Origin: a virus
IMG/VR virus record: IMGVR_UViG_3300030390_000436
Span: 1 to 48,276 of that record
Reading direction: 5' to 3' (one strand)
Length of the DNA: 48,276 bases
In this document: piece by piece, positions 1 to 48,276 of the stretch
How positions within the stretch are numbered: the first letter of the stretch is position 1
How the letters are laid out: each line of letters opens with the position of its first letter
Notes under the pieces: model-generated
What the model saw: only the letters and a program-made list of their open reading frames with translations
What the model was told of the DNA's origin: nothing
Databases searched by the model: none
Position numbers and translations under genes: made by a program

Positions 1-167
1 ACCACAAGTCCGTAAACTGTAGCCACGGTGACATCAATCAAATGCTCACGCATATGGTATATAAACTCTATGCCTGCCTCAACATCACTGCCGCCGCCCG
101 TGCCAATGTTGATTGTTTTGGTTCCAATAGTACCAACCGTTTGACTTATCTCAATGTCGTTTTCCAT
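1..167 (-). CDS. Partial hypothetical protein, runs off the left edge
   Basis: Reading leftwards from an ATG at 167 there is an open frame of 55 codons plus two bases with no stop before the window edge. The N-terminus is polar and beta-prone (MENDIEISQTVGTIGT) with a Gly-rich patch (GTGGG), followed by an alpha-prone segment (EFIYHMREHL). It lies downstream of the holin and the small basic protein in the minus-strand late operon. The two spare bases would continue in frame into the truncated gene at the right edge if the ends were joined. Family not recognised. Confidence 0.55.
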   Translation of the reverse strand, partial: MENDIEISQTVGTIGTKTINIGTGGGSDVEAGIEFIYHMREHLIDVTVATVYGLV

Positions 168-173
168 GAGACG

Positions 174-305
174 TTACTTTTTTTTCTTGCGGGTCTTAGA
201 TTTGTTCTTAGAACCCTTGGGGCGTCCGCGTTTAGTTGAGGATTTCTTGTCCTCGGAGTCTCCCATCAAAAGATTCCACCAATAGGCCCGTGAAAACCAT
301 TTCAT
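174..305 (-). CDS. Small Lys-rich basic protein (43 aa)
   Basis: A 43-aa protein beginning MKWFSRAYWWNLLMGDSEDK and ending in a run of Lys. The middle holds an AT-hook-like core (KRGRPKGSKNK), a known minor-groove DNA-binding pattern. The start codon overlaps the holin stop as ATGA at 302-305, indicating translational coupling. The aromatic N-terminus could contact membrane and the basic tail could bind DNA, but both roles are inferences. Its stop is 7 bases from the next gene's start. Confidence 0.6.
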   Translation of the reverse strand: MKWFSRAYWWNLLMGDSEDKKSSTKRGRPKGSKNKSKTRKKKK

Positions 306-703
306 TTTGTTAATCCTTTTGCCTTTTCTACAGTTCTTAACCCGCCAATCCCGAGCATGCCCCCCAAGACTGTAAGAAGAGTACCCATATCAAACTCAGG
401 TAAATCAGGTAGATCTACCCCAGAGGCCGTTAAAACAAAAACTAATAAAGGTTGAAGCACAAAGTGATATCCAAACGCGATAGCGCATATCCACCCAACC
501 GCAGGGCGCCAACCTCCCTTGAACAAACTACCTGACGCTGCTTCAGCCTTGTTGATCTCCAACTGAGCAAGCAACGCCTGCTGGGCATGGGTATCGGACA
601 TGGTCGCTATCTCGTGGGCCAATTGAGCCTTTTGATCTTTGTCCTCGATGACTTTGTCTAGGATACCCGTGACAGGGCCAATCAAACTTGAAATGATACT
701 CAC
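302..703 (-). CDS. Holin, three-TM gene-transfer-agent type
   Basis: A 133-aa protein matching the 3-TM holin family found in gene transfer agents and many marine phages (GTA_holin_3TM). An amphipathic N-terminus (SIISSLIGPVTGILDKVIED) is followed by a charged helix, then a GGWRPAVGWICAIAFGYHF membrane segment, a second hydrophobic stretch (LQPLLVFVLTASG) and a Gly-rich third one (LLTVLGGMLGIGG). Such proteins form holes in the inner membrane so that a lysin can reach the peptidoglycan. The start is GTG at 703, overlapping the upstream stop as GTGA. The lysin is encoded far away, at 26454-26891. Confidence 0.85.
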   Translation of the reverse strand: MSIISSLIGPVTGILDKVIEDKDQKAQLAHEIATMSDTHAQQALLAQLEINKAEAASGSLFKGGWRPAVGWICAIAFGYHFVLQPLLVFVLTASGVDLPDLPEFDMGTLLTVLGGMLGIGGLRTVEKAKGLTK

Positions 704-813
704 TTCTTTTTCCTATTTTTTAACACAGTTTTCAGCGTCTTAGCTTGACCCGCATGTAACTTAGATGCTTTCTTCAAACCCTTTATAACTTTCTTGATTT
801 TCTTGTCCGTCAT
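700..813 (-). CDS. Small Lys-rich protein (37 aa)
   Basis: A 37-aa, strongly basic protein (MTDKKIKKVIKGLKKASKLH at the start, NRKKK at the end). It overlaps both neighbours by stop/start overlaps: ATGA with the EF-hand membrane protein at 810-813 and GTGA with the holin at 700-703. Those overlaps are the main evidence that it is real. It has no recognised domain. It could be a nucleic-acid-binding peptide or just a translational relay between two membrane proteins. Confidence 0.55.
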   Translation of the reverse strand: MTDKKIKKVIKGLKKASKLHAGQAKTLKTVLKNRKKK

Positions 814-1190
814 TTGGTTTCACTCCTATCGTCATATTGTATAGATGCTTTCTTCTTATCGGCCTTTGCAGAGTACGCATTGAACCCCATGAACGCAGCG
901 ACAACTCCACTAGCCGCGATTACATAGACTGAAGCAATGTCTGTTATAAGAGTGGCTGCTTTGTCAAAACCCATCATCGAAGCAAAAAGAATTATTAAAG
1001 GGTACATCAACATGCCTGCCAAAGCAAAGCCAGTAAACCTTCGCTCCGCGTTACGCTTGAGATCTTTATCAACCATCTCCAAACGTCTGTCTTCAAGAGC
1101 CAAACGGTTCCATTCGTTACGATCAATGTTTCCGTTTCCGTTTGTATCTGCTTTATCAAACTCAGTCACGGCTATCTCTCCATCTTGCAT
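810..1190 (-). CDS. EF-hand membrane protein (126 aa)
   Basis: The N-terminal 30 residues contain a canonical EF-hand loop (DTNGNGNIDRNEW), with Asp/Asn/Asp ligands and the Gly at loop position 6, so calcium binding is likely. A charged linker follows (LEMVDKDLKRNAERR). Two hydrophobic segments come next (FALAGMLMYPLIILFASMMG and IASVYVIAASGVVAAFMGF), then a Lys-rich tail. The position next to the holin suggests a calcium-sensing lysis or membrane accessory protein, which is inference. The start is ATG at 1190. Confidence 0.7.
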   Translation of the reverse strand: MQDGEIAVTEFDKADTNGNGNIDRNEWNRLALEDRRLEMVDKDLKRNAERRFTGFALAGMLMYPLIILFASMMGFDKAATLITDIASVYVIAASGVVAAFMGFNAYSAKADKKKASIQYDDRSETK

Positions 1191-1302
1191 AACTCAACGC
1201 AATGTCTTTATACCTGCTTATTATAACTATTTTTCCGTTTTTGTCTACAACGACCCATTGTGGCGTCCTAGTACGGCCTGTGTAGGTAACGTAAACAAAC
1301 AT
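1162..1302 (-). CDS. Small hypothetical protein (46 aa)
   Basis: A short beta-rich protein (MFVYVTYTGRTRTPQWVVVD, then KNGKIVIISRYKDIALSYAR). It begins 10 bases after the 157-aa gene and overlaps the start of the EF-hand gene by 29 bases. The residue pattern is protein-like rather than a shadow frame, but the Shine-Dalgarno (GACGGG) is weak. Function unknown. Confidence 0.45.
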   Translation of the reverse strand: MFVYVTYTGRTRTPQWVVVDKNGKIVIISRYKDIALSYARWRDSRD

Positions 1303-1311
1303 AAAAACCCG

Positions 1312-1785
1312 TCACCACTTGCCCCGACCTTTGCCAAGAAAATAAATAACAAGAGCGAATATCGCAACGGCAGCACCTAAGATTAAAACGCCTAATGTTA
1401 TGTCTATAATTTTTTGTCTCATCTCTTCTTTGGCGTAAACAGCATCACGTTGCGCTTTACGTTGTTGTGCCTCGATCGCCACGATTTCATTCCAAGCTGC
1501 TGGTCCATACGTCCAACTGATATGAGCCCGAAGCTCTTCACGCATTTCTTTTAGCTTCTGTTTTTTAGTCCAAATGTCCAACGCAGAAGCCTGCGTGTCA
1601 GTAAACATTTTGTACATTGGAGGTTTTTTGGCTTTCTGTTCCAAAAAATCCATGTCCGCTACAGCCTTACTCCACGTCGAAAGAGTATTGCCCATTGACG
1701 TTATATCTTTGCCAACTGCTATAGCCTTCTTTAAACCAGAAAAAGCCGCTGTAGCGGCTGTCATTGCAGTAATTGGATCAATCAT
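1312..1785 (-). CDS. Membrane-anchored virion-region protein (157 aa)
   Basis: The N-terminus is Ala/Thr-rich and amphipathic (MIDPITAMTAATAAFSGLKK). A charged, coiled-coil-prone centre follows (KKQKLKEMREEL; EAQQRKAQRDAVYAKEEMRQ), then one strong transmembrane helix near the C-terminus (ITLGVLILGAAVAIFALVIYF) and a short basic tail (GKGRGKW). The topology suggests a tail-anchored inner-membrane or virion-associated protein. It is encoded 11 bases downstream of the portal. No family name can be assigned. Confidence 0.65.
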   Translation of the reverse strand: MIDPITAMTAATAAFSGLKKAIAVGKDITSMGNTLSTWSKAVADMDFLEQKAKKPPMYKMFTDTQASALDIWTKKQKLKEMREELRAHISWTYGPAAWNEIVAIEAQQRKAQRDAVYAKEEMRQKIIDITLGVLILGAAVAIFALVIYFLGKGRGKW

Positions 1786-1796
1786 GGGACCTGCTT

Positions 1797-4283
1797 TCAG
1801 CCTCTTCGATTCAAACCTTGACGCTGAACCTCTATGCGCTCCCGATTTACATCATTCCTATTGCCAGCGATGTCCTCTTGGCTCTCGATCTTTGCAGCAT
1901 CCGTTACAGCACGTTGCTCCATCTTAGCAGCCTCTAACAATAACTCTGACTTGTCGGTATTTGATTTTCGTTCAGCGTCTTGTTGTTTGACTGCAAGCTC
2001 TTGCATGCGGATCTGTACCAGTGGATCAGACATTGGGTCCTGACCTGGCGGTATTAAGTCCGCTAATGTAGCCTGCATAATTTCTAACTGTTGTATAGCT
2101 ACAAGTTTCTCCATCTCAGCAGGGTTTTGCATCTGCTGTTGCACTTCTGCAATCTGCTGTTGAGCCGCATTCGGATCAAGCGCGCCCATCTGAACATTCA
2201 ACTGGACTTGAGAGATCAAGTTTTCAATCTCTTGCGTCACACTCTGACGTGCTTTCTGTGCAATATGTTCTTGGACGTGGGCGTAGAAGGTCCCCATAAC
2301 TTGTGGAGAGGTTGTAACTAGAGGGGTCTTCATGAACATTACATGTATTTTTATGTGTGCATCATGATCCTGATCAGGGAAAGACTGCAACAACTCACCC
2401 ATTAAAGCACGAGCGTTCTCAACCGCGGGGTCAAGTGGCTGTGGTTGTGGTGTTGGTGGCAGGATCTCGTCTATGTTTTGTACTTCTAGAGCCATATACA
2501 TGCGACGATACGCCGCATGCAGATTGTGCATCTGTGGGTTCGACTGAGCTAATTGCAACTGAGTTTGCGCCAAAGTAACACGTTGAGCCATCGAGAAGAT
2601 GTTTGGATCACTAACCGGTATGATATCTACACGCCCGTCAAAATCCGTCGCCATAATTGTACGTTCGGCGCCGGCCACGTCGTAAGGATATTCTTGCGGT
2701 AAGTTGTCTGCAAAGATCCGCGCTAGGATACGAAACTCTGTTTTCTGTGAATAGTGTAGCCGTTTGTGAATCGCAGACATCACTTTCATGCCACGCTCCA
2801 GCATAGCCATAGTAGTACCAACTGGAGTTTCTTGATTCATGTTGTTGGTCTGTTCGTCTGCTAAAGAAACAAACCGGCGTCCGCCCTCAATCAGCGCGCC
2901 TAGAAGTTGTGCTAGAGTAGCTGAAGGTTCTTTGTATGGTAGAGGAATAATAGAGTCCCGAATGTTGCCACCAGGAGCATCAATGTCCCGCCATTCTCCA
3001 GGTTGTAAAGGCTCGTCATCGTTACGAACCTTTACCCCCCGAGCCTTGAAACCCGCTGGGAGGTTGGCGAGTGTTCCGGCATCGATCAACTGGCGTAAAA
3101 TACTGGTAGCCGCACGACCCAATCCACCAATCATGTGAATTAGCCCGAAGCCATAAAACCCCAAGCCAGGCATAAACTTATAATGAACGAAGTACTGACG
3201 CTTCTTAGCAAGCTCAGTGCCTTCCTCATAGTTCCTACGGATAGAGAGTATGTCCCCTGATGATTCATCTAAGGTTACGATATACGGAAGTTGAATACCC
3301 GTAGGCTCTCCGTTAGGATCCATGTCCTCAAAACCCTCAAGGTCTAAATCAACATGCATCTCTAGTAATGTGTAGACTTCATCTGAGTAGGTCTTGGATA
3401 TACCTTGGATCTCGTCAACTTTCTGACGAACCTCGTCAAGTTCTCCGTCACCCACCTTTAACTCAACATCACGATAGAATCCTGCAACCTGCATCTTACG
3501 AACTTGGTTGTAGTCCATACGCAAAACATGCGTGACCCTAGATGCTGTGTTTAAATCCGACGCCGAGTAAGGCACAACCAGATCTTGTGCCGGAATAAAC
3601 TTAGCTACAGACCGTTGCTTGGCCTCGTCAAAGTAAACTTTTTTAAATGTAGATCCCGATAACGGTAAATAAAATAGTAGTTGATCCATATCAGGATCGT
3701 ATTCGTCCATAACTTCCATGATCTGAAAGTTCATGTATTGCTTTACACGGTGCGCTTGAGCCTCACGTTCAGCGTCCTGCTTGCCCATTACCTGAGTCTG
3801 AACAGGCCCACCAGCCGGTAATAGCTCCTTGTAGGCTTGTGCTTGGAATTGGGTCACACTCTCCGCTATAAGTGGGTGAGTGACGCCAGAGGCCCCTTGG
3901 AACGGCTCTGAGCGTTCTTGCTGTCTAATGCCTAGCTGATCCAGTCCCTTGGTGTATGCTTCTTCCCACTCGGACCGAGACACTTGGTCATCTTGGTACG
4001 AACCTCTAAGGTCTGAAGATAACTCTCCCATGTACCCATCGTCTAAATACTCAGCGAGATTAGCCTCATGCTCCATAGGAGCCTCGGCCTCGGCTTGCTC
4101 AATCATGTCCGCAAGTGCTTGAACCATCGCGGTTCCGTCTGCGTTCTGTATAACTTCAGCCCCACCAGAGAAATCTTCCGGAGTATCTAAGGGAATGTCT
4201 ACCGAAGGCAGCATGTCATCAGGACCACCCTGCATTGCGCCGGTGTCTACAAGTGAGCCCATGGGGCGTGGTGGCAAAGCCAT
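1797..4283 (-). CDS. Portal protein, P22-like
   Basis: An 828-aa protein resembling the long portal proteins of P22-like podoviruses. The N-terminal third carries the typical portal core (EPFQGASGVTHPLIAESVTQ; FQAQAYKELLP; PLSGSTFKKVYFDEAKQRSV). The C-terminal third is Gln-rich and helical (QIAEVQQQMQNPAEMEKL), as expected for a barrel or crown. The portal forms the dodecameric DNA gate at the capsid vertex and docks the terminase. I chose the ATG at 4283, which overlaps the terminase stop as TGATG and has AAGGGAG 8 bases upstream. A TTG at 4286 is the alternative. Confidence 0.85.
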   Translation of the reverse strand: MALPPRPMGSLVDTGAMQGGPDDMLPSVDIPLDTPEDFSGGAEVIQNADGTAMVQALADMIEQAEAEAPMEHEANLAEYLDDGYMGELSSDLRGSYQDDQVSRSEWEEAYTKGLDQLGIRQQERSEPFQGASGVTHPLIAESVTQFQAQAYKELLPAGGPVQTQVMGKQDAEREAQAHRVKQYMNFQIMEVMDEYDPDMDQLLFYLPLSGSTFKKVYFDEAKQRSVAKFIPAQDLVVPYSASDLNTASRVTHVLRMDYNQVRKMQVAGFYRDVELKVGDGELDEVRQKVDEIQGISKTYSDEVYTLLEMHVDLDLEGFEDMDPNGEPTGIQLPYIVTLDESSGDILSIRRNYEEGTELAKKRQYFVHYKFMPGLGFYGFGLIHMIGGLGRAATSILRQLIDAGTLANLPAGFKARGVKVRNDDEPLQPGEWRDIDAPGGNIRDSIIPLPYKEPSATLAQLLGALIEGGRRFVSLADEQTNNMNQETPVGTTMAMLERGMKVMSAIHKRLHYSQKTEFRILARIFADNLPQEYPYDVAGAERTIMATDFDGRVDIIPVSDPNIFSMAQRVTLAQTQLQLAQSNPQMHNLHAAYRRMYMALEVQNIDEILPPTPQPQPLDPAVENARALMGELLQSFPDQDHDAHIKIHVMFMKTPLVTTSPQVMGTFYAHVQEHIAQKARQSVTQEIENLISQVQLNVQMGALDPNAAQQQIAEVQQQMQNPAEMEKLVAIQQLEIMQATLADLIPPGQDPMSDPLVQIRMQELAVKQQDAERKSNTDKSELLLEAAKMEQRAVTDAAKIESQEDIAGNRNDVNRERIEVQRQGLNRRG

Positions 4284-5746
4284 CAATAATACTCCCTTTT
4301 CTTAGGAACGAAGTCGTCCCCTAGGTCTTCGCCGTTGAGCGATATAAAACCGCCCTGTCGAAAACGCATCAGTGCTAGTGTCATGCTATCACAATAGTCG
4401 TCATGATCGCCATTAGGAAATGACACCACCTCTTCTATAACTTCATCAGCAAACTTTTTGTCCGCCGGTGCCCACACAACACCCGCTTCAAACAAGGGGG
4501 CAACCATGTGCATTCGTGTCACCTTATCACGACCTTTGCCTGGTGAGAACCCTAATGCTGGTATTCCTCGCTGGCGTAACTCGTCAATCAAAGGCTGACC
4601 ACTGGCCTTGGCCTCTACAATTACCATGTCTGGGTCCCAGTATTCGTGTTCTTCGTAGGCAACTTCCTTTAACTCAGGAAAATTCCACCTTCCGCGCTGG
4701 GCATCCAGCAAAACAACGTTGTCTGGTCCACCATCCTCCGGTTTAAACACCCCCCAAGTTGTAATAGCAGAGTAATCCGCGGTTTCTTTCTTAGAAAACG
4801 CCGTATCATACGCCTGTAATATGTAATCTAGGCGGGGAATCTTCTCTTCTTCCCACGTTTTCCACCATTCTCGCTTGATAATAGAGGATCCCGAAGATGT
4901 TGGCTCTTGCTGCCACTGGGCAGACCATTTTCCTACAGGCAATGACGCTTTAATGCCTAACAGCGCGTCCTTTTCCCAGAACTCCGGCCATAACGGCTTG
5001 CCACTAGGCAGAATTGCAGGAAATTCTACAACTTCCCACTTGTCAGACATGATATCACTGCCCTGCTGGGCCAATAATCTACCTGTCAAGTCTTTTTTAC
5101 CCCATCGAGTCATAACAATTATGATAGAACCACCAGGTTGTAGACGCTGACGGGGGCCAGAGGTGTACCATTCGTATGCGTGGTCGAATGCAGTCTCGCT
5201 TAACGCATCTTGTTCCGAATGAGGGTCGTCAATGACAAGCAGGTCCGCACCACGGCCCGTGATGGCGGCTCCCACACCCGCCGCAAAGTACTCCGCACCC
5301 TTGTCAGTGCCCCATTTACCCGCGCCTTTATTGTCTTCTTTAAGGTTTGTGTCTGGAAATATTTCTTTATACGCTGGATCATCGATTAAATCCCTTACTT
5401 TTCTACCAAACCGCACAGCAAGCTCAGTGTTGTGCGTAGCTTGTATGATTTTCAACTTCGGATTACGTCCCAAGAACCAAGCAGGCATCAAGTAACTGGC
5501 AAACTCAGACTTGGAGTGACGAGGTGGCATGTTAATAATCAGACGTTTGCACTCTCCGCGCGCAACAGCCTCAAGCTTTTCAGCTATAACGCGATGATGA
5601 GCGCCCTCGATGAAGTTATCATACACATGATGAGCAAACGGCATGAAGCGTTCGTATGCTTCTTCTTGTAGATCTAACCGCTTTTTGGCTTCCGTCAGAG
5701 CTAAAATCTCTTTTAGAGCCTCTTCGGGTAGTGCCTGTAGGTTCAT
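4283..5746 (-). CDS. Terminase large subunit
   Basis: A 487-aa DNA-packaging motor with an N-terminal ATPase and a C-terminal RNase H-like nuclease. Visible motifs are a Walker A variant MPPRHSKSE (about residues 73-81), Walker B LLVIDDPHS (169-177), a coupling segment IIIVMTRWG, and nuclease acidic residues in QAYDTAFS (Asp314), VIVEAKASG and HDDYCDSM. The length is normal for the family. It overlaps the 1252-aa gene upstream (ATGA) and the portal downstream. The small subunit is encoded separately, at 13251-13820. Confidence 0.93.
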   Translation of the reverse strand: MNLQALPEEALKEILALTEAKKRLDLQEEAYERFMPFAHHVYDNFIEGAHHRVIAEKLEAVARGECKRLIINMPPRHSKSEFASYLMPAWFLGRNPKLKIIQATHNTELAVRFGRKVRDLIDDPAYKEIFPDTNLKEDNKGAGKWGTDKGAEYFAAGVGAAITGRGADLLVIDDPHSEQDALSETAFDHAYEWYTSGPRQRLQPGGSIIIVMTRWGKKDLTGRLLAQQGSDIMSDKWEVVEFPAILPSGKPLWPEFWEKDALLGIKASLPVGKWSAQWQQEPTSSGSSIIKREWWKTWEEEKIPRLDYILQAYDTAFSKKETADYSAITTWGVFKPEDGGPDNVVLLDAQRGRWNFPELKEVAYEEHEYWDPDMVIVEAKASGQPLIDELRQRGIPALGFSPGKGRDKVTRMHMVAPLFEAGVVWAPADKKFADEVIEEVVSFPNGDHDDYCDSMTLALMRFRQGGFISLNGEDLGDDFVPKKREYY

Positions 5747-8700
5747 GCTCTACGCCTTCTAGCCGCCGCTCCATAATTCGGGTTTGGATTAGGTCTGTAG
5801 TAAGCACCCGCCGTTGGTCTAACTTTCTCAGGCATGTCGTCAGTACTCTGACAACGCCACGTACCGTTTACTTGAACCGCCTCAAATCCATCAGGACATT
5901 CAAACGGAGCATCCTCTTCAACAGCTACGTCATCGTCATCGTTGTCATCAACATTGATAGGTGGATCAATCTCAACAACTACATCTTCATCGTCATCAAC
6001 ATCTACCGGCTCATCTACTTCTATAGTAATTTCATCTTCATCGTCCGGTTGAACCACTGGCTGTACAAAGGTTTTGTCTACAACGGTTTCTGGTTCAGTA
6101 ACAATTTGCTCAACTACAGGAGGAACTTGAACAACCACGGGTCTCGTAGTGTTAGGATCAGTGACAACCACCTCAGTAGTGTTGGTAGTGCCATCAATCG
6201 TTACGTTTTCATTTACAGGAACGTTGACCTCAGTAGTAACATCAGTCGGAGTAATAACCTCTCCCTCGTTGATAAACACTTCTGTCTCAGTGGGGTTTGC
6301 TGCGTCCACCTCCATACTGCTAGTCGTACCCTCAATAATCGGGCTCTCGATCGCCGGACTTGTATCTCTTGTTACTACGGCGTTGTCCGCGTCTAAGATC
6401 TCGCCTTGAAGACCACCTACTTCACTCTGACTTGTGTCAAGCGTAGCAATGCCCGTGTTCGCGGTATTTGCAGGAACAACATTTGTTCCTGTTCCGCTAA
6501 CCGGAACCAACGATGTAGTCGAAGCATCGCTTTTTGGTACTACTTTAAAGTTTGGATTACTAACTCTGTCCCTTAGTTCTGCGATAATTTGAGCCGGCAT
6601 CGTTCCTGTACCAGGTCCACTAACAATACCATTCTCTCTTGCAATTCTTAGCAGGTCACTTTGAGAAGTGCTTCCACTATTAACAAAGTCAACAGCGGCC
6701 TGTGTTACGGTGCTAGTGTTAACACCAGCGGGTGCTGTTCCATCCATTTGAAACTGAGGTACTCCAGTACCAATTGATTGGATTTGATCAGGTACGCCCA
6801 TCGCAGTCTCTGCCAGTGTAGCGACTTCCTGTACAGACAGGTTGTTCGCGGCGGCTATCTCTTGCGCGGTCTCTATAGTCAGTCCACCCTCTTGGGCAAC
6901 TTCCTGCGCGATAGTGTCGATGATAGATTGTTCTTGAGAAACGGCATCCGTAGCCGCTGTTTCAGTAACAGGTTGAGCAATCGGACTAGCCGTGACCGAC
7001 GCAGGTAGAGTTGATACATTCGGATTAAACGCACCGCCCGTACCTAGCGCCGACAATCCAGAAGGTTGTGCGGTGTTCACAGCAGAGTCAGTAGTTGGTG
7101 TCTGTAACGCCGGAACATCAACCGTGATATTCGTACCTGGAATCGTGATCTGATCAATGTTTGTAGTAACATTCGGTGGCGCAATCGCAGAGATGTCTAC
7201 AAACGGTGTCGTGTCTACGGTTGCCGGCGCCGGAAGTTGTGGCACAACCTGAGTTGTTGGGGCCGTAATCGTTGTAGGTGTGCCGGATATAACTCCAGAT
7301 GCAACACTGGCATCAGGAGCCGCAATCTGCGCTGGGGCAGTTGACGTAACATTCGGCGGAACGATGTCCGTAAACACAGCGTCAATAACATCTTGGTTTG
7401 TGCTAGGTTGTGCCGGTCCGGTAGGAGTGGCAATAACCGGTTGTGCGTCTAGAACCGTGCCGTCTTGAGAAAATATCTCTGGAGATGTCTGATTAGCTAC
7501 ATCCACGCTAGTACCAGGTTGTGCCGGAGCTACGGTCGAAACCGTAGGAGCAACAGAAGTCCCCGCAATCCCAGTTGTGTCAGATAACGCTGTCCTCTGT
7601 GCGGCAGTTAAACCAGTGCCGCCACCACTAGGTGGGGTGGCTACAGTTTCAATACCCGAAGGTGTGCCGCCAGTTCCACTAATATTAGACGTGTCCGACA
7701 AAGCAGCCCGTTGTGCCGCCGTCAGAGTCGTAGCACCGCCACCTAACACGCCCCCAACAAGAGCCGCGTCGGCATCTACGGTAGGTGTGAAAAATCTATT
7801 AACATTAGACTCAACAATCGTAGGTTCACTAACCCCTTCTTCCAAAGCACCGAGACCCGCAGCGGCAACAAGTTGCCCCGTCAGTCCGCCAGGAACTAAT
7901 TTAGTAAAGCCTAAAGATTCGATAGCACCAGATGCAGCGGCAAGAGGAATAACTCTGTCAATGTAATCTCTCTTTATAGCCTCGGCTTGATTAAGGCTAA
8001 CATTCCCAAATTCCCCCGCATCAATCTTATTTTGGATCCGGCTCTCAACTTCATTGGAAAGTTCTCCAACAGTCAACGTACCACCAAGAGTTATACCCGC
8101 AACAGGGTTCGCTATCGTTGTACCAGCCACAGCCCCAACAATCGGGGCGCCGTAAATAACTTCTGCAAGCAATGCCGCAGGATCAGGACCAAAGCCACCC
8201 GTTCCAAAAATAGCACGGTCCTTTGCTTGACCTAGTGTAGTGTCAGAAATACCCGCTAATGTCGCTGCACTAGCCGCGCCAATGTCATCAGAAACGCCGC
8301 TCAAGTAATTAGCAACTCGGTTATCGGTCCCAGCAACTTGGGACACAATCTGCGGATTCTCGCCTAAAGCCTTTGCAAAACCGAAGTCAATCTCCGGAAT
8401 TACATTACCACTTGAATCAAGTTGCGGTATACCTTGGTTGTAGCCATATCCGTATGTTTGCGCGGGATCAAAGAAATCAATAATGTTCGCCGCGGCATCA
8501 ACCGCCAACTCTCCACCCTTCTGAGCCCCAGCTTTCAACAATCCGCCAGTACCAGAACCCGTAGCATCCCTCTGTGCAGTGATAATAGCGGCACCAGGAT
8601 TTACTGCGGCACCAGCGCCACCGTAAAATGAATCGTCAACCTGACCTACAGTGTTAGCTCCGCTGCCATCGGCTCCTGTTAAATAAGCAGGACTGGACGA

Positions 8701-9501
8701 AAGAACGTCCTGACCGGACTCATACCCAATTCTCGGGTTGGTGCTTGTATTAACAACCGGTGTAATCGTAGGAGTCTCAACCGTAGGGGTGCCGATCGTG
8801 TTAATAAGGGCACCGCCGTCCGTCGCTCCAGTCACCGCATCAACAAGATTGCCGTCACTGCCAATCCCCATCGTATCTGACAGTAACGGGTTGCTACCGG
8901 CCTCAGTAAGTTTAACAGAAGGAACGCCCGTGTTGTTTAACAAGTCAACTATGGAGCCACTGGTCGAAGGATCGTTAGCTTGCTCCAGAGTAATCTGACC
9001 GGTGTTTAAAAGGTCCTCAATAGTTTCACCTGCCACACGTTCCGCATTGGTCACCGAAACAGGAGTGTCGTCCGTCTGATTGTTATAAAAAGTTGCTTGG
9101 TCCGTTCCAAACGCTTCGCGCTCATAATCAGATATGTTACTTGCAGGAGCCACGGTCGTAGGATTTGCGCCAGATAAGCTAGTCTGCCCCGCAGCCGTCA
9201 TGCTCGATGCATACTCACGCATCGCATCCGCATTGCTGGTTCCGCCGCCGCCGCCGCCCGAGTCAACAATGTCGTTACGCTCCGCAACTAAACCATTTAA
9301 TTCATTCGTCCAAGCACCGCCAGACGCATCCAAGGCTGCGTTAATCTCCGCTTGAACATCCGCCTGAGATCTTGAAGCCGTAGTTGTGGTCGTCGTCGTC
9401 GTATTGTCGTCGTCGTCGCTTCCGCCGCCACCGCCACCGCCGCCATCACCTCCACCAAACACAATCTGAGGTCCAAAACCCATCATTTTAAGCAGCCGCA
9501 T
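5743..9501 (-). CDS. Very large acidic, Thr/Asn/Val-rich protein (1252 aa)
   Basis: Unrecognised. The N-terminus has runs of Gly, Asp and Thr (around residues 18-42). Around residues 450-490 a hydrophobic Gly/Ala stretch (APIVGAVAGTTIANPVAGIT) could insert into membrane. Two similar segments near residues 605 and 635 (LTAAQRAALSDT and LTAAQRTALSDT) form a short internal repeat. A very acidic section (about 1145-1205) leads to a Cys pair (CPDGFEAVQVNGTWRCQ) and an Arg-rich end. I prefer the ATG at 9501 because AAAGG sits 8 bases upstream; the ATG at 9510 is too close to it. It may be a virion or ejected protein and could be the substrate of the acyltransferase gene just upstream. Confidence 0.75.
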   Translation of the reverse strand: MRLLKMMGFGPQIVFGGGDGGGGGGGGSDDDDNTTTTTTTTASRSQADVQAEINAALDASGGAWTNELNGLVAERNDIVDSGGGGGGTSNADAMREYASSMTAAGQTSLSGANPTTVAPASNISDYEREAFGTDQATFYNNQTDDTPVSVTNAERVAGETIEDLLNTGQITLEQANDPSTSGSIVDLLNNTGVPSVKLTEAGSNPLLSDTMGIGSDGNLVDAVTGATDGGALINTIGTPTVETPTITPVVNTSTNPRIGYESGQDVLSSSPAYLTGADGSGANTVGQVDDSFYGGAGAAVNPGAAIITAQRDATGSGTGGLLKAGAQKGGELAVDAAANIIDFFDPAQTYGYGYNQGIPQLDSSGNVIPEIDFGFAKALGENPQIVSQVAGTDNRVANYLSGVSDDIGAASAATLAGISDTTLGQAKDRAIFGTGGFGPDPAALLAEVIYGAPIVGAVAGTTIANPVAGITLGGTLTVGELSNEVESRIQNKIDAGEFGNVSLNQAEAIKRDYIDRVIPLAAASGAIESLGFTKLVPGGLTGQLVAAAGLGALEEGVSEPTIVESNVNRFFTPTVDADAALVGGVLGGGATTLTAAQRAALSDTSNISGTGGTPSGIETVATPPSGGGTGLTAAQRTALSDTTGIAGTSVAPTVSTVAPAQPGTSVDVANQTSPEIFSQDGTVLDAQPVIATPTGPAQPSTNQDVIDAVFTDIVPPNVTSTAPAQIAAPDASVASGVISGTPTTITAPTTQVVPQLPAPATVDTTPFVDISAIAPPNVTTNIDQITIPGTNITVDVPALQTPTTDSAVNTAQPSGLSALGTGGAFNPNVSTLPASVTASPIAQPVTETAATDAVSQEQSIIDTIAQEVAQEGGLTIETAQEIAAANNLSVQEVATLAETAMGVPDQIQSIGTGVPQFQMDGTAPAGVNTSTVTQAAVDFVNSGSTSQSDLLRIARENGIVSGPGTGTMPAQIIAELRDRVSNPNFKVVPKSDASTTSLVPVSGTGTNVVPANTANTGIATLDTSQSEVGGLQGEILDADNAVVTRDTSPAIESPIIEGTTSSMEVDAANPTETEVFINEGEVITPTDVTTEVNVPVNENVTIDGTTNTTEVVVTDPNTTRPVVVQVPPVVEQIVTEPETVVDKTFVQPVVQPDDEDEITIEVDEPVDVDDDEDVVVEIDPPINVDDNDDDDVAVEEDAPFECPDGFEAVQVNGTWRCQSTDDMPEKVRPTAGAYYRPNPNPNYGAAARRRRA

Positions 9502-9934
9502 GCCATACACCTTTATTGGGGAACGCCCCGTCTCGTTTGCCTCGGTGCGCTAACACCTCTTTAACAAAAGGATACTGCGTGAAAAATTGCTTCCGCATCT
9601 CCTTGCACATCCATAATACATCACGTTTACCATGAGGAGCAATCATGTCTACAAAAACCATGCACTCGCCAACGTCGCGAGAAAAAATTTCAGAACCTAC
9701 ATAGCTACGAGTTTCAAACTCCACTCGAGTCATGAACGCCCACGTTATTAAACCAACACACTCACCGTCACGATAAAACAAACGTAACTGGTCGTTCTCA
9801 ATCGCCGGTAATAAACGCCAAGAGATAGTCTCACACCGGAAATCACTGTATGGTTTAATCGTCGTCCAAAGCTTTAAAGCATCATTCAACATTAATAACG
9901 ACCCATCTAACAATAGAATACTAAACCTATACAT
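9488..9934 (-). CDS. HlyC-like toxin-activating lysine acyltransferase homologue
   Basis: A 148-aa protein that lines up with HlyC, the acyltransferase that fatty-acylates lysines of RTX toxins. Matching blocks are LLPAIENDQLRLFYRDGE (HlyC NVLPAIRANQYALL), GLITWAFM (CSWANL) and VFVDMIAPHG (FIDWIAPFG). The conserved Asp (Asp96) is present, but the catalytic His expected near residue 30 is absent: the first His is residue 101. The start is ATG 9934 with AGTAGGG upstream. It overlaps the next gene by 14 bases. It is probably a divergent phage acyltransferase-fold protein whose activity is uncertain. Confidence 0.78.
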   Translation of the reverse strand: MYRFSILLLDGSLLMLNDALKLWTTIKPYSDFRCETISWRLLPAIENDQLRLFYRDGECVGLITWAFMTRVEFETRSYVGSEIFSRDVGECMVFVDMIAPHGKRDVLWMCKEMRKQFFTQYPFVKEVLAHRGKRDGAFPNKGVWHAAA

Positions 9935-10360
9935 CAAAAATACCCTACTTGGCAATCAAATCTATGACCAAGGACCATGGTTCATGGGCCACTTGTGGCG
10001 TACCAACAACCGGAATGGAATTATATTGGACATTTTTTCGTGGCCCTGGGTCCCTAATGGAATTACCAATGAATGAATTTGGTGGACTAACTATATAGAC
10101 TCGCCAGTCGTGATGCACCCGCCCAAAGGGGGGGAGGGGGGGCAATTATCGCCGGCAGAACGTAGGCTATTGAGCCCAGTTACCCCCTACCATGCATGCG
10201 ACCCGAGACCAGCGACCGGTCATATAGATAAAAGAAAAGATGATAAATGTGATCTAATTGTGATTTAATTGTGGTCTGCCTATTGTAATTGTACAAGTTA
10301 ACCCCCATATTAAAAATATGGAAAGCAATGGTGCTTTTCATCTTAATAAGGATTAACAAA
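9935..10360 (-). promoter_or_regulatory. Divergent control region between late (-) and early (+) genes
   Basis: About 425 bases without a convincing gene. It holds a GGACCATGG-type element at 9972-9992 and an inverted partner at 10039-10053, a G-tract (seven G, A, seven G) at 10128-10142, a CTATATAG palindrome at 10091-10098 that may belong to a leftward promoter, and an AT-rich stretch from about 10220 leading to the first rightward gene. The late operon (terminase, portal and onward) would start leftwards from here. Confidence 0.5.
10269..10297 (+). promoter_or_regulatory. Candidate early promoter P1
   Basis: TTGTGG, 17 bases, TACAAG. An overlapping alternative is TTGTGA (10258), 17 bases, TATTGT. 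The layout matches the candidates at 11829 and 14198. It would drive the small early genes from 10361. Inferred from pattern only. Confidence 0.35.
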
Positions 10361-10642
10361 ATGAAGAACGCAATTCGTTACATTACAAGGGCGGCAACAG
10401 TTGAAGAGAACGAAGGGGGCCTGCAAGCCAAGTTCGATTTCTACGCCTCACTTGCTAAACAAGTAAACGCAGAATTAAAGCGGGCAGAAAAGGATGCGAT
10501 CGAAGCGGGCGAAGCCAAGCGGGTCATTACCGGCACCGCGGATCTCGCACCTAATCGAGATCTTTACATCGAACTACATGGCGTGAACGCTTGGAACTCT
10601 AACAAGCGTACATCTAATCGGACCACACTGGTCTGGAACTAA
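10361..10642 (+). CDS. Early hypothetical protein (93 aa)
   Basis: First gene of the rightward early block. The ATG is preceded by AAGGATTAACAAA, a good ribosome site. The N-terminus is basic (MKNAIRYITRAATVEEN), the middle is helical and charged (KQVNAELKRAEKDAIEAGEA), and the end is polar (WNSNKRTSNRTTLVWN). No family recognised. A GC-rich hairpin begins 7 bases after the stop. Confidence 0.65.
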   Translation: MKNAIRYITRAATVEENEGGLQAKFDFYASLAKQVNAELKRAEKDAIEAGEAKRVITGTADLAPNRDLYIELHGVNAWNSNKRTSNRTTLVWN

Positions 10643-10648
10643 TCACAC

Positions 10649-10670
10649 TGGGGCCCAGCAATGGGCCCCA
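10649..10670 (+). terminator. GC hairpin with GCAA loop
   Basis: A perfect 9-bp stem (TGGGGCCCA/TGGGCCCCA) closed by a GCAA tetraloop directly after the first early gene. There is no strong T-run, so it may act as a mRNA 3'-end stabiliser or a weak terminator. Confidence 0.5.
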
Positions 10671-10701
10671 ACCCTCTTAATCTCAACTAAGGACAAACAA
10701 A

Positions 10702-10914
10702 ATGTCATATGATTTCATACCAAACTACGACCACGTAACTTTCCCTAGTCAGTACAAAAAAGATAAACCAATAAAAAAACTTCCTAAGCAAGTATATTAC
10801 CACGTCACAACATGGTTAACACATCTAGAAAATCTTATGCTAGATGGAGACAAAAAAGCCGAATTAACTTTAAAAGCTTTTTACGATAGAAAATATTTAA
10901 ACCGATATAAATAA
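10702..10914 (+). CDS. Early hypothetical protein (70 aa)
   Basis: A 70-aa Lys/Tyr-rich protein (MSYDFIPNYDHVTFPSQYKK) with a good upstream AAGGACAAACAAA ribosome site. Its codons are clearly more AT-rich than its neighbours, which may mark separate acquisition. No recognised domain. Confidence 0.6.
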   Translation: MSYDFIPNYDHVTFPSQYKKDKPIKKLPKQVYYHVTTWLTHLENLMLDGDKKAELTLKAFYDRKYLNRYK

Positions 10915-10945
10915 TAATTTAAACAAAACAGAGAGAGACAACAAA

Positions 10946-11176
10946 ATGAACAGACCAATAAACACAATAGCCGCGGACATCAGTTCCGATTGGAAGAAAG
11001 TAAATTTTGCGGCCGTGCCGTACCTCGAGGCGATGTATAGCCTCAATAGTATAAACGACAATTATTACTATGACACCGGCAAGTCGGTCGTGCGTTACTT
11101 CCTAGCTAACGCCGCAACCTGGCGAGGCGATACCGCTCGAGCGATTAAGGCAGAGTTAAAGGCAATGCTCAAATAA
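10946..11176 (+). CDS. Early hypothetical protein (76 aa)
   Basis: A 76-aa protein (MNRPINTIAADISSDWKKVN; VVRYFLANAATWRGDTARAI) preceded by a purine-rich AGAGAGAGACAACAAA leader. The pattern YFLANAATWRGDTARAIKAEL is typical of a small helical phage protein. No family recognised. A GC hairpin follows the stop by 9 bases. Confidence 0.6.
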   Translation: MNRPINTIAADISSDWKKVNFAAVPYLEAMYSLNSINDNYYYDTGKSVVRYFLANAATWRGDTARAIKAELKAMLK

Positions 11177-11185
11177 TACCGGTTA

Positions 11186-11206
11186 GCGGCGTCCATTGGG
11201 CGCCGC
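11186..11206 (+). terminator. GC hairpin after early gene
   Basis: A 9-bp stem (GCGGCGTCC/GGGCGCCGC, one T-G pair) with an ATT loop, located like the hairpin at 10649. No T-run follows. Confidence 0.45.
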
Positions 11207-11255
11207 ATTCCCGTGTCATTAGGCGCGCTAACGTAACTTAACTAAGGATAGGATA

Positions 11256-11456
11256 ATGGATACAAGTAAACATAAAGCCATGACCGAGGTGATAGCACTT
11301 CGAAACTCTATTCATGATCTCGTTCTCGAGATCATAGATAACGACTATGATGCCGATAAACTTACAAGTAAGGCTATGGGTTTAATATTAGACTGGGTGG
11401 ATCCTAAGTACGATGACTATCTAATCAAACCGGAGGATCCAATCGATGAACTATGA
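11256..11456 (+). CDS. Early hypothetical acidic protein (66 aa)
   Basis: A 66-aa acidic helical protein (MDTSKHKAMTEVIALRNSIH; LILDWVDPKYDDYLIKPEDP) with AAGGATAGGATA before the ATG. It overlaps the next gene by 11 bases, so the two are probably co-translated. No recognised family. Confidence 0.6.
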   Translation: MDTSKHKAMTEVIALRNSIHDLVLEIIDNDYDADKLTSKAMGLILDWVDPKYDDYLIKPEDPIDEL

Positions 11457-11655
11457 TACATCACACGGGAGCCCGTTCGATCGAGGTGGTGCCGATTACT
11501 GGTATCATCGGCCGGCATATCCTCATTTCTGGACGCAAGGCACGGGACGCGGCATAAAGATATGCCAGGGGCATATGAGCAAGGCAGAGATAGCTGCATA
11601 CTATGCCGGTTTCGATGAGGCCGCAGAGCGGGGGGACCAAAAGGATTACGGTTAA
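11446..11655 (+). CDS. Small phage protein of the SPFDRG..D..Y type (69 aa)
   Basis: A 69-aa protein with the pattern SPFDRGGADYWYHRPAYPH near the start and an alpha-helical, acidic end (AAYYAGFDEAAERGDQKDYG). I recall this arrangement (SPFDRGxADxYYxR ... AYxxGxxE) from many small phage proteins of unknown function. Its 3' end contains GGCCGCAGAGC (11619-11629), the core of the repeat family found downstream. A terminator follows. Confidence 0.7.
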   Translation: MNYDTSHGSPFDRGGADYWYHRPAYPHFWTQGTGRGIKICQGHMSKAEIAAYYAGFDEAAERGDQKDYG

Positions 11656-11661
11656 GGCAAC

Positions 11662-11691
11662 GGACGCGGGGAAACTCGCGTCCTAGTTTTT
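11662..11691 (+). terminator. Rho-independent terminator
   Basis: A stem GGACGCG/CGCGTCC (11662-11668 with 11677-11683) with an 8-base loop, followed by TAGTTTTT. Confidence 0.7.
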
Positions 11692-11720
11692 AACAGATTA
11701 ACAAATTAAAAATTAAGCAA

Positions 11721-11786
11721 GGCCGCAGAGCCGCAGCGCGCTAACATAATAGAAAACAAAAGAGCGGCAAGGCCGCAGAGCCGCAG
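11721..11786 (+). repeat. GCCGCAGA repeat, copies 1 and 2
   Basis: Two copies of GGCCGCAGAGCCGCAG, at 11721-11736 and 11771-11786. They share a 22-base block starting at GCAAGG. Each copy is itself a tandem of the 8-mer GCCGCAGA. They lie between a terminator and a candidate promoter. Confidence 0.85.
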
Positions 11787-11828
11787 CGATTACGATAACG
11801 ACCAGCCTATAAAAAATTAATTATTTAC

Positions 11829-11857
11829 TTGTGGATTGGTTGTGGAATTACTATATT
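11829..11857 (+). promoter_or_regulatory. Candidate early promoter P2
   Basis: TTGTGG, 17 bases, TATATT, about 46 bases before the ATG of the Cys-rich gene at 11903. It is the best of the three similar candidates because its -10 is 5/6 consensus. Confidence 0.45.
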
Positions 11858-11902
11858 AAACCTATGCAATAATGCATGTTAACCAATGTGAAAGAAAACA
11901 AA

Positions 11903-12601
11903 ATGAAAAACGGAATCATATACAACGGGCCAAGCCTCTTGGATGGTAAGCCAATCGTTGCTATTGCAACGTATAGCGACCGAAACACTAAGACCGGCAA
12001 GGTATTACAAACCTATATTATCCGGTCCGATATATCGCCATTGAACGCAAGTAAAAACGGGGAAGACTTCTCAATTTGCGGCGATTGCAAATTTCGCGGC
12101 ACTCCAACAACGGATCCGGACCGGAAACAAGCGGTAAGTCGGGACTGTTATGTTAATCTAGGGCAAGGCCCGACTATCATTTATAAAACATTTATGCGCG
12201 GCGTATATCCGGCGGCGGATAACGTCGCGGACCGCGTTGACCTAGGCGCCGGTCGCGTCGTTCGTATCGGTACTTACGGGGATCCGGCCGCGGTCCCGTC
12301 GTGGATATGGGACCAACTAATTCGCCGGTGTGAATCTCACCTTGCTTACTCGCATCAATCCGGATTTCGTCCAGATATCGCGATGCAATCCGCGGACACA
12401 CAAGCGCAGGCCGTGGACCACTGGACCGCAGGCCGGCGGACGTTCCGAGTTATTACAACGTTAAACGACCTTGTGAAGGACAAAGAAATTTTATGTCCAG
12501 CAAGTAAAGAGGCCGGCCGGCGGGTCCAATGCAATGCCTGCAAGTTATGCGGCGGGACCTCGGTCAAGTCTTCCAAGTCAATCGCAATCGTGCAACACTA
12601 A
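11903..12601 (+). CDS. Cys-rich phage/plasmid protein of unknown function (232 aa)
   Basis: A 232-aa protein with N-terminal CGDCKFRG and CYV, a central VRIGTYGDPAAVP block, a YSHQSG segment and a C-terminal CPASKEAGRR...CNACKLCGG cluster. This order is typical of a widespread phage/plasmid family of unknown function (I believe a DUF7227-like group). The Cys groups probably bind a metal. The ATG at 11903 is preceded by AACCAATGTGAAAGAAAAC, a leader that recurs at two other early genes. It is followed by a UUCG-capped hairpin. Confidence 0.75.
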   Translation: MKNGIIYNGPSLLDGKPIVAIATYSDRNTKTGKVLQTYIIRSDISPLNASKNGEDFSICGDCKFRGTPTTDPDRKQAVSRDCYVNLGQGPTIIYKTFMRGVYPAADNVADRVDLGAGRVVRIGTYGDPAAVPSWIWDQLIRRCESHLAYSHQSGFRPDIAMQSADTQAQAVDHWTAGRRTFRVITTLNDLVKDKEILCPASKEAGRRVQCNACKLCGGTSVKSSKSIAIVQH

Positions 12602-12605
12602 ACCT

Positions 12606-12623
12606 AGGGGCCTTCGGGCCCCT
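12606..12623 (+). terminator. GC hairpin with TTCG loop
   Basis: A 7-bp stem AGGGGCC/GGCCCCT with the extra-stable TTCG tetraloop, right after the Cys-rich gene. Only TT follows, so the terminator is weak or the element protects the mRNA 3' end. Confidence 0.5.
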
Positions 12624-12649
12624 TCAACCAATGTGAAGGAATCATATGA

Positions 12650-12766
12650 ATGACACGTCAAGAAATTATAGATTTATTCGACAGCACTCACATCACAATG
12701 GCGGAGTTGTCCCGTATCTCGGGCCGTTCAATAAAACAATTAAAGAAAATTCTTATAGAAACATAA
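12650..12766 (+). CDS. Tiny HTH-like protein (38 aa)
   Basis: A 38-aa protein (MTRQEIIDLFDSTHITMAEL, then SRISGRSIKQLKKIL). The segment from THITMAELSRISGRSIKQLK has the spacing of a helix-turn-helix. The leader AACCAATGTGAAGGAATCAT precedes it. An out-of-frame ATG lies 4 bases upstream. A strong terminator starts 3 bases after the stop, which supports this frame over the longer overlapping one. It could be a mini-regulator. Confidence 0.55.
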   Translation: MTRQEIIDLFDSTHITMAELSRISGRSIKQLKKILIET

Positions 12767-12769
12767 ATG

Positions 12770-12796
12770 CCAGGGGGGAATCCCCCTGGTTCTTTT
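12770..12796 (+). terminator. Strong rho-independent terminator
   Basis: A stem CCAGGGGG/CCCCCTGG (8 bp) with a GAAT loop, followed by TTCTTTT. It ends the early unit before the inverted terminase-small/nuclease pair. Confidence 0.8.
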
Positions 12797-12802
12797 GTCA
12801 TC

Positions 12803-12817
12803 GGGGGAAACTCCCCC
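12803..12817. terminator. Second GC hairpin
   Basis: GGGGGA/TCCCCC with a 3-base loop, 6 bases after the strong terminator. It may serve leftward transcription from the nuclease gene. Confidence 0.35.
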
Positions 12818-12825
12818 AAGAATGG

Positions 12826-12981
12826 GGCCGCAGAGCCGCAGACCTAGGTCAAAGGCCGCAGAGCCGCAGAGCGCGGACCAACCACATCAAGATTTATATT
12901 AGAGAAGCGAGGCCGCAGAGCCGCAGACCTTCGCATAATGATCAAGCAAGCGGGGCCGCAGAGCCTCGAACAAAGCCGCAG
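12826..12981 (+). repeat. GCCGCAGA repeat, copies 3 to 6
   Basis: GGCCGCAGAGCCGCAG at 12826-12841, 12854-12869 and 12911-12926, plus an interrupted copy (GGCCGCAGAGCC at 12954-12965 and GCCGCAG at 12975-12981). All have the same orientation as copies 1 and 2. The last two lie inside the 3' end of the leftward nuclease gene. Confidence 0.85.
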
Positions 12982-13330
12982 GGTTCTCGAACCGCGAACC
13001 TTGTGCCTCGGACAGCCCACCAGACAACAGGTTAGGGCCCTCGGACCCCTCAAACAGAACTAGGGTGCGTGTAGAGAGGGCCTTTACCAAGAAGAAACTT
13101 AGACCACCTCGGTTTGAATAGGCCATATGCCACGCAACCTGATGAGGCGAGACTTTTACAGCGTTTCCTTTAGCTACCTTCAACTCTATCCAAACAGGTA
13201 GGCCATCACAAAGCAGATGCACGTCTGGTACACCACCTCCATGCTTGTTCTCAATCCTTGTTGCCAGTGTCTTTTTTGGCAGAGCGTTTCTTAGTGTGTT
13301 CCAAAAGTTCGCCTCTGGTCCCCTGCTCAT
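12899..13330 (-). CDS. PD-(D/E)XK nuclease (VRR-NUC / resolvase-like)
   Basis: A 143-aa protein with the nuclease core: RIEN (Glu27), GGGVPDVHLL (Pro35-Asp36), a WIELKV motif (Glu49, Lys51) and SPHQVAWH followed by a hydrophobic strand (GGLSFFLVKA). This is the layout of phage VRR-NUC or Holliday-junction-type endonucleases, which trim or resolve DNA before packaging. The C-terminus (from about residue 110) runs through the GCCGCAGA repeats and looks less conserved. It overlaps the small terminase by 80 bases in another frame. The ATG at 13330 has AAGGAT upstream. Confidence 0.75.
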   Translation of the reverse strand: MSRGPEANFWNTLRNALPKKTLATRIENKHGGGVPDVHLLCDGLPVWIELKVAKGNAVKVSPHQVAWHMAYSNRGGLSFFLVKALSTRTLVLFEGSEGPNLLSGGLSEAQGSRFENPAALFEALRPRLLDHYAKVCGSAASLL

Positions 13331-13820
13331 TAGTCACATCCTTGTAGTCCGCATCGATCACAAATGCTTGAGGGTATTGTTTCTGTAGCAGTGCCAAACG
13401 GGAGGTGATCTCATCCCTTGAAAGCTGGTCCAAGGTGTTGATGTTCTCCCGCCTGTCGATGGTCAGACCGCCCAACGCGGAGCGGATTTTTTCTGCATTG
13501 ATAGCGGCAGAAAACTGTCCAGCTTCCTCGGCGCCTTGAGATAGTTGATGCAATCTTTCAAGTTGACCTATTGTAGTGACCGCATACCGGCGTTCCCTTT
13601 CGGCCCGTAGTTCTGTGACGTATTCCAAAACATGGGGGTAGTCCCTGCCGTTTAACAGAATGGACGCCTGCTTTGGCGCAATGTCGTGAGCGTAACCAGC
13701 TTTCCTTGCACACTCTGCATTAGAGTATATCCCCTCAACAATATGACGAGCGAACGTCATCTGTCTGGTGGTCAGTTGTCTATCATGCTCGTCTTCAATT
13801 TTCTTTTTTAACGAAGCCAT
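13251..13820 (-). CDS. Terminase small subunit
   Basis: A 189-aa protein with the N-terminal DNA-binding pattern of small terminases (LTTRQMTFARHIVEG, then NAECARKAGYAHDIAPKQAS and LLNGRDYPHVLEYV), a central helical part and a Lys/Asp-rich end. It recognises viral DNA and hands it to the large subunit. The ATG at 13820 is chosen because AGGAGG lies 7 bases upstream. It is unusually far (7.5 kb) from the large subunit and forms a two-gene leftward unit with the nuclease. Confidence 0.82.
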   Translation of the reverse strand: MASLKKKIEDEHDRQLTTRQMTFARHIVEGIYSNAECARKAGYAHDIAPKQASILLNGRDYPHVLEYVTELRAERERRYAVTTIGQLERLHQLSQGAEEAGQFSAAINAEKIRSALGGLTIDRRENINTLDQLSRDEITSRLALLQKQYPQAFVIDADYKDVTNEQGTRGELLEHTKKRSAKKDTGNKD

Positions 13821-13900
13821 ACTGCCCCTCCTATTCCACAACCATACAACAACCAAACCTCGATGCCAAGTTCTACTATAGCTTATATCCTAGGTTGAAG

Positions 13901-14140
13901 TGTAATCAAAAAAACAAGAAGTTAGCCTTGGGCTGGTTAAAAAGTTCTAAATGATTACGCTTTTTTGTAATCACTAACACCATTTGTAATCACGTTTGTA
14001 ATCACCTTATTCTTTTGTAAGTCTTTGTTTTTATTATTTAATTATCACTACTCACACTACCTGATTACACTGATTACACCTCATTTGTTTTTTCAAAACA
14101 CTTTCTTCTTTTTTCTGTCAGATTGCTCTATATGTAATCT
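13901..14140. repeat. TGTAATCA repeat cluster (operator/iteron-like)
   Basis: Forward copies at 13901, 13966, 13985 and 13997, with near copies at 14016 (TGTAAGTC) and 14133 (TGTAATCT). Inverted copies (TGATTACA) at 14062 and 14071, and TGATTACG at 13952. Several extend to TTTGTAATCAC. Nine sites in 240 bases is far above expectation for an 8-mer. Confidence 0.75.
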
Positions 14141-14197
14141 CAACTCAGGACCATGGACCACGGCCCAAGAAAAAAAGTTCTTGCCCCCTTGAATTAT

Positions 14198-14226
14198 ATG
14201 TGGTCTATACACAAGTGTACTACATT
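14198..14226 (+). promoter_or_regulatory. Candidate early promoter P3
   Basis: ATGTGG, 17 bases, TACATT, 34 bases before the ATG at 14261. The -35 region shares TGTGGTCT with P1. Confidence 0.4.
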
Positions 14227-14260
14227 AATTATTTAACAAATGTGAAAAGGATCATCAACT

Positions 14261-14443
14261 ATGCCTACATACAAAATAGATTTTTACTGGAATGGCGAGT
14301 TCATTTCTACCGAGCATCTTACTAAAGAGGAGGCTCGTCAGTATTGGCGTCATGACCATGCTGAAGGTTATCCCCACAGTTTTGAAACATGGATGCATGA
14401 CATGAATGCTTTGTCAAATTTGCATGAGGGAGCTACGTCATGA
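14261..14443 (+). CDS. Small hypothetical protein (60 aa)
   Basis: A 60-aa acidic, aromatic protein (MPTYKIDFYWNGEFISTEHL; HSFETWMHDMNALSNLHEG). First gene of the second early operon, with leader AACAAATGTGAAAAGGATC. It overlaps the methyltransferase start by 4 bases (ATGA). The family is not recognised. Confidence 0.65.
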   Translation: MPTYKIDFYWNGEFISTEHLTKEEARQYWRHDHAEGYPHSFETWMHDMNALSNLHEGATS

Positions 14444-15069
14444 AAGTACTTATTGGATGCGAGACATCTGGCACTGTGCGAGATGCATTTTTAGAGCGGG
14501 GCCATGACGCATGGTCTTGTGACGTTCTCCCTTCGGACACTCCAACCAACCGTCACATACAAGATGACATTCGTAATGTCATGCAGGACGACTGGGATTT
14601 ATTAATGGTGGCACATCCACCATGCACAAGGCTTTGCAATTCTGGTGTGCGTTGGCTACACAAAGCACCACCGAACCGGACACTGCCTGAGATGTGGGCC
14701 GAACTTGATGAGGGTGCGGAGTTATTCTCTTCTGTTTGGAATGTGCCGCACATCTCTATGGTCGCTGTTGAAAACCCTGTCATGCACAAGCATGCCAAGG
14801 AGAGGATCAGAAACTACGTTCCTTTTGCCCAGAGTGTACAGCCTTGGGAGTTTGCCAAGTCGGATGACAGTGGTGACAATGTAAAGAAGCGCACATGTTT
14901 GTGGCTCAAGAACTTACCTAAATTAAATCGCACTGGATCGTTGGATGGATCGACTGCACGGGACGAGTGCCACAAGTTGGGGCCAAGTGCAGATCGTTGG
15001 AAGCTTCGGTCAAAGTTTTACAAGGGCATTGCTGATGCGATGGCTATGCAGTGGGGGGCTTTGGCATGA
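14440..15069 (+). CDS. DNA cytosine methyltransferase-like protein
   Basis: A 209-aa protein with C5-methyltransferase features: a SAM-binding-like start (LIGCETSGTVRDAFLERGH), the catalytic Pro-Cys in AHPPCTRLCNSG (Cys62), and an ENP (residues 111-113) where ENV is usual. It is shorter than stand-alone enzymes (often above 300 aa) and lacks an obvious target-recognition domain. This compact type is common in phages and may modify phage DNA against restriction. It overlaps the next gene by 4 bases. Base specificity is not visible. Confidence 0.72.
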   Translation: MKVLIGCETSGTVRDAFLERGHDAWSCDVLPSDTPTNRHIQDDIRNVMQDDWDLLMVAHPPCTRLCNSGVRWLHKAPPNRTLPEMWAELDEGAELFSSVWNVPHISMVAVENPVMHKHAKERIRNYVPFAQSVQPWEFAKSDDSGDNVKKRTCLWLKNLPKLNRTGSLDGSTARDECHKLGPSADRWKLRSKFYKGIADAMAMQWGALA

Positions 15070-15395
15070 TCTTGCTTCAAGAGTATACGATCCGAGCGAA
15101 CCGCGGACGCCCTCGCATTTGGTTGGAGGGCAAGCGGTTAGCGGCGGCGGGGTTTGAACGCGGTGTCCGGTTTGACGTGGTTCCATTGCCGTTGCGTGAT
15201 GGTGGCATGGTGTTGGCTCAGAACGAGGATGGCACTGGCAAGCGCAAGGTATCGGGGAAGGGTGACCGCCCTATCATTGACATCGTTGGTGCGGAGATTG
15301 TGAACAGCAAGTTGCGTGCTGGCGATGAGGTTGTGATCACTTACGATTGTGAGGTCAAAGAAATTTTAATCAGGAGGAAAGAAGATGAAGTTTAA
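15066..15395 (+). CDS. AbrB/SymE-like double swapped-hairpin protein (109 aa)
   Basis: Start ATG at 15066 (ATGA overlap with the methyltransferase). Two similar halves are visible: RPRIWLEGKRLAAAGFERGV with RFDVVPL, and RPIIDIVGAEIVNSKLRAGD with EVVITYD. The R(P)xIxLxGxxLxxxGFxxGxxFxV pattern resembles SymE/AbrB-like swapped-hairpin folds, which bind DNA or nucleic acids. The coupling with the methyltransferase suggests a specificity or regulatory partner. Both points are inference. Confidence 0.55.
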   Translation: MILLQEYTIRANRGRPRIWLEGKRLAAAGFERGVRFDVVPLPLRDGGMVLAQNEDGTGKRKVSGKGDRPIIDIVGAEIVNSKLRAGDEVVITYDCEVKEILIRRKEDEV

Positions 15396-15768
15396 TCCAG
15401 ACGAACTAAATGAGCTACCATTAAGTGACTATGAGAAGGGATACCTGACTGCTTTTTACGAAGGTTATCTTGATATGCAAGAATATAAATTTCCGAACGG
15501 CGCATGGTATGAGCATTTAGACGATGACATGGAATGGGTTGGCGTAAGTATTGATGATAGGCATTTTGATCTGTGTATGTACTTTGATGCCAAGCCTGAT
15601 CCAGAGCATCCAGATGAGTTGATTGGTATAGAATACCCAAAAGATTTAATTGTCTTGGTTTATGAACGCCATCCTGTGATAGACGGCATGGGTAATCCCA
15701 CTGGTAATTACACCACCGATACTTCACTCAAATATTATTTAAAAGAAAGTGAGGTAAACGATGCCTAA
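15385..15768 (+). CDS. Acidic hypothetical protein (127 aa)
   Basis: A 127-aa acidic protein (MKFNPDELNELPLSDYEKGY; AWYEHLDDDMEWVGVSIDD). The ribosome site AGGAGGAAAGAAG is strong. It overlaps both neighbours (11 and 8 bases). The high acidity (many Asp/Glu/Tyr) would suit a DNA-mimic or anti-defence role, but nothing in the sequence proves this. Family not recognised. Confidence 0.6.
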   Translation: MKFNPDELNELPLSDYEKGYLTAFYEGYLDMQEYKFPNGAWYEHLDDDMEWVGVSIDDRHFDLCMYFDAKPDPEHPDELIGIEYPKDLIVLVYERHPVIDGMGNPTGNYTTDTSLKYYLKESEVNDA

Positions 15769-16249
15769 TCATTGTTATCAGAGTGTTTACCTAGCAGGTA
15801 ACCCAAAGAAAATTGATCGTCTATACAAGGCGGTCAAGGAGGAGAGATTTTTGGATGAAGTTATTCCACAACCAACTAACCTGTTCCATGGTGCGTTGGG
15901 CGAGGAAGAGCGCAAGATGTGCGAGGAGAAAGGTATCTCGAACTGGTACGACTGGCGTAATGAAAACTGGCTTACCAAGTGGGACATATGTGATGCGGAG
16001 ATCGACGGGAATGGTCTTGAGTATTCAGATGACAAAACAGAAGCATGGTTCTCGTTCAGATGCTGGACTGCATGGGCTCCACCTGTTCCTGTGTGGGATA
16101 GGTTGCATGCGTTGGGCATCGAGGTCCAAGCGGACTATGAAGACGAGGGTCTTAACTTTGCGGGTGAGTACGCTAACGGCGTGGACAGAGTTGGGAACTA
16201 TCAGCCTTGGACGATCGAGCGTTTAGAACCAGAAACGGAGGAAGCATAA
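15761..16249 (+). CDS. YubB/DUF1281-like ferredoxin-fold protein
   Basis: A 162-aa protein opening MPNHCYQSVYLAG, with DEVIPQPTNL, YDWRNENWLTKWD, FSFRCWTAWAPPVPVWDRL and a late GLNFAGEY. This is the order seen in the phage/plasmid YubB-like (DUF1281, Api92-like) family with a ferredoxin-like fold (MPNxC, DWRxxNWGTKWD, FxTAWSPP). Its role is unknown. The stop overlaps the next start as TAATG. Confidence 0.75.
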   Translation: MPNHCYQSVYLAGNPKKIDRLYKAVKEERFLDEVIPQPTNLFHGALGEEERKMCEEKGISNWYDWRNENWLTKWDICDAEIDGNGLEYSDDKTEAWFSFRCWTAWAPPVPVWDRLHALGIEVQADYEDEGLNFAGEYANGVDRVGNYQPWTIERLEPETEEA

Positions 16250-16644
16250 TGGGACTAGATATGTATTTAACTGGGGACAAGTTTGTTCCTGATTATCAGG
16301 ACAAATTACCGAGGGCCAAGGTCGATAGTTATCCTGTCGAGAGCCAGAGATTGAAGCTGGGATACTGGCGTAAGCATTGGGCTCTGCATAATTACATCGA
16401 GGCCAACTACAACGACGGTGAGTCCCTTGGCAAAGTTGAGTTGGGTCCAGTATCTTTGCGTGAGATCGCGGATGCGGTGGAGCAAGGCAAACTGATCGAT
16501 CCAAACTACTCAGAGGAGATCGATGCGTGGCACAAGGAGCCGGAGAAAGTTGCGGAGACCTTGAAGATATTACGGGATGCCGCGGATTGGTTGGAAAAGG
16601 AAGACAACACTTGGAAGACTGTCGAATACTACGGGAGTTGGTGA
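16249..16644 (+). CDS. MGLDMYLxx-type phage hypothetical protein (131 aa)
   Basis: A 131-aa protein starting MGLDMYLTGDKF, with LGYWRKHWALHNYIEAN and an ending TWKTVEYYGSW. The MGLDMYL start and the GYWRKxxALHxW block recur in many small phage proteins of unknown function. The start is set by the TAATG overlap at 16247-16251. The stop overlaps the next start (TGATG). Confidence 0.7.
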   Translation: MGLDMYLTGDKFVPDYQDKLPRAKVDSYPVESQRLKLGYWRKHWALHNYIEANYNDGESLGKVELGPVSLREIADAVEQGKLIDPNYSEEIDAWHKEPEKVAETLKILRDAADWLEKEDNTWKTVEYYGSW

Positions 16645-16901
16645 TGGAGGATTATGTGTTCGAGTTAAAGTTCAACCACAAGAAACTGCGACAGCTTCGG
16701 CATCGCATTGTTTCTGTGGTTAATCCTGCACGGCGTGTGTCTCAAACTGAGGTGGCAGATGCGATAGGTATATCTCAATCGATGTTGTCTCGGTATGAGC
16801 GTGGACCCTTTTTTCCACCTCGTGATATATTGGAGCGTATAATTAAGTACTATGGTTCCAAGCGCACCAAGATGTCCGTTGATTTTTGGGAGAACGTGTA
16901 G
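16644..16901 (+). CDS. XRE-family helix-turn-helix regulator (85 aa)
   Basis: An 85-aa protein whose central part is a Cro/CI-type HTH (VSQTEVADAIGISQSMLSRY followed by ERG). The N-terminal helix is basic (NHKKLRQLRHRIVSVV). The start ATG 16644 overlaps the upstream stop (TGATG). It is probably a DNA-binding repressor of early genes. The TGTAATCA array at 13.9-14.1 kb is a reasonable candidate target, but that is inference. Confidence 0.75.
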   Translation: MEDYVFELKFNHKKLRQLRHRIVSVVNPARRVSQTEVADAIGISQSMLSRYERGPFFPPRDILERIIKYYGSKRTKMSVDFWENV

Positions 16902-16903
16902 TC

Positions 16904-17200
16904 ATGGGACGTATGAAAGAAGAACTTATGCGGATGAAAGAGACAGCGTACATGGATAAGTGTTCCGAGTGCGATGGTGAGGGGACTGTACTTCAAGAAG
17001 TACCTATGCCTCACAACTTTAACCGCGACATTGGTTACATCGATACCAAGACTGTGACTTGTGAGACGTGCAACGGCGCCAAAGAAGTTGAGCGTCTGTG
17101 CTACGAGTGCAGTGAGTGGATAACAATAAACGTTTCCGAGGATGCTATACTCTGTGATAACTGTATTGATATCAGGGACAATGGAATGGGGGTGGGCTGA
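16904..17200 (+). CDS. Zinc-ribbon protein, DnaJ-like Cys motifs (98 aa)
   Basis: A 98-aa protein with four Cys pairs: CSECDGEG, CETCNGAKE, CYECSEW and CDNC. The first two resemble the CxxCxGxG repeats of the DnaJ zinc domain, so two zinc sites are likely. The start is ATG 16904 (MGRMKEELM). The stop overlaps the next ATG (TGATG). It may be a chaperone-like or nucleic-acid-binding adaptor. Function not established. Confidence 0.65.
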   Translation: MGRMKEELMRMKETAYMDKCSECDGEGTVLQEVPMPHNFNRDIGYIDTKTVTCETCNGAKEVERLCYECSEWITINVSEDAILCDNCIDIRDNGMGVG

Positions 17201-17409
17201 TGGCTCTTAAAAAATATGAAGTGACATGCGAGGGCGTGGTCTCTCGTATCCAGGTTGTTGAGGCAGAGAACGTTGTCGAAGCAAGCGAGAAAGCGCGCAA
17301 AGCATTCTCTAAAGGTACGGGCGCAGAGTACCATGGCGTTGCGGCGGTGGATATTTACAAACAACCATCAGAACTTGAGTTGGATTTAATGAGACGGGAA
17401 GGATTGTAG
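17200..17409 (+). CDS. Small hypothetical protein (69 aa)
   Basis: A 69-aa protein (MALKKYEVTCEGVVSRIQVV; EAENVVEASEKARKAFSKG) with the beta-alpha pattern of small DpnD/PcfM-like proteins (a strand, then VEAxNxxEAxxKA). The resemblance is weak. The TGATG overlap with the zinc protein indicates coupling. Confidence 0.6.
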   Translation: MALKKYEVTCEGVVSRIQVVEAENVVEASEKARKAFSKGTGAEYHGVAAVDIYKQPSELELDLMRREGL

Positions 17410-17411
17410 CA

Positions 17412-17588
17412 ATGATCGATGATCGTGTTGATGTTTACTACATGCTGGACCGATTGGATGAAGTTATCACGGGCCACAACGACAAGATGATGACATCTCT
17501 TGTCGATTTACGAGATGAGTTGGTTTATAATTTAGGTATCAATCAAAGAATTAAACATGGTATTAAGGAGGATACAAAAAATGTATAA
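17412..17588 (+). CDS. Small acidic protein (58 aa)
   Basis: A 58-aa helical, acidic protein (MIDDRVDVYYMLDRLDEVIT; VDLRDELVYNLGINQRI). It starts 3 bases after the preceding stop and overlaps the next gene's start by 8 bases; the next gene's AAGGAGG site lies inside its 3' end. No family recognised. Confidence 0.55.
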   Translation: MIDDRVDVYYMLDRLDEVITGHNDKMMTSLVDLRDELVYNLGINQRIKHGIKEDTKNV

Positions 17589-18072
17589 GAGTTTATTAAT
17601 AGGTTTAGTATGTGCATCGACCTCGGTCCACGCTGAAACATACAAGGTCAATGCCCATGTGGTAGATGTTCGACCAGTGTACAGACAGGTCACATACTCT
17701 GACCCAGTTAGTACATGTCACAATGTATCTGTTCCTATGTACGGGAGCAGCGGACCATCCAATCCAATCGATACTTTATTTGGTGCGGTGCTTGGCGGTG
17801 CGATTGGCAACCAGTTTGGTAGCGGTGATGGACGAGATGCCATGACTGTATTAGGTGCGATCTTCGGAGCGGATGTTGCACAGAACAGCAATCAACAGGT
17901 TGTTGGGTATCAAAATCAAAGGCAATGTGGCACCAACTACGTTCGTAGGGTTGAGCGTGTCATTGATGGGTACGACACAACGTATTCGTGGAATGGTTTG
18001 ACGGGCGTAGCTCGGACCAAGAAGAAGTATAAGCGCGGCACTCATATGCCGGTAAGGATTTCATTCAACTAA
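17581..18072 (+). CDS. Secreted glycine-zipper (17-kDa antigen-like) protein
   Basis: A 163-aa protein with a clear signal peptide (MYKSLLIGLVCASTSVHA, cleavage likely after VHA) and a glycine-zipper 2TM block (LFGAVLGGAIGNQFGSGDG, then VLGAIFGADVA) as in the Rick_17kDa_Anti family. Two Cys and a C-terminal beta-rich part follow (YDTTYSWNGLTGVARTKKKY). The start at 17581 has AAGGAGG 10 bases upstream. Exported to the periplasm or outer membrane, it could alter the host envelope, for example to exclude other phages. That role is inferred. Confidence 0.75.
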   Translation: MYKSLLIGLVCASTSVHAETYKVNAHVVDVRPVYRQVTYSDPVSTCHNVSVPMYGSSGPSNPIDTLFGAVLGGAIGNQFGSGDGRDAMTVLGAIFGADVAQNSNQQVVGYQNQRQCGTNYVRRVERVIDGYDTTYSWNGLTGVARTKKKYKRGTHMPVRISFN

Positions 18073-18083
18073 GGAGGTTTACT

Positions 18084-18272
18084 ATGACTAATAAATCACT
18101 CAACCATGCCCAACAGTCTGAGCTTACGTTTCTTCGCAACCAAGTTGATGGAAGAATGAATGCCTCATTGACACGCTACCCTCACAGCAACACGGCTCAA
18201 GATTTAGATCGAGCCCGACGTGAACTCCAGACATTTGTGGAGACGTTGCGCCGTGATGGATACGATATCTGA
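18084..18272 (+). CDS. Small helical hypothetical protein (62 aa)
   Basis: A 62-aa charged helical protein (MTNKSLNHAQQSELTFLRNQ; DLDRARRELQTFVETLRRDG). It has a strong AAGGAGG site upstream and overlaps the next gene by 17 bases. Likely a small coiled-coil. No family recognised. Confidence 0.6.
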   Translation: MTNKSLNHAQQSELTFLRNQVDGRMNASLTRYPHSNTAQDLDRARRELQTFVETLRRDGYDI

Positions 18273-18660
18273 TCAAGCCTACCAGCTTCGTGTCATCGCA
18301 TTAGGCATGAGACGAGGCGTCCCACCCGAGCAAGCTGGCGCCGAGATACTAGAGTCGGTGGCGGATTACGTCGATTGGTTACACAAAGAATTATGGATGG
18401 AAAATGAAAGACTTCAAGACGAACTTACAAAGCATGAGATCATTGGCAAAGAAAGAGAACAAACAGATGATGAAAATCTGCCGGCCGACTTCGGCGGTCC
18501 TCTCTCCAGACAGGATCGTGACCGAGGAGATGCAGAAGTTTTATCTCTTGGTGTTAATGAAAGAGCGGCCCCTTTGGACAGTGCCCATGCTTCAACGCAA
18601 ACTAAGAGTGAAGCAGTGTATGATACTAACCTGGTTAACCGAATTAAAAAAACAACGTAA
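18256..18660 (+). CDS. Hypothetical protein with coiled-coil N-half (134 aa)
   Basis: The N-terminal 60-70 residues look genuine (MDTISDQAYQLRVIALGMRR; SVADYVDWLHKELWMENERL; QDELTKHEII), a helix followed by a coiled coil. The second half (from about residue 75) is polar and irregular, and overlaps the next gene in another frame for 257 bases. Either the real protein is a fusion across a frameshift, or both frames are used. Confidence 0.5.
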   Translation: MDTISDQAYQLRVIALGMRRGVPPEQAGAEILESVADYVDWLHKELWMENERLQDELTKHEIIGKEREQTDDENLPADFGGPLSRQDRDRGDAEVLSLGVNERAAPLDSAHASTQTKSEAVYDTNLVNRIKKTT

Positions 18661-18709
18661 AGTAAAGAAGGAGAATGGCGAATGGAAATTGCGAGAGAAA
18701 GAAACATGA
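18404..18709 (+). CDS. Winged-helix-like protein (101 aa)
   Basis: A 101-aa basic protein whose C-terminal half has a winged-helix pattern (KFYLLVLMKERPLWTVPMLQ; WLTELKKQRKVKKENGEWKL). Its stop overlaps the next gene's ATG as ATGA at 18706-18709, which supports this frame as the coding one. The N-terminal 40 residues are less convincing and lie inside the previous gene's frame. Probably a DNA-binding regulator. Confidence 0.55.
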   Translation: MKDFKTNLQSMRSLAKKENKQMMKICRPTSAVLSPDRIVTEEMQKFYLLVLMKERPLWTVPMLQRKLRVKQCMILTWLTELKKQRKVKKENGEWKLREKET

Positions 18710-19224
18710 AAGAGTTTGACACTACAAAGATGCCGGCGGTGGTCGAGACGAACACCTTCTCTGGTAGTGCATTTGCAGTGAACTCTCAAGGCGAACAGAT
18801 CTTTATCAACTCTCGGATCATGGAGCGCATGAAGTTAAGAGAGGGCATGCAAGTCAATGCGTATGTTCTCCCCAACTACGAGGACAAGAGGGACACTATA
18901 CCTTGGCGCGCTATGCGGGTGGACACTACCCACAGTGACATTGCAGAACCACGGGATGAGTTGTCTGAAACAGACAGAGAGATCATGCGTATATTGTGGG
19001 ACAAGGAAGAGATCGGCAGACTATGGACTGACAAAGAGATAGCCGAGAAAGTAAATGCCGAGGCTGTCACAACTTTGGACACTGCATCTTCATTCGATTG
19101 CCATCGATCATGTGTCAGGTTGCACGATCGAGGGTTCATTTGCCGAGTTGATTTCAGCAGCGATCCTAAACCAATCCGGTCCACGATTTTGTGGACAGCA
19201 GACATCAGGGATTTTGAAGACTGA
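18706..19224 (+). CDS. OB/cold-shock-like plus winged-helix protein (172 aa)
   Basis: The N-terminal half resembles a cold-shock/OB fold (GSAFAVNSQGEQIFINSRIM; LREGMQVNAYVLPNYEDK; IPWRAMRV). The C-terminal half is a helical, winged-helix-like part (ETDREIMRILWDKEE; TDKEIAEKVNAEAVTT; VRLHDRGFICRVDF). The start is set by the ATGA overlap. It may bind single-stranded nucleic acid and regulate early genes. The domain calls are from pattern only. Confidence 0.6.
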   Translation: MKEFDTTKMPAVVETNTFSGSAFAVNSQGEQIFINSRIMERMKLREGMQVNAYVLPNYEDKRDTIPWRAMRVDTTHSDIAEPRDELSETDREIMRILWDKEEIGRLWTDKEIAEKVNAEAVTTLDTASSFDCHRSCVRLHDRGFICRVDFSSDPKPIRSTILWTADIRDFED

Positions 19225-19285
19225 CTTGCGCTTTGGTTATATATCTTGTAGAAGTAATCAACACGCTACCTACAAGGAGACCATC

Positions 19286-19495
19286 ATGGCGAAGAGTAAA
19301 GTAAAAGGGGGGATAGAACTGATTCAAGTTAAGGGATCGGAGCCCCCGAAGTTTAGAAATGTGGCTGTATTAATCGAGGACCATGCTAAGTTGCACACTC
19401 TGGCAACGGACGAGCAACGCTCGATGGCACGACAGTTATCTGTCTTGATACGAAAAGCCTATGCAGAGATGGAAACATCTGGTATACAAAGATAA
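19286..19495 (+). CDS. Ribbon-helix-helix-like small protein (69 aa)
   Basis: A 69-aa basic protein (MAKSKVKGGIELIQVKGSEP) whose second half (DHAKLHTLATDEQRSMARQL followed by SVLIRKAY) fits a CopG/Arc-type ribbon-helix-helix. The start at 19286 is preceded by AAGGAGACCATC. It is the last gene of this rightward operon, followed by a strong terminator. Likely an autoregulatory DNA-binding protein. Confidence 0.6.
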   Translation: MAKSKVKGGIELIQVKGSEPPKFRNVAVLIEDHAKLHTLATDEQRSMARQLSVLIRKAYAEMETSGIQR

Positions 19496-19520
19496 GACAC
19501 TCCCTGACTCTGCTCTACCT

Positions 19521-19546
19521 GGCCCCCAATTAGGGGGCCTTTTTTC
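19521..19546 (+). terminator. Strong rho-independent terminator
   Basis: GGCCCCC/GGGGGCC stem with an AATTA loop, followed by TTTTTTCTTGCTTTT. It ends the rightward operon. Confidence 0.9.
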
Positions 19547-19635
19547 TTGCTTTTACAAATAATCTTAGTAGTATTTATGTGCGAGGTGGGGATCTCGCGG
19601 CCTCTTACTTGAGGGTTTTATTTTTAGCTGAACAC

Positions 19636-19665
19636 AAGACGGGGCAGGTTTTCTTGCCCCGTCTT
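19636..19665. terminator. Long hairpin between convergent operons
   Basis: An 11-bp perfect stem AAGACGGGGCA/TGCCCCGTCTT with an 8-base loop, followed rightwards by ACTTTTG. It lies 8 bases beyond the stop of the leftward SNF2 operon, so it probably serves both directions. Confidence 0.6.
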
Positions 19666-19673
19666 ACTTTTGA

Positions 19674-20039
19674 TTACAACTCTTCAAAGAACTCTGGTGT
19701 TAGTTCTTCTCGGTTAACTGCCGGTGTCATCAAACTAATTTGCCTGCGTGTTCGGAAGAAACCTATGTGTTCTGGAAACTCTTCCATAAACATACGAGCA
19801 TAGAACGCTGAGTAATTATTGTTGATCTTAAACCCAGTGTCTCTATTGTAGTTGATGTCCTTTTCCCAGCGCACCCTCATCAACACACCATCGATCGAGT
19901 AGTTTTCATAGCCACGTTTAATTAAATCAAACGTGAACTGGGTCAGCCAACCATAGACCTCCGGATGTTCGTTGTGAAACTCGGAGAACTTTGCTTTCAT
20001 TTGATCGTGCCGACATTCGAAGTTATCGTTTAGGTTCAT
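19674..20039 (-). CDS. Hypothetical protein downstream of SNF2 helicase (121 aa)
   Basis: A 121-aa protein with YGWLTQFTFDLIKRGYENYS, MRVRWEKD and FKINNNYSAFYARMFMEEFP blocks. I recall this HPEVY...FTF...RG...FKINNNY..FYAR pattern as a recurrent phage family of unknown function. I start it at ATG 20039 (GGAAAG upstream) rather than TTG 20051. It overlaps the 84-aa gene by 17 bases. Last gene of the SNF2 unit. Confidence 0.65.
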   Translation of the reverse strand: MNLNDNFECRHDQMKAKFSEFHNEHPEVYGWLTQFTFDLIKRGYENYSIDGVLMRVRWEKDINYNRDTGFKINNNYSAFYARMFMEEFPEHIGFFRTRRQISLMTPAVNREELTPEFFEEL

Positions 20040-20277
20040 TTGACTTTCCAATCTTACCTTTGCGTAATCTTTCGGGCTCCTTGCTGTAGCCTCTGATCTG
20101 AGTTACGTTATTGCGTTTCATGGACTTGAGTATCATTGCTGATATGTCTTCATCCAATCCGGTCTGTTGAGATAGAATCTTAGAACCAGTGTCCAAGTTT
20201 CTCAGTCCACGTTTGTAGTCTACCATGGTTTCTATTGCGGCATCGTGTTCTACTTTGCCGGCTTTAGTGTCAGCCAT
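20023..20277 (-). CDS. Small basic helical protein of SNF2 unit (84 aa)
   Basis: An 84-aa protein (MADTKAGKVEHDAAIETMVD; KILSQQTGLDEDISAMILKS) with a basic tail (RLRKGKIGKSNEPKR). It overlaps the helicase stop by 28 bases and the next gene by 17 bases, so all three are co-translated. It may be a DNA-binding partner of the helicase. Function not recognised. Confidence 0.6.
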   Translation of the reverse strand: MADTKAGKVEHDAAIETMVDYKRGLRNLDTGSKILSQQTGLDEDISAMILKSMKRNNVTQIRGYSKEPERLRKGKIGKSNEPKR

Positions 20278-21716
20278 TCTCTTGCTTCCTCTCCTAAAAC
20301 TTTTGCACCGATATCAATCTTAGATCGAAGGGACTTAACAATACGCTCATCAAGTGTACCCTCGCTGATCAGATCGACATAAGTGACAGGATTTTTTTGA
20401 CCGATTCGGTGCGCCCTGTCTTCACTTTGGATACGAGTTTCCAAGTTAAAGTCATTGGCATAGTATACCACAAGGTTAGCCTCGGTCAAAGTCAGGCCGT
20501 ACCCTGCGGTAGCTGGATTACCCACAAAGAATTTGAGTGGGTGATTAGAATCTTGGAAGTTAGTAACGATTGCTTGCCGTTCATCACCTCCGGTGTCCCC
20601 GAAGTAAGAAGCAGCGGACCCAGATCCGAGGGTCCTGTTGAGTGTAGCAGTGATCTCTTTTATGTCATGTCGAAACCGTGACCATATGATCGCCTTGCCA
20701 TCATGCTCTTCCAAAATTTCTAGCAGTGCATCCATTCTCCGAGTTGGAAACGTCATCATCGTTCCATCGTCAGACATGAGATGCCCTGACATAATCTGTT
20801 GTATTCTTAGAAGCTGGGTAATTACGGCCGGCGCCGTGACCAACTCTCCATTGTCGAGCATCAACAGTGCTTGTCGCTGGATGTCATCGTACATCTTTGC
20901 TTGTTCTGTTGTCAGCGTAACGTGTCGAACTGTGTATGTTTTGTCGGGCAGATCCAAACAATCTTTCTTCAATACTCGATAGCTAAACTGATCTATCTTC
21001 TCGGTTAACTCATCGAGGTTCTTGTAACCCAGCACTTGTTGAAAGGCGTGGGCTCCCATGTTTCTGCGTTGCAGCACAGCATACCGACCTTGGAATGCGT
21101 AGAACGAATCATATCCTAGTAACCCAGGTCCAAGGAACTCTGCTTGTGCATATATATCCATGGGTGATTTGGTTATTGGTGATCCGGTCAGCAATCTTTT
21201 GTACTTAAACCCTTCAGCAATTTTAATCAGGGCCTTTGTGCGCTTGGCTTTACTATTCTTGATTGTAGTGGACTCATCGATTGCGATCATCCCGTGCTTA
21301 CCTAGGTGTTTCGCCAACCACTTGCCTGCTACTTGTCCCTTGGTTGTGGAAAACGCTTCAACATTCATGACAAAGATAGTCAGACCGGAGAAAGGTTCCT
21401 TGACTGACTGGACTTCAGCCTGTTGTTTTTTATTTCCAACAGACACCCATCGAATCACACGGTGCGGAACGTCATCCGACATGTGTTGAGGGATTTCTTT
21501 GGCTATCCAGTTCCTATACACACCCTTTGGTGCGATGATCAGGGCGAAGTTGACTTCCCCTTTTGTAAACAACTGACCGAGGTTATCGATCAGCACTTTA
21601 GATTTACCCGTTCCCATCTCCATAAAGAAGCCGAAGGACAATCTATCTCCAACAGCGTCTAAGGAAGTCTTTTGATGGTCATATGGTACTGTTTTAAATT
21701 TATAGTTGACAGTCAT
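20250..21716 (-). CDS. SNF2-family (SF2) DNA helicase/translocase
   Basis: A 488-aa protein with two RecA-like lobes. Lobe 1 has Walker A MGTGKS (34-39), ALIIAPKG (motif Ia) and the DEST box (147-150). Lobe 2 has AIIWSRFRHDI, VVYYANDFNLETR and the motif VI region QSEDRAHRIGQ (430-440), the Snf2 signature. No accessory domain is visible, so this is the short phage type. Such enzymes move on dsDNA and may aid recombination-dependent replication or fork handling. ATG 21716 has AGGAGG upstream. It is read divergently from the replication operon. Confidence 0.92.
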   Translation of the reverse strand: MTVNYKFKTVPYDHQKTSLDAVGDRLSFGFFMEMGTGKSKVLIDNLGQLFTKGEVNFALIIAPKGVYRNWIAKEIPQHMSDDVPHRVIRWVSVGNKKQQAEVQSVKEPFSGLTIFVMNVEAFSTTKGQVAGKWLAKHLGKHGMIAIDESTTIKNSKAKRTKALIKIAEGFKYKRLLTGSPITKSPMDIYAQAEFLGPGLLGYDSFYAFQGRYAVLQRRNMGAHAFQQVLGYKNLDELTEKIDQFSYRVLKKDCLDLPDKTYTVRHVTLTTEQAKMYDDIQRQALLMLDNGELVTAPAVITQLLRIQQIMSGHLMSDDGTMMTFPTRRMDALLEILEEHDGKAIIWSRFRHDIKEITATLNRTLGSGSAASYFGDTGGDERQAIVTNFQDSNHPLKFFVGNPATAGYGLTLTEANLVVYYANDFNLETRIQSEDRAHRIGQKNPVTYVDLISEGTLDERIVKSLRSKIDIGAKVLGEEAREWLTLKPAK

Positions 21717-21752
21717 CTGTTTCCTCCTGTAACGTAGTTCTTACACACCATT

Positions 21753-21773
21753 AGTTGTGTGTCAACCACAACT
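21753..21773. promoter_or_regulatory. Operator-like inverted repeat between SNF2 and replication operons
   Basis: AGTTGTG, 7 bases (TGTCAAC), CACAACT, a perfect 7-bp inverted repeat placed 37 bases from the SNF2 start and 18 bases before the replication operon. It could be an operator for both units or a leader hairpin. Confidence 0.5.
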
Positions 21774-21790
21774 CTGAAGAGGGATTACTT

Positions 21791-22351
21791 ATGACAGAAA
21801 TATTTGAAGACATGTTTGACGAAAGCCACGCCTTGGCAGATGTCAATGAACAAACAGGGAAGCAACTCAGCACCCTTGTAAAACAATTAAGACAAGTAGA
21901 AAGTCAGATGGAGGATGCTGAACAGCATTTGAAGTCTCTAAGAGCAGAGAAGCATAGGCTCTCTGTTGAGAACATCCCATCGTTAATGGATGAGATGGGC
22001 ATGGAGCGTATTGATGTAGACGGACTGACTGTTGAGCGTAAGCTGATGGTACATGCATCTATCCCAGCAGACAATAAAGAACAGGCGTTCGGTTGGTTAC
22101 GGGAGAACAACCTCGATGACATCATTAAGAATGACATCACTTGTTCCTTTGGCAAGGGGCAGGACAATCTAGCAGGCGATGTCGTTGGTATCCTGCGAGA
22201 GAAAGGTTTTGATCCTAAGACCAAGACCCACGTCCATCCAAGTACACTCAAGGCGTTCATTAAAGAACGTATCACCGCAGACAAACCAGTAGACCTCGAC
22301 ATGTTCGGGGCATTCGTAGCCAACGCAGCACATATCCGGAGGAAAACATAA
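21791..22351 (+). CDS. Coiled-coil replication-operon protein (186 aa)
   Basis: A 186-aa protein with a long coiled coil (about residues 20-65: LVKQLRQVESQMEDAEQHLK) and a globular second half (GMERIDVDGLTVERKLMVHA; VDLDMFGAFVANAAHIRRK at the end). It opens the replication operon, immediately before the SSB-like gene (TAATG overlap). Proteins of this shape accompany SSB-like genes in many phages. It may be a recombination mediator or loader, but that is inference. Confidence 0.65.
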   Translation: MTEIFEDMFDESHALADVNEQTGKQLSTLVKQLRQVESQMEDAEQHLKSLRAEKHRLSVENIPSLMDEMGMERIDVDGLTVERKLMVHASIPADNKEQAFGWLRENNLDDIIKNDITCSFGKGQDNLAGDVVGILREKGFDPKTKTHVHPSTLKAFIKERITADKPVDLDMFGAFVANAAHIRRKT

Positions 22352-23142
22352 TGGGTAACGCAGTCGCAAATAAAAAAAATGCAGAGTTAAGCACAGACTT
22401 TATGGATGATATCTTTGCAGATGGTGATGAGGGTACAACCTTTGCCGCCGACGAAATGATCATACCATTTATTCGTTTGGCACAAGCTATGTCTCCGGAA
22501 CTAAAGAAGAAGGAAGCAAAGTACATCGAGGGGTTGGATGAAGGTGATATCTTTAACAACCTTACCAATGAGGTGTATCCTGGCGACGATGGCATCAAGG
22601 TTATTCCTTGTTACGTTGTCACTAAATATACTGAGTGGCTTCCTGATCGTGGCGGGTTTGTGCAGGACTTAGATCCAAGTGACCCTACTATTGCTCAACG
22701 CAGAAGGGACGGTAACACTGAGATCCTTCCTAACGGAAACCATCTTCAGATTGCTGACTGTTACTTCTGTCTGTTGGTTACTGAAGATGAAGACTACATG
22801 CCTGTTGTCATTGACATGAAGGTTTCACAGATGAAAGTTTCAAAGCGTTGGAAATCTATGATCGCTATGAACAAAGCAAAGAATCCTAAGACAGGGCAGA
22901 TGCAGGTGTTGTCGTTGTTCAGCACGATGTGGAAGGTAGTATCGGTTGGAGATTCAAACAAGGCTGGTCAGCCTTACGCTAACTATGCCGTATCTAAAGT
23001 AGGTCCGGTAGCAAACCCAGTTCTACGGAATGAAGCTAAGAAGTTTCGTGCGAGTGTAGAGACTGGCGAGGCAAGAGCTATGACCGAGGAGACTTCTTCG
23101 GAGAACAGCGATGCCGTCGAGGAAGATGAAATACCGTTTTAA
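22351..23142 (+). CDS. Single-strand DNA-binding-like protein with acidic tip
   Basis: A 263-aa protein that ends EEDEIPF, matching the conserved C-terminal tip of bacterial SSB (DDIPF), which recruits partner enzymes. The preceding 20 residues are acidic. The body is beta-rich (GIKVIPCYVVTKYTEWLPDR; YMPVVIDMKVSQMKVSKRWK), compatible with an OB-fold ssDNA-binding protein, although no direct homology could be checked. The position in the replication operon agrees. A strong terminator follows 9 bases after the stop. Confidence 0.7.
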   Translation: MGNAVANKKNAELSTDFMDDIFADGDEGTTFAADEMIIPFIRLAQAMSPELKKKEAKYIEGLDEGDIFNNLTNEVYPGDDGIKVIPCYVVTKYTEWLPDRGGFVQDLDPSDPTIAQRRRDGNTEILPNGNHLQIADCYFCLLVTEDEDYMPVVIDMKVSQMKVSKRWKSMIAMNKAKNPKTGQMQVLSLFSTMWKVVSVGDSNKAGQPYANYAVSKVGPVANPVLRNEAKKFRASVETGEARAMTEETSSENSDAVEEDEIPF

Positions 23143-23151
23143 TTAAAGCGG

Positions 23152-23192
23152 GGGGTAGTTCTTGTAGAAAAGAACTACCCCTTTTTATTTTT
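23152..23192 (+). terminator. Strong terminator/attenuator between SSB-like and primase genes
   Basis: A 12-bp perfect stem GGGGTAGTTCTT/AAGAACTACCCC with a 6-base loop, then TTTTTATTTTT. It lies 9 bases after the SSB-like stop and 15 bases before the primase start. It would let the SSB-like protein be made in excess over the downstream enzymes. Confidence 0.9.
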
Positions 23193-23206
23193 CCAAGGGG
23201 CAAATA

Positions 23207-24736
23207 ATGTCAGATGCAAAAAAATTATTAGAAACGTTTGAGGGATCGAGCGCGGCTCACGGGACAACTGTTGTTGGTCGTGTTGGAAGAAACGGTAAAG
23301 CCGAGTCCGATAGCCGTGTTGTTCGTGGCGTACTTACAGAAGAAAAAATACAGGAACACATCGAAGGTAAGATGGGGGTGGGCTCTATTCCTATTAACCA
23401 AGACAACATGTGTAAGTTCGGTGCGTTAGATATAGATACATATGACTTGGATTTAAAAGCCTTGAACAGCAAGGTTCATCAGTTGAAGCTGCCATTAATC
23501 ATGTGCAGATCCAAGTCCGGTGGCGCCCATCTTTACTTGTTCACAAAGGATTGGGAGCCTGCGGCCTTGATCCGAGAATACCTAACCGAGATGTCAGTTG
23601 CGTTGGGTTACAGTGGGTGTGAGATATTTCCAAAGCAAGACAAGATCCTTGCTGATCGAGGAGATGTAGGCAACTTTATTAACATGCCTTACTACGGTGG
23701 GGACATCACAACACGCTACGCATTGGACACCAAGGGTGAGTCAATGACCTTGGCTCAGTTCCATAAGGCTGTATCAAAAGCAAAAGTGTCCGCTTCGGAC
23801 CTAGATTCTTTAACCTTTGGTGGTGAACGATCACACTTTACTGACGGTCCTTACTGCTTGGAAGTTATTGCAAGCCAAGGTGCGGTCACAGAATACCGTA
23901 ACATCTTTATGTTTAACGTCGGTGTATACTGCCGGCTAAAGTGGCCGGATGATTGGAAGAAGCATCACGAAGATTATAATCGAATGCTATGCAGTCCATC
24001 GTTAGAGGCGGGAGAGATTGTAGATCTGCAAAAGTCTTTGATGAAGAAAGACTACTTCTTACAATGCGAAGTCTGCCCTCTCAAGGATCACTGTGACAAG
24101 ACTATATGCAAGTCCAGACCGTTTGGTATAGGCGGTAGCGCGCCTGATGCACCCGAAGTTGGTGGCCTGACGATCATGTTGTCGGAACCTCGCATGTATT
24201 TCATGGATGTTAACGGTCAAAGGCTACAGCTTACTGTTGAACAACTACAGAACCAAACGTTGTGGCAGCGGTCATGCATGGAACAACTAAGCATGATGCC
24301 ACCAAACATGAAGGCCAATGACTGGCAACAGATGGTCAACAGTTTGATGGAGAAGTCTGTGAAGATGGAGGTCCCCGAAGAACTTACAATCAGTGGTCAG
24401 TTCAAGGAACTCCTAACCACTTACTGCACCAGTCGGATCAGGGCGATAGCACCAGAAGAAGTGTCTATGGGTAAACCTTGGACCGAGGACAACCTTACTA
24501 AGTTTACAATGAGTGGCTTGATGCAGTTTCTAAAGAACAGAAGCTTCAACGACTACAACAGAGCAGAGGTTCAAGAGCAAATAAAAAATATGAACGACGG
24601 TCTCGATTATCATGGGCATTTAAATATTAGAAAGCCTGATGGCAGTCGAACATCAATACGGGTCTGGTGGGTGCCGGCCTTTGAAAATGAAACAGCACTA
24701 CAAAAAGTGGAGATCGATAATGACATTCCCTTCTGA
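23207..24736 (+). CDS. Archaeo-eukaryotic-type primase (TOTE-like) with SSB-type tail
   Basis: A 509-aa protein with AEP primase motifs: FGALDIDTYD (Asp75, Asp77; metal ligands), RSKSGGAHLYLF (His108) and the EIFPKQDKI...GNFINMPYYGG block typical of TOTE-type primases. A CxxC-x5-C-x4-C cluster (Cys286, 289, 295, 300) probably binds zinc or Fe-S. The C-terminus is NDIPF, an SSB-like tip. It replaces the DnaG-type primase of T7 gp4 here and may have primase and polymerase activity. It overlaps the AlpA-like gene by 17 bases. Confidence 0.8.
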   Translation: MSDAKKLLETFEGSSAAHGTTVVGRVGRNGKAESDSRVVRGVLTEEKIQEHIEGKMGVGSIPINQDNMCKFGALDIDTYDLDLKALNSKVHQLKLPLIMCRSKSGGAHLYLFTKDWEPAALIREYLTEMSVALGYSGCEIFPKQDKILADRGDVGNFINMPYYGGDITTRYALDTKGESMTLAQFHKAVSKAKVSASDLDSLTFGGERSHFTDGPYCLEVIASQGAVTEYRNIFMFNVGVYCRLKWPDDWKKHHEDYNRMLCSPSLEAGEIVDLQKSLMKKDYFLQCEVCPLKDHCDKTICKSRPFGIGGSAPDAPEVGGLTIMLSEPRMYFMDVNGQRLQLTVEQLQNQTLWQRSCMEQLSMMPPNMKANDWQQMVNSLMEKSVKMEVPEELTISGQFKELLTTYCTSRIRAIAPEEVSMGKPWTEDNLTKFTMSGLMQFLKNRSFNDYNRAEVQEQIKNMNDGLDYHGHLNIRKPDGSRTSIRVWWVPAFENETALQKVEIDNDIPF

Positions 24737-24944
24737 TGAAAAACTAATGCGTATCGCAGAACTCAGCGAATGGCTTAGTGTACATAAGTCAACCATCTAC
24801 AAGTGGGTTGAGCAACGGGACTTTCCCAAACCAATTATCTTGGGCGAGAATGATGGCGCCAAGAACACAGCCAGCCGGTGGGTTGAGCAAGAGGTACGCG
24901 AATGGTTGAAGGAACGTCCAAGAGGCAAGAACTTTGAAGACTGA
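24720..24944 (+). CDS. AlpA/excisionase-like HTH protein (74 aa)
   Basis: A 74-aa protein with MRIAELSEWLSVHKSTIYKW followed by VEQRDFPKP, then WVEQEVREWLKERPRG. This matches AlpA/MerR-type winged HTH regulators (helix-turn-helix, then FPxP, then W...V..W). The ATG at 24720 overlaps the primase end, and a shorter start at 24747 is possible. In phages such proteins act as excisionases or activators. No integrase is visible, so a regulatory role is more likely. Confidence 0.78.
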   Translation: MTFPSDEKLMRIAELSEWLSVHKSTIYKWVEQRDFPKPIILGENDGAKNTASRWVEQEVREWLKERPRGKNFED

Positions 24945-26457
24945 TCAACTACTGTTGGGGCCCCCAGGTTGCGGCAAAACCCACACACTTATGCAGATGG
25001 TCGAAGATGCACTGGCTCAAGGTACGAGGCCCGAAGAGATAGGGTTCATGTCCTTTACCAAGAAGGCCGTAGAGGAAGCACGGGGCCGTGCGTGTGCGAG
25101 GTTTAACCTAGAGAATAAACAACTGCCTTGGTTTAGAACCCTGCACTCAGCGGCGTGGAGATCGCTTGGCTTGTCCCGTAACGACCTGTTGTCGATGGAA
25201 GACTGGAGAACCTTGGGGCAAACTCTGGGTCTGTCTTTCAAGGGAGCGGACGCTGCATCTCCGGATGATGGCATCCTGATTGCCGCGGTTGGCGGTGACG
25301 GTAGCAAGTATCTCCAGATGATAGACCGTTCACGGTATCGTCAGTGTACATTAGAGCAAGAGTTTAACGATGCAGAAGACTACAACCTGCACTTCAGTAA
25401 GATGAAACAGATTCACGAAACGGTAACCAGCTACAAGTCTGACAATCAGAAGGTAGACTTTGCTGACATGATCGAATTGGCTTTAGACATAGAGCCTCCA
25501 CGTTTGCAACTACTCTTGATAGACGAGGCTCAAGATCTCACACCACTTCAATGGGAGATGGTACTGCATTGGAGAACGAATGCAGAGAGGGTTGTGTATT
25601 CGGGAGACGACGATCAGGCTATCCACCGGTGGACCGGTGTAGTCGTTGAAAGGTTCATGCAAGTTACAGACAACGTAGATATCTTGTCACAATCTTACCG
25701 TCTACCCAAGCTAGTCTTTGATCTGTCTCAACAGATTGTAAAGCGTATCCACACACGGTTTGAGAAAGAGTTCTATCCAACCACTGAAGAGGGTGTTGTT
25801 CAGTACCATCAGACCATGGACAGTGTACCGATACACGAAGGCTCTTGGACAATCATGTGCCGGACCAATAGTTTTGTCAGGGAGTTTGCTGAGATCTTGA
25901 GAGAGTCAGGGTACTTGTACTCGATGAAGGGCACCCCTTCTATCAAGACGGAAGTAGGTAGGGCCATTCAAACCTGGAGAGAACTGCAAGCAGGGGACAT
26001 GGTTTCTGTCGATCGAATCAAGAAGATGTATGAGGTTGTGCCAAAGCAGGGGGACTACAAGGTTGTTAAGCGTGGAGCCGGCAATCTGTTAGATGCAGCG
26101 GACCCAACAGGTGATCTAAACATGGACGATCTGTACAAGCATTACGGGCTAGAGTGTGAAAGAACACGCGATGCCATGGATGTTGTGCGTCTGGGCAGCG
26201 ATGACAAGATGTATGCACAAGCTATCGAACGCAGGGGCGAGTCGATTACTGAGCCGCCTAGAATTAAAGTATCAACCTTTCATGCAATGAAGGGTGGCGA
26301 AGATGATAAGTGCTTGGTGTTCTTAGCTTCAACCAAGGCATGCATGGAGTCAAGGTATCCGGATGATGAGCATCGAGCGTTCTATGTAGGGGTCACACGC
26401 GCGCAAAAAGAACTGCATATTTTGGACACAGACAAGAAGTATAGGTATGAATTATGA
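24934..26457 (+). CDS. UvrD/Rep-like SF1 helicase
   Basis: A 507-aa SF1A helicase. Motif I is LGPPGCGKTHTL (residues 8-19), Ia is FMSFTKKAVEEAR, motif II is LLIDEAQDLTPLQW, motif III is YSGDDDQAIHRWTG, motif V is STFHAMKGGEDD and motif VI is FYVGVTRAQKEL. The set is complete, so the enzyme should be active, probably unwinding 3' to 5'. The start is TTG at 24934 with AGAGG 8 bases upstream; no ATG precedes the Walker A. It is a candidate replicative helicase because no gp4- or DnaB-type helicase was found. Confidence 0.9.
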   Translation: MKTDQLLLGPPGCGKTHTLMQMVEDALAQGTRPEEIGFMSFTKKAVEEARGRACARFNLENKQLPWFRTLHSAAWRSLGLSRNDLLSMEDWRTLGQTLGLSFKGADAASPDDGILIAAVGGDGSKYLQMIDRSRYRQCTLEQEFNDAEDYNLHFSKMKQIHETVTSYKSDNQKVDFADMIELALDIEPPRLQLLLIDEAQDLTPLQWEMVLHWRTNAERVVYSGDDDQAIHRWTGVVVERFMQVTDNVDILSQSYRLPKLVFDLSQQIVKRIHTRFEKEFYPTTEEGVVQYHQTMDSVPIHEGSWTIMCRTNSFVREFAEILRESGYLYSMKGTPSIKTEVGRAIQTWRELQAGDMVSVDRIKKMYEVVPKQGDYKVVKRGAGNLLDAADPTGDLNMDDLYKHYGLECERTRDAMDVVRLGSDDKMYAQAIERRGESITEPPRIKVSTFHAMKGGEDDKCLVFLASTKACMESRYPDDEHRAFYVGVTRAQKELHILDTDKKYRYEL

Positions 26458-26891
26458 TAGCAAGTGTCTGCCTAGCGTTGGCCCTGTACCATGAGGCACG
26501 GGGGGAATCTCTTCAAGCTCAACTTATGGTGGCTAAAGTTATAGTGAATAGGGTAGAATCAAAACGATGGCCTTCAAAACTCTGTGATGTAGTCATGGAG
26601 GACCGACAGTTTTCTTTTGTTAAGAAGGGCAACGTACCTCCGACCAAGGATCAAGAGGCGTGGGACAAATCTAAGAACTTAGCGGAGGAGATACTAAAGT
26701 ACCCAAGCATTCTACCTTACAGCGATGCCGATCACTACCACACTGTAAACGTTCGACCTATATGGCGGCGGAAACTGTACAGAATAGTTCGCATAGATCA
26801 ACATGTTTTCTATTCGTATAAGAAACCAGAGAGCGTACAAATTAGTTTACGTCCAAAGATACGGCCTAATCAGAAGGAGACAAAAAGATGA
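26454..26891 (+). CDS. SleB-type cell-wall hydrolase (lysin)
   Basis: A 145-aa protein of the Hydrolase_2/SleB family: LALALYHEARGESLQAQLMV (catalytic Glu14), VIVNRVESKRWPSKLCDVV, and QFSFVKKG. Family members cleave peptidoglycan. No conventional signal peptide is seen, although the N-terminus is mildly hydrophobic, so release through the holin at 302-703 fits. It overlaps the helicase stop as ATGA and the next gene (26888). Its place among replication genes, not next to the holin, is notable. Confidence 0.85.
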   Translation: MIASVCLALALYHEARGESLQAQLMVAKVIVNRVESKRWPSKLCDVVMEDRQFSFVKKGNVPPTKDQEAWDKSKNLAEEILKYPSILPYSDADHYHTVNVRPIWRRKLYRIVRIDQHVFYSYKKPESVQISLRPKIRPNQKETKR

Positions 26892-27046
26892 ACTGCCCTC
26901 ACTGTGCGACGGAACTTATCTGGGGAGGGGATCACGACTGTGAGGATGATGAGGAATACCTTATTGTTTCAAATCTATCCTGTCCCGAATGTTCCACTTT
27001 TGTATTAGTTTATTACCCAAAGGAGAAAGAAGATGAAACGCAATGA
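26888..27046 (+). CDS. Zinc-ribbon mini-protein (52 aa)
   Basis: A 52-aa acidic protein with two CxxC knuckles (MNCPHCATEL and SCPECSTFVL), a zinc ribbon. It overlaps the lysin stop (ATGA) and the start of the next gene by 14 bases, so it is part of the operon. Zinc ribbons of this size commonly adapt polymerases or other enzymes, but its partner is unknown. Confidence 0.65.
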   Translation: MNCPHCATELIWGGDHDCEDDEEYLIVSNLSCPECSTFVLVYYPKEKEDETQ

Positions 27047-27353
27047 AATTTTGGACAAGGCGAAAGACTTAGTCAACGGAGCTAGGGCCAAGGATTATGG
27101 AGATGCGTTCGAGAACCACAGCCGCATAGCCAATGGATGGAACGTCATAATGAACGGGGCTCTGATAAGCCACGGCTACCTGACAGAGCAACACGTTGTC
27201 TTAATGATGGATTGGGTGAAGACTGCTCGTCTTCTTGAGACCATGGACCATGATGATTCGTGGACGGACAAGGCAGGGTATTCAAGCTTGGGTGGAGAGT
27301 TCTCCGAAGAGACCAGATCGATAGAAGAACTAACAGAGATGGCGAAAAAATAA
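27033..27353 (+). CDS. DUF6378-like phage protein (106 aa)
   Basis: A 106-aa protein with ARAKDYGDAFENHSRIANGW, LTEQHVVLMMDWVKTARLLE and HDDSWTDKAGYSSLGGEF. This matches the recurring phage pattern RxKDYGxxxENFxRIAxxW ... DVALMMxxxKxARL ... DSWxDIAGYAxLGxE (DUF6378). The all-alpha fold may relate to nucleotide-handling proteins, but its activity is unknown. The stop overlaps the polymerase start as TAATG. Confidence 0.8.
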   Translation: MKRNEILDKAKDLVNGARAKDYGDAFENHSRIANGWNVIMNGALISHGYLTEQHVVLMMDWVKTARLLETMDHDDSWTDKAGYSSLGGEFSEETRSIEELTEMAKK

Positions 27354-29272
27354 TGACTCAAGGCAAGCTGTTTAATCTTGGCAACCAAGACAAAGACTAT
27401 CAGATCCGTTCGGAGATGGAGTTGATTGACACTGATTGGAATATACCTACTGAGTTTCCTGACTTGACGGGGTATGATCAGATAGCTGTAGACCTTGAAA
27501 CAAAGGACCCTAACATAAAGACACAAGGACCAGGATGGGCTAGAAAGGACGGACACATCATTGGTATTGCGGTAGCAGCCGGCGACTTCAAAGGGTACTT
27601 CCCCTTGCGTCATGCGAACGGACACAACCTAGATCCCACTATGACAATGCGTTGGCTCAAGACACAGATGGCTACGCCTGATGTTGATAAGATTATGCAC
27701 AACGCAACCTATGATGCTGGCTGGATGAGGGCCGAGGGCGTTGAAGTGCAGGGCCGTATTGTTGACACCATGATTACTGGCGCTTTGGTGAACGAGAACC
27801 GTTGGTCCTTTGGCCTCGATGCTATGGCAAGAGACTACGTTGGTATACGCAAGGATGAGAAGCTTCTGAAGGCCGCGGCTCAAGAGTGGGGGATAGATCC
27901 CAAGGCAGAGATGTGGCAGTTGCCGCCTAAGTATGTCGGCGCCTATGCAGAACAGGATGCTGTAGCCACGTTAAAGTTATGGCAGGCTCTGAAGATCCAG
28001 TTAGAGAAGCAGGACCTCTGGTCTATTTGGAAGCTTGAGACTGGTTTGATTCCTTGCCTGTTGGACATGAGAACCAATGGTGTGCGTGTGGACTTGGATA
28101 AGGCAGACAAGAACAAGAAGTTAATTCAGAAACGTTCTAAGGAATTGCGTCAGGATATTAAGAAGAGTGCAGGCGTAGACGTAGATATATGGGCCGGTGC
28201 ATCAGTAGCCAAGATGTTTGATAAGCTTGGGTTGGAATATCCAAGGACCGAGGCTGGAGCCCCGTCGTTCACTAAGTCTTATCTAAACTCTCACCCGCAT
28301 GAGGCTTGCCAGTCATTGGTTAAGCTTCGTGAGTTCGACAAGGCAGACAGTACATTTATCGACAGCATCTTGAAGCATGAACACAACGGACGCATACACA
28401 CAGAACTGCACTCCACTCGCAGGGATGAAGGGGGTACTGTCACCGGAAGATTTTCTTCAAGCAACCCCAACCTTCAGCAGATCCCAGCCCGTGACAAGGA
28501 GATCAAGAAGTTAATCCGAGGATTGTTTATACCAGAGGATGGAGACAAGTGGGGATCATTTGATTACTCAAGCCAAGAGCCAAGGTTATTGGTACACTTC
28601 GCGGCATCGATGCCACCCAACATGCAGGATCCCGTGCTTCAAACCATCGTTGAAGAGTTCAACACTAGCGATGTAGACCTTCACCAGATCGTTGCAGATT
28701 TGGCAGGGATCACACGCAAGCAAGCCAAGACTGTAAACCTGGGTATCATGTATGGCATGGGCGTAGCTAAGTTGGCGAATCAAATGGCGATCACAAAGGA
28801 TGAGGCCAAGTCAATCATCTCTGATCATCGAGAGAAGGTTCCATTCGTTAAACAGTTGGCTGACATTGCAAGCAAGAGGGCCGGCAACAACGGGCAGATA
28901 CGGACGCTCCTAGGTAGGCTGTGTCGCTTTGATATGTGGGAGCCTACGTCTTTTGAGTACAACAAACCTTTGCCTCTGGAGGAAGCGGAGAAGGAGTATG
29001 GGGGCATGGGCAAGTTACGCCGTGCGTTTACATACAAGGCATTGAACCGTTTGATCCAAGGATCCGCGGCCGATCAGACTAAGAAAGCGATGCTTGATTG
29101 CTATAACGCTGGACTTACTCCTATGCTCACGGTCCACGATGAGTTATGCTTCAGTATAGGAAGCGACAAACAAGCCACTCAAGTCAAAGAAATTATGGAG
29201 ACTGGCGTACCTTTAAAGGTTCCTTCCAAGATTGATCAAGAACTCAAGGATAATTGGGGAGAGATTGAATGA
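27353..29272 (+). CDS. Family A DNA polymerase with 3'-5' exonuclease, Leu762 type
   Basis: A 639-aa replicative polymerase. Exonuclease: VDLET (Asp47, Glu49), HNATYDAGW (Asp121), YAEQDAVAT (Tyr198, Asp202). Polymerase: motif A SFDYSSQEPRLL (Asp404, Glu409), motif B RKQAKTVNLGIMYG (Arg455, Lys459, Tyr467), motif C TVHDELCF (His595, Asp596, Glu597). The residue equal to E. coli Phe762 is Leu463. No 5'-nuclease domain is present. The start at 27353 overlaps the DUF6378-like stop, and the size is typical of phage PolA. All catalytic residues are intact. Confidence 0.95.
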   Translation: MTQGKLFNLGNQDKDYQIRSEMELIDTDWNIPTEFPDLTGYDQIAVDLETKDPNIKTQGPGWARKDGHIIGIAVAAGDFKGYFPLRHANGHNLDPTMTMRWLKTQMATPDVDKIMHNATYDAGWMRAEGVEVQGRIVDTMITGALVNENRWSFGLDAMARDYVGIRKDEKLLKAAAQEWGIDPKAEMWQLPPKYVGAYAEQDAVATLKLWQALKIQLEKQDLWSIWKLETGLIPCLLDMRTNGVRVDLDKADKNKKLIQKRSKELRQDIKKSAGVDVDIWAGASVAKMFDKLGLEYPRTEAGAPSFTKSYLNSHPHEACQSLVKLREFDKADSTFIDSILKHEHNGRIHTELHSTRRDEGGTVTGRFSSSNPNLQQIPARDKEIKKLIRGLFIPEDGDKWGSFDYSSQEPRLLVHFAASMPPNMQDPVLQTIVEEFNTSDVDLHQIVADLAGITRKQAKTVNLGIMYGMGVAKLANQMAITKDEAKSIISDHREKVPFVKQLADIASKRAGNNGQIRTLLGRLCRFDMWEPTSFEYNKPLPLEEAEKEYGGMGKLRRAFTYKALNRLIQGSAADQTKKAMLDCYNAGLTPMLTVHDELCFSIGSDKQATQVKEIMETGVPLKVPSKIDQELKDNWGEIE

Positions 29273-29472
29273 AGTTAAAGAAGTTTAAAAGTCTAGGTTT
29301 AGATCAGATGCATCCCATGCAGCTTGCTGCCCTGATGCGGTTAGTTAACACATCTCTAAGACTAGCCAGCATGATTGATGACGATATCCTAGCCGAGGTC
29401 GAGGAAGATGCTAACGACCTAGTCCAGTTGTTTGGTGGCGTGGGAGTTAAGGTAGAAGTCGAAGAGTTTTAA
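29269..29472 (+). CDS. Small protein after polymerase (67 aa)
   Basis: A 67-aa acidic helical protein (MKLKKFKSLGLDQMHPMQLA; MIDDDILAEVEEDANDLVQL). It overlaps the polymerase stop (ATGA) and ends in a TTAA tetranucleotide that also holds the stop of the converging ejection-protein gene. No family recognised. Confidence 0.65.
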   Translation: MKLKKFKSLGLDQMHPMQLAALMRLVNTSLRLASMIDDDILAEVEEDANDLVQLFGGVGVKVEVEEF

Positions 29473-32400
29473 CCTCTACCCAAACGATTCGCTATCTCCT
29501 GAGTAGCAGGATCCCCTCCGATTAACGATGAGTCCCCAAACATTGTAGTTGTTGGTGGTCCAAGAGCCGGCCTAGGTCCTGTGGGCACAATCGGTGCCGG
29601 AGGAGACAACGATGAAGACGGATCTCCAAATATTGTAGTAGAAGGTTTTACAGGGACGGGTCTTGGATTCCTTGCTTGACTTGGTCCATCGTCTGGAGCC
29701 AAAGGTATACCTCTCATCTGTTTTCTTAACTGATTAATTTGAGCCCGTGGATACTGATCATAGATGCCAGCCTTCTTCATGTCTTTCCTGTTTTTGTCTG
29801 ACGCTTTGAATGGTTCAAACTTTCCACGCATTATGCCTTTGATACCACCGATACCTTCTTGCTTAAACACTCTGCGTATTTCAGAATCCTTCATTCCCAT
29901 AGTCCGAAGATCTTCAACCATCTGATAATACTGACGGTCAACGCGCAACTTAGCCTCGTTCGCATCTACAAATGCATTGAACAAAGTATCTGAGTCTGCG
30001 TTCTCATCATCAACGACCTTGTTAAACATTCTTTTTGAGTCTGTTTGTGCCCGTTGCATACGGAACCCACCATACTCCAGACCTTTCTTTGGATCAAACT
30101 CCAGTGGAGTTACACCAGTCATGGAACGAGCCATCTCACCAACAAAGGTACGCTCACGTCCCATCTTATCTTTGTAACTAATAGGTCCATCTTCTGTTCC
30201 AAGAACACCGCGCAATAACCTGCTAGGCTCAACGCCACCAGAAGTTATATTAGCAGGAACAAAACCTGGCATTATAGTATCAGCTAAATGCAACATCGTT
30301 TTTACACCTTTAGTTCCAACTGAATCCTGCGGGTTATAAACTTCAGCACCTGTACTTGTTCGTCCATTTCTAAAAGATATATCTATAATTGCTTCAGTAA
30401 GAATAGCTTCAGACATAAAGGGTTCTAAAAACTCTTTAACTGTATTTCCAACAATACCGCTAAAGGCTTGACCTGGATCTTTACCTTCTTTTATTGCTTC
30501 ATCCGCTTCGTTAATTGCTCGGTTAGCAAACCTAGACAGTACATCATATGGATTAGATGTGCTAAAGTTAATGTATTTAATTTTACCATCTTCTGTTCTA
30601 CCTGTTGGAACCAAGACAGAACCTTTCTCCCAAGGTGCCCCAAAAGATCGTTTGTAAGCTTCCATTTCTTCACGGCTTATTCCCGTAACTGCATATGCCG
30701 TTTCAAGAACAGCGGCTGGAACAACAACAGTGGTAGTAGCAAACCCTGCTAAACGTTGCCGACCTCTAGCCTGTATAGCAGGAATATCAGATGCCATGTC
30801 ATCAAGACCTTGCTTAACAATGTTAAATCCAGTACGCATCATCTCCGCAGGGAAGGTAATAAAGTTACCAACAGGAAGCTTACGACCTAACTTTATAAGA
30901 TCAGATGCACCTTTGTTGTAGTTTGGAACAGTATCTCTAACAATTTGAGCCGCACGGTTTTTAATTAGCTCTTCAACAATTTCATCTGCAAAAACAATAC
31001 TTGAGTTGTTATTACTTTGTTTTTTTATTTTAGAAGTTAGAATGTCTTTTTCAAGATCAGTCATTCCTTTGCTAAGGTAATCAATAGCAGCCTGTTTTTC
31101 TTTAGCTATGACTTGAGGATCTGTAGCCGACCCCTTTAAAGCATGGCGAAGCTTGGCTTGCTCGGCGTTGTAACTATAATACTTCCAATAATCATCAGAC
31201 CCTTGGTAAAGATCCTCCATAAACTTAGCACCTTTAGCGGCTCCGCTTTTAGATGCAGCTTCTCCGAATGTAGCTTCGATAAAATTCTTTGGCTCTTTAC
31301 CGTAAAGATCTAATCCTTTGTTTAGAGTATCTTGAATCTCCCGCAACTCAGCATTGGTTCCCATAACTCCTCTTCGCTGTGCGTCGGCTAAATCATTGAA
31401 CAAGGCTTTGTCACCTTTGTTTGCAATGTTTGCATGAATAGCTTTAAAAGAATCTTTTAAACTACCTCCACGTCCAATGATAGGAACGTTGCCATTTGCA
31501 GTAGCAAAAGCAGTGGCTGTTGTGAAGTTACGGACTTGAGTGATTGGAGACAAAACGGTTTTAGAATACTGAGATATACCTTTTCCTTTTAGTAACGTTC
31601 CGACTATGGCATTTGCTGCTTTTCCTCCAAGACTGTCCTCGGCTAGAATTTGATTAGATAGATTTTTATATACACCGTCTGGTACATAAAACCCTTCTAG
31701 CTCACCCCAGCTAGAACCGGCACCAACTATGTCTTGCACACCATCTGATTTAACTATCTCTCCTTGAGTATCTATCTTACCAACACCACTAGACCTGCCA
31801 TCCTCACCCAACTTTACAAAACCACGAGTCTCTAAACCCGCTTGCTGTTCACGAGTTAAGTTCTTGCCATCTATAAAGAATTTTCCAATTCCCGAGTCTT
31901 GTCTTGCAAGATTAGCAACCGTTCCAAAGTAATCATCTACGGCTGTAAACTGAGCAAGATCTGCAATGGTTCCAAGGTATGCTTCTCTTGGATCTTTTAC
32001 TTCTCCCAACAAAGATCGAAGCTCGGGGGAAATGTCTTTTCTTGTTTGAAACATACCTGTTTCTAAACGATCTGTTGCTACACGACCACCACCACGAACC
32101 TTGCGGCTTTCAATACTGTACCGACCAAGAAAATTTTCTCGTGCTAATCGAGCCAACTGTGGTGTAACCTTGTTACCTATTTCTATTTTAAAATCTCTAC
32201 CCGCCCCAACTTTAGTCAACCCGTTCTTCGCTAAGAAATCATCGTTGAATACGTTATCAGTATCTTTACGAGCCGCCTCAGTTAGTTCTTTTGCTGTAGA
32301 TTTACGGTTTCTTGTAAAGTAATCGTCTGCAATCTTTATTGATTTTTCAGTGGGAACATACTTAGAGTCTTCAAAAATTTTGTATCTACGACGCAAATAT

Positions 32401-33656
32401 GCATTGATGTTTTTTTCAATCATATCATTGACGTTCTTACCGTCCTTTGTATACTTCGCTTCTTTTAAAAAGTTGCTGTCTAAAACATCTTTACTCAACC
32501 TATTGACGTGCGCTCTCATTCGCATAGCGTTTTGACGAACTCCTTTTGGAAGTTCTTTCAGTACACGTTTTTTAACAGCTTCATCTGTCTCGGTTAAGTA
32601 ACTTTCTACCCTGTTCATAATACCAACCTTATTAAGATTGCTTTCTTCGGGAAGTTTTTTTACAAAATCGTCAAGCTCTGTGTCTAAATCTTTAAGGATT
32701 CTGTCCGCTCTTTTTATTTGAGTCTGAACTTGACCGTCCATTAACAAACGTTTTTCTGATATTTGCCCAGGTAAATACCCACGGTAACGACTAAATGCAA
32801 TTGCGTCCGCTGCAAATGATCCAAATTTACCTAGCTCTTCTGCACTACCTGGTTTAGCGAACAACCTACGGTCTAAGAGGGTGTCTATGGTTTTAGTTGC
32901 CTGATCTATCTTCCTGTTAGTCGCTTGAGCAATGTCTTTAGTTACTTTGGCATCGCCAATAGTTTTCCCTGCAAGACCAAGACCAGCTTGTGCTACACCA
33001 CCAATTCCCGTAGCTTCTACCCCAACCTTTAATCTGTTTCCTAAACGAGCTAATGCTTTTTCTCGACCGTAAATACCCACTAAGTCTGTAGTCTGAGTAG
33101 GACCCATGTCCACCCAGTCCCCGATTGTAGTCATATCATCTGTTGATACTGCGGCATCTGCAATTCCAGCCGCTGCTATTTCTTTAGATGCAAGAGTGAA
33201 TCGTTCTGCTTTAGTTAAGGGTGTCTTAGACAGGCCCTTGGCAGCACGTCCAGCCATGGTTACACCTTTAGCAGCCTTGGCGGCAATACCACCAGGAACT
33301 ACAAACTGTGTAATAATTTCAGCACCCTTACCCAAGATACCTTCTGGATCTAAACCTAAAGCGTCACGAGTAGCTTCCGCTGCTTGCGTAACCTTGTCCC
33401 CATAGTCTGTGTCAGCAACGAGATCTACTGCTAAAGCACCAAGACCCACGACTCCCTCGACAGCACCTAATGCACCAGAAACAACACCCTCGCCAATTTC
33501 ACGAACAGCAGATCCTTCTAGGAATTGTTCGCGATTACGACCTGTTTCTTCTACTTCGGGTGGTGTGGGTACTGGCTGTGACGCCGTGTCTCCAAACATT
33601 GTAGTTGTTGGTTTTTGAGGTTCTTTAGCTGCATCCCCAAACATAGTTGTTGCCAT
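29469..33656 (-). CDS. Very large ejection/internal virion protein (1395 aa)
   Basis: An ejection-type protein by size and position, like T7 gp16 or P22 gp16/gp20 types. Hydrophobic Gly/Ala segments (AVEGVVGLGALAVDLVA; FVVPGGIAAKAAKGV) lie near the N-terminus, and long charged helices (QIKRADRILKDLDTELDDFV) in the middle. Four copies of a (S/T)TT(M/I)FGD motif sit at the two ends: two in the first 25 residues and two in the last 65. No lytic transglycosylase motif was seen. It is the last gene of the late operon, probably delivered into the cell with the DNA. Confidence 0.72.
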   Translation of the reverse strand: MATTMFGDAAKEPQKPTTTMFGDTASQPVPTPPEVEETGRNREQFLEGSAVREIGEGVVSGALGAVEGVVGLGALAVDLVADTDYGDKVTQAAEATRDALGLDPEGILGKGAEIITQFVVPGGIAAKAAKGVTMAGRAAKGLSKTPLTKAERFTLASKEIAAAGIADAAVSTDDMTTIGDWVDMGPTQTTDLVGIYGREKALARLGNRLKVGVEATGIGGVAQAGLGLAGKTIGDAKVTKDIAQATNRKIDQATKTIDTLLDRRLFAKPGSAEELGKFGSFAADAIAFSRYRGYLPGQISEKRLLMDGQVQTQIKRADRILKDLDTELDDFVKKLPEESNLNKVGIMNRVESYLTETDEAVKKRVLKELPKGVRQNAMRMRAHVNRLSKDVLDSNFLKEAKYTKDGKNVNDMIEKNINAYLRRRYKIFEDSKYVPTEKSIKIADDYFTRNRKSTAKELTEAARKDTDNVFNDDFLAKNGLTKVGAGRDFKIEIGNKVTPQLARLARENFLGRYSIESRKVRGGGRVATDRLETGMFQTRKDISPELRSLLGEVKDPREAYLGTIADLAQFTAVDDYFGTVANLARQDSGIGKFFIDGKNLTREQQAGLETRGFVKLGEDGRSSGVGKIDTQGEIVKSDGVQDIVGAGSSWGELEGFYVPDGVYKNLSNQILAEDSLGGKAANAIVGTLLKGKGISQYSKTVLSPITQVRNFTTATAFATANGNVPIIGRGGSLKDSFKAIHANIANKGDKALFNDLADAQRRGVMGTNAELREIQDTLNKGLDLYGKEPKNFIEATFGEAASKSGAAKGAKFMEDLYQGSDDYWKYYSYNAEQAKLRHALKGSATDPQVIAKEKQAAIDYLSKGMTDLEKDILTSKIKKQSNNNSSIVFADEIVEELIKNRAAQIVRDTVPNYNKGASDLIKLGRKLPVGNFITFPAEMMRTGFNIVKQGLDDMASDIPAIQARGRQRLAGFATTTVVVPAAVLETAYAVTGISREEMEAYKRSFGAPWEKGSVLVPTGRTEDGKIKYINFSTSNPYDVLSRFANRAINEADEAIKEGKDPGQAFSGIVGNTVKEFLEPFMSEAILTEAIIDISFRNGRTSTGAEVYNPQDSVGTKGVKTMLHLADTIMPGFVPANITSGGVEPSRLLRGVLGTEDGPISYKDKMGRERTFVGEMARSMTGVTPLEFDPKKGLEYGGFRMQRAQTDSKRMFNKVVDDENADSDTLFNAFVDANEAKLRVDRQYYQMVEDLRTMGMKDSEIRRVFKQEGIGGIKGIMRGKFEPFKASDKNRKDMKKAGIYDQYPRAQINQLRKQMRGIPLAPDDGPSQARNPRPVPVKPSTTIFGDPSSSLSPPAPIVPTGPRPALGPPTTTMFGDSSLIGGDPATQEIANRLGRG
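29536..29556. repeat. 21-base direct repeat, left copy
   Basis: CCAAACATTGTAGTTGTTGGT, identical to 33592-33612, about 4.06 kb apart, near both ends of the large ejection-protein gene. A diverged copy is at 29626-29646. The DNA repeats encode the FGD motif in the protein. Confidence 0.8.
33592..33612. repeat. 21-base direct repeat, right copy
   Basis: Identical to 29536-29556 and encodes TTMFGD near the N-terminus. A related diverged copy is at 33642-33655. Confidence 0.8.
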
Positions 33657-33671
33657 AAAAAGTCACCTCAC

Positions 33672-34985
33672 TTATGCGGGTTTTGTTCCAGATACCCCAT
33701 TAGCATCAATATAATCTGTGCCTGGAGGTAAAGCATCATACTGTTCTTGAGTAGCAATTCTATTGCCAGTGTTGGGAGGAGGTTGTCCTCCACCACCTTG
33801 AACCGAAGTACCTTCAAACGCTGTCCCCGCAAGTTGAGCCGGAGTGTATGAATTAGCAACAATGTTTCTCGCATACTGTTCTGCATACTGAGCCAAAGTC
33901 ATCCCTTCTGGCAAATCTATATCGTCCATAGCCATCGCGTCTTTGATTGCGTCTTGGTAGGCATTTCCTGGAGTTCTGTATGTACTAGACTTTGCTCCTC
34001 CTGGCCCAACCCCTCTTAAAGCATTAGCCGCCGCAACCCGTGCCTGTTCAGTCTTCTTCATCTCTCCAAGACCGACCATCATACCGTTAGCAAAGTTAAC
34101 AGAAGCAAAAGGACTTGTGCCTGCTGCAATAGCAAAACCCATGATAGACTTATTCATTGAATCAAGTTTTTGATTTGAACTTAGTTTCTTTCCAAATGTT
34201 TTATTTGCTATACTTGACATTTCTTTGTTCATGTCTTTTGCTTTAGGATTTCCACCAGCATATGTTGCAATCAATCGAGACTTTTCTTGAGTTGATATGT
34301 CAGGGTTAGCCAACATTGCGCCCAAGTTTTGCATTCCTGCCGTTAACTCTGGAGCCTTATCACCAAAATTTGCTTTTGTGAACGGAGAAACAAACGGTGT
34401 TTTGCCGGTCAAAGTATCAGAAGCAAGTCGATTTGCTTGTTCTCTTGTCATTTCTTTTAAGTTAATTAATTGTGGCGTTGGACGTTCAACAACAGTTCCG
34501 GCTTTCTGTGTTACATCAATGCCAAGCATATTTGTTCTGGCTCTTTCTTCTGGAGTTGCCGTGTTCGCCGCTAGTCTAGCCTGAGTGTCAGGGTCATTGA
34601 GCAAACCACCAAGTGCAAACCCACGTTTAGGATCTGCACCAAACGGATTAAGAGACGGCGCTGGTTGAGGAGCGGCCATCTGAGGTGCGGGTTGAGGAGC
34701 GACCTGTTGTGGTTGTGGTTGTGGTTGCGGCTGTGGTTGAGGTGGTGCCATGGGAGGTGGTGCCATGGGAGGTGGTGCCATAGGAGGTGCAGGTTGAGGA
34801 GCCATCCGATTAGCCATCATAATACCGCTCATATCAGGGCGGCTTACTGGGGCATCAATCGTTTTGACCGCTTCCTTTAACAAGGATTCACTTGACGACA
34901 TAATACCACCAAGGTTACGAAGTCTATTTCTCGCGTTGTTTTTGCTTTTAAATAAGCTTCGATTGGCTACTCGATCCATGTTCAT
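33672..34985 (-). CDS. Pro/Gln-rich internal virion-type protein (437 aa)
   Basis: A basic N-terminus (NRSLFKSKNNARNRLRNLGG) is followed by a Pro/Met/Ala and then Pro-Gln tandem repeat (about residues 65-105; PPMAPPPMAPP, QPQPQPQ) and a helical rest (SKSSTYRTPGNAYQDAIKD). It sits between two ejection-type genes and is likely a virion inner protein; the low-complexity linker could help it pass the tail. ATG 34985 has AAAGG upstream. No family recognised. Confidence 0.65.
   Translation of the reverse strand: MNMDRVANRSLFKSKNNARNRLRNLGGIMSSSESLLKEAVKTIDAPVSRPDMSGIMMANRMAPQPAPPMAPPPMAPPPMAPPQPQPQPQPQPQQVAPQPAPQMAAPQPAPSLNPFGADPKRGFALGGLLNDPDTQARLAANTATPEERARTNMLGIDVTQKAGTVVERPTPQLINLKEMTREQANRLASDTLTGKTPFVSPFTKANFGDKAPELTAGMQNLGAMLANPDISTQEKSRLIATYAGGNPKAKDMNKEMSSIANKTFGKKLSSNQKLDSMNKSIMGFAIAAGTSPFASVNFANGMMVGLGEMKKTEQARVAAANALRGVGPGGAKSSTYRTPGNAYQDAIKDAMAMDDIDLPEGMTLAQYAEQYARNIVANSYTPAQLAGTAFEGTSVQGGGGQPPPNTGNRIATQEQYDALPPGTDYIDANGVSGTKPA
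34704..34790. repeat. Tandem coding repeats (Pro-Gln and PPPMA)
   Basis: GGTTGT-type 6-base units (34704-34740), then three near-identical 15-base units of GGAGGTGGTGCCATG type (34741-34790), encoding the linker of the 437-aa protein. They are prone to length change by slippage. Confidence 0.75.
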
Positions 34986-34999
34986 CGTTTCAACCTTTC

Positions 35000-36580
35000 T
35001 TACGTTAACCCCGACAAAATGCCGGTTCCAGATTGATTTTGATAGTTAGCAATACCCATTGCATTACCTAAAATAGATTGTACTGGACTTGGTGTTGGAA
35101 CCGAGTTGGCGGTCAGCGAACCTTGAGAAGAAGGAACACCTCGGAAGATATCGGACATATATGATGCCCGTTGGAATGGTTCATACTGTTCTTCAATTTG
35201 ACCAGCGCGTTGCACATCATACTCAGCTTGCTGCTGTCCTTGCTCTAAGGCGCCAATGTTAAACAAGGAGTTTACATCTCGCTGACCTGCACCTTGGAAA
35301 GCTTCTCCAAGTGCCGCTTGACGTGTACCAACACCCGCTTCTGCCGTACCAAGACCTCCGATTCCCTGACCAAGGCCCGTGAATATCTGCCCTGCGTTCT
35401 GTCCTCTTGCCATTTGATTCTGAAAGGCACTCTGTCCAAGCTCTTGTGAAGCTCCAAATCCTTGACCACGAAGTCCGGCCAATCCCATAGAAAGATCCGC
35501 CTGACCTTGTGCGCCAGCCATACCCATTTGATTACCGGACATTGCACTAGACGCACCAGCCTGACCTAACTGACCAGTAAGTTGTGCGGCTTGTTGTCCA
35601 CGCCCTTGCTCTGCTTCAAAAGCTGATTGTGCGCGTTGCGCGGCACTTTCAAAACCAGCCTGCCGCATTCCTGCCGCAGTTCTACCCTGTTGCTCTAATA
35701 TATTTCTAGCTAATTCGCTTTCCTGTATACCCTGACGGGCCCCACCAAACGCGCCGGCGCCTACAGCGTTCGCACCAAGCTGTGCTTGTTGCATCTGACC
35801 ACTACGAGCGATGTCCGCTAGTGCCTGTTGCACAGCAGCATCTTCGTACTGATTCATAAACGATCCAATGCCCTCACCAGTAAACCTGTCTGTAGTATCT
35901 CTAAGCATCTGTTGGCCTTGAACCGCAGATCCTAAACCATATTGCCCTGCGTCCACGCCACCTTGCGCCGCAGTACCTAGAGCGGTACTGGCATTCGCTA
36001 CATCTGTTGCAGTCTGACCAATAACATTTGTTTTAAATGGGTCGTAGTAATCAGAAAAGTCAGTCGGATCATAAGCACCGGTAGTTCCAGTTAGCGCGCT
36101 AGTTCCAGCATCAAAAGCCGTTTGAGCTTGAGCGCCTCTACCCGCAGCGGCCCCTAGTGTGGTATCGGCATCCTGCATATAGGATTCGTATGAACCCACA
36201 CCCTCTTCAGCTAGTCTAATACCTTCTAATTGATTGCCCGTAAACGGAGCTACGTCAGGACGAACAATTCCACCCTCTACTTGAGGAATAGGGTTGCCGC
36301 GAAAGTCTAACCTGTTAGTGCCGTCAGGGTTCTTTTCAAATACAGGATTGCCAGCGTCATCTAAAACAGGCGTACCATACAAAGGAGACTCTGCGGCAAC
36401 GCCCGTTACAATAGGTTGACCGTTAGAATCTAGTAATGGATTACCTTGATCATCGTATTGAACTTGGTAAACACTTGCTAAAAGATTCTTTAGATACTCT
36501 TCTTGATAACCAGGAAGAAGTTGTTGGCTTTGATTAAGGTTAACTTGTGTGCTTGATCCGTCACCTGTTGTATCAACCAT
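35000..36580 (-). CDS. Gln/Ala/Gly-rich ejection-type protein (526 aa)
   Basis: A 526-aa protein with polar, Gln/Gly/Ala-rich helices (QQAQLTGQLGQAG; GMAGAQGQADLSMGLAGLRG) and N-terminal QQLLPGYQEEYLKNLL. Composition and location fit the gp14/gp15-like inner core proteins that podoviruses eject into the envelope. The ATG at 36580 overlaps the previous gene by 8 bases. The family is not recognised by motif. Confidence 0.65.
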   Translation of the reverse strand: MVDTTGDGSSTQVNLNQSQQLLPGYQEEYLKNLLASVYQVQYDDQGNPLLDSNGQPIVTGVAAESPLYGTPVLDDAGNPVFEKNPDGTNRLDFRGNPIPQVEGGIVRPDVAPFTGNQLEGIRLAEEGVGSYESYMQDADTTLGAAAGRGAQAQTAFDAGTSALTGTTGAYDPTDFSDYYDPFKTNVIGQTATDVANASTALGTAAQGGVDAGQYGLGSAVQGQQMLRDTTDRFTGEGIGSFMNQYEDAAVQQALADIARSGQMQQAQLGANAVGAGAFGGARQGIQESELARNILEQQGRTAAGMRQAGFESAAQRAQSAFEAEQGRGQQAAQLTGQLGQAGASSAMSGNQMGMAGAQGQADLSMGLAGLRGQGFGASQELGQSAFQNQMARGQNAGQIFTGLGQGIGGLGTAEAGVGTRQAALGEAFQGAGQRDVNSLFNIGALEQGQQQAEYDVQRAGQIEEQYEPFQRASYMSDIFRGVPSSQGSLTANSVPTPSPVQSILGNAMGIANYQNQSGTGILSGLT

Positions 36581-37430
36581 TCATAGTTCCTCCGTTGTCA
36601 AACCGGCGTTGCATAGCGTATAACTTAGCCGCACCACGATCGCGATCTCCTTCGCCAATCTTTTCTACATCCTTTGCTCTAAGAATAAATTCTTCATTTG
36701 AAACAAGAATCTCTTCAACAGGCTTTCCGTTCTGCATAATCATTCCAGGTATTGAATCACTGGTCCCCGTTCCAGGTCCCTCGATCAATCCACCTTGAGC
36801 AAATGTTGGTCGGTTGTTAATATCCCGTGTGTATCGTCTTTGAACTCTACCTGGACGTTCTTCTTTAAAACCTATGCCTCTAAAGTTAGGCATTCTTTCG
36901 CCTGTATCCATTTGAGCTTGTTGTAATGGAGTTGTTAAGTTTCCTTTATGAGTGTCTGCGTAAATCAACGCAGCCATCCCTAACGGACTGTCAACTCCTG
37001 TTGCATTTATTAAATTAGATATGTCAGCATTGCGCCTGTTTTGTCTACCGCCACCGCCTTGGTTGTTCATTGCATTCATAATACCAGCAATTCCACCTTG
37101 ATTCATTTGCCCACCGCCCATTCCACCTGGTACAGTAGAACTCAGAAGTTGAGCAAGAGGACTTGCTCCTCTACCACCGCCACCGCCTTGGTTGCCCAAC
37201 AACGACGCTATCTGAGAAAATTGATTTCCGCCACCGCCTTGACCAAACGCATTCATTATTCCGCCCATTGGACCGCCTTGACCGCCCATGAACCCCATAA
37301 CACCTGACTTGAAGGCGTCTTCTAGATCTCCACCACTAGCTAGTGTGCCAATTCCAGAGCCAATTGCGGCCCCTGCTGGTCCGCCCATAGCCATTCCAAC
37401 AAGGCCACCTAAACTGCTAAGTAAACTCAT
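36573..37430 (-). CDS. Gly-rich ejection-type protein (285 aa)
   Basis: The N-terminus is a Gly/Ala membrane-active segment (LLSSLGGLVGMAMGGPAGAA) followed by long Gly/Gln/Met repeats (GGQGGPMGGIMNAFGQGGGG). The C-terminal third is ordered and charged (FKEERPGRVQRRYTRDI; ILVSNEEFILRAKDVEKIGE). It is likely a virion protein that enters the membrane during ejection. The C-terminal NEEFILRAKDV pattern recurs in marine phage structural proteins as far as I recall. It overlaps the 526-aa gene by 8 bases. Confidence 0.65.
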   Translation of the reverse strand: MSLLSSLGGLVGMAMGGPAGAAIGSGIGTLASGGDLEDAFKSGVMGFMGGQGGPMGGIMNAFGQGGGGNQFSQIASLLGNQGGGGGRGASPLAQLLSSTVPGGMGGGQMNQGGIAGIMNAMNNQGGGGRQNRRNADISNLINATGVDSPLGMAALIYADTHKGNLTTPLQQAQMDTGERMPNFRGIGFKEERPGRVQRRYTRDINNRPTFAQGGLIEGPGTGTSDSIPGMIMQNGKPVEEILVSNEEFILRAKDVEKIGEGDRDRGAAKLYAMQRRFDNGGTMNG

Positions 37431-37436
37431 AGCTTT

Positions 37437-37493
37437 TCACCCGACGTTAATTACTGCTGACAATAGCAGAAGTTCTTTAAAAGTTCTAGTCAT
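37437..37493 (-). CDS. Possible 18-aa coupled peptide
   Basis: Reads MTRTFKELLLLSAVINVG. Its ATG overlaps the preceding stop (ATGA), and it ends 7 bases before the next start. It could be a short hydrophobic peptide or only a relay. Weakly supported. Confidence 0.25.
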   Translation of the reverse strand: MTRTFKELLLLSAVINVG

Positions 37494-37804
37494 GATATAT
37501 TCACCGTAACTGACCCCACGCTACCAGTACCTGATATGCTTGGGAGATTCGTTTGATTCGAAGAAGTTATCCTGACAACACCAGGTAATCCGGCGGCATC
37601 ACGATACTGAAACAACCCACCAACCTCTAGCCCCTGATCACTTGTGGGCAAGTTTGTAAGGGTTAATCGTGTATGACGACCTTCCCCTGGGTTCTGCATT
37701 TGCTCTAAATATAAAGCAAAAGATTGTACTAAGTCCGACATATACTTTTGGTCGTATTCGGCAGGAGGTCTCGCAAAGAATGGTTTTGTAAGATTACGAG
37801 ACAT
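37490..37804 (-). CDS. Small virion-region protein (104 aa)
   Basis: A 104-aa protein (MSRNLTKPFFARPPAEYDQK; SDLVQSFALYLEQMQNPGEG; LEVGGLFQYRDAAGLPGVVR). The order RPPxxYD...L......L..P...VG..F....G.LK/V is familiar from small phage tail-region proteins. The start overlaps the upstream stop (TAATG) and the stop overlaps the 18-aa frame. It may attach to the tail tube protein encoded just upstream. Confidence 0.65.
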   Translation of the reverse strand: MSRNLTKPFFARPPAEYDQKYMSDLVQSFALYLEQMQNPGEGRHTRLTLTNLPTSDQGLEVGGLFQYRDAAGLPGVVRITSSNQTNLPSISGTGSVGSVTVNIS

Positions 37805-39915
37805 TATCTACGCCCATCGCTTCGCATATCAACCCGCGGTGTACCTAACCGCCAGCCAACACCCTCACCTGTAGATTCTAGTTTTAATGCAAACGCTCTT
37901 CCGCGAAGTCTAAGACTAACCTGTTCTGTCCATTGCTCGATCGGCGTCGTAGACGTTCGTGTTACAGACTTTGACTCTGTTTGAAGATACAAACCGCCAG
38001 GATAGTTCCTAGCAGAAAGCGTCATCGTAGCAGATGGAGATTCCGAGGAAGAGTTTCTAAATGTAAGATCAGGAATCATGCGGTTAATAAAGACAAACTC
38101 ATCTCCGTCCCCGATATCAATCTGACTGCTTTGTATAAATGCTGTTAACGCAGTAGCCGGCTCTGTACTTCCGTCATCAAACCCTGTCTCGTGACTATAT
38201 AGATAATGATCAGGAGCCGCGACCAACGGTAAATCTGTAATCCCTCTATCCAACCATGCTGTTCTAGCCAAGGATCCGTATGACCAAACGTTCTCCATAT
38301 AGTTGAAGACAACGTAGCTGTCGTTCTCTTGGCTACTAGCCGAAGGATAAAACCACCAGATCTCTCCAAAGGCTGTGTTTGATCCCGCAGTAATCTTTGC
38401 TAACTGTGAAGAGTTAATGTCGTTAAACACATAGTCCCGAACCGTGCAAGGTAGGCGTTGCACCGTACCAGCATAGGCGTAGAACTCATTTCGTCCCATC
38501 CAATACACGGTATCTTCTACGTTTATAGCGGCAAGTGCGCTGGCAATCGTAATGTTTTCAGACACTACGTTTATACCAAATGTAAATGGGGGCCCTAAGA
38601 ACTGCATCGCGTGTAAGGATACGTCAGTAAACACAAGAACCTGTTGCTTTGTTTCTACCGCCGCAATAATCTCAGAGCCCGATCCAATGGTTAAATCACC
38701 CGCTGTGTTTGTAGCTTGCGCGGACCAAGTAGCGGGAGCCCCTTGACTAGCAAACCGAACTAACAAAGGATCCTGTGTTACTGATCCTTCTGGGTTGCAC
38801 CCAAAAGCTATAACATGGCGGTCTTTATCCGACACAAGAACAATTTTAGCTGACGTGGGTGTGGCCGAGGAATCTGACAACGTAGATATTAAAGCCGCTC
38901 GTACCCCTGTCCCGTTTGTTTTGTCCCAGTAGAACACGCCCTCGTCCCTAGGATTAATAATTAAGTCTTCTCCAAAATTATCATGGCTCCATACCCGCAG
39001 GGTTTGCCCATCAATAGAAAGGTCAGCAGCCGAGTTCCATGTTCCACGGCCGTAGGCGCCAGCGTTCCAACCGTTGCCGGTGATCGTTGTGTCTAGCCCC
39101 GTGTTAATCTGATATGCACCAACCGTTGCCGAGCCCCCAGTTCCACTGTCCGAGGTATTAGCAAACACTAATGTAGGCTCAAGGCCGTTGGTTGTGGTGA
39201 TCGAGGAAGTAGTTGCTACGGTCCGAGCTTCAATCAGGTAGGTGTCATCATCGACAATAGTTTGTATTTGATATTCTTGATTTAAGACAGCCGCAGTAAT
39301 AACCCCGCCAAGAGTGGCCGCATCTGTGTAAGTCACAAAGTCATTGTCTAATGCACCGTGATCCTCGTCAGTAACTTTAATTGTGGCACAAGTCACCGCA
39401 GCGTTATCAAGGTGAGCCGCTGCTGTAGTTCCGTTTTGACCCCTAGCGCAACCAGTCAATGTATTAGACGAAATTGCAGCGTAAGATATTTCTTCACTGC
39501 CAATCTTTATAAGTCCATTAGGAGGAAAGTTTGACGAGCTAGTTAGAACTATAGACTCATCCTCGACTGCTACTGCCCCGTCTAGTGTGTTTGCACTGGT
39601 CCGAAATGTTACCGCACCAGCGGCAGTTGTTGCCCGAAGTGGAGTGATGTCATAATAGCCGCCACCCTCAAAGATGTAATACTTTAGGTGAGTACCCACG
39701 CCGACGTATTGTGTGCCGTCGAGGGCAACCCATGGATGCAAAGCACGGCATGTTCCTAAGAAAGCTTGGTTGGAATTACGCAACCAACCACCTATTTTCT
39801 CGGGATAGCCAAAGCGGAACCTGACCTTATCCATATCAAACCAACCACCTTCATTACTGTAGGAGGTTACTTCTCTATTGATACCAGGTTTGAACTGGAG
39901 TTTGGTCAGGGGCAT
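37804..39915 (-). CDS. Tail hub / DNA-stabilisation-type protein (703 aa)
   Basis: A 703-aa beta-rich protein opening KLQFKPGINREVTSY, then GGWFDMDKVRFRFGYPEKIG, typical of the long podovirus tail nozzle or gp10-like stabilisation proteins of marine phages. An inserted IKIGSEEISYAAISSNTLTG followed by an RGQNGTTAAAHLD motif (around residues 125-155) is a common add-on domain of tail proteins. The rest has propeller-like repeats (HAMQFLGPPFTFGI; EDTVYWMGRNEFYAY). It probably forms the tail tube that attaches to the adaptors. Confidence 0.7.
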   Translation of the reverse strand: MPLTKLQFKPGINREVTSYSNEGGWFDMDKVRFRFGYPEKIGGWLRNSNQAFLGTCRALHPWVALDGTQYVGVGTHLKYYIFEGGGYYDITPLRATTAAGAVTFRTSANTLDGAVAVEDESIVLTSSSNFPPNGLIKIGSEEISYAAISSNTLTGCARGQNGTTAAAHLDNAAVTCATIKVTDEDHGALDNDFVTYTDAATLGGVITAAVLNQEYQIQTIVDDDTYLIEARTVATTSSITTTNGLEPTLVFANTSDSGTGGSATVGAYQINTGLDTTITGNGWNAGAYGRGTWNSAADLSIDGQTLRVWSHDNFGEDLIINPRDEGVFYWDKTNGTGVRAALISTLSDSSATPTSAKIVLVSDKDRHVIAFGCNPEGSVTQDPLLVRFASQGAPATWSAQATNTAGDLTIGSGSEIIAAVETKQQVLVFTDVSLHAMQFLGPPFTFGINVVSENITIASALAAINVEDTVYWMGRNEFYAYAGTVQRLPCTVRDYVFNDINSSQLAKITAGSNTAFGEIWWFYPSASSQENDSYVVFNYMENVWSYGSLARTAWLDRGITDLPLVAAPDHYLYSHETGFDDGSTEPATALTAFIQSSQIDIGDGDEFVFINRMIPDLTFRNSSSESPSATMTLSARNYPGGLYLQTESKSVTRTSTTPIEQWTEQVSLRLRGRAFALKLESTGEGVGWRLGTPRVDMRSDGRR

Positions 39916-39928
39916 TCATTTACTCCAC

Positions 39929-40159
39929 CTAGTTTACATTCTCGGTTTCTTCTTCTGTATCAGTTGCCAACGATGCCGTCAAAGACTGCATAAACGCCAT
40001 GCGTCCCATTTTTAGCTGGTCGATGTTAAAATTAGCAGAGCCAATCTTGCGATCTAAATCAGCAACATGGTTCACCATTATCTTCTGGGTGTCATTTAGT
40101 TGGTCTTCAGTGTAAGATTTATCATTGATCGTAATGGTGTTTGTTTTTTTCTCAGCCAT
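39929..40159 (-). CDS. DUF6447-like small protein (76 aa)
   Basis: A 76-aa protein with ITINDKSYTEDQLNDTQKIM, then a coiled coil (VADLDRKIGSANFNIDQLKM) and an acidic tail (DTEEETENVN). The xITIDGKxYxxDDLSDEAK...Q...LDxxIxxL...L pattern is typical of the DUF6447 family in marine T7-like phages. It probably has a structural or assembly role. Located between the tail tube and fibre genes. Confidence 0.72.
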   Translation of the reverse strand: MAEKKTNTITINDKSYTEDQLNDTQKIMVNHVADLDRKIGSANFNIDQLKMGRMAFMQSLTASLATDTEEETENVN

Positions 40160-40188
40160 TGTGATCTCCTTTCGGGGTTGGGGTTAAA

Positions 40189-40524
40189 TTACCAAGGTAT
40201 GCCAGATGAGTTAGAAGCAGCACTATCTATCTGATCCTGCACCTTTGCTGTATTCTCAGCTTCAGTACGAGCTTTAGCTTCAGCGGAAGTTTCATCACCT
40301 TCTTTAAGGCTGTCATACACCCACCCAAGAACATCGCTCTCTTTTAAGTCTGCGTATGCGATATAATCTGACGCAGAGGGATCAGCGGTGCAACGTAGCT
40401 TGCCACCTGCTTGTGCTGAGTAAGTATCATCAGTTGTAATTAGTGACCAGTAGACAAGGAATACGCCCCCGTCTGAGTCTTTATGCGTCATGTTGTTGAC
40501 GCCCCATGTTGATGTTATTGCCAT
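40189..40524 (-). CDS. Small structural-region protein (111 aa)
   Basis: A 111-aa protein starting MAITSTWGVNNMTHKDSDGG, with VFLVYWSLITTDDTYSA and an acidic helix ending SSGIPW. I recall the xWxVxxMxxxxxDGxVxxVxWxxxxxD start from a conserved family of marine phages next to tail fibres (of DUF7936 type). Role unknown. Confidence 0.65.
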   Translation of the reverse strand: MAITSTWGVNNMTHKDSDGGVFLVYWSLITTDDTYSAQAGGKLRCTADPSASDYIAYADLKESDVLGWVYDSLKEGDETSAEAKARTEAENTAKVQDQIDSAASNSSGIPW

Positions 40525-40538
40525 TATTGGTTTCTCCT

Positions 40539-42908
40539 TTATGACTTAGCTGGTTCAACTATTACCTTGCCATCGATGTCTGTCCACTCGGTAAGTTCAT
40601 CTTTCATGTGTGGGTCATGTCTTTCACCAATAACCAACCACGAAATTGTTTCTGTACAAGAATTATCTTGTGCCGTTATTGTTAAAATATTTCCTGAAAC
40701 TGAACCTTTTGTTGCTGTCCAACCTGTTTCATTTGAAGTAAAACATTGAACATCTGTATTTAAAGCTACAAATGTACCTTCAGTCATACCAGCAACTGTG
40801 TCTATATTTACTGTTGCACTACCACTAGATAAAGCTACTTTACCTCTATAAATTAAATCAGCCTGTGGTCCTTCAATAAATGAATGAACCAAATGATGTG
40901 TGTCTTTTTTAGCTTCTAATGGGTGGTCTATTTTAAATGACCCCGAACCTTTAGATAATGCTCCACCAATAGTTAAAGCTAAAGTGTGTCCGTTATATAA
41001 AAACCCAGTATTTCCATCACTTCTGTCTATTTGAACAAGCACACTATCGTTAGCATCTTCTCGTATCCCAAAAAATGAAGATGTATTAGAAGCAAATGCT
41101 TGGAAGTTAAAAGCATTATTTTTAGCGGGTATTTGAACGACACCATCTTTTGTAATTATCATTGCAGTAGCTTCGTTTGTCAGAAATGACATTTGAGCAG
41201 GAACAGTACCACTTGCCGTACCTGTCTGCTCAACTTGAATCATAGCACCAATATCAGCAACGGTACTGGTGTTTACGCCCATAAACCTTATTTCGCCAAG
41301 AATATCACCAGAACCAGTGGCAGTATAATTACCGGATGTGGCAGGAGTTTTTAACATAGTAAAAATGTTAGTATGAGCATCTGTTGCTGACCTAGTAGTC
41401 ATTGTAGATACAGTGCTTCCAGAAACAGCATTTAAGTTAAGTAAACCTCCGTTATTTTGGTCTCCAGTACCCATGGCTATATAGTCAGACCCACTATCAA
41501 CAACAAACATATGAGTTTTAGAGCCACTTGAAATACGAAAATCTATGACGCCACCACGGTCACTGTTAAAATGAGAGCCAGCGGCAGGAGTCATATTAAA
41601 AAGAGGTATTCCAGTTATAGCACCTGCGGCACTTCCTGATGCAGAACTATCAAAAGCAATTTTAGTGGTATCCATAAACATTCGTGAGGCTATGCCATCT
41701 GCAATAAATACGTTGCCAGTTGTTACACCCCAGTTCATTCCAAAAATCATTTGATTGGAGCTTTTATGTCCATAAAGAACACCTGCTTGCCCCATCTGCA
41801 ATCCAGGGTAGTTTGTAGACCAATCTATAATAGTTGAATTACCAATTCCTATACCGTCATGCCCACCATCTATAAAAAATATGTTGTCGTGGTTGTCTGA
41901 CTCAACACGGAAGTTACAATCAGCACCACCTTCATTAAATGTGTGATTACCCGCTGTATCTATTACATATCTAAATTGACTGTTAGTTCCGTCATTAATT
42001 GCAAAGGCAGAACCGAATGAACCGATTTGATATTGTTGATTGCTTTGGTCGCTTTCAATAAAAGTTAGAACTGGTGTATTGCTGGTAATAGTTACAGTAC
42101 CCCCGATAGTAGAGTTAGCATTACTAGCAAACCCACCATTAAAAACAGTCGCAGCCGTGGTGGTCAGGACTCCTGTTACGAGGGCAGTCGTTGCCATGTT
42201 AACTGCGCCGTCTATATCCACTACATCTAAGTTGGTTGTACCGTCTACGTCTATGTCGCCTGAGATGTCTAATGCTGTACCTATCAGTGTTTGTGTAAGA
42301 GTTACTTGCCCGTTGGCAGCTATGGTAATGGCGTCTACATCTGAGGCAGAACCGATAGTCTTACCGTCACCAATAATTATATCGTCAGTAAATGTAGCAA
42401 TGCCTGTCACACCAAGAGTGCCACCAATCGCAGCATCATCCGTAACCGTCAGATCGTCTTGAACCTTGAGATCAACCACGCTTAACGAGGCGAAGGCGTC
42501 AACCATTGCCGCGCCAGAGCCTGCACCGTCAGAATAGATAGCTTTAGTGTCACCTGGTGGAATTGTAATATTAGCCCCAGATCCTTGAGATATGATGATG
42601 TTCTGAGAACCAGAGGTTCCGTTCTCAATAAACCACAACTTGCTAACCGTGTTAGGTGCAATTGTAATTGTACAGGCAGAGTCCAACGTACCAGTGTACT
42701 TCAAGAATAAAGATCTACCAGGATCAGAAGCTCCATCCGCAATCGTAGTTGTGTGCGTGTCTGCGTTTGTTGTAATTGCCTCAGTTCCAAAAGAGAATGC
42801 TTCTGCAATTAATTCTAAGTTTGTGTTAGTGGTATCACCCCAAGTTCCCGACTGTTCGCCGGAACCTATTTCCTCTAACCGTAAATCATTTGTATATACA
42901 CTTGCCAT
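40539..42908 (-). CDS. Tail fibre protein (789 aa)
   Basis: A 789-aa protein. A conserved N-terminal attachment domain (LEEIGSGEQSGTWGDTTNTN followed by LELI) is typical of marine podovirus fibres. A long beta-repeat region follows with TDDAAIGGTLGVTGIATFTD type blocks. The C-terminal module (SFIEGPQADLIYRGKVAL; WLVIGERHDPHMKDELTEWT) also recurs in marine phage fibres. It recognises the host surface. No peptidase S74 catalytic motif was seen. The variable middle is Gly/Asn/Thr-rich. Confidence 0.85.
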   Translation of the reverse strand: MASVYTNDLRLEEIGSGEQSGTWGDTTNTNLELIAEAFSFGTEAITTNADTHTTTIADGASDPGRSLFLKYTGTLDSACTITIAPNTVSKLWFIENGTSGSQNIIISQGSGANITIPPGDTKAIYSDGAGSGAAMVDAFASLSVVDLKVQDDLTVTDDAAIGGTLGVTGIATFTDDIIIGDGKTIGSASDVDAITIAANGQVTLTQTLIGTALDISGDIDVDGTTNLDVVDIDGAVNMATTALVTGVLTTTAATVFNGGFASNANSTIGGTVTITSNTPVLTFIESDQSNQQYQIGSFGSAFAINDGTNSQFRYVIDTAGNHTFNEGGADCNFRVESDNHDNIFFIDGGHDGIGIGNSTIIDWSTNYPGLQMGQAGVLYGHKSSNQMIFGMNWGVTTGNVFIADGIASRMFMDTTKIAFDSSASGSAAGAITGIPLFNMTPAAGSHFNSDRGGVIDFRISSGSKTHMFVVDSGSDYIAMGTGDQNNGGLLNLNAVSGSTVSTMTTRSATDAHTNIFTMLKTPATSGNYTATGSGDILGEIRFMGVNTSTVADIGAMIQVEQTGTASGTVPAQMSFLTNEATAMIITKDGVVQIPAKNNAFNFQAFASNTSSFFGIREDANDSVLVQIDRSDGNTGFLYNGHTLALTIGGALSKGSGSFKIDHPLEAKKDTHHLVHSFIEGPQADLIYRGKVALSSGSATVNIDTVAGMTEGTFVALNTDVQCFTSNETGWTATKGSVSGNILTITAQDNSCTETISWLVIGERHDPHMKDELTEWTDIDGKVIVEPAKS

Positions 42909-42917
42909 TTTATTTTC

Positions 42918-43385
42918 CTATGCTGCAATGTCCGCCCAAGACGGTGTTTGCGATGGGGTAACCCCCGTGAAATTTGATGTCTGGGACGGTATAATTAATC
43001 CCCAAGGTTGTTCCAGTTCGCCTATCTCACCCGTAGCCGAAACTCCAGTTACCGTTACATTAGCATTTCCAGTGATTGCTGTCGATGCACTGTTGACCGA
43101 GGCTGTCATCGATACCATTGTACTTGTGGTAAAGAAACTACCTAGTGTGGTTGTGCCTGCGACTCCAGTGACGGAGACGTTGGCAACCCCTGTAATTGTA
43201 ACCGCGCCCACGGCGCTTGTTCCTGCAACTCCAGTAACGGAAACGTTTGCGTCTCCCGAAACCGTAGAAGATCCAACAGAACCAGTCGCAGTAACAGGGT
43301 AGGCAACATTAGTGTTCCAAGTACCTGTATTCCACCCTTGGATGGAACTGTTCCACCCTTGAAAGGCTGCGACCGGATCAGCCAT
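42918..43385 (-). CDS. Repeat-containing structural protein (155 aa)
   Basis: A 155-aa protein with a Trp/Asn-rich start (GWNSSIQGWNTGTWN), several repeats of the ANVSVTGVAGT type (at about residues 46, 68 and 107) and an ending TPSQTPSWADIAA. The repeats suggest beta-strand stacking as in fibre-associated decoration. It sits next to the tail fibre gene, and its start overlaps the upstream stop (TAATG). Probably a virion surface or fibre accessory protein. Confidence 0.65.
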   Translation of the reverse strand: MADPVAAFQGWNSSIQGWNTGTWNTNVAYPVTATGSVGSSTVSGDANVSVTGVAGTSAVGAVTITGVANVSVTGVAGTTTLGSFFTTSTMVSMTASVNSASTAITGNANVTVTGVSATGEIGELEQPWGLIIPSQTSNFTGVTPSQTPSWADIAA

Positions 43386-43819
43386 TAGGCTATCCGGATT
43401 ATAGCGTTACTCGCATCAGCAGTAGGGAAGATAATTGTAAAGTCCCCGCTACTGGCCGCTTTGTCAGCGCCAAAGTCTAATACACAAACCGTTGGATCTC
43501 CAGAAGCTGGAGCGTTATAGATCAATGCGCCACGAACCGCCGAGATGGTTACGTTAGAAAACACCTCGTCCGCAAAGTCTGTAAAAGCAGTAGTGCTGCT
43601 AGACGTTGGTGTAACACTTGTAAGAAACTGACCGCCGGCACTATAATTAGTGCCGCTGATCTCGTTTCCTGTTGTGTACGCAGTAGTCGCCGCAGTAAAA
43701 CTGGCGCTGTTGGTATACAAAGCAACCTTAAATACGTTGCTTGCTGCTGTAAAATTATGAACACCCTTCATCAGTTCCACTTTGAACGAGGTGCATAAGA
43801 AGTTTCCACTAAAAGCCAT
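43385..43819 (-). CDS. Structural protein (144 aa)
   Basis: A 144-aa protein (MAFSGNFLCTSFKVELMKGV; FKVALYTNSASF; YSAGGQFLTSVTPTS). The F(K/L)xxLL.G.H.F......KxALYTS.A....TT.Y...N....GY..GG pattern is familiar from structural proteins of marine phages next to fibre genes. The function is likely decoration or tail-associated. It overlaps its downstream neighbour as TAATG. Confidence 0.7.
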   Translation of the reverse strand: MAFSGNFLCTSFKVELMKGVHNFTAASNVFKVALYTNSASFTAATTAYTTGNEISGTNYSAGGQFLTSVTPTSSSTTAFTDFADEVFSNVTISAVRGALIYNAPASGDPTVCVLDFGADKAASSGDFTIIFPTADASNAIIRIA

Positions 43820-44119
43820 TTACATTTTCCTTATATACTCAGCCAGTGCTGGCTGACCGGCGTCCTTGATTGCATTATATACCGTAGTTCTATCGCTTTG
43901 GATAGCCTGTCGCATATATAATGCGATAGTCTTCTCCACTGCATCTCGGTACTCTCTTGCTTGGTCCCGAATCGCTGGGGGCGCGTTTTCAGAAATTCCA
44001 ACTATTTTATTGGCACAACGCTGTGCAACTTCCTCTGGGGTAGACCCTCGGTTGTTGGTCGTAGACACTTCGACTTTGAAGTCATTCGACATTGTGACAG
44101 GAAAAGACATGTTGTTCAT
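43820..44119 (-). CDS. Small helical hypothetical protein (99 aa)
   Basis: A 99-aa protein (VEVSTTNNRGSTPEEVAQRC; ANKIVGISENAPPAIRDQAR; IALYMRQAIQSDRTTVYNAI). The TPEEIAxxCxxKxxxVxxxAPPxIRDQA pattern and position next to adaptors recur in marine phages. The ATG at 44119 or the internal ATG at 44110 are both possible. Role unknown. Confidence 0.68.
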   Translation of the reverse strand: MNNMSFPVTMSNDFKVEVSTTNNRGSTPEEVAQRCANKIVGISENAPPAIRDQAREYRDAVEKTIALYMRQAIQSDRTTVYNAIKDAGQPALAEYIRKM

Positions 44120-44131
44120 ATATAAACCTCC

Positions 44132-44989
44132 TTACGTTTTAGTTCGAATGATTTGACCCGTTCGGTAATCATCCGTTACTTCTTGAGCTTCGCCTAGGTT
44201 CTTTAACCGGCCTATAGCCTCACCAAACCTTTGCGTGTATTGTTGCATCATCTGTGGATCCCCTTTCATGTAGAGATACGCTTCAGATAAAGAGCCGTAT
44301 AACATCGCCATTTCAGCATTCTCACTTAACCAGGTTACTGTAGTATCTGCCCCGATAGCAGAAATAGTAGCCGTGGCTCCACTCGGACTAGCAGTAATTG
44401 TCTCTCCAACAGTGTAATCCCCGCTAGGAATTACAACAATTAAAGATGTGCTGGACGGAACAGAATCTACGCCACTACTTTCTCCACTTGTACCACCTGT
44501 AATCGTATCACTTGCAGTAAATGTACCCGTCACACTGGTTAAAGTAAGAGTAAAGCTACTCTGCGTTAAACTCTCAGGCCGGTAAAAGTAATGCAGTTCT
44601 GCACTAAAACTGCTAATTGGCGTGGGGGCCAAGATAAAATTATCTAAATCATATTGCCCATAATATTTAGGAGACCCTGTTGTAGCAGGATTAGGGTTGT
44701 AAGACTGAATAAACTCTGAATCTTTAAAGTCTACGAATGTAGTTTCACTATTACCATCAGTGTATGAAAGAGCAAACGGAGCTAAGAAGTCACTAGGCAC
44801 AGACAGGAACTTGTTAGACGATGTCATCTGACCTGCTACGTTTTTGCGAAACAAACTTAACTGCACATTTTTTAGTATGCGTTCTTCAGTTAGTCTAATA
44901 AACACCGGAAAGTTAGCAATGAACGATGTCTCATTGTTTTCTGTGTATTGTTCTATAGCCGTCTTTAATTGCGTATATGTAAAACTCAT
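44132..44989 (-). CDS. Head-tail adaptor with inserted repeat module (285 aa)
   Basis: A 285-aa protein with an adaptor-type start (FTYTQLKTAIEQYTENNETS; FPVFIRLTEERILKNVQLSL) and a helical end (AEMAMLYGSLSEAYLYMKGD; YTQRFGEAIGRLKNL), as in SU10-type adaptors. Residues about 150-215 are an inserted Thr/Ser/Gly repeat module (TITGGTSGESS; SVPSSTSLIVVI) that recurs in the 294-aa adaptor. It joins the portal ring to the tail. Its start overlaps the upstream stop as ATGA. Confidence 0.75.
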   Translation of the reverse strand: MSFTYTQLKTAIEQYTENNETSFIANFPVFIRLTEERILKNVQLSLFRKNVAGQMTSSNKFLSVPSDFLAPFALSYTDGNSETTFVDFKDSEFIQSYNPNPATTGSPKYYGQYDLDNFILAPTPISSFSAELHYFYRPESLTQSSFTLTLTSVTGTFTASDTITGGTSGESSGVDSVPSSTSLIVVIPSGDYTVGETITASPSGATATISAIGADTTVTWLSENAEMAMLYGSLSEAYLYMKGDPQMMQQYTQRFGEAIGRLKNLGEAQEVTDDYRTGQIIRTKT

Positions 44990-45309
44990 GTTGTTACCTC
45001 AACTTCCCCAACCGACCCAGTTGCTTGTAGGTTGTTAGGCGGATTTATGCCGTTGTCTGAAGCACCACCTACAGGGTTCCAACCGTATTGTATATTACGC
45101 TGTTCCTTTAAATCCTGTTCGGGACGTGGATTTTTTAAAGCTTGGGGATCAGGTCCAATGCGAGGAGGAAACAGTTGAGGGTGTTTGGGCTCGAACTCAT
45201 CCGGACCGACTAACGCGCCGGTCCATTCCTTTTTCATCTCTCTCAAACGATACCTAAACCCAGATCGATCTGATATTCCGTATGCATCTTTTCCGCTTGC
45301 AAATGTCAT
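44986..45309 (-). CDS. Small conserved phage protein (107 aa)
   Basis: A 107-aa protein whose N-terminal half (MTFASGKDAYGISDRSGFRY; RLREMKKEWTGALVGPDEFE; PKHPQLFPP) is a recognisable pattern of marine phages (GKxAxAxSDRSGxxFPYxEMxxEWxGxLVxxxEFExKHPQ). The C-terminal half is Pro/Asn-rich. It lies between the two adaptor genes and overlaps both by stop/start codons. Likely a structural joint protein. Confidence 0.72.
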   Translation of the reverse strand: MTFASGKDAYGISDRSGFRYRLREMKKEWTGALVGPDEFEPKHPQLFPPRIGPDPQALKNPRPEQDLKEQRNIQYGWNPVGGASDNGINPPNNLQATGSVGEVEVTT

Positions 45310-46193
45310 TATGACCTCAAGTACTGTATACTGGGTTGAAGCTTGAGAGGTGTACGTCCTTCGTCCTCATCCGAGGCTCTTTGAAACTCTTCTTCGTATA
45401 TAGACTTTAAATACTGCAACCGTTCAGGCGCTCGTTTCATAGCAATATAGTAAGCTAACCCTGCTACCATGCATGGATAAAACCGGAAAGGCAGATCTGT
45501 AGTATTAGAATACGCACCCGCATCCTCAATCCTATCAACGTAATAGTATATCAGTTGATCTGTAGAGCTATCCGGAACAGCCCATAAGTTTATTATAGGG
45601 TCGATTTGACGGTCAAAATAGTACTGACTAGACCGACCCTGTGTTGTTTTGTTGGGTAAGTTTAAATAGTCTCCACGGCTAATCCTGTCCAATTGAAAGT
45701 CTGTATTACCCCTACGGAGAACAACTTCTAAAATATCAGCCGAACTTTGTGATGAAGAAAAATCAACTGCGCTAGACACGGTAGTCGAGGTGCCACTTAC
45801 GCTTCCTGTAATACTTTCAGTAGCGGCGAACGTCCCAACGGGATAAGTTATAGCAAGAGTCGTACTTGACGGAACGCTGGTAATAATAGCCGTTGCACCA
45901 CTGGTGCCGCCTGTAATAGTTTCCGCAACGTTAAAAGAAGCACTAGACGCTACAGTTATTGTTAGTGTTCCAACAGGATAACTAGACACGCCTTCTGCTA
46001 GGTTTAAAAACTTTTCTTTAATTGTCCACAAATTCAAACCACGATTGGTCCACTCTGCAAACATAAGGTTCAAAGACCGACGAGCCGTTTTAATCTCGTA
46101 GCCTGTACGGGCTTCTAAACCACACCGCTCATAAGCTTCTTCAATAACCTCCGCAACATCGAGGTTGAAAGTCCTGGTTCCAGAAGTCGTCAT
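45309..46193 (-). CDS. Head-tail adaptor, P22 gp4-like, with repeat module (294 aa)
   Basis: A 294-aa protein with the gp4-like start (VAEVIEEAYERCGLEARTGY; EIKTARRSLNLMFAEWTNRG) and a core RGDYLNLPNKTTQGRSSQYY, then LPFRFYPCMVAGLAYYIAMK and RAPERLQYL. Residues about 78-140 hold an extra repeat module (ETITGGTSGATAIITSVPSS) like that in the 285-aa adaptor. It forms the first ring under the portal. P22 gp4 has a lysin activity, but nothing here shows that. It overlaps the 107-aa gene (TAATG). Confidence 0.82.
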   Translation of the reverse strand: MTTSGTRTFNLDVAEVIEEAYERCGLEARTGYEIKTARRSLNLMFAEWTNRGLNLWTIKEKFLNLAEGVSSYPVGTLTITVASSASFNVAETITGGTSGATAIITSVPSSTTLAITYPVGTFAATESITGSVSGTSTTVSSAVDFSSSQSSADILEVVLRRGNTDFQLDRISRGDYLNLPNKTTQGRSSQYYFDRQIDPIINLWAVPDSSTDQLIYYYVDRIEDAGAYSNTTDLPFRFYPCMVAGLAYYIAMKRAPERLQYLKSIYEEEFQRASDEDEGRTPLKLQPSIQYLRS

Positions 46194-46196
46194 TGC

Positions 46197-46382
46197 TTAC
46201 TCCATCTTGGTGTCGCGGACACCACGTCCTGACATAACTACGCCACCATGCATAAATCGTTTCTTCATAGAACGAGTTGGCGCCACCATACCACCGTTCA
46301 TCATTTTTTTCTTAGGAATAACGCCTCGTCCCATAAGAACGTCTTTCTGTGTTATTTTTCCGTCGCCACTTAAATCCTTCAT
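46197..46382 (-). CDS. EF-hand-like small basic protein (61 aa)
   Basis: A 61-aa protein opening with an EF-hand-type loop (DLSGDGKITQKDVLMGRG, ligands at Asp, Ser, Asp and Asp) and then basic Met/Gly-rich repeats (MMNGGMVAPTRSMKKRFMHG). The D-x-S-x-D-G-K-I-T start recurs in small phage proteins. Calcium binding is likely but not certain. It overlaps the 95-aa gene as ATGA. Confidence 0.7.
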   Translation of the reverse strand: MKDLSGDGKITQKDVLMGRGVIPKKKMMNGGMVAPTRSMKKRFMHGGVVMSGRGVRDTKME

Positions 46383-46666
46383 TTTGTTTTCCTCGTTTTG
46401 CGTTTAGCTGCCGAAACTCTACGAGGCTTCCCCGCAGGCTGTCCTAGCTTTCTCTTCTCTTTTACCTTACTACTTTTTTCCGACGCTGTCATTTCTTTGG
46501 TTGTCTTCGGTGTTTTTGAACTGACTCTCTTACTTGGACGGCAATAAGGAGTAGCTCTTTTCTCCCCTTTCTTGCGGCCACAAGGCTTCCCAGAACTGAC
46601 ATCCTTCCAATCCTCTTTGAACCACCGCTTGAGAGCGGCGCCCTCTTTTGTTTTACGAACAGCCAT
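46379..46666 (-). CDS. DUF5872-like basic protein (95 aa)
   Basis: A 95-aa Lys/Arg-rich protein with LKRWFKEDWKDVSSGKPCGR, ATPYCRPSKRVSSKTPKT and a basic tail. This is the DUF5872 pattern (LxxWxxExWxDxxxxxPCGR...YPxCRPxxRVSxxTP), seen in many phages and large viruses, possibly DNA-binding. It contains two Cys. It is probably packaged or assembly-related, which is inference. Confidence 0.78.
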   Translation of the reverse strand: MAVRKTKEGAALKRWFKEDWKDVSSGKPCGRKKGEKRATPYCRPSKRVSSKTPKTTKEMTASEKSSKVKEKRKLGQPAGKPRRVSAAKRKTRKTK

Positions 46667-46893
46667 CAGTAATTATTCGTTTCTTTGCGACGAGATTCTT
46701 GTACAGAACCACATCCGTTAGCAATATAACCGCCGTTCCTTAATTTTTTCTTGACCGGCCGTTTTCGTTTAGAAGATTCTCCCCAGTTTGACGCCCCCAC
46801 CTTTCGACATTTTGCGATTGCTCCGCTTGCGTATGCGCTTGGGAATACTTTGTATCTTGCTTTGACTTTCTTGTAACAAGCGTCTTTGGGCAT
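46666..46893 (-). CDS. Small basic Cys protein (75 aa)
   Basis: A 75-aa protein: PKDACYKKVKARYKVFPSAY, then ASGAIAKCRKVG, a basic linker and NGCGSVQESRRKETNNY. The DACYxKVKxRYKVFPSAYASGAxxKCR block is very conserved in marine and other phages, often next to DUF5872-like genes. It may be a structural cement or DNA-binding protein. It ends one base before the previous entry's start (no gap). Confidence 0.75.
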   Translation of the reverse strand: MPKDACYKKVKARYKVFPSAYASGAIAKCRKVGASNWGESSKRKRPVKKKLRNGGYIANGCGSVQESRRKETNNY

Positions 46894-47132
46894 TATTTCT
46901 TCTCCTCATTGGAGGCGTGGATATCTGCTTCGACATCTGTGATCGGGAGAGTGTCATTTGCTACCTCAGTTCTTAAAAATTCTTGCCACATGGGCTGGAT
47001 CATTTTAAAATTTTGATCAACTTTATATACTACAACCGCCATCTGCGCGTTCATAGTAAACAATGTTATCGCGCCCCAGCTTAAAACACCAAGAATTATA
47101 ACAGACACAATATGATGTAGGTCGATCTTCAT
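46893..47132 (-). CDS. Single-TM small protein (79 aa)
   Basis: A 79-aa protein with one N-terminal membrane helix (IVSVIILGVLSWGAITLF) and a polar, acidic rest. The form (N-in, single TM) is like a pinholin, a spanin-type or a lysis accessory protein. The family is not recognised. It overlaps the 75-aa gene start (TAATG). Confidence 0.6.
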   Translation of the reverse strand: MKIDLHHIVSVIILGVLSWGAITLFTMNAQMAVVVYKVDQNFKMIQPMWQEFLRTEVANDTLPITDVEADIHASNEEKK

Positions 47133-47136
47133 GCGT

Positions 47137-47382
47137 CTAACACTTCCAACGCTTACGCGCCGCCTTACCTCTTTCTCCTGTCCAACCCCTAGATCGCGCG
47201 CAAAAGGATTTCTTTCGTCCCTTTTCGCTTTTAGTCTTTGGGTTAGGCGCAGGAGCTTTTAACTTACTACCCGTTGCCTTATTGTACTTAGCTCTGCCCT
47301 TTGCTGTAAGGCCAGCGCCTTTCTTAACAGATAACTTCTCGCCTCGACCGACTGATAAATTAACTTTTTTCTTTCCAGCCAT
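47137..47382 (-). CDS. DUF6321-like basic protein (81 aa)
   Basis: An 81-aa very basic protein: KKGAGLTAKGRAKYNKATGS, KLKAPAPNPKTKSEKGRKKS, FCARSRGWTGERGKAARKRW and KC. This nearly full-length motif (GGLTxxGRxKYNxxTGSxLxxP...GRRKSFCARS.GxxGE.....RWxC) is the DUF6321 family, common in phages with DUF5872-like genes. Likely nucleic-acid-binding. Exact role unknown. Confidence 0.8.
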   Translation of the reverse strand: MAGKKKVNLSVGRGEKLSVKKGAGLTAKGRAKYNKATGSKLKAPAPNPKTKSEKGRKKSFCARSRGWTGERGKAARKRWKC

Positions 47383-47399
47383 CTCAATCGACCTTACAT

Positions 47400-48014
47400 T
47401 TATGCGTGGTAGAACATCATCAAGTCAACGGTGCCTACAATAAACGTAACAAAGCAACCGTCCTTAAACAAAATACCCTCATCAGGAAATCCACGGGCAC
47501 CGTCAGAGGCGTTGTCTGTTCCAGTTGATCTAAACTGTATCAGTTCTGTACCTGTAGCACTTCCGTTTCTAAGGTTAGCTTTTCCTGCGGTTCCGCCTGA
47601 TACAAAAGAAAACCCTTGTAATCGAGTGCGACCTGCAAAAACAACGCCTAAAGCATTGTTGTTGATTCCCGCGGATACGTTACCCGCTGGGTTGCCAACC
47701 GCGGTTATGCTTGTAATTGTTTTAAAATATCCGGAGCTAGTCGCTGTGCCAGCATTAGCGCCCGTAAGGTTTTCGGTAAGAGCCGCACCGTTTACATCTG
47801 TACCGACTATATTAAACGATTTTGAAGAATCGTTACCTGCGGACAGAATTGTAACTTGTCGTGCAGAAGCATTTGTAACGCTGCCGCCAGAAGCCAATGC
47901 CCCGCCAATTGTTAATGCGGCGTTGTTACCAACGGATGCTGCCGTTGAAATGCCGTCTGCGTCTAAAGCCACCTCATCGCTGATGATGACGGGGGTTACG
48001 TCTGATCCTGCCAT
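47400..48014 (-). CDS. Thr/Ala/Gly-rich structural protein (204 aa)
   Basis: A 204-aa beta-rich protein (VIISDEVALDADGISTAASV; SAGNDSSKSFNIVGTDVNGA; FKTITSITAVGNPAGNVSAG; DGCFVTFIVGTVDLMMFYHA). Its Thr/Ser/Ala/Gly and lack of Cys-rich content are typical of capsid decoration or tail-associated proteins. It resembles structural proteins of marine phages but not a classical HK97 major capsid protein. It lies in the late operon near the right edge. Confidence 0.65.
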   Translation of the reverse strand: MAGSDVTPVIISDEVALDADGISTAASVGNNAALTIGGALASGGSVTNASARQVTILSAGNDSSKSFNIVGTDVNGAALTENLTGANAGTATSSGYFKTITSITAVGNPAGNVSAGINNNALGVVFAGRTRLQGFSFVSGGTAGKANLRNGSATGTELIQFRSTGTDNASDGARGFPDEGILFKDGCFVTFIVGTVDLMMFYHA

Positions 48015-48035
48015 ATTAATCTCCTATAATATATA

Positions 48036-48055
48036 GGTGGGGCGTTAACCCCACC
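48036..48055. terminator. Hairpin between structural genes
   Basis: GGTGGGG/CCCCACC (7 bp) with a 6-base loop between the truncated right-edge gene and the 204-aa gene. Read leftwards it is followed by TATATATTAT, so it could partly terminate or process the mRNA. Confidence 0.45.
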
Positions 48056-48065
48056 AAATTAATAA

Positions 48066-48276
48066 TTACGCAATCTGAACGTACTCAATGATGAATGTGA
48101 ACGATCCTGCTGTTGTAGCATCAACTGTATTAGTGATGTTGCAAAAGATAGTTCTTTCAGTGTCTGTATACTGAACAGAGGCTGGGGCTGTTGTGCCGTC
48201 TTGCGTCTGAAGAACTAATGCAGTCACCGTTACGTTGTGTACAACAACGGTTGTACCAGCATCCAAGATTTCGTCT
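48066..48276 (-). CDS. Partial beta-rich protein, start beyond right edge
   Basis: The open frame runs from the right edge to a stop at 48066 (about 69 residues plus one base). It has no methionine start; the first possible start is a TTG at 48266 without ribosome-site support, so the gene probably begins outside. Sequence features: VVVHNVTVTALVLQTQDG and TIFCNITNTVDATTAGSFTF, an all-beta fold like a small decoration protein. If the window ends are joined, it continues in frame from the partial gene at 167-1. Confidence 0.6.
   Translation of the reverse strand, partial: DEILDAGTTVVVHNVTVTALVLQTQDGTTAPASVQYTDTERTIFCNITNTVDATTAGSFTFIIEYVQIA

Follow-up and report, generated by a model that had tools for sequence, protein, structure and literature searches.

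The phage DNA analysed here probably encodes a replisome built around PolA, with the role of T7 gp4 filled by a stand-alone AEP primase and a UvrD-type SF1A helicase, and with docking through C-terminal tails as part of the arrangement. The window, that is, the whole stretch of marine phage DNA that was analysed (48,276 nt of IMGVR_UViG_3300030390_000436), carries the genes concerned at and next to positions 21791–29472. The gene set itself is widespread and already partly described. What is added is the pairing of the AEP primase with UvrD, including its swap for an SF3-like domain in other phages, and the matching tails of the primase and a putative DNA-coating protein.

A SNF2-family (SF2) translocase of 488 aa (20250..21716, minus strand; PF00176, 5.4e-21; PF00271, 3.9e-13; phrog_62, 1e-115) is encoded divergently from a plus-strand operon. 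In this operon, a Pam3 gp33-like coiled-coil protein of 186 aa (21791..22351; DUF7307, PF23984, 4.8e-29), syntenic in DSL-LC04 and Burkholderia phage WTB, and a Pam3 gp34-like, putative OB-fold ssDNA-binding protein of 263 aa (22351..23142; PF23977, 7e-52) are followed by the primase of 509 aa (23207..24736; PF22548 AEP-TOTE, 1e-14; phrog_21866 primase, 5e-80). Then come an AlpA/MerR-like helix-turn-helix (HTH) protein, whose start overlaps the last primase codons (24720..24944; PF05930, 1e-8), the UvrD/Rep/PcrA-type SF1A helicase of 507 aa (24934..26457; PF00580, 6.9e-25), two passenger genes, for a SleB-like cell-wall hydrolase (26454..26891; PF07486, 8.9e-22) and a DUF6378 protein (27033..27353; PF19905, 3.2e-23), and a family A DNA polymerase (PolA) of about 640 aa with a 3′-5′ exonuclease (27353..29272; PF00476, 5.5e-61; PF01612, 6.6e-16). 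The Pfam and PHROG matches placed the SNF2, coiled-coil, SSB-like (OB-like), AEP primase, UvrD-like and PolA genes where the first-pass annotation had located them; the rightward operon that it listed also includes the HTH, hydrolase and DUF6378 genes, which it had omitted. A strong, terminator-like hairpin with a T run follows the gp34-like gene and precedes that of the primase (23150..23183, plus strand), so that the operon may not be a single uniform transcript; a similar hairpin was found in 51 of 72 close relatives. Comparison with related phages showed that the order SNF2 (minus strand), coiled-coil, gp34-like, primase, UvrD and PolA is constant in two clades, and that in a third clade the same set is complete and its order rearranged. 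Neither Rfam matches nor tRNAs were found in the window.

The 509-aa protein had been proposed to be an AEP primase, and its fold bears this out: a profile match to the CAPP Prim-Pol crystal structures was obtained (7nqf, 3e-11), and the AlphaFold model matched the AEP fold in Foldseek (1.2e-9), the structure predictions being built from alignments of contig sequences only. The DxD and sxH motifs are present, with D75, D77 and H108 invariant in 51 homologues, and Cys 287/296/301 are conserved. By fold and motifs, the protein is a member of the AEP superfamily, and primer synthesis is predicted for it. In the UvrD-like protein, all SF1 motifs are intact, with GPPGxGKT, DEAQD, GDDDQ and the residues of motifs V/VI showing little or no variation; it matches the PcrA profile (2.9e-41) and is closest to PcrA/UvrD/Rep. 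A full 2B subdomain was not found, since only about 93 profile positions lie between the two aligned blocks as compared with about 183 residues in PcrA. The catalytic features that define the family do not include 2B, so that its shortness here (about 90 residues fewer than in PcrA) marks a variant. To judge from its family, the protein would unwind DNA with 3′-5′ polarity; UvrD itself has low processivity. PolA matches the Klenow profile (9.5e-39) and has Leu at the 762 position (..KTVNLGIMYG..), as do all 168 homologues having that column, while T7 has Tyr.

The gp34-like protein deserves separate consideration. Its AlphaFold model (pLDDT 86) has the OB-like strand order b1-b2-b3-alpha-b4-b5, and its C-terminal tail, EEDEIPF, is SSB-Ct-like. 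In Foldseek, the model gave only weak matches to SsbA (best SSB E 0.056), and homology to T7 gp2.5 or the Enc34 SSB was rejected, no profile match to either being found. We therefore infer, rather than identify, an SSB role: the label SSB-like is plausible, and ssDNA binding is putative. In the Acinetobacter, Pseudomonas and Alteromonas Z-DNA phages, a small extra protein has the classical DDDLPF/DDDIPF end, so that gp34 may not be the main SSB there; SH-Ab 15497 and PSA28 carry this small protein together with an adenylosuccinate synthetase (purZ-type) gene. As for the coiled-coil protein, no credible PDB relative was found by sequence profile; homologues of this gp33-like protein are annotated as a DNA-end protecting protein or a host-nuclease inhibitor.

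No protein of the gp4/DnaB, DnaC or DnaG type and no phage RNA polymerase had been seen in the first-pass annotation, and the profile scans agree. The DnaB_C profile, which detected the T7 control (6.8e-20), had no match in the window, where a gp4-type primase-helicase was thus not found, and the PHROG matches of 50 window proteins included no ring helicase, DnaG, DnaC or RNA polymerase. The window is an incomplete genome, from which a few kb of head genes are missing: no terminal repeats or circularity were found in it, and in the 48,647-bp contig of a relative (L056), about 6 kb lie between the genes matching the two window ends. The absence of a helicase was for this reason also checked in the relatives. 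DnaB_C was found in none of 57 genomes with a stand-alone AEP primase, complete ones included, and the SF3-like DUF5906 in none of 39 such genomes; the DnaB_C, DUF5906 and PHROG scans thus revealed no hidden ring or SF3 helicase. One sub-threshold DnaB_C match (relative G007, 11.3 bits) was taken as noise. The product of 12899–13330, which matches a PHROG named DNA helicase, has a weak Hjc match in Pfam and other PHROG matches to endonuclease/resolvase, and it is probably a nuclease.

In contrast to ring helicases, a UvrD-family helicase gene of about 500 aa was found in all of the stand-alone-AEP genomes (54/54), whereas the phages with an AEP-DUF5906 fusion (the Enc34 group and ZP6) had UvrD in 0 of 9 distinct genomes. 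UvrD is thus tied to the stand-alone AEP and DUF5906 to the fused AEP, as if one helicase type replaces the other, and this swap between an SF1 gene and an SF3-like domain points to the SF1 protein, not the SNF2 protein, as the fork helicase. The earlier proposal was that either of the two takes over unwinding; its SF1 half is strengthened by the 54/54 pairing, the lack of DnaB_C and the SF3-like replacement, and its SNF2 half is weakened. That the SNF2 protein opens the fork is highly improbable. Its gene adjoins the module, and PF00176 was found in 44 of 45 related genomes (in the single miss, the primase lies close to the contig edge), but SNF2 is likewise encoded by Enc34 and ZP6, where the primase itself includes a helicase domain, and by Burkholderia phage WTB, which has a Pol III-type polymerase. 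Moreover, the known SNF2 proteins are described as dsDNA translocases, which do not separate strands (PMC9069017).

It is also quite doubtful that strand displacement by PolA suffices without any replicative helicase, with UvrD and SNF2 serving in repair, recombination or nucleoid clearance. According to PMC9069017, only the Leu762 and Phe762 viral PolAs, which are associated with SNF2 genes, displaced strands in vitro, and its authors proposed that the polymerase replaces the helicase; this displacement was, however, moderate to strong only when the enzyme concentration was high. The strict AEP-UvrD pairing and the replacement by the SF3-like DUF5906 would be unexpected for a mere repair factor.

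The feature that we rate as the most informative, and that the first-pass annotation did not include, is the resemblance of the primase to the gp34-like protein at the C-terminal tail. In the window, these end in NDIPF (..EIDNDIPF) and DEIPF, respectively, and they are the only PF-ending ORFs there. Among the close relatives, a hydrophobic-PF end was found in 77 of 79 primases and 71 of 73 gp34 proteins, and in other lineages the pairs are NIV/DIV and DEDEV/DEDEV. Over 50 dereplicated genomes, the within-genome similarity at three residues was 6.64 as compared with 1.39 for shuffles, a value reached by 0 of 5000 shuffles in permutations that do not fully remove shared ancestry. The similarity was also above shuffles over 13 hand-chosen lineages, whose representatives were picked after the tails had been viewed. 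The control tails of UvrD and the coiled-coil protein matched neither the primase nor the gp34 tail, and nominal p values of 0.02–0.05 were obtained in some controls (primase versus PolA, gp34 versus PolA and gp34 versus SNF2). R26L and ZP6 lack the match, as do many genomes of clade C; a test restricted to that clade gave a weak signal (p 0.008 to 0.11).

We consider it unlikely that this likeness arose by chance, from acidic low-complexity ends or as a side effect of overlapping genes instead of reflecting a docking code. Tails of related genomes are shared by descent, DNA-binding proteins often end acidic, the lineage representatives were selected after viewing, and in close relatives the primase tail overlaps the HTH start. 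The primase IPF was nevertheless rejected as a mere by-product of this overlap: in the HTH frame the N-terminus takes at least 20 forms, but each of the 34 distinct primase-frame variants retains PF after I, V or Y, three Ile and four Pro codons being used. The gp34 tail lacks an overlap of this kind. Furthermore, the primases of clade B end in basic tails (e.g. KKRSPF), the UvrD and coiled-coil tails are unmatched, and those of PolA and SNF2 match nominally at most.

T7 has comparable twin tails (..DEDGDF and ..SNDTDF), and the tails of its gp4 and gp2.5 bind the T7 polymerase (PMC12230644, PMC5686142). Since T7 docks its SSB and primase-helicase on the polymerase in this manner, a shared docking site may exist here, and the matching tails suggest, by this analogy, how the replisome is held together. 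The partner could instead belong to the host: by imitating the end of bacterial SSB, the DxIPF tails would attract PriA/PriC or DnaG of the host, these would load its DnaB for unwinding, and the phage UvrD would be an accessory. In the window's clade, both tails have the form D/E-x-IPF, identical to that of the SSB-Ct consensus DDDIPF (PMC5872125), which host SSB-binding proteins bind, and the lack of a phage ring helicase (0/57) is as this explanation requires. In other lineages having this replisome, however, the tails depart from the SSB-Ct form (RSPF/APF, NIV/DIV, SEF/GEF) and are yet mutually alike, which fits a phage partner better, and all 54 genomes retain the UvrD gene. We know of no precedent for host DnaB working with a phage PolA, and we give unwinding by the host helicase a low probability.

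The system had been called minimal and unusual, a label that is not borne out: a PolA with Leu762, together with SNF2 and UvrD and without a ring helicase, was reported in 2018 to rank second in frequency among the PolA replisomes of a Chesapeake virome, and the class is known and abundant (PMC6302109, PMC9069017). With this Leu762 Group II replisome of virioplankton, the window shares Leu762, the SNF2-like and UvrD-like neighbours and the absence of a ring helicase, and no RNR was seen in the window. The stand-alone AEP partner, the gp33/gp34 pair, the tails and the alternation with the SF3-like domain are not reported in the passages of these two papers that were consulted. T7 (gp2.5, gp4, gp5) is alike in its family A polymerase and in the short tails with terminal Phe on its SSB and priming protein; it differs in that gp4 joins a TOPRIM primase and a ring helicase in one protein, the polymerase has Tyr762, and gp2.5 is not detectably homologous to gp34. 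The Enc34/Nazgul-like phages and ZP6 (AEP-PriCT2-DUF5906, SNF2, PolA) have the AEP primase, PolA and SNF2 in common with the window, and in Enc34 both the SSB and the primase end in DEDEV; however, their helicase is the SF3-like domain fused to the primase, UvrD is lacking, and the ZP6 primase tail is unmatched. The same stand-alone AEP-SF1-PolA module occurs in DSL-LC04, whose gene order is identical to that of the window, in podovirus ct3Et533, and in the cultured phages HTVC027P, SH-Ab 15497 and JeffCo, although the primases are only 26–39% identical and the tail letters differ. The herpesvirus UL5/UL52 helicase-primase likewise combines an SF1 helicase with an AEP-type primase; UL5 is, however, SF1B (5′-3′) and forms a heterotrimer with UL8, and no homology is claimed.

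In the replisome that we favour, the SF1A helicase would move 3′-5′ along the leading-strand template, ahead of PolA. From that strand, it could not have the primase trailing it along the lagging strand, as happens in T7; the primase would reach the fork via its own tail. The gp34-like protein would coat ssDNA and, having the same tail as the primase (cf. T7 gp2.5), would take turns with it in docking on a single partner. The likeliest candidate for this partner is PolA, which is suggested solely by the T7 example. Strand displacement by PolA may assist, and the SNF2 protein may strip or remodel protein on duplex DNA. A wider possibility, which we put forward tentatively, is a tail code: the tails of the SSB-like protein and the primase would match across phage replisomes of different origin and compete for one pocket, probably on PolA, and here this would replace the T7 helicase-primase fusion, allowing a 3′-5′ leading-strand helicase to work with an AEP primase.

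The helicase type alternates cleanly with the primase architecture, as an SF1 gene or a fused SF3-like domain, and because of this, the identity of the fork-opening protein in abundant marine phages without a ring helicase is now testable. The matching tails predict a handover between the primase and the putative SSB at the fork. Cultured members with laboratory hosts are available: JeffCo/Barton (Acinetobacter calcoaceticus ATCC 23055), R26L (Dinoroseobacter shibae) and HTVC027P (Pelagibacter). If the proposal is true, these phages would pair an AEP primase with a 3′-5′ leading-strand helicase, an arrangement otherwise characteristic of archaea and eukaryotes.

The window, a virus record from IMG/VR (48,276 bases) in which no terminal repeats were found, carries a replication region whose genes occur in the following order: a divergent SNF2 gene, the genes for the Pam3 gp33-like coiled-coil protein, the Pam3 gp34-like protein, the AEP primase and a small AlpA-type HTH protein, then those for a UvrD-like helicase, a cell-wall hydrolase, a DUF6378 protein and a family A DNA polymerase (PolA). 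The hydrolase and DUF6378 genes look like passengers. Part of the head region is missing from the window. In a related phage record of 48,647 bp (L056), about 6 kb lies between the genes that sit at the two ends of the window; positions 1 and 48276 appear to flank the missing segment, and the matching part of L056 (about 8.2–14.6 kb) carries several genes not found in the window, probably head genes. Evidence from the window by itself is thus not enough to show that a ring helicase is lacking. Short repeats containing GGCCGCAGAGCCGCAG were also found at five places in 11717–12930.

No DnaB_C match above the cut-off was found in the 57 genomes or contigs carrying this primase, and the T7 control was positive (6.8e-20). 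Among these 57 are the complete records MW202510, OR003939 and MW176034, together with two from IMG/VR in which the PolA or SNF2 gene runs across the record ends, which indicates that they are circularly permuted and complete. The claim of the first-pass annotation that a DnaB-type helicase is absent was therefore upheld. The ORF at 12899–13330 (minus strand) is probably not a hidden helicase: its PHROG 2165 label, "DNA helicase", is misleading, and the product is small and nuclease-like, with a weak Hjc match.

The AEP fold that had been proposed for the primase was borne out by the PF22548 match (1e-14), by a profile of 51 relatives that matches CRISPR-associated Prim-Pol structures (3e-11), and by a Foldseek search with the AlphaFold model, which retrieved the same structures (1.2e-9). 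No variation was seen at D75, D77 or H108, the positions expected for the metal and nucleotide residues. By these profiles and the model, the protein is an AEP enzyme, so that the possibility of its having no AEP fold can be set aside. A weak match (0.0013) to the S1/CSD-like domain of TOTE conflict systems at 18682–19224 (plus strand) is of interest beside a TOTE-type primase.

Which protein opens the fork is suggested by the gene content. All 54 genomes searched that have a stand-alone AEP (one without a fused helicase domain) carry a UvrD-family gene of about 500 residues; SNF2 was found in 44 of 45 such genomes and PolA in 45 of 45. In the Enc34-like phages and ZP6, in contrast, the primase is fused to PriCT-2 and DUF5906. 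The UvrD gene was found in none of 9 distinct genomes of this fused type, and DUF5906 in none of 39 stand-alone-AEP genomes, although, given shared descent, these are not independent counts. DUF5906 is presumably SF3-like, by what is known of D5/VapE-type domains, and the alternation is the pattern to be expected were one role shared by the SF1 and SF3-like proteins. The SF1 motifs of the UvrD-like helicase are invariant or nearly so. Its nearest solved relative is PcrA (2.9e-41), from which it differs in having a 2B region shorter by about 90 residues. Since removal of 2B activates the Rep monomer, the protein with this shortened 2B may be a de-repressed helicase.

Another feature is found at the C-termini. 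The gp34-like protein ends in EEDEIPF and the primase in EIDNDIPF, these being the only two ORFs in the window with a terminal PF. Among close relatives, a hydrophobic-PF end occurs in 77 of 79 primases and 71 of 73 gp34-like proteins, the preceding residues being freely variable. In the DSL-LC04 clade, which also has the stand-alone AEP–SF1–PolA module, PF ends 79 of 81 primases (mostly SPF, often preceded by basic residues) and 70 of 79 gp34 proteins. The paired tails are NIV/DIV in HTVC027P, SEF/GEF in SH-Ab 15497 and DEDEV/DEDEV in Enc34, which has a different replisome; R26L and ZP6 are exceptions to the matching. In 50 dereplicated genomes, the within-genome likeness of the primase and gp34 tails exceeded every one of 5000 shuffles. 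The control comparisons with the UvrD and coiled-coil tails gave no match, and those with PolA and SNF2 reached nominal values of 0.02–0.05 in some settings; within clade C taken alone, another group with this module, the signal is weak. The primase gene overlaps the start of the HTH gene, but this does not account for its tail. A similar pair is known in T7, where gp2.5 ends in ..DEDGDF and gp4 in ..SNDTDF, and both tails contact the DNA polymerase (PMC12230644, PMC5686142).

The AlphaFold model of the gp34-like protein is confident and its strand order OB-like, with no significant structural match by Foldseek; an SSB role is thus only probable. A terminator-like hairpin lies 3′ of its gene, as in 51 of 72 close relatives, and would permit a greater output of this protein than of primase. 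The gp33/gp34-like pair was also found in Pbunavirus and Burkholderia phage WTB (records L324, 9866–11474, and L326, 9289–10837), close to genes for a helicase (of SNF2 type in WTB) and for a polymerase of the DNA polymerase III type, and thus constitutes a portable cassette. A gp34 relative is encoded by 503 GenBank phage records. Three phages (L225, 17667–17993; L227, 22073–22372; L325, 9988–10275) encode an extra protein of 95–108 aa ending in DDDIPF or DDDLPF, together with purZ-type genes and a gp34-like protein. In the window no purZ-type gene was seen; the best NCBIfam model for PolA (27353–29272) is DpoZ, the 2-aminoadenine polymerase (3e-96, under its cut-off).

The combination of Leu762 PolA with SNF2 and UvrD helicases and without a ring helicase is already known. 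According to Nasko et al. 2018 (PMC6302109), such Group II polymerases account for 16.4% of the reads mapping to PolA contigs in the Chesapeake virome, where Tyr762/gp4 alone ranks above them; strand displacement by such polymerases was proposed by Keown et al. 2022 (PMC9069017). For the obligate AEP partner, the SF3-like alternation and the matching tails, no paper was found in a limited, partial literature search, so that their novelty is provisional. We infer that the helicase, as an SF1A enzyme, would move 3′–5′, seated on the leading-strand template, in which case the lagging-strand primase could not be fused to it as in gp4. Instead, the tail common to the primase and the putative ssDNA-binding gp34-like protein would dock on PolA, bringing the primase to the fork, and the two proteins may exchange there through this shared tail.

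Follow-up and report, generated by a model that had tools for sequence, protein, structure and literature searches.

Co-varying SSB-type C-terminal tips on the SSB-like protein and the AEP primase-polymerase of a phage family suggest a common docking site in the phage replisome

Two neighbouring phage replication genes, one encoding a predicted SSB-like protein and the other an AEP primase-polymerase, both end in an SSB-type tip, DEIPF in the former and NDIPF in the latter. Among divergent relatives these tips change type together: of 15 pairs of replication proteins compared, only the primase–gp34 pair clearly exceeds what independent evolution along the tree would produce. We consider it probable that both tips act as exchangeable docking peptides for one acceptor in the phage replisome, with the family A DNA polymerase (PolA) of the phage as the likeliest candidate, and that they serve a hand-over at that acceptor. 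The tips are more likely phage-internal than directed at the host.

The window, that is, the whole stretch of DNA analysed, is a virus record of 48,276 bases with replication genes at about 18.7–29.3 kb. The cluster consists of an SNF2-type helicase on the minus strand (20250–21716, from Pfam) and, on the plus strand, a 198-aa Pam3 gp33-like protein (21755–22351; DUF7307, E 5.9e-29), the gp34-like protein (22351–23142), the primase (23207–24736), an AlpA-like HTH gene (24720–24944), a UvrD-like helicase (24934–26457, from Pfam) and PolA (27416–29272). The PolA matches to DNA_pol_A (E 5.5e-61) and to an exonuclease domain (E 6.6e-16) were scored on the ORF 27260–29272, and the start at 27416 was picked by alignment. 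Similarly, the AlpA-like gene was matched (Phage_AlpA, E 1e-8) on the longer ORF 24639–24944; its likely ATG lies within the codons of the primase tip. A terminator-like hairpin of 14 pairs followed by a T run (23150–23183, plus strand) separates the SSB-like and primase genes. Rfam gave no match in 22000–25200, no tRNA genes were found, and the Pfam scan placed no CRISPR genes among the neighbours.

The 263-aa protein belongs to the Pam3_Gp34 family (PF23977, E 7.3e-52) and to phrog_2402 (E 5.6e-51), labelled in PHROGs as of unknown function. The family matched 503 phage records, Pseudomonas phages being the majority. For the AlphaFold2 model of this protein (pLDDT 84.9, 51-row alignment), the best VIA-align rows were the OB domains of BRCA2 (Z 6.6), the T4 gp32 core (Z 6.5 over 152 residues) and RB69 gp32 (Z 6.4), with many bacterial SSBs next (Z 3–3.8). 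Foldseek with the same model returned nothing at E ≤0.001, and a PDB sequence search with the gp34 profile nothing at E ≤1. The protein is predicted to be a gp32/SSB-like OB-fold protein, the fold assignment coming from VIA-align rows with middling Z. When the surrounding genes and the acidic tail are considered as well, these OB-fold alignments make SSB its best annotation, ssDNA binding being predicted. Residues 247–258 have pLDDT <50, and the acidic tail ...VEEDEIPF, terminated by the DEIPF tip (23125–23139, plus strand), is predicted to be disordered.

The 509-aa protein is an AEP primase-polymerase. It matches Pfam AEP-TOTE (E 1e-14) and the primases of phrog_21866 (E 5e-80), and a PDB sequence search with the primase profile led to the CAPP Prim-Pol. 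Residues 1–204 of the AlphaFold2 model align with the CAPP Prim-Pol domain (7nqf) at Z 20.7, other PrimPols giving Z 10–11, so that the AEP catalytic fold is predicted. Six residues are invariant across 45 sequences (D75, D77, S102, S104, G106 and H108), and we take them to correspond to the DxD and S-x-H type AEP motifs. Thus, the window primase has the catalytic domain in common with CAPP (Marinitoga) and AEP-TOTE, but in comparison with CAPP it has an extra Cys-containing middle region, a winged-helix-like domain (residues 391–494 in the model) and a docking tail. The latter, residues 495–509 (24689–24733, plus strand), is predicted to be disordered, with pLDDT <50 at residues 495–507, and carries the NDIPF tip (24719–24733, plus strand).

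Reading both ORFs confirmed the two ends reported in the initial annotation: ...VEEDEIPF-stop for 22351–23142 and ...VEIDNDIPF-stop for 23207–24736, both on the plus strand. Only these two, out of 36 plausible gene ends inspected in the window, combine acidic residues with IPF. One other gene of the window (40189–40524, minus strand) ends in IPW. Comparison of the C-termini of homologues, gathered from IMG/VR, named phages and GTDB genomes, bore out the claim that this is an SSB-type tip, conserved on both proteins. In the IMG/VR loci of the window clade (L001–L099), all primase ORFs with their stop on the contig finish in PF, with two exceptions (L054, L069), and so do all gp34-like ORFs that reach the C-terminus, although early-stopping pieces (L031, L013, L024/L098) do not. 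The full SSB-Ct-type tip (acidic residues, I-P-F and a free C-terminus) is conserved in the window clade; in the wider family only a looser form is.

Could the tips have arisen fortuitously, or because the start codon of the following gene overlaps the end of the primase? The ATG of that gene does lie inside the NDIPF codons, and the tip Phe codon is TTC in all 57 distinct window-clade primases ending in PF (L054 and L069 left out). However, in the same 57 sequences the Ile codon is mostly ATC, ATT or ATA and the Pro codon is CCC, CCA, CCT or CCG, which indicates synonymous drift under a fixed peptide. The overlapping AlpA-like ATG is absent in 12 of them, and IPF is nevertheless kept. In some divergent relatives the annotated next gene begins well downstream (3346 to 3470 in L102), and these still end in NF. 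Finally, among the remaining closed frames of the loci that are 60 codons or longer (24,760), just 8 have an end of the form [DE]x0-2[ILVM]P[FY]. Given the rarity of the tip among other frames, the codon drift and the gene ends of the window, we reject both explanations; a coincidence of this kind is scarcely credible.

For the wider family, 410 readable primase–gp34 pairs were reduced to 314 distinct pairs and then, by greedy clustering at 78% identity, to 92 representatives. Loci dropped before the tree were 70 with no gp34-like hit, seven with an open end, four with no primase hit and one with an X in the tail. Among these divergent representatives the last residue is Phe in 64 of 92 primases and in 57 of 92 gp34-like proteins; the corresponding figures for comparison proteins are 0 of 66 for PolA, 5 of 86 for UvrD and 29 of 823 for other frames (stop-to-stop, at least 150 codons, non-genes included). 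In distant relatives a hydrophobic last residue after acidic ones is retained while its type changes. The tip types met in primase and SSB, respectively, include xSPF/xPF, ENF/TPY, NIV/DIV, PDL/TEL, SEF/SEF, VF/HF and APY/QPY, and matched changes are seen in KENIV/KQDIV, EEAPY/TKQPY, EEDPY/EEAPY, PETPY/SEAPY, TNEPY/AAMPY, GKPNY/ASGNY, LEPDL/EETEL and PPPFV/DIPFA. The match is one of type and is inexact in some cases, for example IENF/STPY.

Both traits were simulated independently (1500 simulations) along a quick maximum-likelihood tree of the tail-less primase, which has several long branches (L110, L469, L457). The mutual information between the last residues of primase and gp34 is 0.657 against 0.217 expected (z 5.9), a value reached in 0 of 1500 simulations, and the association for Pro at position −2 is stronger still (z 12.4). 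With the window clade removed, the z values are 5.5 for the last residue and 9.5 for Pro at −2. In the control, primase, gp34, UvrD, PolA, SNF2 and gp33 were paired in the 14 remaining ways and gave z 0.1–1.8; therefore, the primase–gp34 co-variation is not produced by linkage alone. An independent-pairs sign test for Pro at −2 (4.2 the same way, 0.2 the other way, median p 0.125) is underpowered and has the same direction.

These observations bear directly on the partner of the tips. In the bacterial SSB-Ct (DDDIPF), as in the window tips, acidic residues are combined with Ile-Pro-Phe, a free C-terminus and a disordered linker, and according to the excerpted text of PMC5872125 the pockets for SSB-Ct bind the free C-terminal Phe together with acidic residues. 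The initial annotation proposed that the primase might bind the SSB-interaction network of the host, or phage proteins with such a pocket, or compete with SSB for a shared partner. Tips addressing the host network (PriA, RecO, Exo I, Pol III chi, DnaG etc.) would borrow or block host enzymes. The tips DEIPF and NDIPF are indeed near the host type, so that host binding is possible for the window clade, and DEDIPF or DEDLPF also terminates certain chromosomal AEPs that have no gp34 gene (L470, L485, L488). On the other hand, in the host SSBs the end is DD[DE]IPF in 10 of 10 cases read, including the SAR11 genomes G001, G004 and G005 (10 of the 13 SSB-search loci gave a motif-readable end; L495, L505 and L506 did not), and within one genome, in SAR11 and in others, phage and host tips differ. 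The SAR11 single-cell phages have EEAPY/TKQPY (L440, G001), PETPY/SEAPY (L464, G004) and PKDAF/TDVPY (L465, G005) in primase/SSB, with the reservation that the cell whose SAG or MAG contains a phage contig need not be the host of that phage. Moreover, types such as NIV/DIV and PDL/TEL are without the Phe used by the known pockets and are still mutually matched. Two features set the phage tips apart from bacterial SSB-Ct: the tip is additionally present on the primase, whereas E. coli primase DnaG has the SSB-Ct pocket rather than the tip (PMC5872125, in part), and relatives drift to PY, IV, EL and EF, whereas the host SSBs read do not. Since across the family the phage tips depart from the host tip but stay in step with each other, a socket encoded by the phage accounts for the family better than the SSB network of the host does. 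Of the original proposal, a pocket common to SSB and primase stands as the best reading, while ownership of that pocket by the host network is less well supported. Host SSB mimicry is disfavoured by the host tips as a family-wide explanation, and we regard host-directed tips as unlikely.

Co-variation would likewise be expected if the phage SSB were where the primase tip docks, within the OB groove that could also receive the folded-back tail of the SSB, so that primase is recruited to SSB-coated DNA. A precedent of this sort is human PrimPol, also an AEP primase-polymerase with acidic docking motifs containing Phe or Ile in its C-terminal region: motifs with Phe522 and Ile554 bind the basic cleft of RPA70N, as described in the excerpted text of PMC5457501. 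As far as that text goes, however, the PrimPol motifs lie within the chain, are helical in the bound state and have RPA70N as their docking site, whereas the window motif is a free C-terminus resembling the SSB tip. Furthermore, the T7 gp2.5 tail and ssDNA are said to be competitors for one surface, judging from a title cited in PMC5686142. Against docking on the SSB, primase tips are kept where no gp34-like gene was found (L452 SEVF in G011, L455 TTDF in G013 and L463 ESEF in G014), although another SSB or incomplete genomes are possible there. One clade of gp34-like proteins has lost the tip (L376, L392 AARRR; L410 IPGQE; L419 SEQEE; L423 SFRR), and its primases have kept their ends (DHI, DIPF, TPFN, IPY and DQI). 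We therefore doubt that the phage SSB is the docking site. Alternatively, both tails may be generic acidic self-regulatory ends, acting by DNA mimicry or auto-inhibition without a common partner. The truncated Enc34 ORF6 SSB is about equally good at binding dsDNA and ssDNA, so that tuning of DNA binding may be a function of its acidic tail (PMC5686142, in part). Self-regulation, however, does not predict a joint change in type of the last two residues of non-homologous proteins, and we find this explanation quite improbable.

Our preferred reading, docking of both tips on one phage acceptor, may be outlined as follows. The tips of SSB and primase would be interchangeable docking peptides on disordered tails. 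The last residues of each, acidic ones followed by hydrophobic ones and closing with a free C-terminal Phe, would plug into an acceptor common to both in the phage replisome, for which the family A polymerase encoded at 27416–29272 is the likeliest candidate. Primase may be held at, or passed to, the polymerase on the SSB-coated lagging-strand template, competition between the two tips setting the exchange. Because both would have to fit one socket, they would evolve in step with the socket and with each other, and apart from the host SSB tip. We infer the shared socket, the identity of PolA as that socket and the hand-over mechanism. PolA is proposed as the putative acceptor in the window family by analogy with the literature on T7 tails, and the UvrD-like helicase is an alternative candidate. 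When columns of PolA, UvrD, SNF2, gp33, the gp34 core and the primase core were scanned against tip type, 10–23% of columns had p<0.05 in every protein; given this general inflation, PolA is not singled out and no acceptor can be named from the scan. Three phages without PolA keep aromatic gp34-like ends (L112 AEEF, L114 AEGF, L115 AKGF), implying that the SSB tip has other partners. Conversely, three primases lack a hydrophobic tip despite the presence of PolA (L107 NGQD, L111 DGEA, L110 KFRT), the gp34 tip being VPF in all three. Together with the tip-less gp34-like proteins described above, these primases indicate that loss of one tip need not entail loss of the other. The L110 primase has an internal DDDF ahead of its last seven residues. 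Apart from such exceptions, most homologues carry the tip.

The closest working parallel is phage T7. Its SSB gp2.5 ends in DEDGDF and its primase-helicase gp4 in SNDTDF, so that, as here, the SSB and primase of one phage have acidic Phe-ended tails (GDF and TDF) and work alongside a family A polymerase in the replisome; tails of one type on both proteins are likewise found in the window family (co-variation z 5.9). In excerpts of the respective papers, the acidic tail of gp4 binds basic patches of T7 polymerase (PMC5997990), and the gp2.5 tail is implicated in contacts with polymerase and primase-helicase (PMC5686142). The differences are nonetheless substantial. T7 gp4 is a TOPRIM primase-helicase, unrelated to the AEP primase of the window; the window SSB belongs to the Pam3_Gp34 family, with gp32 rather than gp2.5 as its best phage structural match, and its tip is of the bacterial IPF form. 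We therefore reject a T7-type replisome by homology: the resemblance is one of working only, and the same arrangement in the AEP-primase family and in T7-type primase-helicases, whose primases are non-homologous, represents an independent parallel. T7 polymerase also has a thioredoxin-binding domain. The T7 tails, along with the internal acidic/Phe motif by which human PrimPol binds RPA (PMC5457501, in part), speak against the initial view that such a tip is unusual on a primase. All in all, the initial interpretation is partly supported.

A broader possibility, which we put forward tentatively and hold to be somewhat doubtful, is that the tip acts as a lineage-specific C-terminal "password" on phage SSB and primase. 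It would wire both proteins to the phage's own polymerase, co-evolve with one socket and, being distinct from that of the host, avoid cross-talk between phage and host replisomes; such a device would have arisen at least twice, in the AEP and T7-type systems. If so, matching tips could locate unknown SSBs, primases and sockets from sequence alone. If docking of both tips on one phage acceptor is correct, a curiosity becomes a sequence-testable rule, namely that one socket sets a common code for the SSB and primase tips of a phage. Such docking would also assign an SSB function to the Pam3_Gp34 family, hint at how phages with AEP primases couple priming to synthesis, provide peptides to fish out the socket and tell host-network hijacking apart from phage-internal wiring, a question usually undecided for phage SSBs. 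Our search of open-licence PMC papers retrieved no paper on SSB-type tips on AEP primases or on the tip co-variation described here.

T7-like phages offer a second view of the role of PolA. P-SCSP1i and P-SCSP2 are described, in the excerpted text of PMC9860041, as having no DNA polymerase gene, and a PF00476 search of the two gave no match. Their SSB-like proteins keep the ends EEEF and AADF, respectively, and their gp4 proteins end in GEKL and VFGD. The lack of a gp4 tip in these PolA-less phages suggests that in that group the primase tip has PolA as its partner, with the qualification that the two phages fall in one clade and may represent a single event. Elsewhere among T7-like phages, tips match by type in SSB and primase of RHEph01 (DDDIPF/ETAPF), HTVC119P (KEDFI/EHEEI), CRP-143 (GDSEY/ETPEY), S-B28 (DDDF/STDF) and CHF21 (SGDF/EPDF). 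Mismatches occur in L540, L545 and L553, where gp2.5 ends in DF and gp4 in DY, and in CRP-4, which has PolA, gp4 ends in GRWT.

A small protein of the phage locus L196 (15933-16253), which bears a weak, below-cut-off likeness to DUF736 (E 0.003), ends in FDDDIPF, and its family is also present in L199, L203 and two further loci. The phages that encode this FDDDIPF-ended protein have other types of tip on their SSB and primase, and the small protein may be directed at the host proteins that bind the SSB tip. The large chromosomal AEP proteins of L470, L485 and L488 (frames of 782, 927 and 917 aa) end in DDEDIPF, NDEDLPF and IDEDIPF, respectively, resembling the ends of host SSBs; the genomes that carry them yielded no gp34-like gene.

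Two Prochlorococcus podoviruses that lack PolA (L558 and L567) retain the tip on their SSB, and their primase-helicase is without an acidic-hydrophobic tip of the SSB type. The HTVC023P primase (L110, 1361-2926) ends in DDDFHTGKFRT, that is, a DDDF tip followed by seven additional residues, which overlap the next gene. The UvrD-like helicase (24934-26457 in the window) and its relatives have a conserved hydrophobic end that is not acidic: of 86 proteins, 60 finish in Leu or Ile.

Within the window primase (23207-24736), Cys217 is invariant among 45 homologues, and Cys287, Cys296 and Cys301 are each kept in at least 90% of them. These four cysteines represent a possible metal or Fe-S site, which follows the AEP domain and precedes the winged helix. 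Near this AEP-TOTE-type primase lies a 180-aa protein (18682-19224) with a weak, below-cut-off match to S1CSD-TOTE-2 (E 0.0013). A strong terminator-like hairpin (23150-23183; 14 pairs and a T run) separates the primase from the SSB-like gene.
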